Positions 1 through 64,000 of a stretch of DNA of 64,000 nt are shown in pieces; the first letter of the stretch is position 1; each line of letters opens with the position of its first letter. This stretch comes from Hyaloscypha bicolor E (Eukaryota; Ascomycota; Leotiomycetes; Helotiales; Hyaloscyphaceae). The notes under the pieces were generated by a model. It ran no database searches, was not told the origin of the DNA, and worked only from the letters and a program-made list of their open reading frames with translations. Where the stretch lies: positions 1,883,762-1,947,761 of the forward strand of contig NW_020194667.1 of the NCBI RefSeq assembly GCF_002865645.1, given 5' to 3'. The position numbers and the translations under genes were made by a program.

Positions 1-2613
1 AACTTGAGGCGGAGATGTCGATTGTTTTCGGACGCATCTGAATCGGTGCTCTGCCAATTTTTCTTTTTGCCAACATTTGTAGCACCGGATGAGGCCCAAG
101 CCACTTTTAACAGCCATTGCATATGGTTCCCACCTTCCCCCTGAAGGTAAAGTGCAGCAGCTTGTACATCTGCTCCTTCTCTGATCAACAATCTGACAAA
201 GTTCACATTCCGCTGCTTCACTGCCATAATCAAAGCTGTGCCAGAGGCTAAGGCATTGATCTTAGCCTCATAAAGCAGCTGCGCTATGCCTTCATGACCC
301 GCCTCTGTTGCTAGGAGTAGTGGTGGATTTCCCAAACCATCTGCTCTAATCACATCAGCCCCACGGTCAAGAAGCAACCGCACGATCCCTTCATGACCCG
401 CCCTTACTGCTAGGGATAGTGGTGGATTTCCAAAATAATCCACATTATTCACATTGGCCCCGCGGTCAAGAAGCAGCCGTATTATCCCTTCATGACCCGC
501 CTCTGTTGCTAGGAGTAGTGGTAGAGTTCCAAAGAAATTTTCTCTATTCACATCAGCCCCACGGTCAAGAAGCAACCGCACGATCCCTTCATGACCCGTC
601 CTTGCTGCTATTGATAGTGGTGGAACTCCCAAGAAATTTTCTCTATTCACATCAGCCCCATAGTCAAGAAGCAGCCGCACGATCCCTCCATGACCCGCCC
701 CTGCTGCTAGGGATAGTGGTGGATTTCCCAAGCAATTTACTCTATTCACATTCGGCCCACGGTCAAGAAGCAGCCGCACGATCCCTTCATGACCCGCCCT
801 TGCTGCTAGGGGTAGTGGTGGATCTTTCCATCGATATGCCTTATTCATATCAGCCCCACGGTCAAGAAGCAATTGCACTATCTCTTTATGACCCGCCTCT
901 ATTGCCAGGCATAGTGGTAGATCTTCCGAATAATCTTTATTCACATTGGCCCCGCGGTCAAGAAACAGCCGCACCCTCCCTTCATCGGCCGCCCGTACTG
1001 CTAGGTATAGCTCTTTGTTCAACAAGGTTTGTTCCAGGCCTGTTCGCAATTTGCCAGATATCGGTGGACAGAGCGACGCTAGAACATTTTCGTCGCTTTG
1101 GTGCGAGGCTCCTGATAGTTGGTTAAAATCGCTAATAGCGCTTGGATGTGAGTATCCATGCGCATCCGGTCCATCTGTCATATGCAAGGCGGTCGAGATG
1201 TAGACTTCAGGATTGTCAGTGCCGGCTGGTCGCGAAAATGGCCCTTGTGTCTCATCGATATCTAGTAGAGGCTCCGTCAGGTCTTCGACAGCTCCATCTG
1301 CCATTGCTTCTTCCACAAGCGTGGTTGTTGACCTAGACTCAGACTCAGAGGTCGATAACGCTTCCTCATCATCAATTGCACAGAAACTATCATCAAGCTC
1401 CGTGATATCCTTGTCGAGTTTCTGCTTCTGGAAGTATTTCCAAAGCTGGTAGTCCATGAATCCGAGTTTGTAAAGGTTCTCATAACCGAAGCTTTGGAAA
1501 ACCTGACCGTCCCCAAGGAACCCATTCACAAGAAGATCCATCTCCAGAGCCAAAGATTGGTTGGCAGGGTTGTCGCAAAGTGTCGAGCGGAGATCCTTGA
1601 GCAGTCTCATCAAGGTATGATAGTGTCTGAGGAGGGCTAGCCCGTTGACTATTCTCGCCGGACAACCCAAACCACTCTCAACATTGCCCAAGGGTATATG
1701 AGTAGCCAGTTTGTCATACAAAGAATGACTATAGATGGTGATGTGCATTTGATTCACGGACTTGTAAACCTCGAATGTGAAGGCTTCTTGCAAATGGTGT
1801 TTCCGGCAGAAGCAATGAAAAGTGCATGGTCTTTCCTCGTCAACATTGATGTACGAGCCGTATCCGAAAGAGTCCCCTTGATAGATCGTATCACTGCGAG
1901 GGGTCAGCCAAGTATACATAGTACTTCTGTAAGGGCAGGCTACTCAGGATATGTCTCAGAAAAGCGAAACTTCTTCGCCCACGGTCGATAAGGGCAGTCC
2001 TGCTCATAGGAGCCACCGTCAGGCAGCATATTATGGGGGTCTGGATATGTGTCTGAAACATCCAAAAGCTCGCTGGGTGACGTAGGTGTGGTAGACGTGC
2101 TATCGCCAGAGGTGGACAGATTCTGCATTGGTGATATGGGATTGAGAGGAGCCCATGCTTTCCTCCTGAGATATTTTTTGAGTCGTCGCTCGTCTACAGG
2201 CCTTCCATGAGGACCCAAAATTGTTGGGCGCCCCGTCGCATCCGATATCGTTTTCTGATCAAGGAGGGGGCATGCAGTCTTGATGGTGAGATTTTTAGCA
2301 AAATTCCACAGTTTGAATTTGTCTTTAAACATTTTAGACCTTTCCAAAATTTAGCTAAATGTCCGCAGTGACAAGGGTAGTAGAAATGTGCTGACGTAGG
2401 ATGGAAATCGTGCTCCTTTGAGAGCATTTCCATAAGCTGGCGCAGCGACTTATTGTCATCGATATAGAACTTCTTAATGAGGGGTTTCATGGCATCCCAT
2501 GCTTGGGTACTGTATCGCCGACAGCGACTGGGATTATTTTGGCATACAGAGAAGTTGGACCCAGCTACGGGAGGTAGCGCGAGTTCTGACGCTCGACTAT
2601 GAGAGTCATCCAT
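1..2613 (-). CDS. Clr5-domain ankyrin-repeat protein, 3' end beyond window
   Basis: Three exons fit in one frame: 2613-2396, 2339-1983 and 1926-1; the gene runs off the left edge. The first intron (2395-2340, branch-like GCTAA, AG end) joins the two halves of a Clr5 domain at about residues 30-90. It begins with a W-D-A-M-K-P-L-I pattern and ends in an FKLWNF segment. The second intron (1982-1927) has a weak GTGGGC donor, so that junction is less sure. A middle region of about 300 residues is rich in acidic and Ser residues. It is followed by at least seven ankyrin repeats carrying the G-H-E-G-I-V-R-L-L-L-D-R-G-A-D signature. Clr5 domains are common N-terminal modules of fungal multidomain proteins with ankyrin or TPR tails; their role is mostly unknown. 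The start is the first ATG upstream of the Clr5 domain. A second gene of this type lies at 34753-37809. Confidence 0.85.
270..960 (-). repeat. 99-bp DNA repeats encoding ankyrin units
   Basis: The ankyrin part of the Clr5 gene is a tandem array with a period of 99 bp (33 codons). Long stretches are nearly identical in DNA, for example the block around GATCCCTTCATGACCCGCC on the + strand at 379-397, 487-505 and 583-598. The conservation is at nucleotide level and includes silent sites, which suggests recent expansion or gene conversion. Confidence 0.8.
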
Positions 2614-3059
2614 TGTCGCTTGAACAGGTCAGTCTTGAAAGGCCGCAGGAATGGATGCTTGGAGAGGAATCAAGGGACAGGGCGCAGTTGAAAATGCGAG
2701 CAAAGGAAAAGGTGCTTATCAGTAGCTCTGGGGTCGAAAAAAGCCGAAGCTGAGCTTGTACAGGATGGGAAAAAGTGAAGATAAGATGCGCCTCTTGAGC
2801 TGGACAAAATCCGAAGTTGTGATGGGTAAGGCTGCCATGACATGAAATATATAAGGTTGTCGGAGAACGCATTACCAGGAAGGATGCTCCATATTTTTCC
2901 TCGCAGGGCTGTCGGGCGGAGGACAGGGGCCCAAAAGTCCTTTGCGTCTGGACGGATCAGCTGCTGGCAGGGGTGTGCACGGGTTATGCATGGGCTTTTT
3001 GGACTGGGCACTAGTACATTTGGAGCTTTTGGTCGAGATTCAATCAATCAGCAACAAAA
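2614..3059. other. Intergenic, no gene seen
   Basis: This interval lies between the Clr5/ankyrin start and the decayed transporter. Only short shadow frames are present. It probably holds the ankyrin gene promoter and the lost 3' half of the transporter; I recognise nothing in it. Confidence 0.5.
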
Positions 3060-3751
3060 CCAATGACTCAAACAGTCGACCCAAAGCGCACTTTATCAAT
3101 GAGATTCGTGAAAATAACTGGGTAGATGATTCCTGCTGCTGCACTGCCCGTTTCTGCGATACCGACTGCCAGCCACTGCCAGCCAACAGGGGTGCTGAAG
3201 TACCCTGCATGACTGCAAAGATGGGACGAATAGGAAGCCGCTTTCGATACCGACGACGACGCGATGGAGCATCATGTGCCCGAACAGGATGCAGAAGGCT
3301 CCGGTGAGGAGAAAGCGTAGATAGCCGTTGTCGTAGATCCGGCCTATGACGCAGCTGACTGTGAAGACTAGGAGGGCTTGCAGACTGTCGATCCAGGAGA
3401 TGTTGGAGGATGTTTGGGTGAACAGCTTCCCGAATTCGTAAAAGGTTTGGTTGTCGCCGAAGATCATGACGATTCCTGGTTTGTGTTAGTGGGAGAGGTG
3501 GTTTGTGAGATTTATTTTGGGAAGGGGATGCCCAAAGTGTTGAATATCAACATCCAACTTCCTAGCACCTGCAGCCATGCTTTGGCTCCTCCATTTGGGG
3601 GAGGGTTACTTGGAGGAGGAGGAAGTGGAGATGCTGCTAACTTAGCCTCGATGTCCTTGGAGATTGAATGGCTATGCCTAGCTTCCAGTTTCTCTGCATC
3701 CCTCAACGAGATTGTTGGCAAACGGCTGACTGTTTGATGATCAGAATCCAT
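3060..3751 (-). pseudogene. Decayed MFS monocarboxylate-transporter-like gene
   Basis: The N-terminus (ATG at 3751) has the family layout: a cytosolic Pro-rich tail, then GGAKAWLQVLGSWML and the first helix. It continues after a 56-nt intron (3531-3476) with GDNQTFYEFGKLF, SSNISWIDSLQALL and the GRIYDNGYLR loop, all typical of fungal MCT/Mch-type transporters. Around 3190-3215 the reading jumps frame. The next family block (GWQWLAVGIAETGSAAAGIIYP) is read in another frame, and an in-frame TGA follows at 3070-3068. Everything after about helix 6 is absent. The intron donor is GC rather than GT; splicing from it restores the family reading exactly. A full-length homologue would have about 12 helices, so this is a relic. 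Confidence 0.8.
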
Positions 3752-4320
3752 TATTGAAGGAAATGAATGATCTGGATCAAGTAGAAGTAGGCATGGGAGA
3801 CGACTAATAATAATTGCGGCAGAAAAGTTTGTGGCAAAATATGAAAGCAGCTTTTTCTGAGTATAAACGAAATACTCGAGACGTAGTAACAACCGATATT
3901 CTTACTTAACCATCCTTCAATAGATGTTATATAGCATTGGAATTCGGCGGAGTTAAGAAAGGAAACACTGATCACGATGTTTGGCAGGCAGACAGTAAGA
4001 TCGTGGTATTAAAAAGCCCCCTTTCTGTCCGCTTACTGTAGTCATTCCTACCTCCCTAACTCGAACCCGAATGCGAACCCATGATCAACGACAAGGGCTT
4101 TCGTTCCTCGTTCTTCGCACCCTCGTTCAATTTCTCCTCCCTTCCACACATCTTGTGACACATGCAGCAGCCCTACCGATGAATAGAGCCTCACTTTCCT
4201 CCTGCAGACAAAGCCACGAACATCTCCCTGCGGCCATCCTTCACCAGAAAAAAGCAGTTTACAATCTCTAATACCCATTATAGTAATATGAACAGAAAGC
4301 TGCGTTCCAATTCCCGCCCA
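3752..4320. other. Intergenic, no gene seen
   Basis: This is the 5' side of the transporter relic and the 3' flank of the RING gene. Frames here are short and look like shadows. No RNA gene or repeat was recognised. Confidence 0.4.
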
Positions 4321-4917
4321 TCAAACATCCCAATCATCAAACCCCCTCACCAATCCCCGACAAACCGGACAGCGAACCTCCACTTTCAAATCGCTCTGCA
4401 GGAACCCGAACCAATGAACCAAACACTCCACATCCAAAAGATGTCCACAAGGCTGCACGACCCTCGCCTCGCCTCTCCCCTCGCGAAACCCTTCAAGACA
4501 GATATAGCATTCTTGCGTTGCTGAAATGTCAGAGCCGAAGAGGCTGTCTTTTTCGGCATCGGCATCGGGATTGGGATCGGCGTCGCTTTTGTCGATGTCA
4601 TTGTCTTCTTGGTTTAATCGTTGCTCTTGTTCTTGATCCTGATGACCTAGTTAAGCACGGTTAGCAGTCTGTTCTATATCCCAAAGCGAACAAAACGCGA
4701 TGCGAGAGTACTACTCACCATCAATCTCAATCTCTTTGTCATCGTTATCTCCTGTCTTGACTCGTTTCGGCAGAGAAGGATTTTTCGTCTTCGTATCGGG
4801 AGAAGGAGTATCGGAGTCTCGGTCGCGTTTTGTCCCCGTCGGTGGCTGCTGGTCAATGGTTTCCTCATCCATCGTGGCAGATTTCGAGGCGATTTGGTGG
4901 GAGGTTGGATAGGGCAC
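4321..4917 (-). CDS. Small RING-finger protein (putative E3 ubiquitin ligase)
   Basis: Two exons, 4917-4719 and 4646-4321, give 174 codons. The 72-nt intron starts GTGAGTAG and ends AACTAG. The N-terminal half is charged and low complexity (Lys/Arg/Asp/Glu, then alternating Asp, Pro and Asn). The C-terminal part carries a C3HC4-like RING: E-C-Y-I-C, then Q-P-C-G-H, C-L-V-H-W and C-P-V-C. RING domains of this kind recruit E2 enzymes and pass ubiquitin to a substrate. No membrane segment or other domain is visible, so the partner is unknown. A second in-frame ATG lies 15 codons downstream (MDEET) and could be the real start. The RING sits close to the C-terminus, with fewer than 20 residues after the last cysteine. 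Confidence 0.8.
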
Positions 4918-6493
4918 GAGATCGAAAGCAGAACTTTGCGAGCCGAGCGGGTTTTCCTTTTCCTTCCACTAGACATTAGAGCGATATAAAGGGGTGAGGG
5001 GAAGTAATTTAAATAGAACATGTTGCTAGAATTCACCAGGCCGGGTGAATTTGTTAAGCAACATAGATGGCAAAAGGAGCTTATACGAGGAGAATAGCAC
5101 ACCAAGTTGAGTACACTCAAAGGTTCTAGTCTTGTAAGAGCAATGGACATTTAGGGCTATAGAATGTTCTATGTGAACCAGGTACAATGAAAACCAAGGA
5201 CTGCAACTATACCCATCAAGCAAGTGCAAGGAAAATCGAAGACTGCATGAGGTTGAATATGAACGAAGTAGAATGAGAATTAAGTCCTGGGCAAGTTTGA
5301 TGAATTGTAAGTACAATTCAACTCAAACCTTGTCACGTTATCCCTTCGAAATCGGAGGCTCTCAAATGTTCCATGTTAAGCAAGTACAATCAATAGACAG
5401 ACCGCCAAAGAGGAAAGCGAGAAGAAGATCGCGATTGTTGGGAGTCGGTCGAATTTAACCTAAAAATGAAGCTAGATCCCGAGATCCACCACCTAGAGGC
5501 AAGATTGAGTGATAGATTTCGGTGCTCAAGGGCCTCGAGGTGGCAGCAGGGCAGAGGCAAGAAGATCGTCGAGCTACACAGATTGCGGAGGGGGTTACCT
5601 GGAGCTCCGAGAGGAAATGAGACGGCTTCATAACCGCGAGGTCAAGTTTCTAAAAGAAAGGTTGAGGGTTTGACAAGCCGGGCCTCGACAGGAGCTGTGG
5701 ACAGGTTACAACGGGACACCTTTGGGCTTTATCTTTTTCTCTCAGGCGCTCATACTGCCCTTGAACTCAACTCCCAGCCAGGGAGTGACGAGTCCAATGA
5801 GATGGCAGGGCAATAGAGGTCTTTAGAGCAATCAGGGTAGCACTGGTCGAGAGCAAGACATGCAGAAGAAACCGGGCCCTTATGGGTAGGCTAAAGTGCT
5901 CTATTCCCGGATGCAATGTTGCGTGCTTGGACACGGACGCGGGTAAGCTGGCATTTGTCCAACACGCCCTCTCCAGCCACGCAGGTCAGATGGCCTCCAC
6001 TAGAAGCAAGAGGAACCGTCCACTGCCCGGTTACAAGCATGTGTCCACCCAGCACGTGATCCCATCCCCCTCCGCAAGGCATTTCGATAGGGTTCGACGA
6101 CTTTGCCAAAGAGTCAGAGTTGTGGAGGGGAACACAGTCTCACACCAGGGTTGATTACCCTACAGTAGTCTTGAGTGAGCAGAATTGCTCGGATTCGAGA
6201 AAACACTACAAGTCTTGGGAGATGATAGAGATACACATCGCTTTGAACCACCCGGCTCAGTGGGACATGATCTATGTGCAGCAGGCACAATGAAAAGCAA
6301 GGGCTTTCAAGAATACAATACACGGTAAATACATTGCGGAAATGGGGATCAAAGGGTGCAGGAATGTAGTGAGGATAAACTCATCCTAAGAAATATATAC
6401 TACATCCACCCATTTCTATCAGCAACAGTACTCATCGACAGCCCGAGCAAGCAATGCAATCACCAATCTTCTTCTCCTCGTCCCTTTCCATAT
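4918..6493. other. 1.6-kb intergenic region with degenerate repeats
   Basis: This lies between the RING gene start and the vma-1 stop. No convincing gene was found. An open frame at 5882-6154 (+) has two cysteines and two histidines in a finger-like order but no other support. The region contains diverged copies of a short unit (see the repeat entry at 5171-5250). Confidence 0.5.
5171..5250 (+). repeat. Degenerate short direct repeat
   Basis: Two diverged units lie side by side (about 5177-5208 and 5217-5250). They share the pattern CAgGTaCAAtGAAAAcCaA followed by GACTGCA. A third related copy is at about 6270-6303 (CTATGTG..GCAGGCACAATGAAAAGCAAGG) and a weaker one at about 5371-5393. They may be remnants of an old repeat. 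Confidence 0.4.
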
Positions 6494-9400
6494 CTACTCA
6501 TCAGTGACAGAGGCAAACTTGTCAGTCATAGCTTGGACCAAATCCTCATACTATAGCCTGTCAGCGGAATTTCAATCATGGAAAGTGATTAGACATACCT
6601 TCTTCGTGATCACCTCCTCACCCTCGCTAGGAACCTCGAATTTCATGCTTCGGAGCTGCGATTGGAGCTCACCAGTAGCTTCTCGAACCTTGTTCCAGTT
6701 GGCACCTTGAGCAACAGCCTTCTGTGCCTCATCGTGGAAACCCATCATTGCCTTCATCATCCATTCAGTCTTCCAGATGGGACAGAATTGGTCGTAATCA
6801 CTATAACCATTCTGTTGCAAGAAATCTTCCTTGATCAAAGCAGCCACATCGAGAGTGATCTTGTCGGGATCGGACAAAGCGGACTTTCCGACCAATTGCA
6901 CGACCTGGTCCAATTCCTCAGAATCGGAGAGCAGCTGCTTGATACGGTCTCGAAGTCGAGGGAATTCGGGGTAATCCTTCTCATAGTACTTGTCGAGAAC
7001 GTTGGTGTACTTGCTGTAGCTGACTGAGGTGTTTATTGAGGGGAAATGTTTTCGTTGAGCGAGCTTCTTGTCGAGACCCCAGAAGACCTGCACGATACCA
7101 AGCGTACTACTAGTCACGGGATCTGAGAAATCACCACCAGGAGGACTGACGGCACCGACAATGCTGACACTTCCTTCACGATTGGGGCTACCAAGAGCTT
7201 GGACTTTTCCAGCACGTTCGTAGAAAGAAGCAAGCTTAGCACCCAAGTATGCAGGGAAACCTTGATCAGCAGGCATTTCTCCCAAACGACCAGAAATTTC
7301 TCGAAGAGCCTCAGCCCATCGAGACGTAGAATCAGCCATCATGGCAACGTCCTTGCCTTGATCACGGAAGTACTCGGCGACAGCTTATGAAACGCAATGA
7401 TTAGTATGTGTAAGGATGAACAGTATGATGCTGAAGCGAAGGTGCAAGGAGGGGGGAGGAGTATCTTACTTATTCCTACATGAAAAACAATGATTAGCTC
7501 GTGTAATAAAAGATTAGCGTGTGTTGAGGATGAACAGAATGAAATGTGTGATGAGACAGCGGCCAGAAGCAGATGCCTGATGATACAGCAGCCAGTATGC
7601 GATGTAAATGAACAGTGTCGATTGTGCGATGTTTGATGGACGGCGTCGGAACGATGGCAAAACCCAAAATAGCAGGAAATCGAGGCTCCCGATTTGTAGT
7701 GATATGCGATAAGAATAAGCAGCAGCACTGAGAGACTTATTGAGAAGCCTGAGCTTCTCGGGCCGCCTTCTTGTGGGATGGAGTGTTCTTGTGACGATTC
7801 AAGTCCCACTCAGTCCCGAAGCCTTTGTTGCAGGTGTGGCAATGGTGTTTGCCCTTGGCTTTAGCTTTGGCGCGCTTTGTTTTCCTATTGATGGAGTATT
7901 GGGATGTCTCGGACTTCTCGGTTCCGGCCGCCCGATTCGCATGGCTTTCACTCGCCAGATGTTTGTCCAGTGCGGCCTGACTCTGCAAGGGCATCTCGCA
8001 GACACCACAATAGAAGCGTTGCTCGGTTTTGGCTTTGGTTTTGACTTTTTTTGCAGTCTTGTTGACTTTGTCTCTGTGCTTCGCAGCCCAAGCATTCTTC
8101 TGTACCCGGCCATGTGCACGGAAGGCATCTGGGTCTTTTGCTTTCTTTGCTAGCCGCCACTGTGAAATGCGTTTGGCATCGTGCTCTTTCCTGAGGTGTG
8201 CGATAATCTCAAGTTTATCTGGACTCAAGTCTAAATTCCCGAGAATCTTTTCGCGGAGAGGCAGATGTGTGCCGAGAGGCTCCCACTCTACCGTCTGTCG
8301 TTCCCAGAGCAGCACATCTTGGTACAACACATCTGAAGTAGATGCACGCGAGGCGTGAAACAGACATGTAAAGATTGCTTCAAGTAGTAGAAACCGAGCT
8401 CGAACCCGGGGAACAAGGCCTGCAGACGGTAACGGTGTCCAGCAAAGTGGACCTTGATGTGAAATGTGGTAGCCTTGACGAAATGCTTCACGCACGAGCC
8501 GAGGAAGCATGGCGTGACCGGGTCCATAGTTCTTAAGCCTATCCGAAACTCCAAGAGTGGCATCGGTACCAGAGCCAACATACAGCTTGGGGTTGCAGCC
8601 AAACTTCTCCATAGTGATGCCATAGATTGCCCACACTTTACAAACAGGCTTCGGCAAAGACTTAAAGAAGCTGATTCCAGGAGGCTCAGAGCGGGTGAGA
8701 ACGTCTTGCATGTCTGGTGGGAATTCAAGAGGTGAGCATGCGGCTATGCTGTCGTATGCGGAGCGTGTGTCGAACAGAACTTTGAAGCTCGGGTTGAGAT
8801 ACCAATCGGGTGCAGTTATTTGTACAAGCTTCCATGTCATGTCTTCGACCATCCGTTGAACAGCATCGAGGTTGAGGAGATCGCCTTCGTCGATGTCCAG
8901 ATCGTCGAACTCTTCAGAGCTGTCATCGGTGTTGGAACCGAGGTCCTCGATTTGGACGCCGTCCGAGTCAATTGACTCGGTCTGCTCCGAGGCTTGCTTC
9001 ATGTCTTCAACCCGTAGGAATCAGGGCTACCGATTCTTGCCACTCGGTGCTGTTAGCGAGAGTGCAGCGATGGGAGCAATCTCGGAGAACTTACCTCTTT
9101 GTATAACCTCTTTTAAACGAGACTTCAATGAGCTCAGGTGAAGGCAGCTGGGGAGATCTACAACAAGATACTCCTCCAATGATCTTCTTGCACACAGAGA
9201 CGTCGTTGAGGTCGATGGTCTGATGCTCGGCGGATGATGATGAAGAACATCTTCTGGGAGGAGGACGACATATCGTCGTCGTATTGAGAAGGCAGGTGCA
9301 AACCACTAGGTCTGAAGGCAGGCGCTATATGCAGAAGGACGGTGCTGAAGGGAAGGTGCAGAGAGAGGGATTATCATACCAGTGTAAATAGAAGCTTCTC

Positions 9401-10562
9401 GAGCAGCAACAGGCATATTCGAGGTATTGGCAATGAGCGTGGTACGCTTCATGATTGGCTCCTTTCGTCCATTAACATCAATGGATAGCTCCGGGAAATC
9501 CATCAAGACTTCAGCCATTTCATTGCCACGTTCTCCGCATCCTACGTAGATGATGATATCGCTGTTCGAGAATTTGGATACGGATTGTGAAATGACGGTT
9601 TTACCGCAGCCGAAAGCTCCGGGAATGGCGACGGTCCCTCCTTGAACACTGGGGAAGAGAGCATCCAACACACGCTGACCGACAACGAAGGGCTTGTCCG
9701 CTGCAAGTTTCTCGGTGGTAGGGCGAGGAACGCGCACCGGCCACTCATGCATCATGCTGAACTCGGTCTTTTTGCCATCGAATTCAACCTCCAAAATCTT
9801 CTCGTCGACCTTGTAGCTCCCCTTTTCCGCAATTCGAGTGATTGTACCTCTGGCTCTGGGTGGAAGCAGGATCCTGTGGTCGTCCAGTAGAGAGTTTTCG
9901 TAAACAGTACCCCAGATGTCTCCACCAGTGATATGATCTCCGACCTTCATCAAAGGCTTGAAATCCCAGCTCTTTTCTCTGTTCAAAGCTGGCGCAGAAA
10001 TACCCTTAGGGATGTAAATGCTCTTCGACTTGTCCGCAATGTCTTTGAGAGGCCGCTGAATACCATCATAAATAGTTTCCATCAAACCAGGTCCCAATTC
10101 GACAGACAAGGGCTTTCCGGTTCGAACGACAGGGTCTCCGACAGTAACACCAGCTATATTTAATCAGCACTATCCTACACATTTTCCAGAGATATCCCAT
10201 ACCCGTCTCCTCGTATACTTGGATTGTAGCTCTGTCCGCTTCGATTCGAATGACTTCGCCGACGAGGTTATCGTGACCGACTTGAACCTGGGAGATGTTA
10301 GCCTTGTGCCACTGACCTCGAAGTTTCGTCCGTACCAATTCGTACATAGCAACACCAATCATGTTCTCTGCCACCACGACGGGCCTGCACACAGTCAACA
10401 TCGGGGTATCAACTTGCATAAGAGCATAGCATACCCAGAAACCGAGTAAATCGAGCCTGCATAGCTACCATTAGCTTGAGTTTGCACTGCTGGGGGATAC
10501 TGAGACATGCCATATTGCTCCTCTCCATCTGCATCTCTGGCTACTTCCTTCTTTGGGGCCAT
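6494..10562 (-). CDS. vma-1: V-type proton ATPase catalytic subunit A
   Basis: Seven exons give 627 codons: 10562-10435, 10384-10336, 10287-10203, 10153-9380, 7475-7470, 7383-6599 and 6550-6494. The product is the ATP-hydrolysing subunit of the V1 sector, which acidifies vacuoles and endosomes. Visible marks are [11 protein letters not shown] near the N-terminus, the P-loop G-A-F-G-C-G-K-T at about residue 265, [14 protein letters not shown], and the [20 protein letters not shown] block. The C-terminus ends FASVTDE. Five introns are 48-86 nt. Intron 4 (9379-7476) is 1904 nt and contains another complete gene on the same strand. Exon 5 is only six bases (GAATAA) and is needed to restore the family sequence YTGITVAEYF. 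The open frame continues upstream of this ATG to another ATG at 10784 (74 more codons); I chose 10562 because MAPKKEVA resembles family N-termini. The site that carries the yeast VMA1 intein (after YVG) is uninterrupted. Confidence 0.95.
7384..7469 (-). repeat. Short vma-1 intron related to the large intron
   Basis: This 86-nt intron (GTAAGATACTCC to CATAAG, branch-like ACTAATC) matches the two outer parts of the 1904-nt intron 4, which lies only six exonic bases upstream. It reads as the empty form of the same intron. Confidence 0.7.
7470..7475 (-). other. vma-1: 6-nt vma-1 microexon (GAATAA)
   Basis: The bases GAATAA are flanked by TGTAG upstream and GTAAGATA downstream. Splicing them between exon 4 (ending TACACTG) and exon 6 (starting CTGTCGCC) gives codons for Y-T-G-I-T-V-A-E, which is the universal subunit A sequence. 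Skipping them keeps the frame but reads Y-T-A-V-A-E, losing the conserved Gly-Ile-Thr. Confidence 0.85.
7476..9379 (-). mobile_element. Large ORF-bearing spliceosomal intron (candidate mobile intron)
   Basis: Intron 4 of vma-1 runs from GTATGATAATCCC to CATGTAG. Its two ends resemble the 86-nt intron 5 next to it. The 5' ends share GTA(T/A)GATA, then TCC, then GCACCTTC(C/G)CTTCAGCA. The 3' ends share CTGTTCATCCT, then CTAATCATTG, then TTTCAT. The large intron therefore looks like a copy of the small one with about 1.8 kb inserted in its middle. The insert carries the nuclease-like gene at 7737-9002 with its own spliced leader (intron 9094-9050). Introns of this size are rare in such genomes. 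Mobility is inferred; no target duplication was tested. Confidence 0.5.
7737..9002 (-). CDS. GIY-YIG-like nuclease with two C2H2 zinc fingers, nested in vma-1 intron
   Basis: A single 421-codon exon starts at the ATG at 9002. Residues 1-60 are acidic. Residues 124-160 resemble a GIY-YIG core: W-A-I-Y-G-I-T, then K-L-Y-V-G-S-G-T with a GVSDRL segment. Y127, Y141, R155 and E208 are placed as the expected catalytic Tyr, Arg and Glu. Residues 280-330 are strongly basic. Two C2H2 fingers of the H-x5-H kind follow (C332, C335, H348, H354 and C388, C391, H404, H410), separated by a Lys/Ala-rich linker. GIY-YIG domains make single- or double-strand DNA cuts and are typical of homing endonucleases; the fingers and basic linker would bind nucleic acid. 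A 45-nt intron (9094-9050) lies in the leader. An in-frame TGA just upstream fixes the ATG as the earliest possible start. Activity is inferred. It could instead be a domesticated or free-standing nuclease that happens to sit in an intron. Confidence 0.75.
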   Translation of the reverse strand: MKQASEQTESIDSDGVQIEDLGSNTDDSSEEFDDLDIDEGDLLNLDAVQRMVEDMTWKLVQITAPDWYLNPSFKVLFDTRSAYDSIAACSPLEFPPDMQDVLTRSEPPGISFFKSLPKPVCKVWAIYGITMEKFGCNPKLYVGSGTDATLGVSDRLKNYGPGHAMLPRLVREAFRQGYHISHQGPLCWTPLPSAGLVPRVRARFLLLEAIFTCLFHASRASTSDVLYQDVLLWERQTVEWEPLGTHLPLREKILGNLDLSPDKLEIIAHLRKEHDAKRISQWRLAKKAKDPDAFRAHGRVQKNAWAAKHRDKVNKTAKKVKTKAKTEQRFYCGVCEMPLQSQAALDKHLASESHANRAAGTEKSETSQYSINRKTKRAKAKAKGKHHCHTCNKGFGTEWDLNRHKNTPSHKKAAREAQASQ

Positions 10563-11325
10563 CTTGGCCGGTTCCTCTGCAGGTTCTGGATAGATCGAAA
10601 GAACCGGAGTAGGAGGGGTTGAGAGGTTCTTGTCGGGGGACAAGGGCAATGGGGGGAGCTCTGCAGGCAGCTCTTCAACGAAGCTTCGAAATGGCTGGAC
10701 CGAGAGCTGGTCGATGTTGCGATTGCGGACGAGGTCGTATAAGGAAGGACGAGCTTTCAGACGGGGTCTAAGGCCAACGTTCATCAACCCGCACGATTAG
10801 GACGTTTATCAATTGGCCAGCAGTGTCGAGCTGGAGCTACGGGGAGGTCGTGCAGGTGCAGGAAGATAGCAGGCAGGATAGGTGCGGGCTTGGCTGGGGA
10901 CCTTGGCGAGAGCTTTAGCGAGGAGAAGAAGGACCTTCGATTCAAAGCCCCCACCACAGAGCGCGGGCAGTCAGTCAGTGAACATGAATTGTTGACATTT
11001 AAGTTTTGGCGAATTCTCCGATCAGAAGTTAGCATGTTCCGAGTGATAGTGAATATCATGTTAGTGAAAGTCAGTCCTGCATAAATAAACACAAACAACA
11101 CACCTGCACGCCTCCCTCCGAACTTTTCAATCCGCATCATCACATGGCAAGGCAAGGACCGCCTGGCTGTGATAACTCAGCACCTCGAGTTGCCCTGCAG
11201 CCAATGAGCACACTGTGCCGTCGGGAGATCTGACCCGCACGGTTAGCCCAAACCTGGACCTTGATAGCTTATGTTATGGCCAGCCCAGCGTTGACGACCT
11301 GGCTCAACTGCTGGCACAGACTCGA
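10563..11325. promoter_or_regulatory. Shared upstream region of vma-1 and gid7
   Basis: The two genes diverge from here. A CCAAT box is present at 11201-11205 (+), about 120 bp upstream of the proposed gid7 start. The vma-1 side (10563-10784) is open in frame with vma-1 and could be leader or an N-terminal extension. No TATA box stands out. Confidence 0.4.
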
Positions 11326-13961
11326 ATGTCCTCGAGAATGACAGCATTCACCACCATCGCGACACGAGTATCGAAGAATATATTACCCGGGATCCACGCA
11401 CCCATCGACTGACCTATTTGCCTGCCTAGCGCCCACGCTCGAGCTTAAATCGGGTAAATCCAAGACAACGACTGACTGCATCACGACCACCACCACAAGC
11501 CGGGTTTCTGCCATCACGTCTCCAGAGACGCCATCCCAGCGAGCTCTCTCCCGGCGGCACTCCCGCAGAAGTCGTCCTGGCTGACGATCGCTCCCAACCT
11601 TCTATATCATCCCCATCCACTTCCGACGACCCATCCACCCCGACAACCCCCTCTTTACCTTCCAGCACAGCAATCTCAGCCCCACTCCCCAACAACCAGC
11701 TATCACAACAACAACCCACAGCACAAGAAACAGCAAGCTCCGCCGCCAGCACCTCTCGAGAACAGTCCGAGGAGGCCCGACCGTCCCAGAACCAGATCCT
11801 CGGTCGCAGACGTCGAGACCCCTCGCCCGATTCCGAGGAGCAGGAAGACATTCACGCGAGTCCCAGGGACTCAGTGGATGTGCAGTCGGCCGAGAACGAG
11901 CATCGTCGAAAGCGACAGCGTCAGGGTTCTAGAATGAGATTAGAGGGAGAAAGCAGCAACTCAAACGGTACCTCGAGACCATTCGCAAATGGATCCGGGG
12001 TTTCCCCTCTGCATAAAGCTGCCTTGTCGAACTCGGCAAATGGCACGAGACGGTCCTCGGTAGTCATGAACGGGTCATCGACTACAAATGGGCATTCGAA
12101 TTCGGGTGGCAAGCAGCGGATGTCTTATTTTGGCCACGACCGGGAAGAAGTGACGAGGATATTGATACAGGCTTTGACGGACTTGGGATACAATGGTGCT
12201 GCGGGAAGCCTAAGCCAAGAAAGTGGATATGACCTCGAGAGTCCAACTGTTGCAGCATTCAGAAATGCTGTTCTGCAAGGAGAATGGACAGAAGCAGAAG
12301 AACTGCTGTTTGGCGGGTCCACGGAGGAAGGAGGCGTCAGTATCAACGGACCTGGGCTGGTCCTGCAACCTGGTGTTGACAAGAACGTAATGCGGTTCTG
12401 GTTAAGACAGCAAAAGTTCTTGGAATTATTAGAACAACGTGATACTGGGAGAGCTTTGATGGTTCTTCGCTCAGAGTTGACCCCGTTGGACCAGGATACC
12501 GGAAAACTTCACTTTCTTTCAAGGTAAGGATTTGCCAGTCCCCAAAATTTGATCTTGTCTAACATCTCGAATCAGCTTATTAATGTCACAATCAATCGAT
12601 GACCTCAAAGCTAAAGCAGACTGGGATGGCGCGGAAGGAGCTTCACGGCATCAACTGTTATCTAACTTGTCAAGTGAGTTGTGAAACTTTCTCCAAAAAC
12701 ACAAGCTGACCATTCAGAATGCATATCCCCTTCGGTCATGTTACCAGAACGCCGACTCGCCATTCTTCTGCAACAAGTAAAAAGAAATCAAATTTCGAAT
12801 TGTCTTTATCATAACACCTCAACGTCGCCATCATTATATCAAGACCACGCTTGCCAACCGGATCACTTTCCCAGGTATCCTTCGAAAGATCTCACCAAGC
12901 ATACTGGTGAGGTGTGGCAAGTCCAATTCTCACATGATGGGAAACGCCTTGCAAGTTGTGGTGGCGATGGCACAGTCATAATTTATGATGTCGAGTCATG
13001 GGATGTCCTTCAAAGTCTTACAAACTCCGAAGGCGGGATATGCTCATTAGCTTGGAGTCCTGATGATACGATGATGGTTACGGTTGCGATGGATAAAGAT
13101 GCCATTTTATGGAACACGCTGGTGAGTTCAACTCGTCATTTGTAGGGGCATGATGCTGACATCTAATTTTAGACCGGAAACGTCAAAGTAAGACTACCTC
13201 GGTTTGGCCAGCCAGTCAGCAGCGTTGCGTGGGCACCAGACGGGCAATCGTTCATCACAGGGTGTCTCGACAAGGAAAAGAATCTTTGCCAATGGAATAT
13301 CAGAGGCGAGCTCACCTACGACTGGAGAAGAGCACACCGAATACAGGATCTTGCCGTGTCTCCTGATGGACACTTCCTGGTTGCCATGGAATGTGAAACC
13401 CACATCTACGTGTACAACTTCGTTACTCGCGAGCTCGAATATGAGCTTGATCTGACGACGAAACTGGCTTCTGTGAGCATAAGTCAGAATTCTCGGTATC
13501 TACTCGCCCACAACGTGGCGGGCGATGCTCGAATGATAGATTTGGATACTCGGGAAACGGTTCGAACTTTCAGGTCTGGTGAAAAGGCTGGGCATTTTGT
13601 CATCAGAGCTGCGTATGGTGGTGCAAATGAGAGCTTCGTTGTTATTGGAAGCGAAGGTAGGTCCCAACGCCCTTGAATTCTTTGTTCTTTGCTAATATGG
13701 TTAGATGGCCACGTCTTCATCTGGCACAAGGAAACCGGTCAGCTGATCGAGAAGCTCGAAGCCCACAAGGGGTGCTGCAACGCAATAGCGTGGAGTCCCA
13801 CCAACCCATCCATGTTCGCCTCCGCAGGCGACGACCACAAAGTTCGAATGTATGTCCCCTCCGCTCATATTTAACTCCAAAACTAACAAGCTTCCAGATG
13901 GACAGACATGGCAGACAAACCATTCAAGACATTCCCCTTCTCGGAGTCCAAGTTCCGGTAA
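11326..13961 (+). CDS. gid7: LisH-CTLH WD40 protein, WDR26/Gid7-like subunit of the GID/CTLH ubiquitin ligase
   Basis: Seven exons give 776 codons: 11326-11367, 11430-12523, 12576-12673, 12718-13121, 13173-13656, 13705-13849 and 13898-13961. The first quarter is Ser/Pro/Gln-rich and disordered. A LisH-like segment (EEVTRILIQALTDLGY) and a CTLH segment (AFRNAVLQGEWTEAEELL) follow. The C-terminal half is a WD40 propeller (KHTGEVWQVQFSHDGKRLAS, SLAWSPDD, FIWHKETGQLIEKLEAHKG). This order is that of WDR26 and yeast Gid7, which are substrate-linked subunits of the GID/CTLH E3 complex. The N-terminus is the weak point: the frame of exon 2 has no ATG for a long way. I infer a 14-codon first exon spliced at a good acceptor (GACTGAC, then CCTAG at 11429). 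A downstream ATG at 11934 is the fallback start. Confidence 0.85.
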
Positions 13962-14577
13962 CCGGGACGTAACCAAGCACAGCATTCATGTCATGCATAG
14001 GTCGGCGCACGGGTACAGACTGGATATTCAGTATTTTCAAGAAATCGAGTTGCAAGCATTCAAGCATTGCTCATACAATACATCAATTAGTTGGTGAATT
14101 ACATATCAGAATCAATCAGCGATCAATAAGATGAATGAGAAGATCATTTGAACGATCATGGAATCGCACGCATTTGTATAGGAGTATGGGCTCTCACGCA
14201 CGTCACGGCACGGCAGTGGTGTTTCTCTCTAGCGGAGTGGAGTTTGAATGGGTTGCAATTGGTTCCGGTTGGTTCCAGCATGCATGCACGCGCTGCGTTG
14301 TTTTAGACGATAGATTGTCGTGATTGTGGGTTGGTTGGTGGGTGTAATGGATTCGGTGATTTTGGCTGTAGGCCGGGGGCGGGCATGGGATTGGGAGTAG
14401 ATGACTTGAGATGCGAGTGCAGACATGAAATGGAGTGCAGGCCGTAGCAAGAAGGCCCTTTGTAGGTAACCATTTGATGCGCCGATTCTCAACTCGCCTT
14501 GACTCGTACCCTCGGTTCCATTCGCGTGGCTCCTTTTGTTTTTTCCCAAAAAGATATCTTCTACATCTTCACCTATT
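13962..14577. other. Convergent 3' flanks
   Basis: This lies between the stops of gid7 (+) and the ribokinase gene (-). It is expected to hold both terminators. No gene or RNA was recognised. Confidence 0.5.
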
Positions 14578-15667
14578 TTACCTTAGATGTAGCCCGCCAA
14601 CTTCATCACCCCACGGAATCGCACTTTGCGCACCGCTCTTCTCACATGTCTTTCCGGCTGCTTTACACGCCAGCTTAACCACTTCCCCCATGTCTTCCTT
14701 TCCATTAACAACTTGTACACCGTAAGCGCCCACAAACGTGTCCCCTGCAGCAGTAGTATCAACGACTTTTATCTTCTCTGCTTTAATAAATCCGCTCTTA
14801 CCACCTCCAACAGAAGAAGCGTAGTAAGCTCCCTTGGATCCCAGAGTTACGATCAGGTTCTTCACTCCTCGCTTCAAGAACTCGCGCGCGACGACGTCCC
14901 ACTGGAAGTCCTCGGCTTCTACTTCTTCCACAGCCCTTCCTGTCAAGATGGCTGCTTCGGATTCGTTGACGATTAAGTGATTTAGACCTTGGAATACCTC
15001 CTCCGACAACGGGACAGCGGGAGCTGGGTTCAGAAGCACCGGCACACCTGCTCCGTTCGCGGTGTGAATAATCTGCAGCACAGTCGGCAAGGGGATCTCC
15101 AGCTGCAAAATCACTAAATCCGGCAGCGGACTGCCCAGACTCTCTGCACTCATGAAATCATCAGGTTGCAGGGTACCGTTCGCGCCGGGTGAGAGTAGGA
15201 TGCGGTTTTCGCCGGAGGAGGACTCGACGAGGATTACTGCTACGCCGGTGGACTGGTTAGGGATGATGGAGATGGAGGTGGTGTCGATGAATGATTCTTG
15301 CAGGCTGGTGATGAGGACGGGTCCAAATGCGTCTGCGCCTACTGCTCCGATCATCTTCACGGCGATGGAGACGGGTTGAGGACCGGAGGTTGAGGAGGGG
15401 TTGGGCCGGGAGAGGCGGGCGGTGGCTACTGCTCTGTGAGAGAAGAGGGGGAGTTAGTTGTTATTGGGGGGGGGGAGTGGAGTTGCCGTTCGGGACAGTC
15501 TGGGCTATGGAGTAGAGAGAGGGAACTCACTGGTTTGCTCCTTTTCCTCCCGAACCGGTTGAGAAGGAAGAGGCTGTGAGGGTTTCACCTCCTGATGGGA
15601 CTCGAGGAGTGACGGTAACGAGATCCGTGTTGAGGGAGCCGATGATGGTGATGGTTTTGGGTGCCAT
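14578..15667 (-). CDS. RBK1: Ribokinase (PfkB family)
   Basis: Two exons (15667-15531, 15433-14578) give 330 codons, the usual ribokinase length. The enzyme phosphorylates D-ribose to ribose 5-phosphate in the cytosol. The N-terminus reads MAPKTITIIGSLNTDLV, the sugar-binding strand of the family. It is followed by the G-G-K-G-A-N-Q motif, which the 97-nt intron splits. The C-terminal PfkB signature D-T-T-A-A-G-D-T-F is intact and supplies the catalytic Asp. The loop NESEAAILTG is also family-typical. The intron is longer than most here and carries a C10 tract. The gene faces away from vps1. Confidence 0.93.
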
Positions 15668-16435
15668 TTTGAGGATGGAATGGGTCGGGAGACAAGGAGA
15701 GGCAGTTCTTTGTAGTTGAAAAGAGACCCTGAATGTCCAGCAGCACTTCGGGAGAAGGTGTTTCTTGAGATTGAAAGTAAACAGTAGATTTTCTAGTGCT
15801 GGAAAGGGGTTCTCGCTACCACAATTCCTCGAGTCTGCTCACATGGGAAGTATTATCTGGTTGCCTGGTGGCGGAACGGGACGCGTCGTACCCACCCCGT
15901 AAGCCCGGGTCCTGATTCTGAGACTTTCAGAGACGAACGGTATGAGGTTTATCTAGTGAGCGTTTAGCCTATGAACGGATCATGCTCAAAAATGAAATAA
16001 AAAGTCTTTGTGAAAAGCATAGAAGAAGTGACTTCTGAGACTGACTGCAGTCACGAGATTTTTGATTCTGGGTGTGAATCGCTAAACAGATATTCGGGAC
16101 CTAAAGTGCAACATACGGAATTCCCAGAGACGTTAATGTACTATGTGCTTTTGGTGACTTTCGATAAAGGGTCAAATTTTTCATCAAAAGCGGAAGGAAG
16201 TCGAAGTCCTCCTGATTTGGGTGTGGCAGTGCAAAGCTGTCACAGGCGAGGCAAGCCACACGTTGAAACCCTGCTGGTCCACTCGCGCCAACTTGCGTAT
16301 GCATCGTCAACAACCACGAATTTCAGCGAGGCAACGGCGAAACGATTCCCATAAACCCTCACCTTTGCTCCACCATCACCCTCACGATATACACACCCGC
16401 ACCAAACACTGCAACATCCCTCGCACTCTTCCGCC
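15668..16435. promoter_or_regulatory. Divergent promoter region, ribokinase / vps1
   Basis: The 768 bases lie between the two divergent start codons. No motif clear enough to name was seen. An open frame at 16010-16354 has no family resemblance and is taken as chance. Confidence 0.35.
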
Positions 16436-18792
16436 ATGGCCCAAGTTCCCGCAGCCGGCGGTATCTCAGACCCTGGTCTCATAACGTCAGAACCCCCCGA
16501 AATCCTCCGTTCTGCGCCTCGAAACTAACTCCCTCTGCAGGCTGGTGAACAAGCTCCAGGACGTCTTCACGACCGTTGGCGTACAGAACCCTATCGATCT
16601 CCCTCAAATAGTCGTGGTAGGCAGTCAGTCGAGTGGAAAGAGCTCCGTGCTGGAGAACATAGTAGGCCGAGACTTGTAAGCTGCCACATGTCCTGGGTCG
16701 ATGGCAATATTTAACATGTCTACACAGCTTACCTCGAGGTACCGGTATCGTGACTCGACGGCCGCTCGTCCTTCAACTCATCAACCGTCAGCCTGGAGAA
16801 GTAAAGACAAATGGAGTCAAGCAAGAGAGCATATCGGCAGGGCAAGATAAGGAAGCAAATGTAGATGAATGGGGCGAGTTCCTGCATATTCCAGGCCAAA
16901 AGTTCCACGACTTCAACAAGATCCGAGATGAGATTGTCAAGGAGACAGAAGCTAAGACTGGCCGCAATGCCGGCATCTCACCCGCACCCATCAACCTGCG
17001 AATATATTCTCCCAACGTCCTTACACTCACACTTGTAGATTTGCCTGGCTTAACAAAGGTCCCGGTCGGTGATCAGCCAAGAGATATCGAGAGGCAGATT
17101 AAGGAGATGGTGCTCAAGCAGATCAGCAAGCCAAACGCCATCATTCTAGCCGTCACGGGAGCAAATACCGATTTAGCCAATTCGGATGGCCTGAAACTCG
17201 CGAGAGAAGTTGACCCCGAGGGCCAAAGAACTATTGGTGTTCTGACGAAGGTGGATTTGATGGACGAAGGAACCGATGTTGTGGATATCTTGGCTGGACG
17301 AATTATCCCCTTGAGATTAGGATATGTACCAGTGGTGAACAGAGGACAGAGGGATATCGACAACAAGAAGGCGATCACGGCGGCATTGGAAAACGAGAAG
17401 AATTTCTTCGAAAACCACAAAGCATACCGAAACAAGAGCTCATACTGTGGAACCCCATACTTGGCGAGGAAGCTTAATCTGATCTTGATGATGCACATCA
17501 AGCAAACCCTGCCAGATATCAAGGCCCGTATCCAGGCTTCGCTGCAGAAATATACCACGGAACTTCAGGGCTTGGGAGACTCGATGCTGGGCAACAGCGG
17601 GAACATCGTTCTCAACATCATCACTGAGTTCACGAACGAATGGCGAACAGTGCTGGAAGGAAATAATACCGAATTGTCAAGCGTGGAGCTATCAGGAGGT
17701 GCCAGAATCAGTTTCGTTTTCCATGAACTGTACGCAAATGGCGTCAAGGCTGTGGATCCATTCGATCAGGTCAAGGATATCGATATCAGAACCATTCTTT
17801 ACAACTCTTCCGGCTCTTCGCCAGCTCTCTTCGTTAACACAGCCGCATTCGAACTTATTGTCAAGCAACAGATCAAGCGCTTAGAGGAGCCAAGTTTGAA
17901 GTGTGTGTCACTGGTCTATGACGAACTTGTCAGAATCCTCACACAATTATTGGGCAAGCAACTCTTCCGAAGATATCCGCAGTTGAAAGAGAAATTCCAC
18001 CAAGTAGTCATCAGCTTCTTTAAGAAGACTATGGACCCTACAAACAAGTTGGTGAAGGATTTGGTAGCTATGGAATCATGTTACATCAACACAGGACATC
18101 CGGATTTTTTGAATGGTCACAGGGTATGTTTCTTATCTCTATTTTCCTCCACAAATCTAACTCTCAGCAGGCTATGGCCCTTGTCAACGATAAGCATAAT
18201 GCAGCGAAGCCCATTCAAGTTGATCCCAAGACTGGTAAGCCAATGCCGGCATCAGCTACGCCAGTCCGAGCATCAAGTCCAACCCTCGCTGGCATGTCCG
18301 ATGATCCAAACGGTGGCTTCTTTGGCAGTTTCTTTGCCTCGAAGAACAAGAAGAAGATGGCCGCTATGGAAGCCCCACCACCAACTCTCAAGGCATCAGG
18401 TACTTTGTCCGAGAGGGAAGGGGTTGAAGTTGAAGTCATTAGTAAGTTGAGATTCTGGCCAATAAGAGCCTTCGACTAACAATCGTAGAACTTCTCATCA
18501 ACTCTTACTACAACATTGTCAAGAGGACGATGATTGATATGGTGCCAAAGGCAATCATGCTCAACCTTGTGCAGTAAGCACAACCCCTCCTTCTTTCCCG
18601 ATGGCCCAGCTGACCTTCCATAGATTCACAAAAGACGAGATGCAACGCGAACTCCTTGAGAACATGTACCGCACGGACACACTCGATGACCTCTTGAAGG
18701 AGAGCGATTACACCATCCGTCGGAGAAAGGAGTGCCAACAAATGGTTGAATCCCTATCACGTGCCAGCGAGATCGTCAGCCAAGTGCAATAG
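16436..18792 (+). CDS. vps1: Dynamin-like GTPase Vps1
   Basis: Six exons give 701 codons: 16436-16485, 16541-16675, 16728-18123, 18171-18441, 18489-18573 and 18624-18792. GTPase motifs are G-S-Q-S-S-G-K-S-S at about residue 44, the switch [26 protein letters not shown] at about 166 and TKVDLMDEG at about 235. The middle and GED regions are complete, and the variable insert is Pro/Ala/Lys-rich. The sequence IVGRDFLPRG and the LINR that follows match the Vps1 branch rather than mitochondrial Dnm1. Vps1 drives membrane scission in Golgi-to-vacuole transport, endocytosis and peroxisome division. There is no PH or proline-rich tail, as usual for fungal dynamins. All introns are 47-55 nt. Confidence 0.95.
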
Positions 18793-20603
18793 ACGCGCCT
18801 TCAATAGTACTCGGATCGAAACTGACCGTAAGGACCCATCCAACCGGATGACGGAGGTTGGCTGGCGAGGGAAGGGAGGTGGCATATCCGACCGGATGGT
18901 ATAGAAACTTTTCACTAGCAAGATAATATGCTTGCACCCTAGACTCTTTCTTCCTAGCATTATCAATTGATACGATACCTCTTCTGGCGCACGACCCTAA
19001 GTAATGAATGACGTGGAGGATGGGACACGATAGGTTGGTTGGGTTGATTGGGTGATTTGGGACATTTAGCACGCAAGACAAGGCGAATGGGTACAATGAA
19101 TGGGGAGAAGAGGCGAGAAGATTGTGATTGTATGGAAGCTTCTGTTTATTTCCGTTTCTCTGCTACCTTTACATTAGATAGTGCGAGCATGAGATTCATT
19201 ACCTGCCAATCCACTCAACTCGAACGTGAACCTTAGACATATTTTGCTTTACACAGCTCGGCGACCTCGAAAGGCGAGTTCAGATCACAGCATGACGATG
19301 AATCATAGGGAGGTAACGTATGCTTTATCTGGTTTTGTGGAGACGGAGGGCATGGCTGGTTGGCATGTTTCATTCTTATTATCTTCCGTGAGGCGACCGA
19401 ACGGCTCGATACGATGGAGTGAGGAGTGAGCTGTCACAGCGCACAGCGATCTAGATCGGACACAGAGATCTCGTTTCTGCAGCGGCCCTACCTATGCCCT
19501 TGCTGCCACAGCCTTGCAGCAAGCCTTGCCGCAGAAGTAAAGGTGGAGGATAGACAGGCCGCCTGAACTTAATCTCCACCGCCTGTGTCCTACTCAGTAA
19601 CTAACTAACCAATTGGTCTACAGCTTGAAGTCAAGAAAGAGGGAGGAAGCTGGACTGTGTTCTGAACGAGTGACAGGGCTTTGGGGATCGTCCGCAGATC
19701 GATCAGCCATTGACTCGCTGGCGTGAGGGTGGTGTTTCCCGGCAAGCAATCTTACGTGGCACTGGAGACGCCTCCCCTTCCATTGGATTGCACGCCTTTC
19801 AGGTCCCGTCAAAAAAATAAAGTAGGGTGAGACAGCAGGGAAACGAAACATAAACGGCAGCGAACCGGCTTCCCGGATCCGCACTGCCTGCGCCGGGGCG
19901 CGCCCACGTTTGTGGCACATAAGCTTAGCGGCCAAACATGCGGGCTGCCGACGGCAGGAAAGATCTCGAAGCTGTGGAAGCGCGGAGAGAACACCTCCGA
20001 CGGAGGGCTCTGCAGGTGGAAGTGGAACAGGGGTGACAAGGCAAAGCAATTACCAGGTGCTCGCAGGCTCGGGCCAAGCTGAGAGGTGGAGAAGGGGATG
20101 AAACAGAGACGGGTATTGCCTTGGGCGAGGCGTAGGCGTTCGTTCCCTCCCTTCCGCTCGGGAGGCAGAGGCCAGCTGTTTGCTGTGCGACGCTTGTCAA
20201 TCGACTTGGCTGCTGCGTTGTTCCATCTCCAGTCGAATTACTGGTGTAGAGAAGCGGGAGGCAGGTGGGATGCAATTCCAAGGCTGGAGAAAGAAAGGGG
20301 TGGGAACCGTGGGATGCCTTAGGGCTGGGACGGAGCATGGGTATTTAAGTCCTTGAATGGTCGATCGTTTTCCCACTCGAAATTCGAGAGCTCAGCCGCA
20401 AAAAGCAGAGTTGCAGGGACGCAGATCCATCGACAGCTGAGAGACATACTGTTATTCCCCGAGTGGCGCCCGCTTAGTTGCTGCTTGCTTTTTCTCTGGG
20501 ATTTCGGCAAACGGAAACCGAGACGTTTTTTGATTTCTTATTTTTCTGGAAGAGAGAAGGGAAGAATATAAATTGTCGGGTCGTTCCTGCTCTGCTGGGG
20601 AAG
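18793..20603. other. Long intergenic region
   Basis: 1.8 kb downstream of vps1. Open frames on the minus strand at 19618-20338 are Ser/Pro/Arg-rich, overlap each other and match no family I know. The stretch 20344-20603 is probably the leader or promoter of the small ORF that follows. Confidence 0.4.
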
Positions 20604-20849
20604 ATGGCTGTTGTTGTACAGGACCTTTTGTCTGTTCGTCCATTGAGACTTCAGAGCGCTGTCGCTGTCCGACGTCAAATTTCGAATTCAACTTCGAATC
20701 AGCAACTCACTTTCGTTACCTCGGCCTCAAATTCGGTCGCAAACATGCCTGATGCATCGAGAGGTGACCCTCCTTCTCCTCCTCCCAACCCGCCTCCAAG
20801 TCCTTCGAGGACTATTGACAATATCCATAATGATGGATATTTGGGTTGA
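20604..20849 (+). CDS. Hypothetical small protein (81 aa)
   Basis: The ATG at 20604 opens 81 codons. The N-terminus is basic, hydroxylated and free of acidic residues after position 7 (SVRPLRLQSAVAVRRQ), which resembles a mitochondrial targeting peptide. The C-terminal half is a Pro/Ser run (PPSPPPNPPPSPS) ending in DNIHNDGYLG. I do not recognise the family. An in-frame Met before the proline run could be an internal start. The stop is followed within about 70 bases by a good acceptor (TGAGCAG at 20902), so the gene might continue through an unseen intron. The 313 bases to the next stop hold nothing else. Confidence 0.4.
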   Translation: MAVVVQDLLSVRPLRLQSAVAVRRQISNSTSNQQLTFVTSASNSVANMPDASRGDPPSPPPNPPPSPSRTIDNIHNDGYLG

Positions 20850-21162
20850 GGCATGTTAGTCATTTTCAGCCGCATAATGAGCCGAGCTGACATTTTGAGC
20901 AGTCATCCCTCCAGCCTTGCCGGCAGCCTCGTTCGGTCATCCATCTTCGCGAATACAACGATATGATTTGGACGACACTTTACGCCCGGCATGGCCTTGA
21001 GAAATGAGAGTGCGAACAGATGGGATATAATGGCATGATGGGGCCCGCACGGGAAGGGTGGACACTCGTTTAATTTGGTGAAATGTAGACTGGGTTTGAG
21101 GCGTTCCTTAGAAGGCTGGCCAGAGGGATGGGGGGAAAAGTATTGATAGTAAGAACAGCCAA

Positions 21163-22439
21163 TCATAATTTGGAAGATGGTTTCCTTACCAGGCCTCCGT
21201 TCTCCACTTCGAAGTCTTTACCTCTTTTCCATCCCAGCCACTCCTTCAGCGTGTCTTCACCACCTTCGCCGGGGGAAAGTACGACACCGCTAAAACTTCC
21301 CCCTTCGATTCCAGGGCCTTGCCCTGTAGCAGGGTCTCTCGATAGTGGGCCTTCCGATAAAGCCAAGCCGGGAGTGTCTCGCAGAGTGACTGCCGGCCTT
21401 TGATCTCCCTCTCTGGTTGGGTCTGTTTCTAATTCTCGATAGTCGAGAACCGGCGTGCAGCAGGCATCGGTACCGTCGAACACCTTCTCCCACTCCGATC
21501 TCGATTTCTGCAGGAAAAGCCTCGTGAAGGCGGCTTTCAGCCCAGGCCACGTGTTTCTGTCGTTTCTTGTCTTCTCAATACCCCGACCAGCCAATCCCAA
21601 TCCCTTGATCAACTCCGCAAAGAACTGTGGCTCGAGCGCCCCAACAGCCATATATTGGCCGTCTTTCGTCTCATATGTGTCGTAGTATGGGCACCCACTA
21701 TCCAAGGTGTTCTCTCCTCTTGGTCTATCCCACATCGGCGTCTTCATTAGCATTCTGGGAAGCGTAACAAGATAGGCGCTCCCATCCACCATATTGGCTT
21801 CTACCACCTGACCCTTTCCGCTCTTCTCTCTTGCCAATAGCGCAAGTAAGATGCCTTGGAACAATGTCGCTCCTCCACCAGCAAAGTCTCCAAGGATGTT
21901 CGCAGGTGGGAGAGGTTTGTCTCCTTTGCGTCCCAGCATTGCCAATGCCCCTGAGACGGCGATGTAGTTTATATCGTGCCCGGCCATATCTTTGTACCTG
22001 CCGTCGCGTCTGAATCCCGTCATGCGCCCGAGTATTATCCTCGGATTGAGACTGAGAAAGACACCGGGCCCGAGTCCCAGCTTCTCAAGGACCCCGGGTC
22101 TGAAGGGGTCGATAACGATATCTGTGTGTGGGATGAGAAACTTGATGAGGGCGATCCCAGAAGCGGATTTAAGGTCGACAGCGATCGAGGATTTGTGCCG
22201 CGTGAGGAGGTCGTTGGTTGGTGGAGGGAGCTCAGAGGAGGATGAATGCGTGAGATTGGTGATCGCACGATCGATACGGAGGACGGAAGCTCCATTGTCC
22301 GCGAGGAGGAGGCCAGCGAAGGGTCCTATGGAAGAGCTTAGCTGCATCTTTATTAAGGGGGTGAGGGGCTGAACTTACCTGGAGCTAGGCCAGCGAATTC
22401 CAAGACATGAAGACCTGTCAATGGAGGTGGCCCCGTCAT
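21163..22439 (-). CDS. CaiB/BaiF family CoA-transferase / alpha-methylacyl-CoA racemase-like enzyme
   Basis: Two exons (22439-22379, 22325-21163) give 407 codons. The N-terminus MTGPPPLTGLHVLEFAGLAP and the DNGASVLRID strand are hallmarks of the fold. The racemase-type residues are present: His in GHDINY, Asp in ILGDFAGGG and Glu in GALEPQFF. In animals this branch epimerises 2-methyl-branched acyl-CoAs before beta-oxidation; relatives move CoA between acids. The three residues favour the racemase branch, but the fungal substrate is unknown. A peroxisomal or mitochondrial site would be expected. The C-terminus (RKPSSKL) ends in S-K-L, a type 1 peroxisomal targeting signal, which fits peroxisomal fatty-acid breakdown. 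Confidence 0.92.
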
Positions 22440-23275
22440 CGCAGTGGTTCATGAAGCTGTCTGCAGGTTAATTGGAAGAAAATAGGGGAGCAAATATCAT
22501 GGCCTGGAGGAGGGCGTGCCATCATGTTTTTAAAACATGTCCTGTGGTGTTGATCTCCAGAGGGGAGAAGGTTGAACCGAGGTCAAGTTCGGCGGCAGGG
22601 GTTGAGACCAGTCACGTGCAGATGTCCACGGGAGATGCACATCTAGCTAACTAGATCAAAATGACCTTGATCAATCACAAAATAAGAAATGGGTAGTCTT
22701 CTCAGTCCATAAATAACTTGGAAGGCGGCCTCGAGTCTTGGTGCTAGCCTCTTAAATGTTCAATCTTAGCTCATCTCGTCATTAAGGTTAAGCGAGCTGC
22801 TCAGGATCTTCATCAAACAACACATCACAAGGCCAAATCGTCGTCATCAACCTCAACCACAGCCGAGCGACGCCACAGAAAGTAACGAGAGGATATAACT
22901 CTCAATCCGGCGCTGCGGGAGCCAAACGCGGCCGTTGACGCCAGAAGTTCATCTCCGAGATTTGAGCATCCACTTCGAGCTGGAAGATATTTCAACCTTT
23001 CAAGCCATCTATTCATGCTTTCACCACGCCAGTCAAGTTAGCATCGCCGCTCTATGTAATCGGTCTTGGATATATCCTTAAGACTCTTTTGACACTCTGC
23101 TTGCAGAAGCTGATCTGTTCCTTTGAACACGACGCGTCCAGGTTCATCACTCAACCACTCTTCGGTATGGCCCTCTCGAATAGAACACGAGAACGAAAAA
23201 TTAATTATAAATGCTAGGAATTTCCAATTGGTATCCCGTGGCAGGCTTCCTTCGAGCAGTCCAAACATATCCACT
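22440..23275. promoter_or_regulatory. Divergent upstream region
   Basis: This lies between the starts of the CoA enzyme (-) and the unknown gene (+). It contains a TCACGTG element near 22613. Short frames are present but none is convincing. Confidence 0.35.
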
Positions 23276-24103
23276 ATGCTTCAGTCCTCGAGTCGACGGA
23301 TTAGCGCAACATCGCCCCAAAATCTGATCACGTGGTCTATGTGGATTCCAGGGTACAGGTACCACCGTAGATTCCGTAATGACCCACGGTTTCACCCGAA
23401 TCTATACCATCCCAGCTTCTCTGTTGGATTCCAGGTGCAAACTTCACCAGACGACACAATCAATATGCTTCGTCAAAAATACGTCCAACCTGGACAACAC
23501 GTAGATCGCTGGGAACGTTTGAGGGCATTTTCAGCCTTTCCAATGAATTGTCAAGAGTTCTGCGAATACATACTAGCTGAGGTGGCGTCCAAGCAGGACC
23601 AATTCAGTCTGACCATTGGGCGTCCTTTCTATTGGAGGCCAACACAACAGGATCATCCCTCTATCATTCGCTTTGCTATAGCTCCATCACCCATTCTCCT
23701 GGAGCTGTACGACTTGCTGAGTGATAAGTTTCTCCAGATCCAAAAGCGAATGCTCAAAGGTGGTACTCATCATGACCCTTCGAAGTTACCTTTCCGAACC
23801 CTAAATCCATCTCCATGGCGAGCAGGCACATACCTCCCTAGCGTTCGCATTTGCAAGCTTCCGGAAAGGATCCTTTTCAAGGGCCTCAAAGAAATAAAGG
23901 AGCAGTACCCAGATGGCGTTGGGGAGGTGAAGATCACTGGATTTGTTCTTAGCCGAGATGCAAGGAAAGAACACTTCCAAAACCTTGGGGATGGAAACGT
24001 GCCTTTCAAGTTCTTCCCATTTCGAGAGACCTTGGAAAGAGAGAAAGATAGTAAAATTGCTACCGATCCACAAGTTGGCACCCAGTCCGCGGATGTCGAG
24101 TGA
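23276..24103 (+). CDS. Uncharacterised protein (275 aa)
   Basis: One exon of 276 codons including the stop. I do not recognise a named domain. The protein looks conserved rather than random: it has ordered aromatic and charged blocks (GYRYHRRFRNDPRFHP, FSVGFQVQTSPDD, FPMNCQEFCEYI, RPFYWRP, FAIAPSPILLELYDLLSDKFL) and no low-complexity runs. A later block, TYLPSVRICKLPE followed by VGEVKITGFVLSRD, has the beta-strand look of a 2H phosphoesterase-type fold, but the two H-x-T motifs are not visible, so I do not assign it. The start could also be the ATG at 23339 (MWIPGYRY). No signal peptide or membrane segment is visible. Confidence 0.65.
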   Translation: MLQSSSRRISATSPQNLITWSMWIPGYRYHRRFRNDPRFHPNLYHPSFSVGFQVQTSPDDTINMLRQKYVQPGQHVDRWERLRAFSAFPMNCQEFCEYILAEVASKQDQFSLTIGRPFYWRPTQQDHPSIIRFAIAPSPILLELYDLLSDKFLQIQKRMLKGGTHHDPSKLPFRTLNPSPWRAGTYLPSVRICKLPERILFKGLKEIKEQYPDGVGEVKITGFVLSRDARKEHFQNLGDGNVPFKFFPFRETLEREKDSKIATDPQVGTQSADVE

Positions 24104-24699
24104 GATGCTAGTTGCTTACACAATCGTTCGGTTCGATCACATCACTGCTCGTTCCTCCGCTCAATAAATGTGCGGCTTTCGATTCGCGCACGGTACGCAG
24201 GATTGTAGATGACTTTGCATCCCACCCGAAGAGACTCGAGATTCAGCACAAACTCCCCTGATTGGGTCGGCATTTGCTTGCCCTTCCTTCGTGGAAGATG
24301 ATTCCACCACCTATCATGGGACCAAAGGTGTCAATGGAAATTAATAATCCAAGATTCTGCATCAAACTGGCACCTTAATTTTGTAATTATTGTGAAAAAT
24401 CCGTTCGCAGAAACCTACCAGGAAGGCTCTCTCTCAGCTTGCTTTAGCTTGGAAGAATTGTTCCGCGGCCTAAAGTGCTGGTGGCAAACCACGCCTGGGC
24501 CTCGCGCTGAAGGCATTCAGCGACTTTACTTTTTCTCGAGCCCCGCCACCACAACCTCACCCGATCTCCAGCAATTTGATCCAACTGACGCCATTCAACA
24601 TCTTCGGACCTGTTCTTGCGTGTGAAGATTGAACCTCCCGGATCCGAGAGAACACTGTTATGACAAGGCGTTCCCGCCTCCTCGAACATCGACGGCTTG
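24104..24699. other. Intergenic, no gene seen
   Basis: Short broken frames only. It may hold the lost N-terminus of the HET relic that follows. Confidence 0.4.
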
Positions 24700-26162
24700 T
24701 GAGCAGAAACCATTACCACAGATTTGTCTCATACATTTCGAGACGCAATTGCTTTCACTCTTTCATTGGGTCCTGGTGATATATGTATTGATTTCGCTTT
24801 GCATCATTCAAGATTCTGAGGACGACTGGCGTGTTGAAGCCGCAAGGATGGGAGACGTCTACAAATATGCTTGGGCAACATTGCCGCAACCGAGGTTCAG
24901 GATGACAAGTGGGGACTTTTTACGGATCGTAATCAGAGCCAAGTTGAAGTTATGTTGCCAAAAGTCTTCTGGGTAGAGCCGAAATCGCCCAAAGAAAAGG
25001 TAAAGACCACTATGTGGGATATTCGTCATCCCAACCCAAGCCAGCAGAGAGCACGCTTCAAGTTGGCTGTCTCCGAGAAGCTGAACCGGCTTTGACAGTA
25101 CCCTCTGGGAGCTCAACATCACACACTCCAATCTCCTTCGAAGACGTTGGGTCTTGCAAGAACGCATTCTTTCAGCAAGAGTACTCTACTTCACAGGTTC
25201 TCATGCCTTCTACGATTATTAGCAATTTCCAGCCTGCGAATCTTTCCCGAAAGGAACCCCACGCGGGATGCATTCCGCAGCTTTCAATGGACGGGTTGGT
25301 CCGCCAACGAAAACAATATCAGGTGCTGATCCATGGCCAAGCGCTTTCATAGCATAGGAGATTATTTAGGGTGGATACATCGAGTTCATACGATACTTGA
25401 AAGGGACGAACTGATTGCTATCTCTGGTCTGGCTAGCTGGGTGAAAGAGTTCACGCGTCGATATCTAGCGGGCCTTTGGGAAACCAATCTCATACACCAG
25501 CTCCTGTGGACGTTGTAGACCGAGAATGTACGCCCTAGCACATTTCAAGCACCATCTAAGTCATGGGCTTCAACCGTTGGTCCGGTCTTGCTAGGACTTA
25601 TAGCACTTCAAAGCAACTGGAAGGAATACAGACCTGTAGCTGGCATCCTACATGTCAGCGTGACGACGACCGGTGGAACTGAAATGGGATTTGTGATTGA
25701 TGGATATGTTCGACTGAAGTCACGAATTATTCCAGGCTTTTTCATTACCTACTTGGACATCCTACGTGGCCCAAAATTCAAGTAAGGGTAGAAAGAGGTA
25801 ACCCTGACTGTCATATTGTGCACTGGCTAGATATCGAGAAGGATGACACTTCGGGCGCTTCCTACTTGAGTCCAATCCTTTCCCACAACGTCAAACCTGG
25901 GGAACGTTCTGTGCATGGCCTTATCTTGAAGCCGGCTGACCGGAGGAGCGGAGAGTTTTAGGGCAGTGAAGTTTTTATCGTCCGTGACAAGGCTGCCATT
26001 TATGCCTTTCTTGGAAAAGCTGGCGAGGAAGAAAGAAGTCAGATCAGAGCGCAGGACTTACTGTACGAATCCGCCACTGTTCCTAAACTTGGTGTATCAG
26101 ACTCCCTTCCGCTAAGATTTTACGACGTCGAGGACGATACGTATACGATCACGATTGCATGA
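24700..26162 (+). pseudogene. Decayed HET-domain (heterokaryon incompatibility) gene
   Basis: Pieces of a HET protein follow in order but in shifting frames. They include SHTFRDAIAFTLSLG, then LCIIQDSEDDW with EAARMGDVYKYAW, then GNIAATEVQDDKWGLF in another frame. RRWVLQERILSARVLYF follows, with a stop shortly after it, then ERDELIAISGLASWVKEF, AGLWETNLIHQLLW, and a C-terminal part ending in DVEDDTYTITIA before the stop at 26160. Several frameshifts and stops interrupt it. In intact form such proteins trigger cell death after fusion of unlike hyphae; this copy cannot encode a full protein. Confidence 0.85.
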
Positions 26163-26169
26163 GTTTACC

Positions 26170-26838
26170 TGGCAACCAATAGGAGATTGAACTCCTGAGA
26201 GACTTGGGTTAGAGGACAAATTTTCAGGAGTATTTCAGTAGGTTCGATCAGCAGCCATTCGAATATCTCAATACTTACCCAAAGGTCCCCGTCAACAACG
26301 TAATCTTCATGGCTGCCCAGCCAGCCAACTTTATGCAAGCGGATTTCGACGAGCACTGGAGGCATTCACCATTAGTTGGATATCTACGGCACATCCTTTC
26401 ACCCAGTCTTTCCTCCGTCGCTTGCGAGGAGCTGAAGCCAGTCAAACATCTTCCCCTGCTGTAGTCGACACCCTGAACACCGTCTGCGCCTACTCTCGGC
26501 GTTCCCACGTTCTCTTCTTACGGTGCTAGAAAAGCTGTCTCTACACGTTGGTATGAATTCGTCCCCGACAACGTTCCAGAGAGCTTCACCTCCATCCACA
26601 CTGGAGCAATCAAGACCTCATGGGCCTCAAGTCCGGGCTTGATGGTGTCTTCCCCGGCACAGACTGCAAAATCGGTGGAGACTTTGCGGTATGCCCGGGT
26701 ATGTGCTGCATTTGAGGAAGCGAATTTCTTGTTTGTATGTCCTACGTGGGGCAACCGGAATATGGTGAGCTGGTTGAGACAGGAGACGAGATTCTCATCG
26801 AGGATTTGTATAGAACGTCGTTGACTATTCTTGCTTAA
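26170..26838 (+). pseudogene. Decayed short-chain dehydrogenase/reductase
   Basis: Readable fragments are VPVNNVIFMAAQPANFMQ, then in another frame AVVDTLNTVCAYS, then SSYGARKAVSTRWYEFV and SFTSIHTGAIKTSWA. These match the order of SDR elements: the strand after the cofactor site, the S/Y-x-x-x-K centre (Y-G-A-R-K) and the HPG-like loop (here H-T-G). The Rossmann start with the Gly motif is missing, and at least two frame changes and several stops are present. It directly follows the HET relic. Confidence 0.65.
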
Positions 26839-27381
26839 ACACGGAGTTGTGCAAGACCTTTTTTAATCTGGAAAAAGGATGAAAAACAATTTTCAAATGC
26901 CCATTTGATTTCTTGACAAGACATTCGTGCTCTAAGACTTATAAAGTACAGACGCGTGGACGAATCTACGGCTATAAGTCAATCCGAGTTCGCCGCGCTC
27001 CCCCTTAATCCTATCTATTACTTTCCTTCATTTCGGATACTCAAACACATCTCGAATCCCGCTCTACCCTGATCATTCCAGAATATTATTCAACACCTCG
27101 GCTTCTCTCCATCGTAAAGTTGCTAATCGAACCCGAGGCAATGGACAGGGCGGAAGTAAGCCCGTTTCCCAAGTGGTATCTGTTGGGAGAATATCCAAAC
27201 TCCGTTGCAGGAGAAGCGAGAGCAGGCTGCGTCAGTTCGTGGACTGAGACCGGGTTGCTCGACGGTCTCCCCTGAGGCGGGAAACGATTACCGAAGAGGT
27301 AGGCTACCGTCCCTGCGTGCTTCCAAAGGCTCAAGTGAGTCAGGCGACTGCGCAAGTGACCAACATTTAGTTGCAAAGGAT
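26839..27381. other. Intergenic, no gene seen
   Basis: This is the 3' flank of the helicase gene and the end of the SDR relic. Nothing was recognised. Confidence 0.4.
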
Positions 27382-30360
27382 TCAGAACAGATTCGACTGA
27401 AGGAACCTCTGTGAAAGCGGGACCTGCTTCCCCTCTCCCCCATCTTGCTCTTTATCGTCGTGCTCTTCCTGATCGTTCCCTTCCAGATCGCTCTCTTCAT
27501 ATCCATTCGCACTTTCAGCGTCCAAAGCTGCCTGCATCCCGCCCGTCCACATCTCATCCTCCTGACTGACAACCTTCAATGCCCTCGAGTTAGACAAGGT
27601 TGAATCTTGCTCTTGAGCCAATAGAACCTTCTCAAGCCTAGTCAGCTCAATGTTTTCCCTATCCTGTACAAGTCGGTCAGCCTCGCCAGCCACCAAGCCA
27701 TTGCGGTCACAAAAGTCCAAGAAAGCTCTCCAATCCGGATCGAGGAGCAATATCTCCCTCCTCCCAATGACAATCAACCCAAACTTTGCCCTCGTAAGTG
27801 CGACGTTCATCGCGTTTGGCATGCCGATGAGACCCCAGTTGGCTTTCTGGTCACTTTCTACAAAGCGCGGCTTGGACCGAGTCGTGCAGATGATGACGAC
27901 GCCACGCTCGAGGCCTTGGAAGGCTTCCGTGGGCCCGATGTCGACGTCCCAGAGAGAGCCAAACCGCGCCTCCCGGATAGTGCGACGCAGACATGCGACT
28001 TGAGCTTTGAAAGGAGACATGATGCACACCTCTTTCTGCGCTACTAGCCCGCTTTGGACCAGACGAGCAGCATAGGCACAGGCAAGTTGGGCTTCGCCAA
28101 CATTATACCACCCTCCGTTGTTTAAGTCCATATCATCTTCTGAATCGCTGATGTGAAGAAGCACTGGCCATTTTCTTCCCCGCCATTCAGACCAAGACGT
28201 CAGACGATCGGTGTCATCAGCCTCGGGCTCAAGGGTATCGAAGTAGAACAACGATGACGGGACGGCGAGAATTGCAGGATGCGACCTGTAGTTGCGGATC
28301 AGGTTTGCAAAAGCCGGGCGGGCGATGGGAAGCATGGATTTATTGAGAACCTGTGGCGCTCGCTCTCCGGTCTTCCCCCGTGCAAGTGGGTGGTCAGCAT
28401 ATACCGGTCGGGCGAAGAGTCGTGCGAAGAGCGAGGTCTTTAGCGGCGATGAAGGAAGTGAAGTGCGTGGGCCGAGTTGGTGCTCGTCGCCAGCCATGAT
28501 AAACAAGGGCTTGAATGCGAGCTTGACAGGTCCCGAGGGAGGTGCCACGATGGAAAGTGGAATCAGAGCCTCTGGCTCCATGGCTTGAGCGGCTTCGTCG
28601 ATGATGAGTGCTGTCCAATGCAAGTCGACCTGCGAAGGCGGAGCAGCGTATGGATTGATGACCGTGCGTAGCCCATATTCGGCAGCGAAGAGGTCAGCGT
28701 TCGTCACTCGCGAGTGAAGGAGCAGCGAGGCGTCGCGGCATGTGGTGATAACGAGTTTACATGACATAAGCTGCTCGAATTTTGGCAGGTCGAATTTATC
28801 TTGTGCAATGCAGCAGAAGGGCAGAACTGCACCAGGTACTTCAGCAAATGTACGCGATGGCCTATTTAACCTCAATAGTTCGGTCGAGTTAAAGTGAGAG
28901 CTGATGCGTTGAACAATCATATCTGCTGCCGGGTCTGATGGTGCGCAGAACAGAACGTGAGAGACCCCGTCGACGCTTTTAACGAGTTGGAGCGCAACTT
29001 CGACTAGAGTCTTTGTCTTGCCAGTGCCGGGAGGTCCAGATACCAAAAACGGAAGAGTCCCATAGTTGTGCGAGCAAATACTCCCGATAGCTTTCATCTG
29101 CTCCCAGTTGAGCTGCTGATCGAAGAACGCTTGCTTGAAAGACCCGCGGTTGAGCATTGTCTGCACATCGCAGTCGGCTTCGACAGGGAAAAGCATTGAT
29201 TGAAGCCAAGGGGTGTTGGGAGGACCTCCGAGGTTGAGGGGCCCACCAGAGCCCGAAGACGGGTTGGAAGAGGAGGCTTGTGACTGGTTGGGGACTCCAT
29301 TCGTAAGTTGATATCTGGTTATATAGGCATGTCTAAGAGCTTCCTGGATGATGGGCAAAACATGCTTCATTGGCAGGTATCGGTTGCTCGGAACGGGAAA
29401 CTGAACGTTGAATTTCAACCCATCCGGCCGCGAAAATGAGTATCGCATGTCAGGGCTCCCGTCTATTTTGACCACCAACCTGCTTTCTTTCCGCCGGACA
29501 GCCAGAACCCGAGCATTATAAATAATTCCTGTCCACCCAGGTGCTGGTTCGCCTCTCCATCGACCTCCTGGTGCTGGAAAGCCCTGCGGCTGAAGCTGAC
29601 TCCGATTGAACAGAATAGGTTGAGTCATCCAAAGCTCCATTCCAAGTAGCCTTCCCGCGTGGTCATAAATCAGCTCGCGAAGCTGGATAATATCGTCTCC
29701 CTCGACATACGGGCTGTTTTCTCGGAGGCCAGGAACGAGGAAAGAACATGTTGTCTCACTAGTGTCGTGAGTCAATGTGGTTATGTCATGCCCAAATAGC
29801 GAGTAAGACTCGTTCTCCAGCTTCTGGGACTGGATCTCGGCCTCAAGGTGATATCGGAAGTACGACTCGTATCCTGTATTGACGGTGTTGTCCACCAGGC
29901 TGCAGAATGCATTCATGGGAGGAGGTCCTATAGGACGAGGTATCACCGGTAGAAAATCCCAGCCGATACAACGGCCAACGTATGCTCCAAAATCGATCTG
30001 TTTGATCCCTGGAGTATTGACCTCGTGTCCATTCAGCTGGTTTAGGATAGAAAAAGCTTCTGGGACAAAAGGGCGCGCATAGATATCGAAATTATGGCCA
30101 TGGCCACTGCTTTCTTCTGGAGATTTCCGTTCTGTTCCTGGTAGTGGAGGGAATTCTTGCCTATTTGCAAATGCTGGTGGTGTATTGAGCGGAAGTTGAG
30201 CATCCTTCGTGGTAGGGTGAGGTGCAGGCGGTACAATTCTGGCTGGCTGCTCCTTTTGCGAGACGGGAGTAGGACGAGGCTCGCCAGATTCAGGGTGTAC
30301 AATCAATACTGCTTTCGACTGGGGTTGCCGGGCGAACAGGGGCTGTGTCTGTCGCCTCAT
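27382..30360 (-). CDS. Superfamily 1 RNA helicase, Upf1-like (MOV10 / Hrr1 / SAD-3 type)
   Basis: One intronless exon of 992 codons. Helicase motifs are ordered and intact: G-P-P-G-T-G-K-T-K-T near residue 441, I-D-E-A-A-Q near 583, AGDEHQLGP, NYRSHPAI near 687, the FQGLE segment and NVALTRAK near 851. The N-terminal 400 residues carry a beta-rich region typical of Upf1-like enzymes. The tail is very acidic (Glu/Asp-rich, ending QRFLQSNLF). The DEAA box and single-exon layout fit helicases of RNA silencing such as fission yeast Hrr1 and Neurospora SAD-3, which act with Argonaute; that assignment is inferred from motif style only. I start at the ATG at 30360; upstream codons are open but begin with TTG. 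Confidence 0.85.
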   Translation of the reverse strand: MRRQTQPLFARQPQSKAVLIVHPESGEPRPTPVSQKEQPARIVPPAPHPTTKDAQLPLNTPPAFANRQEFPPLPGTERKSPEESSGHGHNFDIYARPFVPEAFSILNQLNGHEVNTPGIKQIDFGAYVGRCIGWDFLPVIPRPIGPPPMNAFCSLVDNTVNTGYESYFRYHLEAEIQSQKLENESYSLFGHDITTLTHDTSETTCSFLVPGLRENSPYVEGDDIIQLRELIYDHAGRLLGMELWMTQPILFNRSQLQPQGFPAPGGRWRGEPAPGWTGIIYNARVLAVRRKESRLVVKIDGSPDMRYSFSRPDGLKFNVQFPVPSNRYLPMKHVLPIIQEALRHAYITRYQLTNGVPNQSQASSSNPSSGSGGPLNLGGPPNTPWLQSMLFPVEADCDVQTMLNRGSFKQAFFDQQLNWEQMKAIGSICSHNYGTLPFLVSGPPGTGKTKTLVEVALQLVKSVDGVSHVLFCAPSDPAADMIVQRISSHFNSTELLRLNRPSRTFAEVPGAVLPFCCIAQDKFDLPKFEQLMSCKLVITTCRDASLLLHSRVTNADLFAAEYGLRTVINPYAAPPSQVDLHWTALIIDEAAQAMEPEALIPLSIVAPPSGPVKLAFKPLFIMAGDEHQLGPRTSLPSSPLKTSLFARLFARPVYADHPLARGKTGERAPQVLNKSMLPIARPAFANLIRNYRSHPAILAVPSSLFYFDTLEPEADDTDRLTSWSEWRGRKWPVLLHISDSEDDMDLNNGGWYNVGEAQLACAYAARLVQSGLVAQKEVCIMSPFKAQVACLRRTIREARFGSLWDVDIGPTEAFQGLERGVVIICTTRSKPRFVESDQKANWGLIGMPNAMNVALTRAKFGLIVIGRREILLLDPDWRAFLDFCDRNGLVAGEADRLVQDRENIELTRLEKVLLAQEQDSTLSNSRALKVVSQEDEMWTGGMQAALDAESANGYEESDLEGNDQEEHDDKEQDGGEGKQVPLSQRFLQSNLF

Positions 30361-30627
30361 GGTGTTAGCATTGTAAAGGCAACGTACAAGGTTTCGCAGC
30401 AGGTCGGGCGAGTACAGGTACAAGGCAGCGTAGTCGGAATCGCATGTTGGAAGTGCTTTCTAAAAATAAGACAAGGCTGAGACTCCGTGGCGATATCACG
30501 TGCCCTCTCGGTACAGTGCTCCCGTTTAAGCCTAGCCGGCTCAGTGTCTCAACCCCACTTTAAAAAAGGGGATGTCGCGAAATCCACCTCTTCATCTTTA
30601 GCAGAAACATTACCGCCCCGCAAAACA
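30361..30627. promoter_or_regulatory. Compact divergent promoter, helicase / F-box gene
   Basis: Only 267 bases separate the two start codons. A CACGTG palindrome lies at 30497-30502, a likely bHLH-type site. An imperfect palindrome (CCCCACTTTAAAAAAGGGG) lies at about 30552-30570. Confidence 0.45.
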
Positions 30628-32571
30628 ATGCTAGACCTCATCCCCCGCGAGATTTTGAGTGCAATTATTGATCAGGTCTTACATCTCACTGCACGCGGTT
30701 CTCTGTATGTTTTCTGATGACTCTAGATTCCGCACAACCAAGACCGCAGCAGGATCAGTCGGGTTTCCAAGAAACTCTATGCTCTTGTTCTTCCCACCTT
30801 GTACGAGTCAATTACAATAACCTCTAGAGATGAGTCTAATTTGGAGCAAACGGATATTGATAAATTTCTACGTACTGCCAATCGAGACTACTTCAAAACT
30901 ATGAAAAGTATCTCGTTCCTCGCACCGATACAAACAAACGACCAGTTTCGTTGTATCCACTTCAAACTCCTCGAGACAGATCGAGAGGCTCTAGATGACA
31001 GAGATGACTCACTTATGTCGAAAATTGATAGCCTTGGGGACTTGATGCCCCAGATCAGGCCTCTGTTTCAAGGTTTACAAGACAACCTTCTAAGAAGCTT
31101 TCAGTATGTTAAGTGACGCAACAAATATCCATTATTACTTCTGATCCATGATGCTAGTTGGCATCTTGGTACTTGCATCCCTAAGGATATCCTTGGCCCA
31201 GGTGGATACTTGCCCACAAGGCAACGCGGAATCGAAGACTTGTCCTTGATAACAGGTGATCCCTGCATCCTACCGAAGAAAGATTGGGAGTATCAAATAA
31301 CTCTCACCGAATTCAAGTCGCTAAAGAAATTCTCCTGGTCTGGTGGGCTTTCGAGGGAATACTTTACTGCCCTTCGAGATATGTTACGCTCTCAATCAAC
31401 CAACCTCGAAGTTCTCAAAATTGATCTCATTGACTGGTGGGATGCGCAATGGAACTGGTGTGCTGATGACTACGAGTTGCAACTTTGGATCAGAGATCAC
31501 AACTTCTTCGGAGAAAGAGTGTTGGGACTTGCTCCAGGCGAAACGCCATTGCCATTCTCTACTCTGAAGTCCCTATCATTTTCCTCTGTCAATTTCCACG
31601 ATGTGGGTCTGGAAATAGCACAACTGTTTAATATAGGCAGGCTGCATTCTCTAAACTTACGGGATTGTCCTCATTCTGGGTCACTGCTCAGGAAGGTAGT
31701 GGAGTCGGGCGAACCTATAAATCTTCGTTCCCTCGAGCTGGTAATACAACACAACAGCAATGATTCATATCGTAAAGAAGTGGACGAAGACTGGATTGCT
31801 CCCTTCCTCGATTCATTCGAAGGTCTCAGGAAACTTCATCTTCTTGTTTTGAATGGCAAGGGCGTTGCGACCACGCATCGATACTGGCCTTCCATATTCC
31901 ACCACAAGAAAACTTTGACAAGGCTTGTCTATCACGAGCAACGCATTGATTTCGATTTGTTGGATTGCAACACAGATATGGACAACGATAAGATTCTAGA
32001 TCTTTTTACGCAGATGAATCTTGCGTGTATCGGACTCTGCCTTTCTCCTCTTATACCGACGGTAACCAATCTCGAATGTCGTCTAATCCCGTGTTTTACA
32101 TCCAGAAGTAATTGGCTAACTTTGTGCATCACTACATAGGATGAAACCTTCTCGCAGGTTACACTGGAGCAACTCAGCACTCTTAAATTCCTCTGCCTTC
32201 GAACCACTTTGAACTCAGAGCTCGAACACCCTGTCGAGTCTATCGTTGATGAAACTAGCACCATTTATGCATTTGCAACATGGGCATTTCATACGTTCCC
32301 TAACCTTCTCTTTATCGCATTCGGCGATTTTTCCTATGGCCGTCGATCTGCATTGAATCAAGAGATTCTTCACAGATACCCTTTCCCTGGTGTGGAAAGC
32401 AATAGCGAATCTTCTAACCTCCGGCCAGTCGAATCTCAGAATCAAACTCGGTTCCTCGATGGGTTCCGGCAATTGCATCCCAGGGACTTTAGATATTCGG
32501 GCCATCTTGAGCAATTCCGAGATGTGCTGGAGGCTTGCCCAGCAGATCCTCTTTATAGGAAAGATTTCTAA
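30628..32571 (+). CDS. F-box protein with leucine-rich-like C-terminus
   Basis: Four exons (30628-30704, 30753-31103, 31158-32061, 32140-32571) give 587 codons. The first 45 residues form an F-box (LIPREILSAIIDQVLHL, then RVSKKLYALVLPTLYESI), split by the first intron. F-boxes bind Skp1 and link targets to SCF ubiquitin ligases. The rest has the hydrophobic spacing of degenerate leucine-rich repeats seen in fungal F-box proteins (LKSLSFSSVNF, LHSLNLRDCP, LRSLELVIQ, LRKLHLLVL). The target is unknown. Three introns of 48, 54 and 78 nt all restore frame exactly. F-box genes of this kind form large variable families in these fungi. Confidence 0.85.
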
Positions 32572-33128
32572 TAGAAATGATAGGTGGTTTGGAGCAGAAC
32601 GGCTGGGGCGTGGCCCAGCTTTCTTGACACTGCTCTACTATGGCCCTGGACTGCTAGTTTGAAAGGAGAGAAATTGAAATGGAAGTGCAGATTGATAATT
32701 TAAAGAAATGAGAGTCGATAATGAGTCAAAGATTGACCATTTGAGGGTGAGAAGTCGAAAGCGAATCAAAGATCCATATTTTAGGTATGATTCTCTCCAA
32801 CTTACATCTGGTCTTTCCCTCTATATCAACACTATCCCAAGAGTATCAACACCACAAAATACATAAACATACTTGCTCTCTTCAAAACCGACTTCTAAAC
32901 GCCAAGTTGACTTTGCAGTTGAAACAAGCTGAAGTATCAACACTACCAACAACCCAAAAATTGTTGCATTGCCTTGAAGGGGGCAAGGGAATTCACTTTA
33001 GGAGTGACTCCGACCTTTCGTTTTGACCTTCAATGTCAACTTTGAACCGGGATCTAAGATCTTCGACAACTTCGTTCTTAACGAACAATTCGAACCGGCG
33101 GGGCTGTATCCACACACCCCTTCCGCAA
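32572..33128. other. Intergenic with short A-rich repeats
   Basis: A stretch at about 32705-32775 has two related phrases (AGTCGATAATGAGTCAAAGATTGAC and AGTCGAAAGCGAATCAAAGATCCA, compared by eye and not exact). No gene was recognised. Confidence 0.35.
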
Positions 33129-34366
33129 TGGACACACTCACGACTATGTCTGTAGCAGCCTTTATCTTGGGGATTTTTTGGCTCTGGGGACGCGTGGAAA
33201 AGGCCTCCGACGAACGCAAGCTGGCTCTACATCAGCACATGCCCATTCCATCCGAATGCACCTACTCATCGGACCAGGCCAGCGTGATTGTGTGCACGCT
33301 TGACACGCTTCTAGCTCGCTGCCTGCACACCTGGCTCGCCAACAACCCCTCAGGGTCCCCACCGTGACAATCCCAGAGCACAAGGACCGAGTCCTCCCCG
33401 CCGTGGCCAACACTTCGCTATCGGCTGCCGATTTCGCCAAAGTCACAGTCCTTGAATCGACCCCGAAGGGCAAGAGGGCTCAGCTGAGCTTGGGCATCCG
33501 ACACGCCAAGGGTACCACCCTCGCTACCTCTGATGACCACATCTCTTACGATCGAAATTTTCTGAATGGAATGCTGCCTTGCCCCGATGATGAGACTGTG
33601 GGCGCCGCGGGTCCGACCATCAAGCCTGTTATTTCAAAGGACAGGCAAAGCAGAGACGTTATCACCCCGTGGGAAGTTGCAGCCATGCGCGTCGCCGTCG
33701 CCTGGCATCGCAGCTCTCAACTCAAAGCCATGTATGCGGTGGCACGGTAGTGCTAGGTCTTCGCCGACGCGACAGGGGTCTTCCGGGCACGTATTCTACA
33801 AGACCCTCTCTTAGAGGGGTACACCAACGACAGCTGGAAGGGGAAGAAGCTGGATGTCGGCAAGGACACTTTCATCTCGCGCTAGCTGCAGTCGCACCGC
33901 TGGACAATTGCCATCCAGGCGCTGCCCGAGACGGAAGTGCGCCGTACAGTGAAGATCTCGTCTGATCTTCTCAAGCAGATATTCCGTTGGGAGCGTAGTG
34001 CTATCCAGTCGCATATATGCACTGTGCTTGAGGTGCCACATATATACGACAGTGTTTCGTGGTTCGAAAGACGTGGGGACGGCTGTTGCGTCTCGTGCTG
34101 ACTACCTGCCACATCCTCGCCTGGGTCTTTGCCTTTTTGTCTGGAGATCGGGCTTGCGGCTTTGCGTCGTTGTTGATCGCTTGGTACATTTTCAAGTCGT
34201 ATCCGAGTTATCGAAACTTCTTTGCTAAATATCCCTATACGCGTCGCACTGGTCGGCCGCCGTGGGTCAGGACTTCTTCTCTGTTGTCCAGGACTATGTG
34301 TGCTGGGTGACGCAACGCACGCTACATGATATGCGGTGGCATGCGCGTGAGGTGTCTGTTGAGGAT
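33129..34366 (+). pseudogene. Decayed family-2 glycosyltransferase (polysaccharide / hyaluronan synthase-like)
   Basis: The ATG at 33129 is followed by a membrane segment (VAAFILGIFWLW) and SSDQASVIVCTLDT, the start of a GT2 fold. The frame breaks after about 80 codons (TGA at 33365). Family pieces continue in other frames: IRHAKGTTLATSDDH with the acidic metal-binding spot, KGKKLDVGKDTFISR, ALPETEVRRTVKIS, LLKQIFRWERSAIQSH, and a C-terminal membrane part (HILAWVFAFLSG, LLIAWYIFKSYPSYRNFF). At least four stops or shifts are present, so no full enzyme can be made. Confidence 0.75.
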
Positions 34367-34752
34367 TAACACAAACGATATTAAAGTGATCGATCTGGAA
34401 CTCTCGTTGCTTGAAGGTTAGATAGAAATGTTGACCGAGCAGTGAAATAACACTGACCAATGAACCCTGGTTTTCCCCACAGGCGACTCCTTTTAACCTC
34501 CTTTCCCTCTCTACATTTCTTGAAACCTATAAGATCATCTGGGATACTTACTTCAGACCGTAATGCAAGTAAACAAGCTCTTTTGAACGTGTTGGCGGGT
34601 TCTCTGGCTTCTATTGAAGGGAGAAAGACTACTTCGGTCGTACAGATATTCTCATTGAATCACATGATGTACAGAACTTAGAGCGAGGAGTTGGATGACG
34701 AAAGAACGCTTTTGAGCTGGCATTGGTCTGATTTAATCTCTGTCCTTCGACC
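34367..34752. other. Intergenic, no gene seen
   Basis: 386 bases between the glycosyltransferase relic and the stop of the Clr5/ankyrin gene. Nothing was recognised. Confidence 0.4.
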
Positions 34753-37700
34753 TCAAATCTCTCCATCCACCGATCCCATATGTGAAACTATCAAGTTCTC
34801 TATGTCTGGATTCCCGGCTCTTACAGCAATCTCAAACGCAGTCTCCCCATCATTATTCTTGACATCCACATCTATCCCGGACTGCAGAAGCTGCTGCGCG
34901 CAATCTATTCGATTCCGTGCAGCTGCTACATGAAGAGACGTATTGCCTTGTGTGTCGAGTGCTGCGAGGTTCGGACCAAGTTCTAAGAAAACCCCAAGTG
35001 CGTTAGGAGCATTTCTCGATACCAGCTTGTGCATAGGAGGGGACTCTGACGCTTCAGTCGGATTCAACATATCATTAATTGCGGCTGTGGAGCCGAAGAT
35101 GGCGGTCTTCAAGATTCCTCGCGCTTGTTGCTCAATGTGGACTCCAGCGAGTACATCAAGAATGAGTTCGACTCCTCTGCCACTGTCGTCCTCATCCAGG
35201 AAATCATGCAACTCCTCACGCTCGAATGGGCGCAAGATCTGATTTAAGACTGGCTTTCCTGATGAGGGTTTTTTATCTCTTGTGGAGAGTGCTTTCCCTA
35301 TGAGTTTGGAGACCATGTCTAAACCCTCATATCTCTCATATTGTCCAACCAAGGCGATAGAGCATAATAAAGAGTGCATATGAGGGTGCATATAGTTATC
35401 CAGACAAAGAGTTTCGAGACACTTCTCATGAAGTTCTTGGTCTGAGGCGCGGAAAACAATCCTCAGTACCCGAGTATTGCCAAACACAGTTGCGCCTCTT
35501 CTGGTCAACAGCCGTACAATGTCATCATGCCCATTTTCTGCAGCAACATCAAGGGGCGTTTGGTCCGATTCCGCTGGTCCGTTAGGGTCTGCCCCTGCGT
35601 TGAGTAAGGCGTCCACGGTACGATAATGACCAGCGCTGATGGCAAAATGAAGAGCTGATTCGTCGAGGTTCGCCCATTCTCCCACTCGACCCTCAATATT
35701 CAAGATATCACTGAATGAAGTATCCGGACGAAAGGTCGCATTTTCGAAATGATTTCCAAGTTTCTGGATGAGAGTGGAGTTTCCGAGACGGGCCGCATCG
35801 CACAGAAGACCATACATTTCGAAAGAGTGAATGATCTTAACATTTAAAAAGGCTTGGCGATGGTCTGATCGTTCGAGCTCCCACAAAGACACTTCTGCCA
35901 ATACCGCCCCCAGCTCGTCTAGATTCTGGAGGGGGCCATTGAGCAGCCTAGTGTTGTCGAATTTGGATTGACCTTTCGCAGGAGAGGCGCCATCGCTTGG
36001 TTCCAAGCATGGTTCACGCTCGACAGCAGGCGCTGCTGAGGGTTCAAGTCGGTATGGATTCTCAAAAAGTTGTTCAAGGCTGGATTTGATGGCATTCGAG
36101 CCAGGAAAATGCTCACTGACAGTGTTCCCTATGAAGATCTTTGCCCTGTAGATCGCTCCCCACATGCCAGAAAGGACCGAAATGAATGTTGCCATCCAAA
36201 AGTATGAAGACCCATCAGCGGACTCGGGGCCGTGGTCCAAGATTAATTCAAGAAATGACTCAAATAGCTCGTGCTCTGGCCAGTCGTCTACACTACACTC
36301 AACTCGATTAGTGATGGCCAATAGTATGCTCCAGACATTCCGTGGCGAGTCTCGCACTTTATTGTCTCGGATTGACAGTGTAGACAACTGATGGGACGAA
36401 GTGTCCAGATATTGGGCTCGAGATGAGCCTTGAAGCCACGCACATCGCACCGGCTCAGCGGAATCTGGCAACTCCAGCAAGCCAGAAATGAGATCGGGCG
36501 CCTTCCCGGTCGGTACCTTGTGTAAGGTCAACAACATGATCCGTAGAAGCAGACTATAAGTCGAGCCTGCCCGACATCCCCAATTTTCGTAGAGAAGGAA
36601 CAACTTGACTCTGAAATGAAATGCTCCACGATGCTCTTCCCCAAAACGCCCTTCGGTAACAGCTATGGCCTCGAGGAGAACTCGTTCGGATTCAACTTTC
36701 GCCGCCATGTCATTATTCCCGATGACTTTCAAAGCCATACAGACATGACATTGAGGGAGAAGCGCCGGATCTTCTTGAACAATGACTTGACTCTTTGATT
36801 GATCTGAAGTGATAAGGTCGTACACCAGAGAGTTAACTTCAGACATCGCACCCACGTAGTCGGATATTTCGGTCTCCTCCGTTTTTCGGACCGATTCGAT
36901 CAGTCGTTCATACTTGATTTTGCAGACGTTCGAATCATCTGTGGCTGTGGTAGCTTCACTATCCTCAATAATTCCGTCCATAGGCCCCGTGTTCCATAAC
37001 GATTCCGGAGATTGAAGCATGCCAGGTGGGGTTTGGAAGGAAGTAGATGCCAGTGGGGTACTAGGTCCATGCCAAACTACTGGAAGAGGGGTAGCGGGTA
37101 GGTACCCAGGGGACACCAAAAATGCTTGATTCTGCCATTCGGACGCATTCCATGTTGATTGAATGGGAGCGTGGTTGGCTGATGCATCGATGGATGGGAC
37201 TGAAGATTGTGCTACCATCTGTTGAACATATGGGGATCGTGGATCGACAGCCGAAGGGGTATCATAGCTTATATCCGATGGTGTGGCTAACCCAAAAATT
37301 AGGCCTCAGACCTGAAGATATATCCACAAACAATTAGAAATACTTACGGACATCGGGAATGGCAACAAGATCCTCGTCTGACAGTTTCAGCCGTTTCTCA
37401 GCGCGAGCTATCTTCTCAGGAGCGACGTCGCGGCCTCTGACGCGAAAATCGGTGTCCTTGTCCTCGAGAGCACGCTTTGCTTGCTTTTGGGCCATGAATT
37501 CATACTCAAGGCCTTTGATATTCTTGTCCAGATGCCACTCGGATATCTTGATCTTGTATTGGCGTTGACTATGAAAATATCAGCTCAACATGACCCTACT
37601 CGAAATTCTAGGTTGAGATATCCATACGTAGCTACAAAGCTATGTTCCATTTCCATCAAACCCATCACTTCGCCCAGTGATTTATTTTGCACCGAGTAAA

Positions 37701-37809
37701 GTTGCGTGATCTGGTCTCGAAGACTTTCCCAGACGAAGGAGGAATGCTCACGGGTTTGTGGGGCGAAGCCCTGCCTTGGAGGAACAGCAAACTCCTCAAA
37801 CTGCTCCAT
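34753..37809 (-). CDS. Clr5-domain protein with C-terminal ankyrin repeats
   Basis: Three exons (37809-37628, 37568-37348, 37286-34753) give 978 codons. The Clr5 domain spans about residues 25-80: F-V-W-E-S-L-R-D-Q-I-T-Q-L-Y, then KSLGEVMGLMEMEHSF, then across the intron QRQYKIKISEWHLDKN. A long middle region with alpha-helical character follows (LLYENWGCRAGS, VWSILLAITNRV). Ankyrin-like units appear at about residue 675 (ALHFAISAGHYRTVDALL) and 915-960 (TSLHVAAARNRIDCAQQLL). An intron splits the Clr5 domain at the same place as in the gene at 1-2613, which argues for common descent. The ankyrin units here are diverged, unlike the near-identical ones in the first gene. The molecular role is unknown. 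Confidence 0.88.
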
Positions 37810-38401
37810 GGTGCAGGAGATAACCCAGACAACAGTATGTCTTGAGAAGTGAGAGGAATACAAAAGATAGAGATTGCGGGGTTGGAAATGAGAACAGAAA
37901 TGTTCATCAGCCTCGTCTGGGCCAGGCGGCCTCGCGATTATATGGATCTCGAAGCCGTTGTGTAACCTCCGTTTCGGGTTAGTGTGGTGACCCGGTAGTC
38001 TTATCTGTGGTTCTTTTGTTTGTCCAACCAGAAAGAGGGGCTGGCTGCGTGGCTGACGCCACGCTACCAGATTGGGCGGTGCAAAAGTCCACGGTCTTAG
38101 AAGGCTGCGCTGCCTGGGACTGGGACCAATCCGATTTAGACCTTAGGCTCTGATGAGTGTGGCAGCGCTCGATACGCCGAAGTGCTTGGAGCCGAAACTC
38201 TAACATGGAATGATTGGGACTCGCCTGGAGAAAACCGAACCTGGAATGAGGTGAAGGGAGTAGTTAGGGAACGGACAGGGAAGTTCGGGCGAGAAGGAGC
38301 AGCCTTTGTAGGGAAGAAGACCTGGAGGAGAAGTGGATGAGAAAATCTATCGGAGCTTCATTCTTGCCGGATAATTATACACGTACCTTCCCTCCCGACC
38401 A
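37810..38401. other. Intergenic, upstream of the Clr5/ankyrin gene
   Basis: 592 bases between the SDR stop and this start. Promoter content is expected but no motif was recognised. Confidence 0.35.
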
Positions 38402-39559
38402 TCAAATATTTTTTGTTACACCGGGCTCGATCTCTTCCAATATCATGAGCAGTTCTTTATAAACTCTCTGCTGTGCCTCCTTCCCCTCCTCACTCCTAAC
38501 CCACTTACTCGGCTCACGTACCAAGCAATCCGTCATGTACTTACCGTGGCTCTCTTCACCCGCACTCGCGGCAGTCACCAAGGTCCGGCTTCCCATCTCC
38601 GTCGACCTTCCAATCAACCTCTTTCCGACCCAAGCAAGCAGATTCAGCGGGAAAACAGTATGTCTCATTAACTCTGAATAGCAGAATCCAGGCGTTAACG
38701 TATTCAATATCACTTTCGGCTTTCTGGAGGCTGTCATGGCGGGAGCAAGCTCGCGGATCGTGAGGATCTCGAGGAGTTTGGAGGTATTGTATTTGTCGAA
38801 TTGGTACCTGGGGGACTTGAGGGCATTGAAGATGTGAGGTGCCGATTGCTCTCTGAAGACGGCCTAGATGTCTTTAATTAGCATAGGTCATTCGAAGATG
38901 GGATGAATGATACCTGTTCATGAGCATCTGAAGCCACGATAGTGAGCCGTGGCAAGATGTTGTGCTTGATGGCATCAGCTCGTAGCTTCGGGAGTAATAA
39001 CAATGCCATCAAGAATGTTGAGACCACATTGACAGTGATCGTGCTCTCCATTCCCTCCACCTCTTCGTATTTTGGTGTAGCAAGTCCAGCATTCTCGGTC
39101 ACTATATCCAGCCTCTCCAACTTCTGTGCTCGACTACAGAACTGCTTGACGCTCTCGTACGAACTGAGGTCGACCTGCCAAACCTCCACCACCCCGCTCC
39201 GCTTCGTGCTCCCTTCGATGTCTTTCTTTGCAACTTCTCCCTTCTCAACACTTCGACAGCCGATGATCACTTTGGAAGCTCCGAGTCGTACGAAGTGTCG
39301 TGCAGCCTCGAGTCCAAGACCTGTGTTCGCTCCGGTTACGATGAGTGTCTTGCCGCTGAAGTCTGTTTCGGGGTAGGGCAGGGTCGTGAATTGGGAGACG
39401 AGGAACGCGCCGATGAAGTCTTGAGGACTGGCAGATGGTCAGCGGAAGGTATAGAGGGGTCGCACGGTGGGCTCGGTTCCATCGAGAGATTGAGGGGCCA
39501 TCAGAGGAGCAGAGATGCAACTGGACTCACAGATTGAAATACGCGAATGAATTCCACAT
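38402..39559 (-). CDS. Short-chain dehydrogenase/reductase, retinol-dehydrogenase-like
   Basis: Three exons (39559-39531, 39427-38914, 38863-38402) give 334 codons. The cofactor motif T-G-A-N-T-G-L-G, the L-D-I-V-T-E-N-A-G strand and the catalytic Y-N-T-S-K are all present. The serine of the catalytic centre is in VASDAHEQ. This layout matches fungal NADP-dependent SDRs of the retinol dehydrogenase/WW-oxidoreductase type; the substrate is unknown. The start is inferred: a 9-codon first exon (MWNSFAYFN) joined by a 103-nt intron with GTGAGT donor and CTGAC branch. A rival start at 39482 would need a 38-nt intron with a poor donor. This copy is intact, unlike the SDR relic at 26170-26838, and the two are not obviously close. 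Confidence 0.85.
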
Positions 39560-42500
39560 AGCTGAAGATTGGGCAAGGCAATTGCCTAAGGTGCCTAGAT
39601 GGTTAATTACTTGCTGTTAATTAGTGGTCTGGGGCAATTGTAGAGCAAAAGAAGGCGCGACGACGTTGGTCGCTGTGGCTTGTTTGCTGAAACGCCATCC
39701 GAAGTGCGATGACATCTCGACACCTTGTGCGCGGCAGAGCTTTTGCCGTTCGTCAATTCCGCGATTCCCGTGGGATTGAGCGCAACCTGCACTTATTACG
39801 GTGAAAATCATACCGCGCGGGCGGAGACGCTGAAGCCACCAAGGTTGTAGTGGAAGTGAAGTTTAGCGAAGCTGACAGGTGGAAACGCGTGAGCCCAGCG
39901 AAGGAGCCACCCTTAGTTTAAGTGCCTTTTCTGCCACGATCTCTTATTCAAATCCATTCCGTATCACCGACCCTAATAGGTCGACCTAGTTGCCTTCTGT
40001 AATGGTGCATTATGTTTTCTCTTCTGCCTCTTCATTTCCTCCAACAGACGTGTTTGGCTGGGCCTTTTTCACATGGTTCGGGGCAACTTCCTACGCGTCA
40101 TATCGTGACATTCGTGACATCTTCCTCGCTTCCGATTGTTGATCTTTGCAGATATTTTCTATGGGATGTCAAGATGGATCCAATTTTTTAATATTTTTTT
40201 TACCTAGAGAAAGGATGGTCACCATCTGGTTGCTGTATCGCCCCATCCACGTGTTGGCAGCTGTTACCTTGAGTTTAGCGGTTTCCGTTGATTCCCTTCG
40301 TTTGCCTCCAATACACTGCCCATTTGAGTCTCGTTGTTTACCTTCTCAGATAACAAGGAACCGTTATTGGAAGGCTTGCATCTGACTCAACCGTTCAATG
40401 TCAAGCGATACATGATCCTACTGGTCTCAGCAAGGTACGGCTCGAGAATATGACTCGCGGCTTTGACTTTTCCAGCTGCGGACTTCTCGAAACTCTGATA
40501 TGCACGAGAAATATTGCATTGTTCCGATGGCGGATACTTTGCGACTTTGCCAACAGCATTTCAATGACCTTATCATTTTTACTCCCTTCCCTTTGTCTTA
40601 ATTTTCCTCCCTGTTAGTTTTGTCGTCTGCCATGATTATGGAGAAGTGCTTCTGTAAAAGCTTTACACTGGACCGTGCGAGAACCTCGCCACTAAGTGGA
40701 ATCCAGGAACGGCCTGCTGAATTCTCCTATTGGAGTTAGGGTAAGTCTGTGCTACAGATTTGCAGTTAGGGAATCCGGAGGTGTGCTGTGTTCCATCCAC
40801 TACAGATGATAAACCGCCGTCTCAACTAAACAAGCTTCAGATCAACTCTTGGCACAATTCAAAAAACAATCTAAAATATAGCGAGATGGATCATTTTAAG
40901 GTCTAGCCGCAGCCCTGCCCGCCAGTTTAGTACCTATCCTGTCAGTTGCCATTCACGTGATCTCATCCATTAGGCTAGCTCAGCTGCAGAAGCATAAACG
41001 GTCATGTGGGTAAATTTCTGCGGCAGGTCAACATGAGTGGCTTGCAGTATGGGCGATGACGCATTGAATCCCAGGATGCAGGCACCAGAACGACCAAGGG
41101 GAGTGCAGAATGGGCCGCCGATTCCGAGAGGGATTCTAGCTACTGTGAAGCAAAGGTGGTAAGACTTCCTGACAGAACTCAAAGTGTGGTATTGGATAAC
41201 GGCTGAAGGCCATGAAGCGTTGCCAAGGGAGTCCGACTTGATGGCCTGCACTACGATACCATATACTGTTAACCACTTGCAAGGCACCAGTCGCTAAATT
41301 TGACCAATTGTACTGCTAAACTCTGGAAGATTCAGGCCTAGCAGCATTGGTGGGAGGTGCCTTCCGTAAATGCGATTATAGTGCAGATATGCACTTAACT
41401 GCGCTATCGGAGGTGGCAATCTAAGATAGTTACGACCAACGACAAACGAGCTATCAATGTCTGCGATACCACCGCCAGGATGAAGTTCACCAAGTACTAT
41501 CAGTCTCTCTAAAGTCCTTTCTCCATTAGTTGGCCATTTCGCTCTCCTCGTGTACGTGACCTCCAGTATTCAATCCCTTTACTTTTCTCCATAACGTAAC
41601 ACTGCACTCCACATTGTGTAATCCAGCACCAGTATACGACTTCCTCATTCGGAATTCGGAAGCCTCCAACTATAGTTCCAGACCTGCCCTAATCCTTTCT
41701 TTCCGCAGCATATCCTCCTCCCTAGTGTGAGTGCTTCAGTCCTTCCACAGCGCTCCTCCCCCCTAGTAGATTGCTCCTCCTCCCAATAACCCACCACTTT
41801 GTACTCTCTTGGTGTCCGGTGCTCCCAAGGTCCACTCCGACCCCAAGCTTGTAAAATTGTACGTCCGGCTCATGGCGAGAGTGCGTTCTAGGGCATCTTC
41901 CCATGGAGAATCTAATGGCTTCCAAATATAGCGAGCTGTTCTCGTCAGGTTAATAATACCAGTCATGAATGAAGGGGTGCCCGCCGCTAGGAACCCATAT
42001 TTGGAGGGCTGAGAATCTGTCTGGTAGCCCATAATATCATGCGTCGCAGCTCGGTGGTGGATGGTCATTCTGAAGTTGACCCCTTTGCCTGCATCCAAAA
42101 TAAAGTACAGCAAGTACAAAATTCCGGAGGCAAAACTAAATTCACTAAGTTGACCATATGCCGCGGATGGAGTGAAAGCAAGTAGCCTTTCTTATGTAGT
42201 TTTCAGGGCAAAATGTGCTGAGCGGGCCACTAGCCTCATTTGGACTGCGCACGAAAGGGGGGAGATCGCGTAACACTTCGGGCAAAGAGTATCAAGGGGG
42301 GACTGGCTGTTCACCGCTTTTAAGTCTTGCTACTGTGGTCGATGCTTTACGGAGAGGTGGCGATGATCGCTTCGATTACCGCATTAGGAAATATTATCGA
42401 ACCCCTATTCACAACCTCTAACAAAATCGAACAATATTGACGAAAGTGCGCCCCTCGCTTTGGAATTAATTAGGATATATGGAAGCGCACGTTAGCTTGC

Positions 42501-43006
42501 CGTGCCGTCTGTTCTATCTGCAATTCGCCATTGTGTAGCTCGCTTTGATGTTCCTTGTGTGGTTCATGCTAGCGGACTTGTAATGTGAGAGAGGAGGAAC
42601 ACTTCAAAGAAAAGAAGCAACAAAGCTCATCTAGGTCTTCCAAATATATTGCCGATTAAACTATAGCGTTGCTTTGAGATAGTTTAATAACGTTTTCCCT
42701 TTGCCGTTCCTGATTTCGTGATTGGTGGAGCAGTGTCGGCAGTTGGAGGATGGACGCGCACCTGGACTAGCACTCGGTTGCATAGCGAAATAATTTCTGT
42801 ATCTGGCAAATTCCAGTGCCATGAGCTCCTTCTCCTTCAATTAGCCTGATACGCGCCTCAAAAGGTATGCTGTGCCTCTATTGTTCCCTCCCTTCCCGGT
42901 CAATGAAACTAATGAAGTGCCAGCATTATCAAACAACCAAAACAAAGCTTTTCTCCAGCATAGCAACTCCCTCAAACAAAGCAATTGTACGACACTGCTC
43001 TAGAAT

Positions 43007-43519
43007 ATGGCGTCAAACGGCCCATCAGGCTCTGGTCAGTTCATTGTACACCAGCCAGCGTACTCGTACAATCTCGCTGACATTCTTATACTATAGGCTC
43101 CGGCGACGACTCCCAGGGCAACGGTCGCGCTCTTCCTCCCCCATTGCCTCCGAATATTACACTCAGAATCTAACTCGAGATGGCACTCCATGCCCCCTCT
43201 CACTCGACCCAGGCCCATGTCTATCGCGTCTATTGCACCTTCGCGGCTCAGCACCCCAATATCCACCCGTACCTGGTATGCCTGCAGTTTATGGATGAGA
43301 CTGGACTTGGCCGCCTTCCTCTCCCTTGGTTCTTCGCTCCTCCTCTTTTTCCTCCTCCGCCTCCTCAACCGCCAACCTAGAACTAGAATTGGCCATGCGG
43401 AAGAGAACCTCGCTGAGTCTGATTTTACAGAGCACGGTTGGGACATTCTATTCTCAATGGTCATACAAACTCGGTGCGGAAAGGGGCGCAGGAGAGGTTC
43501 TCTGGGTTTGACTGTACTT
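43007..43519 (+). pseudogene. Possible small membrane-protein gene with a frame break
   Basis: The ATG at 43007 starts MASNGPSGSG. A plausible 62-nt intron (43035-43096, GTCAGT donor, GCTGAC branch, TATAG end) joins it to SGDDSQGNGRALPPPLPP, but a TAA follows at 43171. One base later in phase, an open frame continues (MPPLTRPRPMSIASIAPS) and includes a hydrophobic segment (LAAFLSLGSSLLLFFLLRLL). The two halves look like one small protein separated by a one-base shift, so this may be a relic or a sequencing error. No family is known to me. Confidence 0.3.
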
Positions 43520-43699
43520 TAGGGAAAGGGGCGTCTAGATGCAGGCGAACAAAGATGATATGAGCCCACTTCTCCATTCCGTTGATACCCCCCGAGTTAC
43601 GAAAGCTACGAACCAGACAGGCTATCCTCCTTTTCAGTGTAAGCCTACCTGAAACTGCAGGGAAACCCTTCCCTCCTCCCTCAATTGCACTACAATTCC

Positions 43700-43921
43700 T
43701 CAGAGAGTAGGATCCAGATAATATTGTTTCACCCCTTCTCTCCAACCTCTCCCCACTCCACTGGATATTAGAAGAGCACTGGGACAAAGCCGAAGTATAG
43801 GTAGAAAGAGAGAGAAAAGGTCATAGGGTAGCTGGGCACAGGCTTTCCCGGTAGCGAACACTGGGACATAATCGAAGAGTATAGCAAGCCCGACGATTGC
43901 AAAAGACTTGAAGAACGCCAT
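43700..43921 (-). CDS. Possible small secreted protein
   Basis: The ATG at 43921 opens 73 codons beginning MAFFKSFAIVGLAILF, then VPVFATGKA. The first 20 residues have the shape of a signal peptide with an A-x-A-like end. The mature part is short and hydrophobic and has only two cysteines. No family was recognised, and it may be a chance frame. Confidence 0.25.
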   Translation of the reverse strand: MAFFKSFAIVGLAILFDYVPVFATGKACAQLPYDLFSLFLPILRLCPSALLISSGVGRGWREGVKQYYLDPTL

Positions 43922-44694
43922 GGTAATAATGATGTCAATATCCACACCCTTGAGGTCATTTTGTTGGTTCCCACCGCGTCTTCACAAGAGATTGATGAAA
44001 TAATGTAAGATCAAATCGATCAATCCATGAAAGATGCATTACAAAGATTTGGCGAGCGCTCAAGTGAGCTAAATGGAAGGGTCATTGGAAGGATAAAGAG
44101 AATTGGAATGAGAAAATAGCAAGCTCCCTCTACAAATATGTATTTTGTCGCCCACGAATATTTGACGAATTCCAAATGTTGCCAACACCTCGTGAGGTGG
44201 GAACCTACTCTGGCTTTGACATGTAGGATTTGATTTGTACTGATACTGGTGCCAGTCTAATTCTCGACTGAAAGCATTAGGGGTATCAAGCCACTCTCGA
44301 AATTGGGTGATTAGGGAGGAATTCTACCCCAAGATTCTCTACGCTCAGCTTGGGGACCGTTTATTCGACTCGTTAAGGAACGAGCCGTTATTAATACTCG
44401 CGTAGGATGCTGTTAGCCTTAAGGAAAGATTATATTGACGCCCTTATACTTGTGTCTTGGCACTCTCACGTCGTCTAATACTTGTGACCGTTCTTATCGC
44501 TGGCGCTTTTTCAGACATGATACATGTACAGTACCTACTGGTTTGCTCGAGTTCACGCTTAAATTCTTACTTACCCCAGTGTCACAGTGTCACGCGGTAC
44601 CCAAATTAGCAAGGCGTAACTTCCATCCAGTCGAGTATCCCACAATTGAGCTGAGTAGGAATCTGCTTGCATGCCTAGAGGTGGGGAACGCTCA

Positions 44695-44905
44695 CACGTG
44701 ACAAGAACTGATTTTGGTCACGTGGTGGCTGCTGCTGCCTTGAATCTCACGAGTTCCAGCTCCTTCCTTCTGTTTCACTTCATTTCCCTCGACTCCCCTT
44801 CCTAACTATTATCCGAATGAGTCTTGCCTACCTATTCAATTGACAAGGAGATGTTGATTTAAGGGCGTGCAAGTGACTCATGTGCCAAATGTCAACTATT
44901 ATATA
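44695..44905 (+). promoter_or_regulatory. rvt upstream elements: two CACGTG, one TGACTCA, TATA
   Basis: Two CACGTG palindromes lie at 44695-44700 and 44719-44724. A TGACTCA, the perfect Gcn4/CPC-1 site, lies at 44874-44880, 158 bases before the rvt ATG. A TATATA stretch follows at about 44899-44905. Neurospora rvt is reported to be induced when protein synthesis is inhibited, so an amino-acid-control site here is plausible; the link is inference. Confidence 0.5.
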
Positions 44906-45037
44906 TGTCTGCCCATCTCCTCAGAGTTTCCAACTGAGCATGCCTATTTTAATTCTTCTCAGCGATCGCCACTCGTTGTTCTTCCGGATCTGAGCCCATA
45001 AATCCAATTCTTGCCCACCTTCTAAGAGTTCTCAAAA

Positions 45038-47725
45038 ATGTCTTCTTCCACCGCAGCCCTTTCGAGGACCCTGAAGAACATCACCCTCACCAAAATCCGC
45101 GAGCTTGAGAAGCAGCGCAAAACATACGCTCAATCCAAGAATTCTGTTCTCGAAGCTGCTAAGAAAGTTGACGACGATCCTCGAGCAAAGATCGCTCTCT
45201 TGCTCAAAGGCGTTGAAGATTTGAACCCATCCTCCTCATCCGAAGTCGACCTCTCGAACATTCGCCGCTGGCTGGAACAATCACGCTTCGACTCTACGAT
45301 CCCGGAGACAATGATACACCAGTTTGAGGAACAACTTCGCTCGCAGCTGCATGTTCAAACTCGACGATTGGATCTGGGTGCTCTATACTCTCGTCTGTTG
45401 ACCGAATGGTTGAATCCTACCGAGTCTAGTGACGAGCAGGTTTCCTTTGAGGACCCTGAAGCACTCGACGGGTCCTTTGAGGTTGTTGAGAAAGACAGGC
45501 TCAAGCAGCTGAAGGACAAATTTTCCGCCGTGGTCTTTACACCACTGGAGACCGACGAAGTGGAAATCTCTCATCATCTCGAGAGACTTTTTGTTGGAGA
45601 TGTTGGTGCTAAGGCACTTGAAAGATTGCGTCGCAATATCGAATCGATGGGAACTTATAGGAAGAAGAACAAGGCTCCATTTGACGATCGAACCATCAGA
45701 TGGTGTTTGAAAGGGTTGCTTGTCAATGATTTGCTGCGGGACGACAAGAAAGCCATCTTGCAAGACTTCCTCCGCGATGAAGTCGCCCGAACGGAAATTT
45801 GCGATGTGTTGAATATGAAGATAGCGGACCTTAAGAATTGGGAATGGGATGCGGGAGAGGAGGGCTTGCCTGTCGAGCCTCGTCGACAACTGAATGGGAA
45901 GTATAGAATCATGATGGACGAGGATATACTGGACGCGATCTTTCTCCATTACATCGGCATGACTTGGAATGTCGGAATGAAGACTGTGCTTTGTGACGTG
46001 GCTCGGGATACCGGTATCTGGAAGCACAATGTCAATGTTCCAGAGGATGTGAAGGATCGCCGGAGATATTTTCTCGGCGATCACAGGTCAAGAAGGGAGA
46101 CCGGCACGGGAGTCGAAATGGGAAGATTGGAAACGTTCCGTGATGACTTCTTCTTGTCACAGCTTCCTTCGAAGGTCTGGCAAGGAGCTGGAGGTTATGA
46201 TGACGACGACGAGGTGGACTCGGATGATGAGGCCAATGGAATGAAGTCGCCGAAAGAGGTCAAACAGCAGCTCCTGAGACTGCTGGCGACAGAAGTGCAG
46301 CTTCAGAAAACTTTGCATGGTCAAGTTGCTGTTGTGCAGTCTGACTTCCAATGGTTCGCTACCGGCCTTTCGCACAGTACCCTCTTCGCTGTGTTGAGAT
46401 TTTGCGGAGTTGATGAAGACTGGATTTCCTTCTTCAAGAAGTTTCTTGAAGCACCATTGAATATGGGCCCTGTTTCAGAAGGGGAGCCGGATTCGGATCG
46501 ACTTCAAATAAGAAAGAGAGGTGTTCCGATGGCGCACGCTCTGGAGAAGTTCTTCGGCGAACTAGTCTTGTACTTCATGGATCTTACTGTCAATCAGGAG
46601 GCTAGCATGCTTCTCTACCGGTTCCACGATGATTTGTATCTCGTCGGAGAACCGGAAAAGTGTGCCGTTGCCTGGCAGAGCATGGAGAGATACTCAACAC
46701 TGATGGGTCTGGAGCTTAACAAATCGAAGACTGGTTCTGTGCTCTTGACCGGGGACGACTTCACCTACGAAGATTCCGAGATCGCCGCAAAACTGCCAAC
46801 TGGGTCCGTCTCAATTGGATTCTTGACTCTTGACCCTGATTCAGGAAATTGGGTCATCAATCAGAAAGATGTCTTCGCACATGTCTTGCAGTTGTCCAAG
46901 CAGCTCGCTGCTGCCCCGAGCATTCTCTCTTGGGTCCATACCTGGAACAGCTGTATCGGTCGATTCTTCAGCCACACCTTTGGTGTGCCCGCCAATTGCT
47001 TCGGAAAGGCACACGTTGATGCAATCCTGGAGACATACAAGCATATGCAAGAGTTCCTTTTCCCCGGAAACAATGTCTGCGCATACCTGAAAGGTCTGAT
47101 CGAAGAGCGATTCGGCGTCTCTGATGTCCCAGACGCGTTTATCTTCCTTCCTGAAGCCCTCGGTGGTCTCGGTGTGCGAAACCCATTCATCGACCCGTTT
47201 CTCGTCCGTGACAAGGTGTGCGAGAGCCCAGCCGCGAGAATGAAGAAGTTTCTCAAGGATGAAGACGACATGTACAATAACGCGAAAGCTGAATTTGAGG
47301 AACTGACCGAGCAAGACAGGAAGCGCCGCAAACGAGCTATCTACACAGACTCCTACGGCGAGTCTTCCATCTCCTCTGATTTGGAGAAATCTCTCGAGGC
47401 ATTCATGACCAAGGAAGAGTTCATCGCGTACCGGGAGTCGACGTCCCCAGAGCTGGCGGCGCTGTACCAGGAGCTGATGGAGGTCCCCCAAAAGAAGCGA
47501 ATTGTTACGTCAATGAGGGTCAGCAACACTGTTCAAAAGCTTGAGGAGAGCATGAACGAGGAAGGGCAGGAGAGCAAGGGAGAACTGGAGTGGTTGCTGC
47601 AGTTGTATGAGAGGGAGTTGCTAGAGAAATGCGGGGGGATGAGTATTGTGGAGAAGAATTTGCTGCCGTTGGGGATACTGACGATCTTGAGGAAGAAAAG
47701 GGTTGCTTGGCAGATGGTTCTGTGA
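45038..47725 (+). CDS. rvt: Domesticated reverse-transcriptase-related protein RVT
   Basis: One exon of 895 codons. The N-terminal part is helical and coiled-coil-like (LKNITLTKIRELEKQRKTYAQ). The centre is a polymerase core: motif-B-like RKRGVPMAHAL near residue 490 and motif C Y-R-F-H-D-D-L near 528, with two Asp as in reverse transcriptases. NKSKTG follows at the motif D position. The C-terminal region includes PEALGGLGVRNPF and is long and helical. This layout is that of the single-copy rvt genes of fungi and some other eukaryotes, which are under selection and are not transposons. No integrase, protease or endonuclease domain and no terminal repeats are present. The biological role of rvt is not settled. 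Confidence 0.88.
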   Translation: MSSSTAALSRTLKNITLTKIRELEKQRKTYAQSKNSVLEAAKKVDDDPRAKIALLLKGVEDLNPSSSSEVDLSNIRRWLEQSRFDSTIPETMIHQFEEQLRSQLHVQTRRLDLGALYSRLLTEWLNPTESSDEQVSFEDPEALDGSFEVVEKDRLKQLKDKFSAVVFTPLETDEVEISHHLERLFVGDVGAKALERLRRNIESMGTYRKKNKAPFDDRTIRWCLKGLLVNDLLRDDKKAILQDFLRDEVARTEICDVLNMKIADLKNWEWDAGEEGLPVEPRRQLNGKYRIMMDEDILDAIFLHYIGMTWNVGMKTVLCDVARDTGIWKHNVNVPEDVKDRRRYFLGDHRSRRETGTGVEMGRLETFRDDFFLSQLPSKVWQGAGGYDDDDEVDSDDEANGMKSPKEVKQQLLRLLATEVQLQKTLHGQVAVVQSDFQWFATGLSHSTLFAVLRFCGVDEDWISFFKKFLEAPLNMGPVSEGEPDSDRLQIRKRGVPMAHALEKFFGELVLYFMDLTVNQEASMLLYRFHDDLYLVGEPEKCAVAWQSMERYSTLMGLELNKSKTGSVLLTGDDFTYEDSEIAAKLPTGSVSIGFLTLDPDSGNWVINQKDVFAHVLQLSKQLAAAPSILSWVHTWNSCIGRFFSHTFGVPANCFGKAHVDAILETYKHMQEFLFPGNNVCAYLKGLIEERFGVSDVPDAFIFLPEALGGLGVRNPFIDPFLVRDKVCESPAARMKKFLKDEDDMYNNAKAEFEELTEQDRKRRKRAIYTDSYGESSISSDLEKSLEAFMTKEEFIAYRESTSPELAALYQELMEVPQKKRIVTSMRVSNTVQKLEESMNEEGQESKGELEWLLQLYERELLEKCGGMSIVEKNLLPLGILTILRKKRVAWQMVL

Positions 47726-48510
47726 GGGGTAATTGGTATTATAGGTAGCCATCAAAAAGTTTTCAGTGGGAGAATCGAGAAATGTCCACGCCTGGTTGGT
47801 ACCTTATTCTGAGAAGTCGTCCAACTTTGCAGCAATGCATCAAGTCTTCACCATGCATTTTCTCCTAATTTCAAGACAAGACACTGGATCTGGTTAACGG
47901 CTAGACTCCTTACTTTTCTGATGTTAAATCCCGTTGTCACTCGAGCTCCATGGTGGAGTTCGTCCCGGCTTCTGAATATCCGTTTCCCACATGTATGTGC
48001 GGCAATGATCTTTCCCCCGCCCCCCACTTATTAGGATCCCAGCCCCAAGGTTACTTTGCACGCGAACACGGGCATGTCTATCAACGGTGTCCCTCTGTCC
48101 CTTCTACCTCTTGCATGTTGACCCGAACGGTAGTACTGTTTCTTCGTATGCATATCAGTCTGGAACTCCCGATATGGCGAAGATCGACCGTATAAATAAC
48201 TGTAGTAGTATTTTAGCTGTACCTCGAACAAACCATAGCCTGTCAAGACCTGAATTTTCGATAATCGTTCTCAGTGATGTGGCTCTGTCTTTATCTTAGC
48301 TAAACTAAATTCAATGTTGAACTTGTACTTTGTTCTCTTTTAGGTATATGAGAATTTGTTGTAGTATTCTTTAGTACTTTACTTAGAAAGGTGGGTCTGT
48401 AATTAGATTATATATAACTAGCGGGCTGTATCTTAAGGGTATCTGTCAACCAGAAAGAACTGAACACATGCCGCTGGATTCTCTAAGCCCACATGCCTGG
48501 GAAAGCAGCG
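47726..48510. other. Convergent 3' flanks of rvt and sugar porter
   Basis: 785 bases with no gene recognised. The half toward the transporter is AT-rich. Confidence 0.4.
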
Positions 48511-50342
48511 TCACACAGCCTCCCCTTCAACCTTCGGCTTGGCCTCCGTATCCGTGGCCACAGGACTCGGTTCCATCTCATTGAGAGGCTCAGTAATCGG
48601 AGCCTTATGCAAATCATCCGGCAGCGTACCCAACGCCCTCTCCCCAAACAAAAGATCGATATCCTCTAAACTAATCTGTTTCGTCTCTTTAAAGAAGAAG
48701 AAGACGATGGGGAAGGTCACGGCGATGTTCCAAGCAACGAACAGGAAGTAAAATTTCCAAGTCAATGCTTTGAGAGCGGTTGGCGAAACTTGTGCCCAGA
48801 AGGTGGAAACCTGGGTATTGTTAGGAGATATAGGGAAATGAAGGGGAGGGGAGGGGAGGGGAGGACGTACAAGCCAGTTCCCGATTCCGGTTGCGAAGGC
48901 ATTCCCGCGGGCGCGGATTTGCATGGGCATTACCTCTGCCATGTAGACCCAGGATATCGGTCCCCAAGAGACTATAAGAGTTATAGTCATTCCGCTTTCG
49001 AAGGGTACCCAGGGAGAACTTACGAGAAAATATGACCGTCACACAGAAGAGGAAGAAGACACCGGCAATCGAGAGTCCGTTTTGGGGAGCTTCGGTGTTA
49101 ATCTGACTGTTGACGATGGCTTCGCAGATCAACGCAATTGTGATGCCGATCGTTCCCCAGAGCAGTGGCTTGCGTCGCCCGACCCGGTCGATGAGGAAGA
49201 TAATGAAGATGAGATCTGGAAGGATCATGTTAGCGCGATTGACTTGGAAATCACGGATATACAAAACTTACTTGCGAGAGGACCCATGCAATTGTAGATT
49301 CCGGCGACCAGCAAATTCCTGTTTCCTACGATACCCAAGGCTTTATACATGCTGGTTTGATAGTATCCGATGACATCTGAAAGGCGTTAGCGGTGATTTT
49401 GATTTGGAGTTGAGAACGTACTGATCCCAGTAAACTGGGTGAAAACTTGCACTGCAACACCATGCATCAATCGGGTTCTCCACTGGGGGACCGTAAACAT
49501 GACGCTCCACCCTGGTACAGTAATTGCCTTCTCTGCAGCAATAGTCGTTTTGATTTCGTGGTATTCGCGTTGGATATACTCCTCATTTGAGCCATTGTAG
49601 TGGAGTTTGCGGAGGACTTTCAATGCTTCGTCCTCTCTATCCGTTTCCATGAGATGACGTGGAGATTCTGGGAAGAACATGATTCCCAAAGCTAGAATGG
49701 AGCAAGGCAAGACTTGGAATGCGAGAGGTAGACGCCATTGGATGCTGCTGTCAGCCGAGGCAGTTCCAGAACCGTAACCGACCCAGGTTGAACTATGTCT
49801 TCGTCAGAAAGGTTACCGAAATGCTGGAAACATAATAATCTTACACGATGAACCCAATGCCGATCATTTGCTGCGAGAGTCCAACGATAAATCCTCGGAT
49901 CTTGGGATCCGCGCACTCCGAGTTGTACACCGGTACCGCCATGGACAGAAGACCGACAGCCCATCCGGTGAAAATCCGACCAACGAGAATCATGGCAAGA
50001 TTCTGAGCTGTGCATTGAAGAATAGCTCCAACGAGACAGATGAGGGCTCCCATGAGAATTGTTAATTTTCTTCCGAACCGATCCATCGTGAGGCCCCCTT
50101 GAAGCGCTCCAAAAACCGCGCCTCCATTGAAGGTAGAGTTGATAGCTCCGATAATATCAGAATCTGAAGTCGTGTGGAAGAAGGCCAAAAAGTTCTTCGA
50201 GGCAATAACATCTGTCATTACACCTGCATCGTATCCGAACAAGAATGATCTAAAGACTGTGAGTATTGGCAGCTCATGGTGGGAAGGTAACTTACCCCGT
50301 GCTGGCAAAAATTGCTAGCGAGATCATAAAAACTTTCCCCAT
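48511..50342 (-). CDS. MFS sugar porter
   Basis: Seven exons give 506 codons: 50342-50296, 50249-49845, 49792-49422, 49376-49272, 49215-49024, 48971-48871 and 48810-48511. Sugar-porter signatures are all present: GSFLFGYDAGVMTDV in helix 1, MDRFGRK in the 2-3 loop, PVYNSECADPKIRG, the P-E-S-P-R-H-L motif after helix 6, QVFTQFTGINVIGYY in helix 7, DRVGRRKPLLWG and the FFFKETKQISLEDID end. Twelve helices are expected. Family members import hexoses, pentoses or related compounds at the plasma membrane; the substrate cannot be read here. The sixth intron (48870-48811) carries a GGGGA repeat run on the + strand. The gene diverges from the disrupted hydrolase gene at 51412. Confidence 0.92.
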
Positions 50343-51411
50343 ATTTCCAAGTTCAAGTTTTCAATGCAGATGTAAAAGCTTGCTGCAAAATGATAACGGT
50401 TGAAAAAAGGACATTCAGCCTGTTATTTATAGTCGAATTTTTCGCCGGGGGCAAGAATCTGGGGTCGTCCCGCTCTGGGTTACCCTGGCCTGCAACAGCT
50501 GACAGTTTCAAAAACTGGCTGGGGAGGAAAAATTTTGACCCCGCTTTTGGAAATAACGATTTCTCCATGGCTAGAAAACCTCGGAAATCCATAATTGTTC
50601 CGCAGAGACCTTTATCGCCCCATCATTTTGCAGAGTACTGGTGAACGCAAGGGGGAATGGGCCGGAAGCCGTAACACATGACACAAGCATAGAAAGATCC
50701 AGGAAACAATTAGAGCGCTTGAACCACGATATATTTCTTTGAGGAAGGCCCGCAGGACCAATCCTGCAGTCAAAAAGATCACCTGCTTTTGAGGTTGGTA
50801 GCTGACGAGATCAAAATAGACCGCCGAAGGCATGCGCCACTGACGAATGAGCTTCGAACCTGGATCAGCCACTGCTGGCCCGGACGGCTGCCCCATGCCA
50901 GCCAGGTTACATACTCACTAGGCGCAGCTGTCGAGGTCTTCTCGCTCCCTTCTAACCCAGTAGGCCGACTCTCCAGCTTGAAACTATGCGCATCAGCGAT
51001 TCAGCAGCCACGGGTTGCAAAATCAGCTCTATGAGCTACGCGTGTAAACGACTTTCCGATTCGATGTCTAAGCTGTTTGAATCCTTCATATTCTTTAGGC
51101 GAGATGCATTTCTGAAGTAATAGTCGGACTTCACGTCGCGACTAGTACCAGCTTCACGGAAAACCCGGGGGAAGCGTCTGTTAGCGCTAGACTATTTCTA
51201 GCCTAGACAAGTTCTGGCAATGGCCCGATATTCTACCGAGAAAATAGGGGCAGATAGGGGCAAACAGAGGGTGAAGCGAGCTGGTCTCTCCCAAGCGAGC
51301 GGCGCAGTCGATCATCAACATCTCGAGGGCCGTCAACGCGACATCACTTCTCTCAATCCATCAACAGTCAACCTTGATCCTCCAACTCCAACGCATCGCA
51401 TTGCCTTAACA
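50343..51411. promoter_or_regulatory. Divergent upstream region, sugar porter / hydrolase
   Basis: 1.07 kb between two divergent starts. No clear motif was seen. The DNA looks ordinary right up to the element boundary at 51448. Confidence 0.35.
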
Positions 51412-51443
51412 ATGAATTCCCTCGAGCGCGAACTGCGTGTAGC

Positions 51444-51448
51444 GACCG
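51444..51448 (+). repeat. Target-site duplication GACCG, left copy
   Basis: The five bases just outside the left inverted repeat are the same as those just outside the right one. Only one copy is needed to restore the host reading frame. Confidence 0.85.
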
Positions 51449-51511
51449 TACTGAGGCCCACAGCTAGCTAGCGGACAAATCCGAGAAGCGAAAAGTGATT
51501 TTCTGATTTTC
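51449..51511 (+). repeat. Left terminal inverted repeat
   Basis: It starts TACTGAGGCC, has eight partly different bases, then 45 bases (51467-51511) that match the right end exactly, including GCTAGCGGACAAATCC. A C14 run lies just inside at 51539-51552. Confidence 0.9.
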
Positions 51512-52261
51512 TGATTTTCGCACTGGCGCCCCCGCACACCCCCCCCCCCCCCTCCTCCCCAAGGCAGAATTCCTAATTAGGGGTATAGCACCCATACGTG
51601 ACTTTCGGCTTGGATAACGCAATAATAGTAAGGCTGCTTGCTTGTCTAATTAACGAAGTAAGAGCCCATACTACCGCGTAAAATCGTACCAAAATTAGAC
51701 CGGATAGTATAATATAAAATTAAGTATTTATTACAAATTACTATAGTCAGGTAACCACAGGCTATAAGCCCTTCTAGGATAATGCTATTAACAGGGTCTA
51801 ATAACTTCCTTAATATTCCCGAGGTTAGAAATAAGAAAATTAAACTATTAAAATAACTAAGAAGCTAGCTAATTACTTTTTTTTAGTAATTAATTAATAA
51901 AATCATATAGAAATAATATTACTCGAGTTTTTTAGTACTTATATTACTAGAAAGTATATCATAATAGTAAAGCATATCCTGAACTTAACCTTTATTAAAA
52001 TAACTTAGTAGATTTTATTAAAATAATACTACGACTTTTAATAAATCTATTACTATATTACAAAGCTATTACTAAATAAGCTTATATAAATATTAATTAA
52101 GAAGAAATTGCAAATAGATTAAAAGATTTATATGAAATCTTAGTTAATCTATATATGGTCTAATAGTAACTATAAGAATAAAATATCTAAATATATACTT
52201 AAATAGTAAATATGCCTTTTCTTCGTATATAGATTATAATCCTGTATTATCTGGGAGATAT

Positions 52262-53560
52262 AGATAAGGAAATACTTAAGGATCTTGAGGATTATGGTTA
52301 TATAGCTTTAATTACTAGAGTTATTCATATATATAAGAAGCTTGGTCTTATTTGCTATATAACTATAATAGATAGGCAAGTAGTAGACAAGTAACTATTT
52401 ATAATACTATAGAGTAAGCTAAATAATAGGCAGATTACAGGTTATAAACGGCAGTATTTATATATATACTTCTATTAATAAGATTTACTAGTAACCCGGT
52501 TAGTCTTTCTATACTTTACTATTTTGCCCTAGCTTAGAAAATTAGGGCCTTATTTACTAATATATTTTATTATTTATAGAGAGAGCTTATATATAATATT
52601 ATAACTTCTAGATCCCGAGGTAATTATACTATAAATATAATAGATATAGTCTAAGAAAAGAGAATATATTATACCTGGGCCAGACTAGATTTAGTTAATT
52701 AATAGATATAATAAGCTATTACTATTTGGGATCGAGATATATGTTTATATTAATACTTATTTACGTAATATTATCTAGGTATATATTAGAATCTCTAATT
52801 AGACTACTTATTTAGTTATATAATAGTATCTTTAGATTTATACTCAAATAAGCTACTACCCTTACTTCTTTAGGGCTAATTAAGGCTCTAAACTCTCTCT
52901 TATTACCGAAACATACTTTATATTCTTATAAATAGCCGATCTATTAGTTATATATATAGAGAACTATTTTATTTCTAGGAAAAGTACTAAGAATTAGCGG
53001 ATTAAATCCTAGTAGCAAGAGCTTTAAAAGAGCTAGCTATACTAGTAATACGTAAGTAATTCTATTTCCCTATATCTGCCCCTTATTCTTTCTATTATTA
53101 GAAGGAAGTATTAGGTACTAATAATTATACTGCTTTTTATTAAGGCTATTAGGTCTAATATTATAGTACTAGATTATATAACTAATTCTAATTAGTATAT
53201 ATAGAACTACTTTCAGGAACTGGCTTATATTAGGGGTTATAATTACTAATACTTATAGGACCGGATTATTTTACTAGTACTTTATATATAGCAGATCCAA
53301 AATGAGATATATAAGTTTATAGATTTATAAAATATTTATAGAATTAGAAAAGATAGATCTAGGCCTAATATAGTAGCTAGTAAGTTATTTAAACTATATA
53401 TGAGGCCCCTAGGCGGGATATAATACTAGGGTTACCCTATAAATATAAAGCTTTATAATATAATCCTTAATAATTACTTAGTTTAAGATAAGTAATATAA
53501 TCTTATATAGCTCTATATAAATAGTTTACTTATATACTAATATAGATATTAATGAGTTTT
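52262..53560 (+). pseudogene. RIP-damaged integrase-core gene
   Basis: One plus-strand frame reads through to about 53040 with stops that are nearly all TAA or TAG, where Gln, Trp or Arg would be expected. Readable blocks are KLLLFGIEIYVYINTY, YYPYFFRANQGSKLSLITET, SRKSTKN before RIKS, and later NIYRIRKDRSRPN and KLFKLYMRP. These align in order with fungal integrase-core (rve-like DDE) proteins: the FGIEIYAxIDAYSR block, the RSDxGxET block, the STKNQRIE block and the LWNxHRIRxxxxRP tail. The two Asp positions now read Asn (INTY, RANQG) and the Glu position reads Lys (RIKS). All three are G-to-A changes. A possible intron or gap lies near 53040-53180. Confidence 0.65.
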
Positions 53561-55148
53561 TACCGAGAGAAATACTAGAATAGTACTATTAGAAGCTTAT
53601 ATCTTATAATATAAATATAGCTAATATTTATATAAAAGATACTAATAGAAACGGTAACTAACTATATATTTAAGCTTACTACTAGCTCTAATATATAGTC
53701 CGGATACATATAGCCTTAGGGTAGCTACTAATATTAAGAAAGTCCGAAAAGCCGACTAGTAGATATAATACTACTATTATATAAAATAGAATCCTCAAGT
53801 AAGTTATTCTAATAAATATAGAGTATATAAATAATATATAGGCCAGAAAAATACCCGTATAGTTCCTAATAGTCTAGGACTTTACCTAGAAATAGCCCTT
53901 TATTAGTAATACTTCTAATAATATAGGGTAATTAAATAAGCCGGTTATAAAATAACTAGATATATTAAGATAGATATTATTTATTATTAAATATATTATT
54001 TTCGAAACTTTCTTTTTACTTTTGAGAGTAGTATTAATAGAATTATTAAGTTTATCTATTATATAAATATTCTATATCCTCAAATTCTTATCTCTTAAAA
54101 TAGTACTACTATTTCTCAAAACCTGCCCTAATATTATATGTTCTATAGCCAAATACTAATATAATAATATCTAATATTATAAGTTCTATTAATTTACTAA
54201 TAATAAATATAATATAGAGGCTATTGCTTTACTTACCCAGAGTAGTAATACTAGTAAACTTAAACCTTATAGCTCTAAAATTCCGTTCGTATCTATCTTC
54301 CTTTTTATACCTAAAATACTTTAGATCCCTAGCTCTTTTTAGTATCCTTATCCTATATCTTTTCTTCTAGAAATATCTACTATACCTATTCTTCTAGTTA
54401 TTATTACTATATAGTTACCAGGTACTAGTTCTATTTTATCTCAGGCTCCTCTTGCTCTAATAGCCCTATAACTACTCCCTTCTGTATTTCCTTTTATTAT
54501 AAGCTATATTACTTGACCTAATTACTTTTCTAGTAATACTTATATTACTATATAAGCTTAACGGGCTATAAATATAAGAGTTATTCAGGCTACTACCCAG
54601 GCTATAGCTCCTTATACTAGTAATAGGCTACCTAAAGTCCTTTAAGATCTTATAAATTAAAATATAGCCGGATCTAGTTTTATAGAATTACAAACCGTAA
54701 TTTTATAGCTAGTTCTCTATAAGTAGGCATTTAATAATATAAAGAATTAGAGAGCTAAGTAAAGAACTATCTAACTTTCTAAAGAAATTAGTAGTAAGTT
54801 TTCTTTTATTTCTTTTACTAGATTCTCTATATGAATTCTAATAGATATTTTTTAATAGATAGTTTTTAATTTAAAATAAATAATTAAGTCTTTTCTACTC
54901 TTTCTAATATAGTTTCTTAGTAGCTACTCCCTTACTTCTTTCTCTATATTAGTAGACCTACCCGCTATTATTAATTTATTAATAATATAAATAAACTAGT
55001 ATTCTATACTAGTTCTAATAATAAAAGAGCCCAGGAACTTATAGTCTTACCAGGTTCTATTTAAATTATTTTTAATCTTTCCTACTATAGTATATATCTA
55101 GATCCTAAGGGTATCTGGATAATTTTCCTTATTTTATACTAGGATAAA

Positions 55149-55274
55149 ACTTTATATAAAAATATTTATCTTAAAATTACTTATAAAGAGCTAGAAAATA
55201 CTTAGAAAAAGACTTTATATAAAGATCTCTATCTTAAAATTATTTATAAAGAGCTAGAAAATACTTAGAAAATA
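55149..55274 (+). repeat. 63-bp tandem duplication inside the element
   Basis: Two adjacent copies begin ACTTTATATAAA and end AAAGAGCTAGAAAATACTTAG. They differ at a few sites. Confidence 0.7.
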
Positions 55275-55579
55275 TAGTAATTTAAGGAGATTAAATAATA
55301 AACTAAGGAGGCCCAGAGAGCCCAGGAAAGTATTACCCGCTAGTATAGGTATAAGACTTTAAGAGTAAGAAGAAATCTAATAAACCGGTAAGCAAATAAA
55401 GATATATATATAATTCTCTCCTTTAATTCTGGCTCCTATTCTTTATTTCTTTTATAGATTCTTTTTTGTTTTTAGGTTTAATTAACTTATATATACCAGG
55501 ATTCTTCTCTATTTACTAATTTCTAGGAGCTATAAGATAATATAGAAAGTACTACTAAAAGTATTACTAAAGCTAATCC

Positions 55580-55604
55580 TAATAATAATAATAATAATAA
55601 TAAT
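55580..55604 (+). repeat. (AAT)n microsatellite
   Basis: Eight AAT units in a row inside the element, followed by AGTAAT. Confidence 0.8.
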
Positions 55605-58310
55605 AGTAATAGGCTATTAGATCCTTCTTTAATTTTATTATTCTCTCTTCTAATAAAAGAAACTATAATTAATCTCATAGATTATATAAGTATTACTCTA
55701 TAATAATAAACATATTAGAGATATAAATATACTATTCCTCTTTCTTATTAGATATAGAGAATTAATAGATATAATATCTTTAGCTTTATAGATAAAACCC
55801 AAGGTACCCGGGCTACTACTAGTACTTTACTTATTACCCCGGATAGAAGTCTAACTATTATTATTAAACTCCCTAGGCTAATTAACCTTACTTCTCCTAA
55901 GTAAACTCATTATATAAGGTCTAATAAATTATATATAAATATTCGCCGAGGTTAAGATAATTAAGAAAAAATAGGCCTAATATCTAATATATTTTTTCCT
56001 ATATCTTATAATTAGCTTAGTACTATTTTAGGTCTTATTTCCTTATAAATATATATATACTTGGAATTTATAATTAATACTTTAAAGTAATACTTTTTAA
56101 TTAGTTCTTATATAATTTAAAAGTCAGGCTACTAAATTTAATACTTTTATAATACTCAAATTTACCCAAGTTTATAAAGTCTTATAATTATTAGGGCCTT
56201 TATAATTCTTTACTTTTTGAGTTTAATACCCAAATAGTATTATATACTTTACCTTTAGTATAGAAAAGGCTTCTAAAAGTCTAGGGTTATAAAGGAATTT
56301 TTATATTAAGGATATATTAAAGATATATTATATTATAATAATGAAATTATAGGTATTTATATATAGATATATAATATATTAGACTAGCTATACTAAAAAC
56401 CATACTATATCTATATATAAAGTTACTAATTACTTTATATTAATACCGGACCCGCGTGGTCACGTGACTTCATATAATTAGCTAGCTATAGAAAAGCCCT
56501 AAAGCCCGAAACTCACGAAAAGTCTCAAGGGCTTTAGGGCTTCCGGACTATTACTAGTACCCGGTACTTTTTAGGAAAAGAATATAATATATTTCATAAT
56601 AGGCAATCTATTATAAACTACTTAATCTTTAAGTTAAGCGGGAAATCTGAGGGCCGGGCTCGTAATTCAAGTCTTATTAAGGTTATTAAAGTCTTTACTA
56701 GCTAGTACTATAGATTTAATAAAAATATTACGGAAATCCTATAGGTTCTATTCTAATTTATCTAGAAAGCATATATAGTATATCTCTTTATTTATTCCGA
56801 TATTTAATATAATTCCTAAAAACTAAACTATTATCTAAAAAAGAAATAAAAAGGCTAGACTAATATTTTTAAAAACCAAGGCCTTAATAAGTCTATCTAG
56901 AAAAGCTTACTAATTCTTCTAAAAATAACCCAAGAAAAGTTTGAGTTTATTATATATTATAACTCATATAATTAGGGATAGGAATTACTCTAATAGGCCA
57001 GAAAGAGTTTCTTATATAGCTTACTTATATAACTAGGGATAAGAACTTAAGTTTATTATATGAAATTACCTATATATAAAGACTCCTACTATAAATTTCT
57101 TATTTAGATTAATTAGTTAAATCTATTTTTAATACTAAGTCTTTATTAAGGTAACTTCCTATTCCCAGAGGCTTTAGATAAAGTAGCTAATAAGTTTCTT
57201 AGCTATTAGCTAAGACTTATTAGCTAGAAAATCTATAAGTAGTAAATAAGATTATAAAGCAGAACTTTCCTAATTATAATACTAAGATATTTTATTATAG
57301 TATAAAGTAATTAGATATAAAAGCCCTATTAAATATAATATATCTCGAACTATAAGTTTATAAGATAAGTATAGGAAGTCTTAGTACTTAACTAGTACTA
57401 TAGTCTAGCCTAAAGATGCCTGCTATTCTTTATATCTAATTTAATAGAAATAAGAAATGCCTATACTTTAATTCGAGAAATAATTAGGACTTTTATATAG
57501 ACTTAGAATAATAGTTTACTTTATAGAAAGAGAATAGACCAGAAATATCTATACTATATTAATCTTTAGGAAAGGTTATAATAAATATTATAATTCCTAA
57601 AATACTCTCGAGAAAGCTTCCCTAAACTAAAATAGGCTAGTTTATAATCCCGAAAAATCTATAGAAGTCTTATATACCCGAGAATATAAGTACTTAAGGT
57701 AAATACTATTTGAGTTCTAACCTATAATAAAAGAAAAATAAAGTATATAAAATAAAATACATAAAATAAAAGTAAAATAAAATACCCGGATATTTAATAA
57801 ATAGAAAGCCTAATTATAAGTTATAAGAACTAATACTAATTAGGTATATATATAGTAATATTAAAAGAGAAATAAGGCAAGAGAAACTAAAAAATAAGTT
57901 AGTATATATTTCATAAAAGTAAACGGAAAGATATCTAAATAGCCTAAAGATAAGAAATATATATTAAAGAAATCGAGATTAGAGAAAGAAAGGCTATTTC
58001 CTATAAGAATAAATTAGTATATATTTCAAGATAAAGAATAAGAGTACTTAGTAGCGGCCCAAAGGCTTTTATAAGTATTAAAGAAGAAGAGGAGATATTA
58101 AAATTCGGAGAAATCTAAATAGGAGTTAGCCTCTTTTTTGGAAATTCGAGAGAAAGTACTCCTAAAGGGCCTAAAGATATAAAAGATATTAGAAAAGAAG
58201 AAAAAAAGATATTAGAGAAAAGAAAAAGAAATCTAAAATTTAGCTTTCTAAGAAGTAAGTAAGTTAAAGACTTATAATATAGAAGTTCTAGATAAAAGTA
58301 ATCCGGAAAT

Positions 58311-58640
58311 AGTAATTAGATACTAGCTTTTAGTATTATTAGTAGAAGTATTAAAGAAAAAAGGGTTCGGAGAAGGGATTTAGAGGAGTTCAGAGAAGAA
58401 GAGAAAGATTATAAGGTAATTAGATACTAGCTCTTAATATTAATAGAAGAAGTATTAAAGGAAAAGAGGTTTAGAAAAGAAATTCGGAAAAGGAATTCAG
58501 AGAAGGAGTAAGGAAAAATAAGGAGAAAAAGAGGAAGGTTATAAGATAATTAGATACTAGTTCTTGGTATTAATAAAGGTATTAATAAAAGTATTAATAA
58601 AAGTATTAATAGAGAAGGTATTAATAGAAAATAGAAGCTC
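58311..58640 (+). repeat. Imperfect tandem repeat, about 105-130 bp, inside the element
   Basis: The phrase AATTAGATACTAG recurs near 58313, 58418 and 58548, each followed by a Gly/Lys/Glu-type codon run rich in AGAAG. It looks like a decayed repeat-protein region. Confidence 0.5.
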
Positions 58641-59639
58641 TTGGTATTAATAGTAAAATCAAAAAAATATAGAAGAAGAATAAAGATTTTAGAATAAAAA
58701 TAAAATAGAATTATAGTTTTATAAAAAATAAAGTTACTAGTATAAGGTAATTATATTATTATATAATTTCATATTTACTTTTACTATTTATTAAAAATAT
58801 ATATCTCTTAGGAGAAAGTATTATTTAGAATTCTTAAGCCTCTCTAATTTAATAACTATATATTCGAAAAATAAGAAATAAATATAATTATATATACTAG
58901 AATAAGGGAATTCTTCTTATCTAAAAATTATAATTATAGTATTACTAAATATAGAAATATAAAAGTTTATATAATAAGCTATATATAAAAATTTAAGGAA
59001 ATTTAAATTATCTCGAATTATTTATAATTAGCAAAATAAATTAGCTAACTATATAGGTCAAGTATAGTTTAATTATTATTAGTATGTTTTAGCTTTTGCA
59101 AATTAGTAAGAAAAAGAATATTTATATCTTTATCTTTATAACTATAATACCTAAAATTATAATTTTTTTAATATTTAAATATACTTAACCTAGGACTATT
59201 AAGTACTAATATTTTCATTTTCAGGTATTATTTATTATAAATTTATTTGAATTTAAATAATTATATTAAATATATATCTTTATACCCCAAAAGTAAATAA
59301 TAAAAATATAGCTATACTAGCTTTAATCTTAGCCTTAACCTTAACCTTAACCTCCTTCCGAAAATAACTTTAATTCCGATATATAATACTATTATTAAAG
59401 CTTTTCTTTATTAAAGATATATTAAATATAGCTTTAGGCAATAGTTTTAGTAAAGGCAAAAGTAATAGAAAAGGTAATAAAGCTATAAATAAGCAGAAAG
59501 ATAATATTTATAATATATCCTCTAATAATCTAGACTCAGTCTATAATATCCTCTCTCGTTAATATATTTAACTAATAAACCCCTTTATTTCTTAACCTCC
59601 TTTTCTTCCTCTATAATAATACTTTAATCTCCTTATATT

Positions 59640-60237
59640 ACTTAATACTACTACTAAAGTAGTAAAGCGAATTAATAATAAGGCTAAAATTAGAGAGATA
59701 GAGCTATGCTAAGATAGGGAGCTAAAGGAATTAGAGAAAGGTAAGATAAATCTGGAGGCAAGCTTAGTATATACTTGCGAAACCGAATTCTCTTAAGCTT
59801 ATATTACTTATAGTAATAAGAAGAGACCGAGAGGCCCTTTTAAATACTATATAGTTATGGAAGGCGAATTTAATAATATTTATATAAATTATAAATATAA
59901 TAATAATAGTAAAGTTTATACTTTCTATTAACTTAATACTAATCTTATCAAGTCTGAAAAGCCTCGCTCCGTATCTGTAAAACCCTTTATACTAAAGCCT
60001 CGACTACCTATAAGATATAAAAAGCAAGTATAAAGACAGATATAAGGTCAGAAGGTAATAGGGAAAAAGGTTATAGTAAAGGAGGGTAAGGATACTAGAG
60101 GAGAAGGGAACAAAAGAGATATAGATAATTCGAGTAATATAGGTAGTACGGAGGATATAGAGAATAAGGGAGATAGAGATATACCTCGTAATCTATGGGA
60201 TTTGCCTTACGGACCACGCAAGCTAAGGGGGGGTTAG
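59640..60237 (+). pseudogene. RIP-damaged coding relic of unknown type near the right end
   Basis: One frame can be read from about 59640 to a TAG at 60237. Its internal stops are all TAA, where CAA (Gln) is expected. Text such as KRPRGPFKYYIVMEGEFNN and SEKPRSVSVKPFI is clearly protein-like, and the tail is Lys/Glu/Asp-rich. An excess of Tyr where His or Cys would be expected suggests a lost zinc-binding module. I cannot name the family. Confidence 0.45.
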
Positions 60238-60314
60238 GAGTAGTCGAGAATAAGGCGTATATGCTGTACTTTTTTTTTTTTAGTGAGGGTGTGGGGGGGG
60301 GGGGGGGTGGGCGC

Positions 60315-60377
60315 GAAAATCAGAAAATCACTTTTCGCTTCTCGGATTTGTCCGCTAGCCCGCTAATGGCCTCAGTA
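60315..60377 (-). repeat. Right terminal inverted repeat
   Basis: This is the reverse complement of the left repeat: 45 exact bases (60315-60359), eight partly different ones and the outer GGCCTCAGTA. A G15 run lies just inside at 60293-60307, mirroring the C run at the left. Confidence 0.9.
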
Positions 60378-60382
60378 GACCG
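60378..60382 (+). repeat. Target-site duplication GACCG, right copy
   Basis: Direct repeat of 51444-51448. The host exon resumes at 60383 with GGAAGAAC. Confidence 0.85.
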
Positions 60383-61876
60383 GGAAGAACAATCTCCCCG
60401 GTGTCATGCTCGCAGCTACGAATTATGATGGTATGTCGATGTCGTCTCCCTTCACGCAATCAGAGTCCCCTCTCTGTCGAGATCTTTCGATAAGGCTTTC
60501 GCATGCGTAACAAGCTGACTGATCATGAGGAACGTTCAAATATACCAGCTACTTCGGCAACACAGGCCTGAAGCCCGATGCGAAACAAGTATCAGAATCG
60601 ACGACCTTCTGTATCGCTTCATCCACCAAGCTCGCAACTTCCGTCGCAGTGATGCAATGCGTCGAGCGTGGCCTCATTAGTCTAGATGACGATGTCTCTG
60701 TTTTCTTGCCCGAATTGAAAGGTGCCCAGATCTTCACCAAAATTGAGGATGGGAAGCCAGTCATGAAGAAAGCTCAGAATACAATCACATTGAGGTAGGC
60801 GCTTCGATGACTATTGTCCACATACTAAAGGATTGGTAATAAAGTCAAATGCTTTCGCATACCAGCGGGCTTTCATCTCTCGAAGACGAGGAGATCATGG
60901 GATATTACCAAGCTATTGGGGATTCCAGAGGAACTCTACTCATGCGGTATTTCATGTCCGAGGACGAGGACGTGAGAGCGAAAGCACTCCCCGAAGTCCA
61001 ACATGTTATGAACAGTCTAGTAACCTCCCCATTCTTAATGGTCAGCCAGGCATCGATTCACTGACCATATCAGGAAGTTGAGCCGCTCCTTTTCGAGCCT
61101 GGAACGGGTTGGACTTATGGTCAAGGTACAGATTGGGCTGGACAGTTGGTAGGCGATTAGGACTCAATACATTCCTCATAACTCTTACTGACCGCTGCAG
61201 GTGGAAAGGTTGACCCATCAGTCCATCGAGCCCTACTGCCAAGCCAACATTTTTGCCCCCCTCTCGATGAAAAGCACAACCTTTCGCCCAGCAGACCACC
61301 CTCACATCCGCGAAAACCTCATGGAAATGGCTTTCCGCCACAAAGATGGCACCATCAAAAATGAAGCCAGCATATATCCCATCACTCCAACGATTGAACT
61401 GGGTGGTAGCGGTCTCTACACTTCAGCTCCAGACTATCTTGTATTCCTCACATCTCTTCTTCGCAACGATGGCAAAGTATTGAAGCAAGAGACTGTAAAT
61501 CTTATGTTCAACTACAAGATCCCCGACAAGGATATCATGAAAAGCGAGAAAGTGATGGAGTTCTTTGAGGACCCGGCGGAGCCTGATATGGCATATGATC
61601 ATTGCCTTTGCGGGCTGGTAAATTTGAAGCAAGAGAGTACGGGACGAAAGGTTGGCAGTGTTCGTTGGGGAGGAGGGACAAAGAGCTTTTGGGTAAGACA
61701 TCTTTGCCATTCGAGAGTGGAGAGCTAATACGAGATAGTGGATTGATAGGGCTGCTGGAGTCTGTGGCTTCTATGGCACCCAGATTCTTGGTCCTGCTGA
61801 GAAGCTATCTGGTGAGATGTATAGGAAGTTTCAGAGTGCGGTGTATGACGAACATGCTCGCGTTGAAGCCTTGTAG

Positions 61877-64000
61877 TAGACGTGCACCTGAAGGGTTGAG
61901 CTGAAGTTGGATGTGCCAGTGGGAAGCAGCAGAGTTGCACTCCACAAATTTCATTATCTAGTGTCTTTCAAAGAAATATATGTTGTCATGTAATCTCTAA
62001 TTACTTGTTTCCAATAGCTTGCAAGCCCTCAATTTTGAAACGGATAAAGTTTGGAGGGATAGCACCCCCTGGCAATTATCTCAAAGCTCTCCCGAAGTGA
62101 ATCCTTTTACTGTAAAGAGAGAAGTTTCGCCAAAAAGAAGATGATATGTCTACACACTGAGAGCAGCTAGCGTACGGGGATTTTTGAGGCCTGAATATTT
62201 TGCCCCAACGCTTGACTAACCTTGTGTCTCTTATTAAAGAGCGCACTCAAATGGCAATGACTATTAATAGATATTAAAGCGTGATTTCCACCGTGGAACT
62301 GCCATTATGCCTTCGAAGCCCGACTTCACGAGCTAAGATATAAAGATAAATCTCTGCTTTTGGTTTTAGTTGAACAAAGGTTCATGGCACCCTTGCCATA
62401 GAGTACAGATTATTTTCGAAAGCTCCCTAACCACCTGCTATAAGTTGTAATTTCATATGAAATTTGGATGTGACTACCCGATGCCGCGCTCTGCTGTCAA
62501 TGCCTGATTTTGTCGGCATTGATACAATAGCTAACGAAGTTTCCTATGTCTGGAAAGAGCTTATGTTCTCTTGTGAGACAAGTACATCCGCAACTCTTCG
62601 AAGGCTATCAGGGCTGTAAATATCTGCACAAAACAAACTCCCTTCACTTCCCCCTAAGAGCGGCACTTCTATTCCAGGGAGATCTACGGGCACTACACAC
62701 CGTTCTTGACAAACCCCTTCCTCGGCTTCCGCATACTGCATACACTGTAAACTCTGCGGCATTCATCTCAAGACTGGCACAGAGCACTAACCTACAGCAG
62801 TATGCCCTTATCCGTCGTCCCGCTAAGGAACTCGTGTGCCGACGCAACTTTCAAGGTTGCGAGCGTGGCTCTTTCCATGTCTCTCAGAGCCACACGACCT
62901 GCACACTTCCCAAGCTTTTGCTCATCACCACTTCGTTCCCGCCAATTACTCAGCACCAGAGAGCTAATTGCATGATATAGAACCTCCTACGAAGCACCAG
63001 CGCGCTCTCTGCTTCCCTCAATGCCTTCTATACTGGCTCTTTCCTCCTTCTTTACGAGAGCCAATCCCATCTTTACTCGCTGTCGACCCTTCCTTTCCCT
63101 TGGGGCCCCGATGACATTCCAACATTCTTTGATATTCTACTTCGAAACCACTTCGAAACCACTCGAGAAGAACACGTCCTATGTTTCCTTGGCACTGCTA
63201 CGCAAGACTGATGGCGATACAAACCTCAATACTATATTTATATTTACTTCTTGGTAGAGCTAGAGTTCCGGATGGCCATCATCTCGGAGAACTGACGACG
63301 GACCTCGACAACGACATTGTTGCAAGGGCTCTCCCTAGAAAGGCGAGCCGGAGGAGCCTCACGGTTCCAGTTGACAAGTAATTGGATAGCGTCGAGGGGT
63401 AAGAATTTGCTGACAACTGCAAGCTTGTGAGCATACTCCCAATATAATGCGAAGACAAAAATACACGCTAACCTCATCGTAAGCGCCTATCCTAGGAGGC
63501 CCCCGCAGTCCTTCCAGACCAGATTTCACCTCCCAAAACTAGTACTGCCACTTGATTCTAGTAGTTGGATACACGCAAGGTATAGGCTGAGCTGGGATTA
63601 CTAGGCAAAGAGCTTTGGTTTTAGATCCCTGAGTTCGCTCTAGCGGAATTTCTGAAGAAAGTTCGTGGAGGGATAAGTGCTCTGTGCACAAGAGAATGGA
63701 CGAAAAAAAAGGATAAGATCAACAACATCGCTTCGAATTCTTGATGGAAATGAAAGCAACCTGCAAAGGGAATGTCGGCAGCAAATAGGGGCCTTCTACA
63801 TATTAGGATCTTGTCACAACATCACAATCCCCAAGCCCCTTTCACCAGACTTTGTTGCACATCTCTTCTGTCCCGTCTCGCTGGCGAAGCGAAAGGTACT
63901 TTGTTAGAGAATAATTCTCGCTTGGCATAGACAATTGCTAACCGCAAATAGAAAAGAAGAAAGAAACTGCCGTATATTACAATGAAAAGAGAAATCATAA
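61877..64000. other. Right-hand end, no convincing gene
   Basis: A 144-codon frame at 62546-62980 (+) and a minus-strand frame ending at 63244 (text such as KFLPLDAIQLLVNWNREAPP) are the best candidates. Neither resembles a family I know and neither has a clear exon pattern. No RNA gene or repeat array was recognised. Confidence 0.4.

Follow-up and report, generated by a model that had tools for sequence, protein, structure and literature searches.

A predicted nuclease gene within an intron of vma-1

The window analyzed here is a 64,000-nt stretch of the Hyaloscypha bicolor E genome. Its minus strand encodes V-ATPase subunit A (vma-1), which is interrupted by a long intron with a gene of its own. 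The upstream vma-1 exon (9380-10153), its upstream border set by reading and its product aligning to yeast Vma1, ends in ...EASIYT and the first base of a split glycine codon. It is followed on the same strand by a GT-AG intron of 1,904 nt in phase 1 (7476-9379), a 6-nt micro-exon, GAATAA (7470-7475), a second intron of 86 nt (7384-7469), and the downstream exon (6599-7383), supported by the same alignment. In minus-strand order, the exon ending ...TTTACACTG is followed by the big intron, GTATGATAATCC...TTTTTCATGTAG, then GAATAA, the small intron, GTAAGATACTCC...TTTCATAAG, and the downstream exon, which starts CTGTCGCCGAG.

The initial annotation described the 1,904-nt intron in an otherwise normal V-ATPase subunit A gene and mentioned neither the micro-exon nor the 86-nt intron. 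The stated borders, 7476-9379, require both. With the micro-exon included, YTGITVAEYF is restored, Vma1 reads YTGITVAEYFRD, and the spliced reading is gapless against yeast Vma1 at the junction and matches TIGR01042 (V-ATPase_V1_A) at E 4e-299. Given these two additions, that description is borne out. Predicted splicing restores the frame of the coding gene, and the exon frame, if read on into the big intron, hits a stop (...LQT*).

The Vma1 of the window is 99% identical to that deposited for H. bicolor E, a helotialean leotiomycete. The deposited H. bicolor E Vma1 reads IYTAVAEYF, equivalent to a single 1,996-nt intron with the micro-exon skipped, and thus does not confirm the exact splicing. 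The deposited Stipitochalara Vma1 likewise reads IYTAVAEYF, as if the micro-exon had been skipped, and Cadophora P0152 has IYTGIT. We read the skip in the first two as a likely annotation slip because yeast Vma1 also has both residues. Apart from this slip, we found no support for the idea that the whole arrangement is an assembly or annotation artefact, such as a chimeric contig. Against that idea, a 90%-identity cluster of the nuclease comprises nine sequences on six contigs (the longest 1,901 bases), none from the H. bicolor assembly contig; the Cadophora gene model P0008 has the same arrangement; and seven further strong copies in the H. bicolor genome show the same pattern. We regard the probability of an artefact as negligible.

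Two other identities for the insertion were rejected. There were no group I or group II intron matches at Rfam gathering thresholds across positions 6400-11200 and nine further loci, so no self-splicing core is indicated. An intein is ruled out by the in-intron stop of the exon frame, the start codon of the inserted gene, and the GT-AG ends. PI-SceI, the yeast VMA1 intein, depends on protein splicing and is a LAGLIDADG nuclease. Its insertion point, which we take to lie about 50 codons upstream of the big-intron site, is empty, as originally reported, and no intein interrupts the vma-1 exon. PI-SceI and the H. bicolor gene would both be selfish nucleases in the same gene, but one is an intein and the other a GIY-YIG-type enzyme in an intron.

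The encoded protein

In agreement with the initial annotation, the intron contains a complete gene on the same strand as vma-1, an uninterrupted open reading frame (ORF) of 421 codons with a stop codon (7737-9002, minus strand). A chance ORF is excluded because 39 other proteins match it, 15 of them at E below 1e-120. A motif scan predicted a 45-nt candidate leader intron, GTAAGT...CTAACAG (9050-9094, minus strand), which suggests that the nuclease may be expressed from a processed transcript of its own. Scans for bacterial-type promoters and terminators were set aside as not meaningful for a fungus.

Structure prediction places a GIY-YIG-fold nuclease core at residues 123-247 (8262-8636, minus strand), preceded by an extra N-terminal helical region and followed by a C-terminal arm with a basic linker and two C2H2 zinc fingers. 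Tyr127, Tyr141, Arg155, and Glu208 correspond to the Tyr/Tyr/Arg/Glu residues with a catalytic role in GIY-YIG enzymes and are kept in 141, 143, 143, and 144 of 145 sequences, respectively. The GIY-YIG-like core originally proposed from Tyr, Arg, and Glu is thus upheld, with the residues conserved and the fold supported by structure prediction. For P0001, no GIY-YIG Pfam model was matched up to E 10, and none figures in the 25 families listed, out of 70, for the 41 members of A1; such family-profile matches are an aid to detection, not a structural definition. Foldseek comparison to the PDB and BFVD returned no match below E 0.001, and the best viral match, at E 0.009, carries the name of a phage homing endonuclease. 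The fold was settled by a second comparison of the predicted structure with VIA-align. Membership in the GIY-YIG superfamily is therefore argued from predicted fold and residues and is as firm as the structure models.

Pfam matches to the 421-aa protein consist of C2H2 fingers only, and models pass the cut-off only at finger 1 (residues 330-354; 7941-8015, minus strand). Finger 2 (residues 386-410; 7773-7847, minus strand) is sub-threshold (PF00096, E 0.013) and has a predicted finger fold, so that, of the two fingers first claimed, one stands on its Pfam match and the other as a predicted fold. PHROGs returned one weak zinc-finger family, the rest being unnamed families. The overall plan is that of I-TevI, which joins a cutter to a DNA-binding arm with a zinc finger. 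The catalytic fold (predicted here) and Tyr/Tyr/Arg/Glu pattern are shared with I-TevI and other group I GIY-YIG homing endonucleases. Unlike in those systems, the carrier intron is spliceosomal and nuclear, and the nuclease has the N-terminal helical region and classical C2H2 fingers.

Copies elsewhere in the H. bicolor nucleus

We searched the 82-Mb assembly (76 contigs) and classified matches with E at or below 9e-18 as strong copies. All eight strong copies occur in GT-AG introns of 1,139-1,904 nt and run in sense with their conserved host genes: vma-1, mitochondrial aconitase, atp-1, MSH2, GCN1, SF3B1/HSH155, DED1, and glycyl-tRNA synthetase (GlyRS). Hosts were identified via NCBIfam (vma-1, aconitase, atpA, MutS family, DEAD-box helicases, and GlyRS) and via PDB sequence matches (MSH2, vma-1, SF3B1, aconitase, DDX3X/DED1, and GlyRS). 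GCN1 is our own reading, as the matched chain is labeled ribosomal protein L19. That chain (PDB 8i9x, chain LR) has 2,898 residues and is perhaps a fused or mislabeled entry. Compared with solved homologues, six of seven host junctions are gapless (vma-1, SF3B1, aconitase, DED1, GlyRS, and RPC2) and MSH2 has a two-residue gap; the clathrin junction was left out of this count, having been typed without its split residues.

Weaker relics were found in a 426-nt intron of RPC2 (fingers only), in two separate introns of the clathrin heavy chain gene (L067), and in an intron of an RNB-domain gene (E 0.0037) that we take to be SSD1-like, in each case in the sense orientation. A fifth relic, at C16:211085, contains several stops, and no conserved exons were found within 3.5 kb of it. 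Of the 13 places examined, 12 are thus introns with the nuclease sequence in sense (the eight strong copies and four weaker relics), the exception being C16:211085. Five more weak matches fall outside these 13 places: C56:690919 (limited to the fingers, E 7.5e-4), C56:690619, C5:1757216, C6:173513, and C22:912477. The chance of a single orientation is P 0.008 for the eight strong copies and P 0.0005 for all 12, the latter including weak matches. Intron copies, intact and decayed, reach up to ten conserved genes besides vma-1 in the same nucleus. Homologues within introns of conserved genes were anticipated by the initial annotation, and these intron-borne copies refute the converse, that all homologues are free-standing genes.

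Four of the eight strong copies are without stops or frameshifts, and four are broken. The MSH2 intron also contains a truncated tandem second nuclease copy (L011:3328-4954) in which no constraint is visible, although this comparison is uninformative (dN 0.11 versus dS 0.13 over 88 codons).

The family in public databases

Host exons are present on 8 of 147 family proteins (vma1, 1; atp1, 1; atp2, 4; aconitase, 2), counted from a precomputed Pfam column for all 147 proteins and reading of 37 sequences; some of the 147 are annotated as separate genes. The gene models in which the nuclease is fused to ATP synthase, V-ATPase, or aconitase exons (P0014, P0018, P0026, P0060, P0126, P0093, P0104, and P0008) probably reflect misannotation provoked by the gene in the intron. 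In such models the nuclease is joined to atp-2 near a shared position in Ascochyta, Elsinoe, Alternaria, and Elasticomyces, to atp-1 after APFT in a member of the Chaetothyriales, and to vma-1 after SIYTG in Cadophora (P0008). For aconitase, the join in P0104 is within about two codons of the H. bicolor site and that in P0093 is at a different place. PCK1 (P0025) and cpa2 (P0046 and P0098) were rejected as hosts because they appear as labels only, with no part of those enzymes in the sequences.

The named family matches fall in what we take to be four classes of Pezizomycotina, based on the presumed placement of their genera. The initial annotation considered vma-1 alone; the family is wider and sits in many genes. 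Two peptide-pattern scans of viral contigs and one of prokaryotic contigs found no relatives.

Insertion position and nuclease phylogeny

The vma-1 and atp-1 introns both follow ACTG and both are in phase 1. The junction falls in one alignment column in vma-1 (TG/ITVAEYFRD), atp-1 (TG/CSMGEWFRD), and atp-2 (TG/LTVAEYFRD), where the slash follows the split glycine codon. In the H. bicolor genome, atp-2 and vma-2 are uninterrupted at the paralogous position. Across the site, the H. bicolor vma-1 and atp-2 genes are identical at 28 of 38 nt, 15 of them in a row, a likeness that could plausibly have let the element jump from one paralogue to another.

We built a tree of 145 nuclease cores, after dropping 9 of 154 sequences, including the H. 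bicolor DED1 and GRS1 copies, as too short. Its midpoint root (0.962) separates all vma1-, atp1-, and atp2-labeled copies from those of aconitase, MSH2, GCN1, and SF3B1. Many inner nodes of this tree have low support, its two atp-1 copies do not pair as sisters, and hosts are known for a minority of tips. Both sides are present in the H. bicolor genome, and therefore the nuclease lineage appears to follow the target, as would be expected of homing endonucleases. The homologous position in vma-1, atp-1, and atp-2, in combination with the target-following tree, points to sequence-specific cutting, judging from sequence comparisons.

No motif shared among the non-ATPase sites was apparent by eye. 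Insertion codons were also compared with the rest of each host protein for eight insertions, using one distant homologue each and excluding GCN1, atp-1, the second clathrin intron, the RNB gene, and 26 unaligned GlyRS residues. The mean mid-ranks were 0.49, 0.46, and 0.40 (P 0.44, 0.35, and 0.16) for windows of 10, 14, and 20, and thus the insertion codons of these eight are not significantly more conserved. This result is unlike the insertion of inteins and group I introns in conserved codons (PMC2814812).

These observations bear on the possibility that the nuclease is a static nested gene, long resident in ancient introns, inherited vertically, and serving the host in a role such as repair. 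Nested genes exist, distant fungi have gene models in which the nuclease is fused to these same hosts, and the vma-1 ORF is intact with a conserved active site. However, the empty paralogous positions in atp-2 and vma-2, and nuclease lineages that track target genes and not genomes, speak against static inheritance. In addition, the nuclease diverges far faster than the host gene (58.6% versus 91.7%), and the fact that half of the strong copies are broken is a poor fit to a gene that the host needs. We consider this explanation very unlikely.

Relationships among the introns

The 86-nt vma-1 intron resembles both ends of its large neighbor. Its first half matches a 5' part of the big intron (9343-9369, minus strand), with a score reached by 1 of 2000 shuffles, and its second half matches a 3' part (7509-7542, minus strand), with a score reached by 0 of 2000. 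This pattern would fit a nuclease cassette lodged within a second copy of the 86-nt intron, 6 nt from the first. The 86-nt intron also begins with the same 15 nt as the next intron of atp-1. Upstream of the ORF, the aconitase and SF3B1 introns are 70% identical to each other over a shared 196 nt. A 13-mer, AAGATACTCCTCC, occurs six times in the 82 Mb, three of these at the vma-1 and atp-1 nuclease loci (7455-7467 and 9165-9177 in the window, and G000:C46:1862889 at atp-1), and a reversed-pattern control occurs 0 times. The two vma-1 copies form a perfect inverted repeat around the ORF.

Such features could also arise if the introns were introner-like elements or DNA transposons, with transposition making or entering introns, the GIY-YIG protein acting as a transposase-like nuclease, and no allelic homing. 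Shared sequence outside the ORF in two non-homologous hosts, the kinship of the adjacent vma-1 introns, and the rare repeated 13-mer all lean in that direction. Yet the inverted 13-mers are away from the intron ends, the 13-mer is unpaired at atp-1, and, among the 25 inverted pairs listed out of 26, no pair frames the big intron with an arm at either end. When searched against the genome, the 86-nt intron returned only itself, although absence in such a search is weak evidence against multiplication. Sequence-specific cutting, as suggested by the shared insertion column and the tree, also fits poorly with transposition, which we judge to be unlikely.

Proposed homing mechanism

We conclude that the vma-1 intron is probably (at roughly 80%) a spliceosomal homing intron of a fungal nucleus. 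This mobile nuclear intron, as the initial annotation proposed, is the best explanation of the data, its mobility being inferred. In its favor are the anatomy of the locus, the predicted fold with its conserved catalytic residues, the confinement to sense introns at 12 of 13 places, and the insertion column common to the paralogues. Counting against it, the insertion codons show no significant excess of conservation, the MSH2 tandem copy displays no visible constraint, host exons are seen on just 8 of 147 family proteins, the relic at C16:211085 lacks conserved exons nearby, and no motif common to the non-ATPase sites was apparent by eye. The spliceosome would remove the big intron, so that vma-1 still yields a normal pump subunit. 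The intron gene, potentially expressed from its own transcript or from unspliced host transcript, would provide a two-part nuclease consisting of the GIY-YIG cutter and the C-terminal DNA-binding arm. We predict that the nuclease cuts an intron-free allele at or near ACTG/GAATAACTGTCGCCGAGTACTTCCGTGAT, the codons of an ATPase motif, and that repair from the intron-bearing allele copies the intron and its gene into the break. On rare occasions the nuclease may cut a resembling site in a paralogue or in some other gene and so seed a new location (vma-1, atp-1, and atp-2; aconitase and SF3B1), and old copies would decay, leaving broken genes inside long introns.

More broadly, and with less assurance, we favor the view that the nuclei of Pezizomycetes hold a broad class of GIY-YIG/zinc-finger homing introns that pass through conserved genes, retarget to paralogues and to new genes, and decay, and that homing is a source of new nuclear introns.

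Comparison with known systems and implications

Mobility driven by a nuclease is known classically from self-splicing introns and inteins. Introner-like elements of fungi multiply as introns in nuclear genes, but they are short and are not known to carry such a nuclease gene, whereas the introns described here are about 1-2 kb and carry one. Introner-like elements are named in PMC11889510.

The closest parallels are the spliceosomal homing introns ("shintrons") reported in mirusviruses, where 132 of 334 are of GIY-YIG type (PMC12768974, Nat Microbiol 2025). That report states that an association of spliceosomal introns with homing nucleases was previously unobserved, and there, too, cutting of the intron-free site and copying is a proposal (PMC12768974). 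Shintrons (PMC12768974) and the vma-1 family have in common GT-AG introns that enclose a nuclease gene, the lack of a group I or II signature, specificity for target genes, and enzymes of GIY-YIG type. At our loci a homing-type nuclease gene lies in the intron, Rfam detects no group I or II signature, and target specificity is indicated indirectly by the tree and shared position. The mirusvirus introns are in virus genomes and mostly in virion morphogenesis genes, whereas the vma-1 family is in housekeeping genes of a fungal nucleus and has a C2H2 arm (PMC12768974). In the giant virus faustovirus E12, GIY-YIG ORFs are similarly found in introns (two there) of one conserved gene, that for the capsid, but its 12 introns comprise 5 of group I and others whose borders are non-canonical (PMC6247863). 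Full-text literature searches, in which most matches were judged by title and the start of the abstract, found no report of a cellular spliceosomal homing intron among the matches listed. Thus, spliceosomal homing introns have already been proposed in mirusviruses, and what is new here is their cellular, nuclear setting in conserved housekeeping genes and the GIY-YIG/C2H2 enzyme.

Many of the fungi whose nuclei carry the family can be cultured, so the spread of a nuclear spliceosomal intron by homing becomes testable. If the homing interpretation is correct, it would provide a mechanism for intron gain at chosen sites and would account for one class of very long introns in fungi, along with mis-joined gene models. 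These introns would also be a source of GIY-YIG/zinc-finger enzymes with natural targets in conserved genes.
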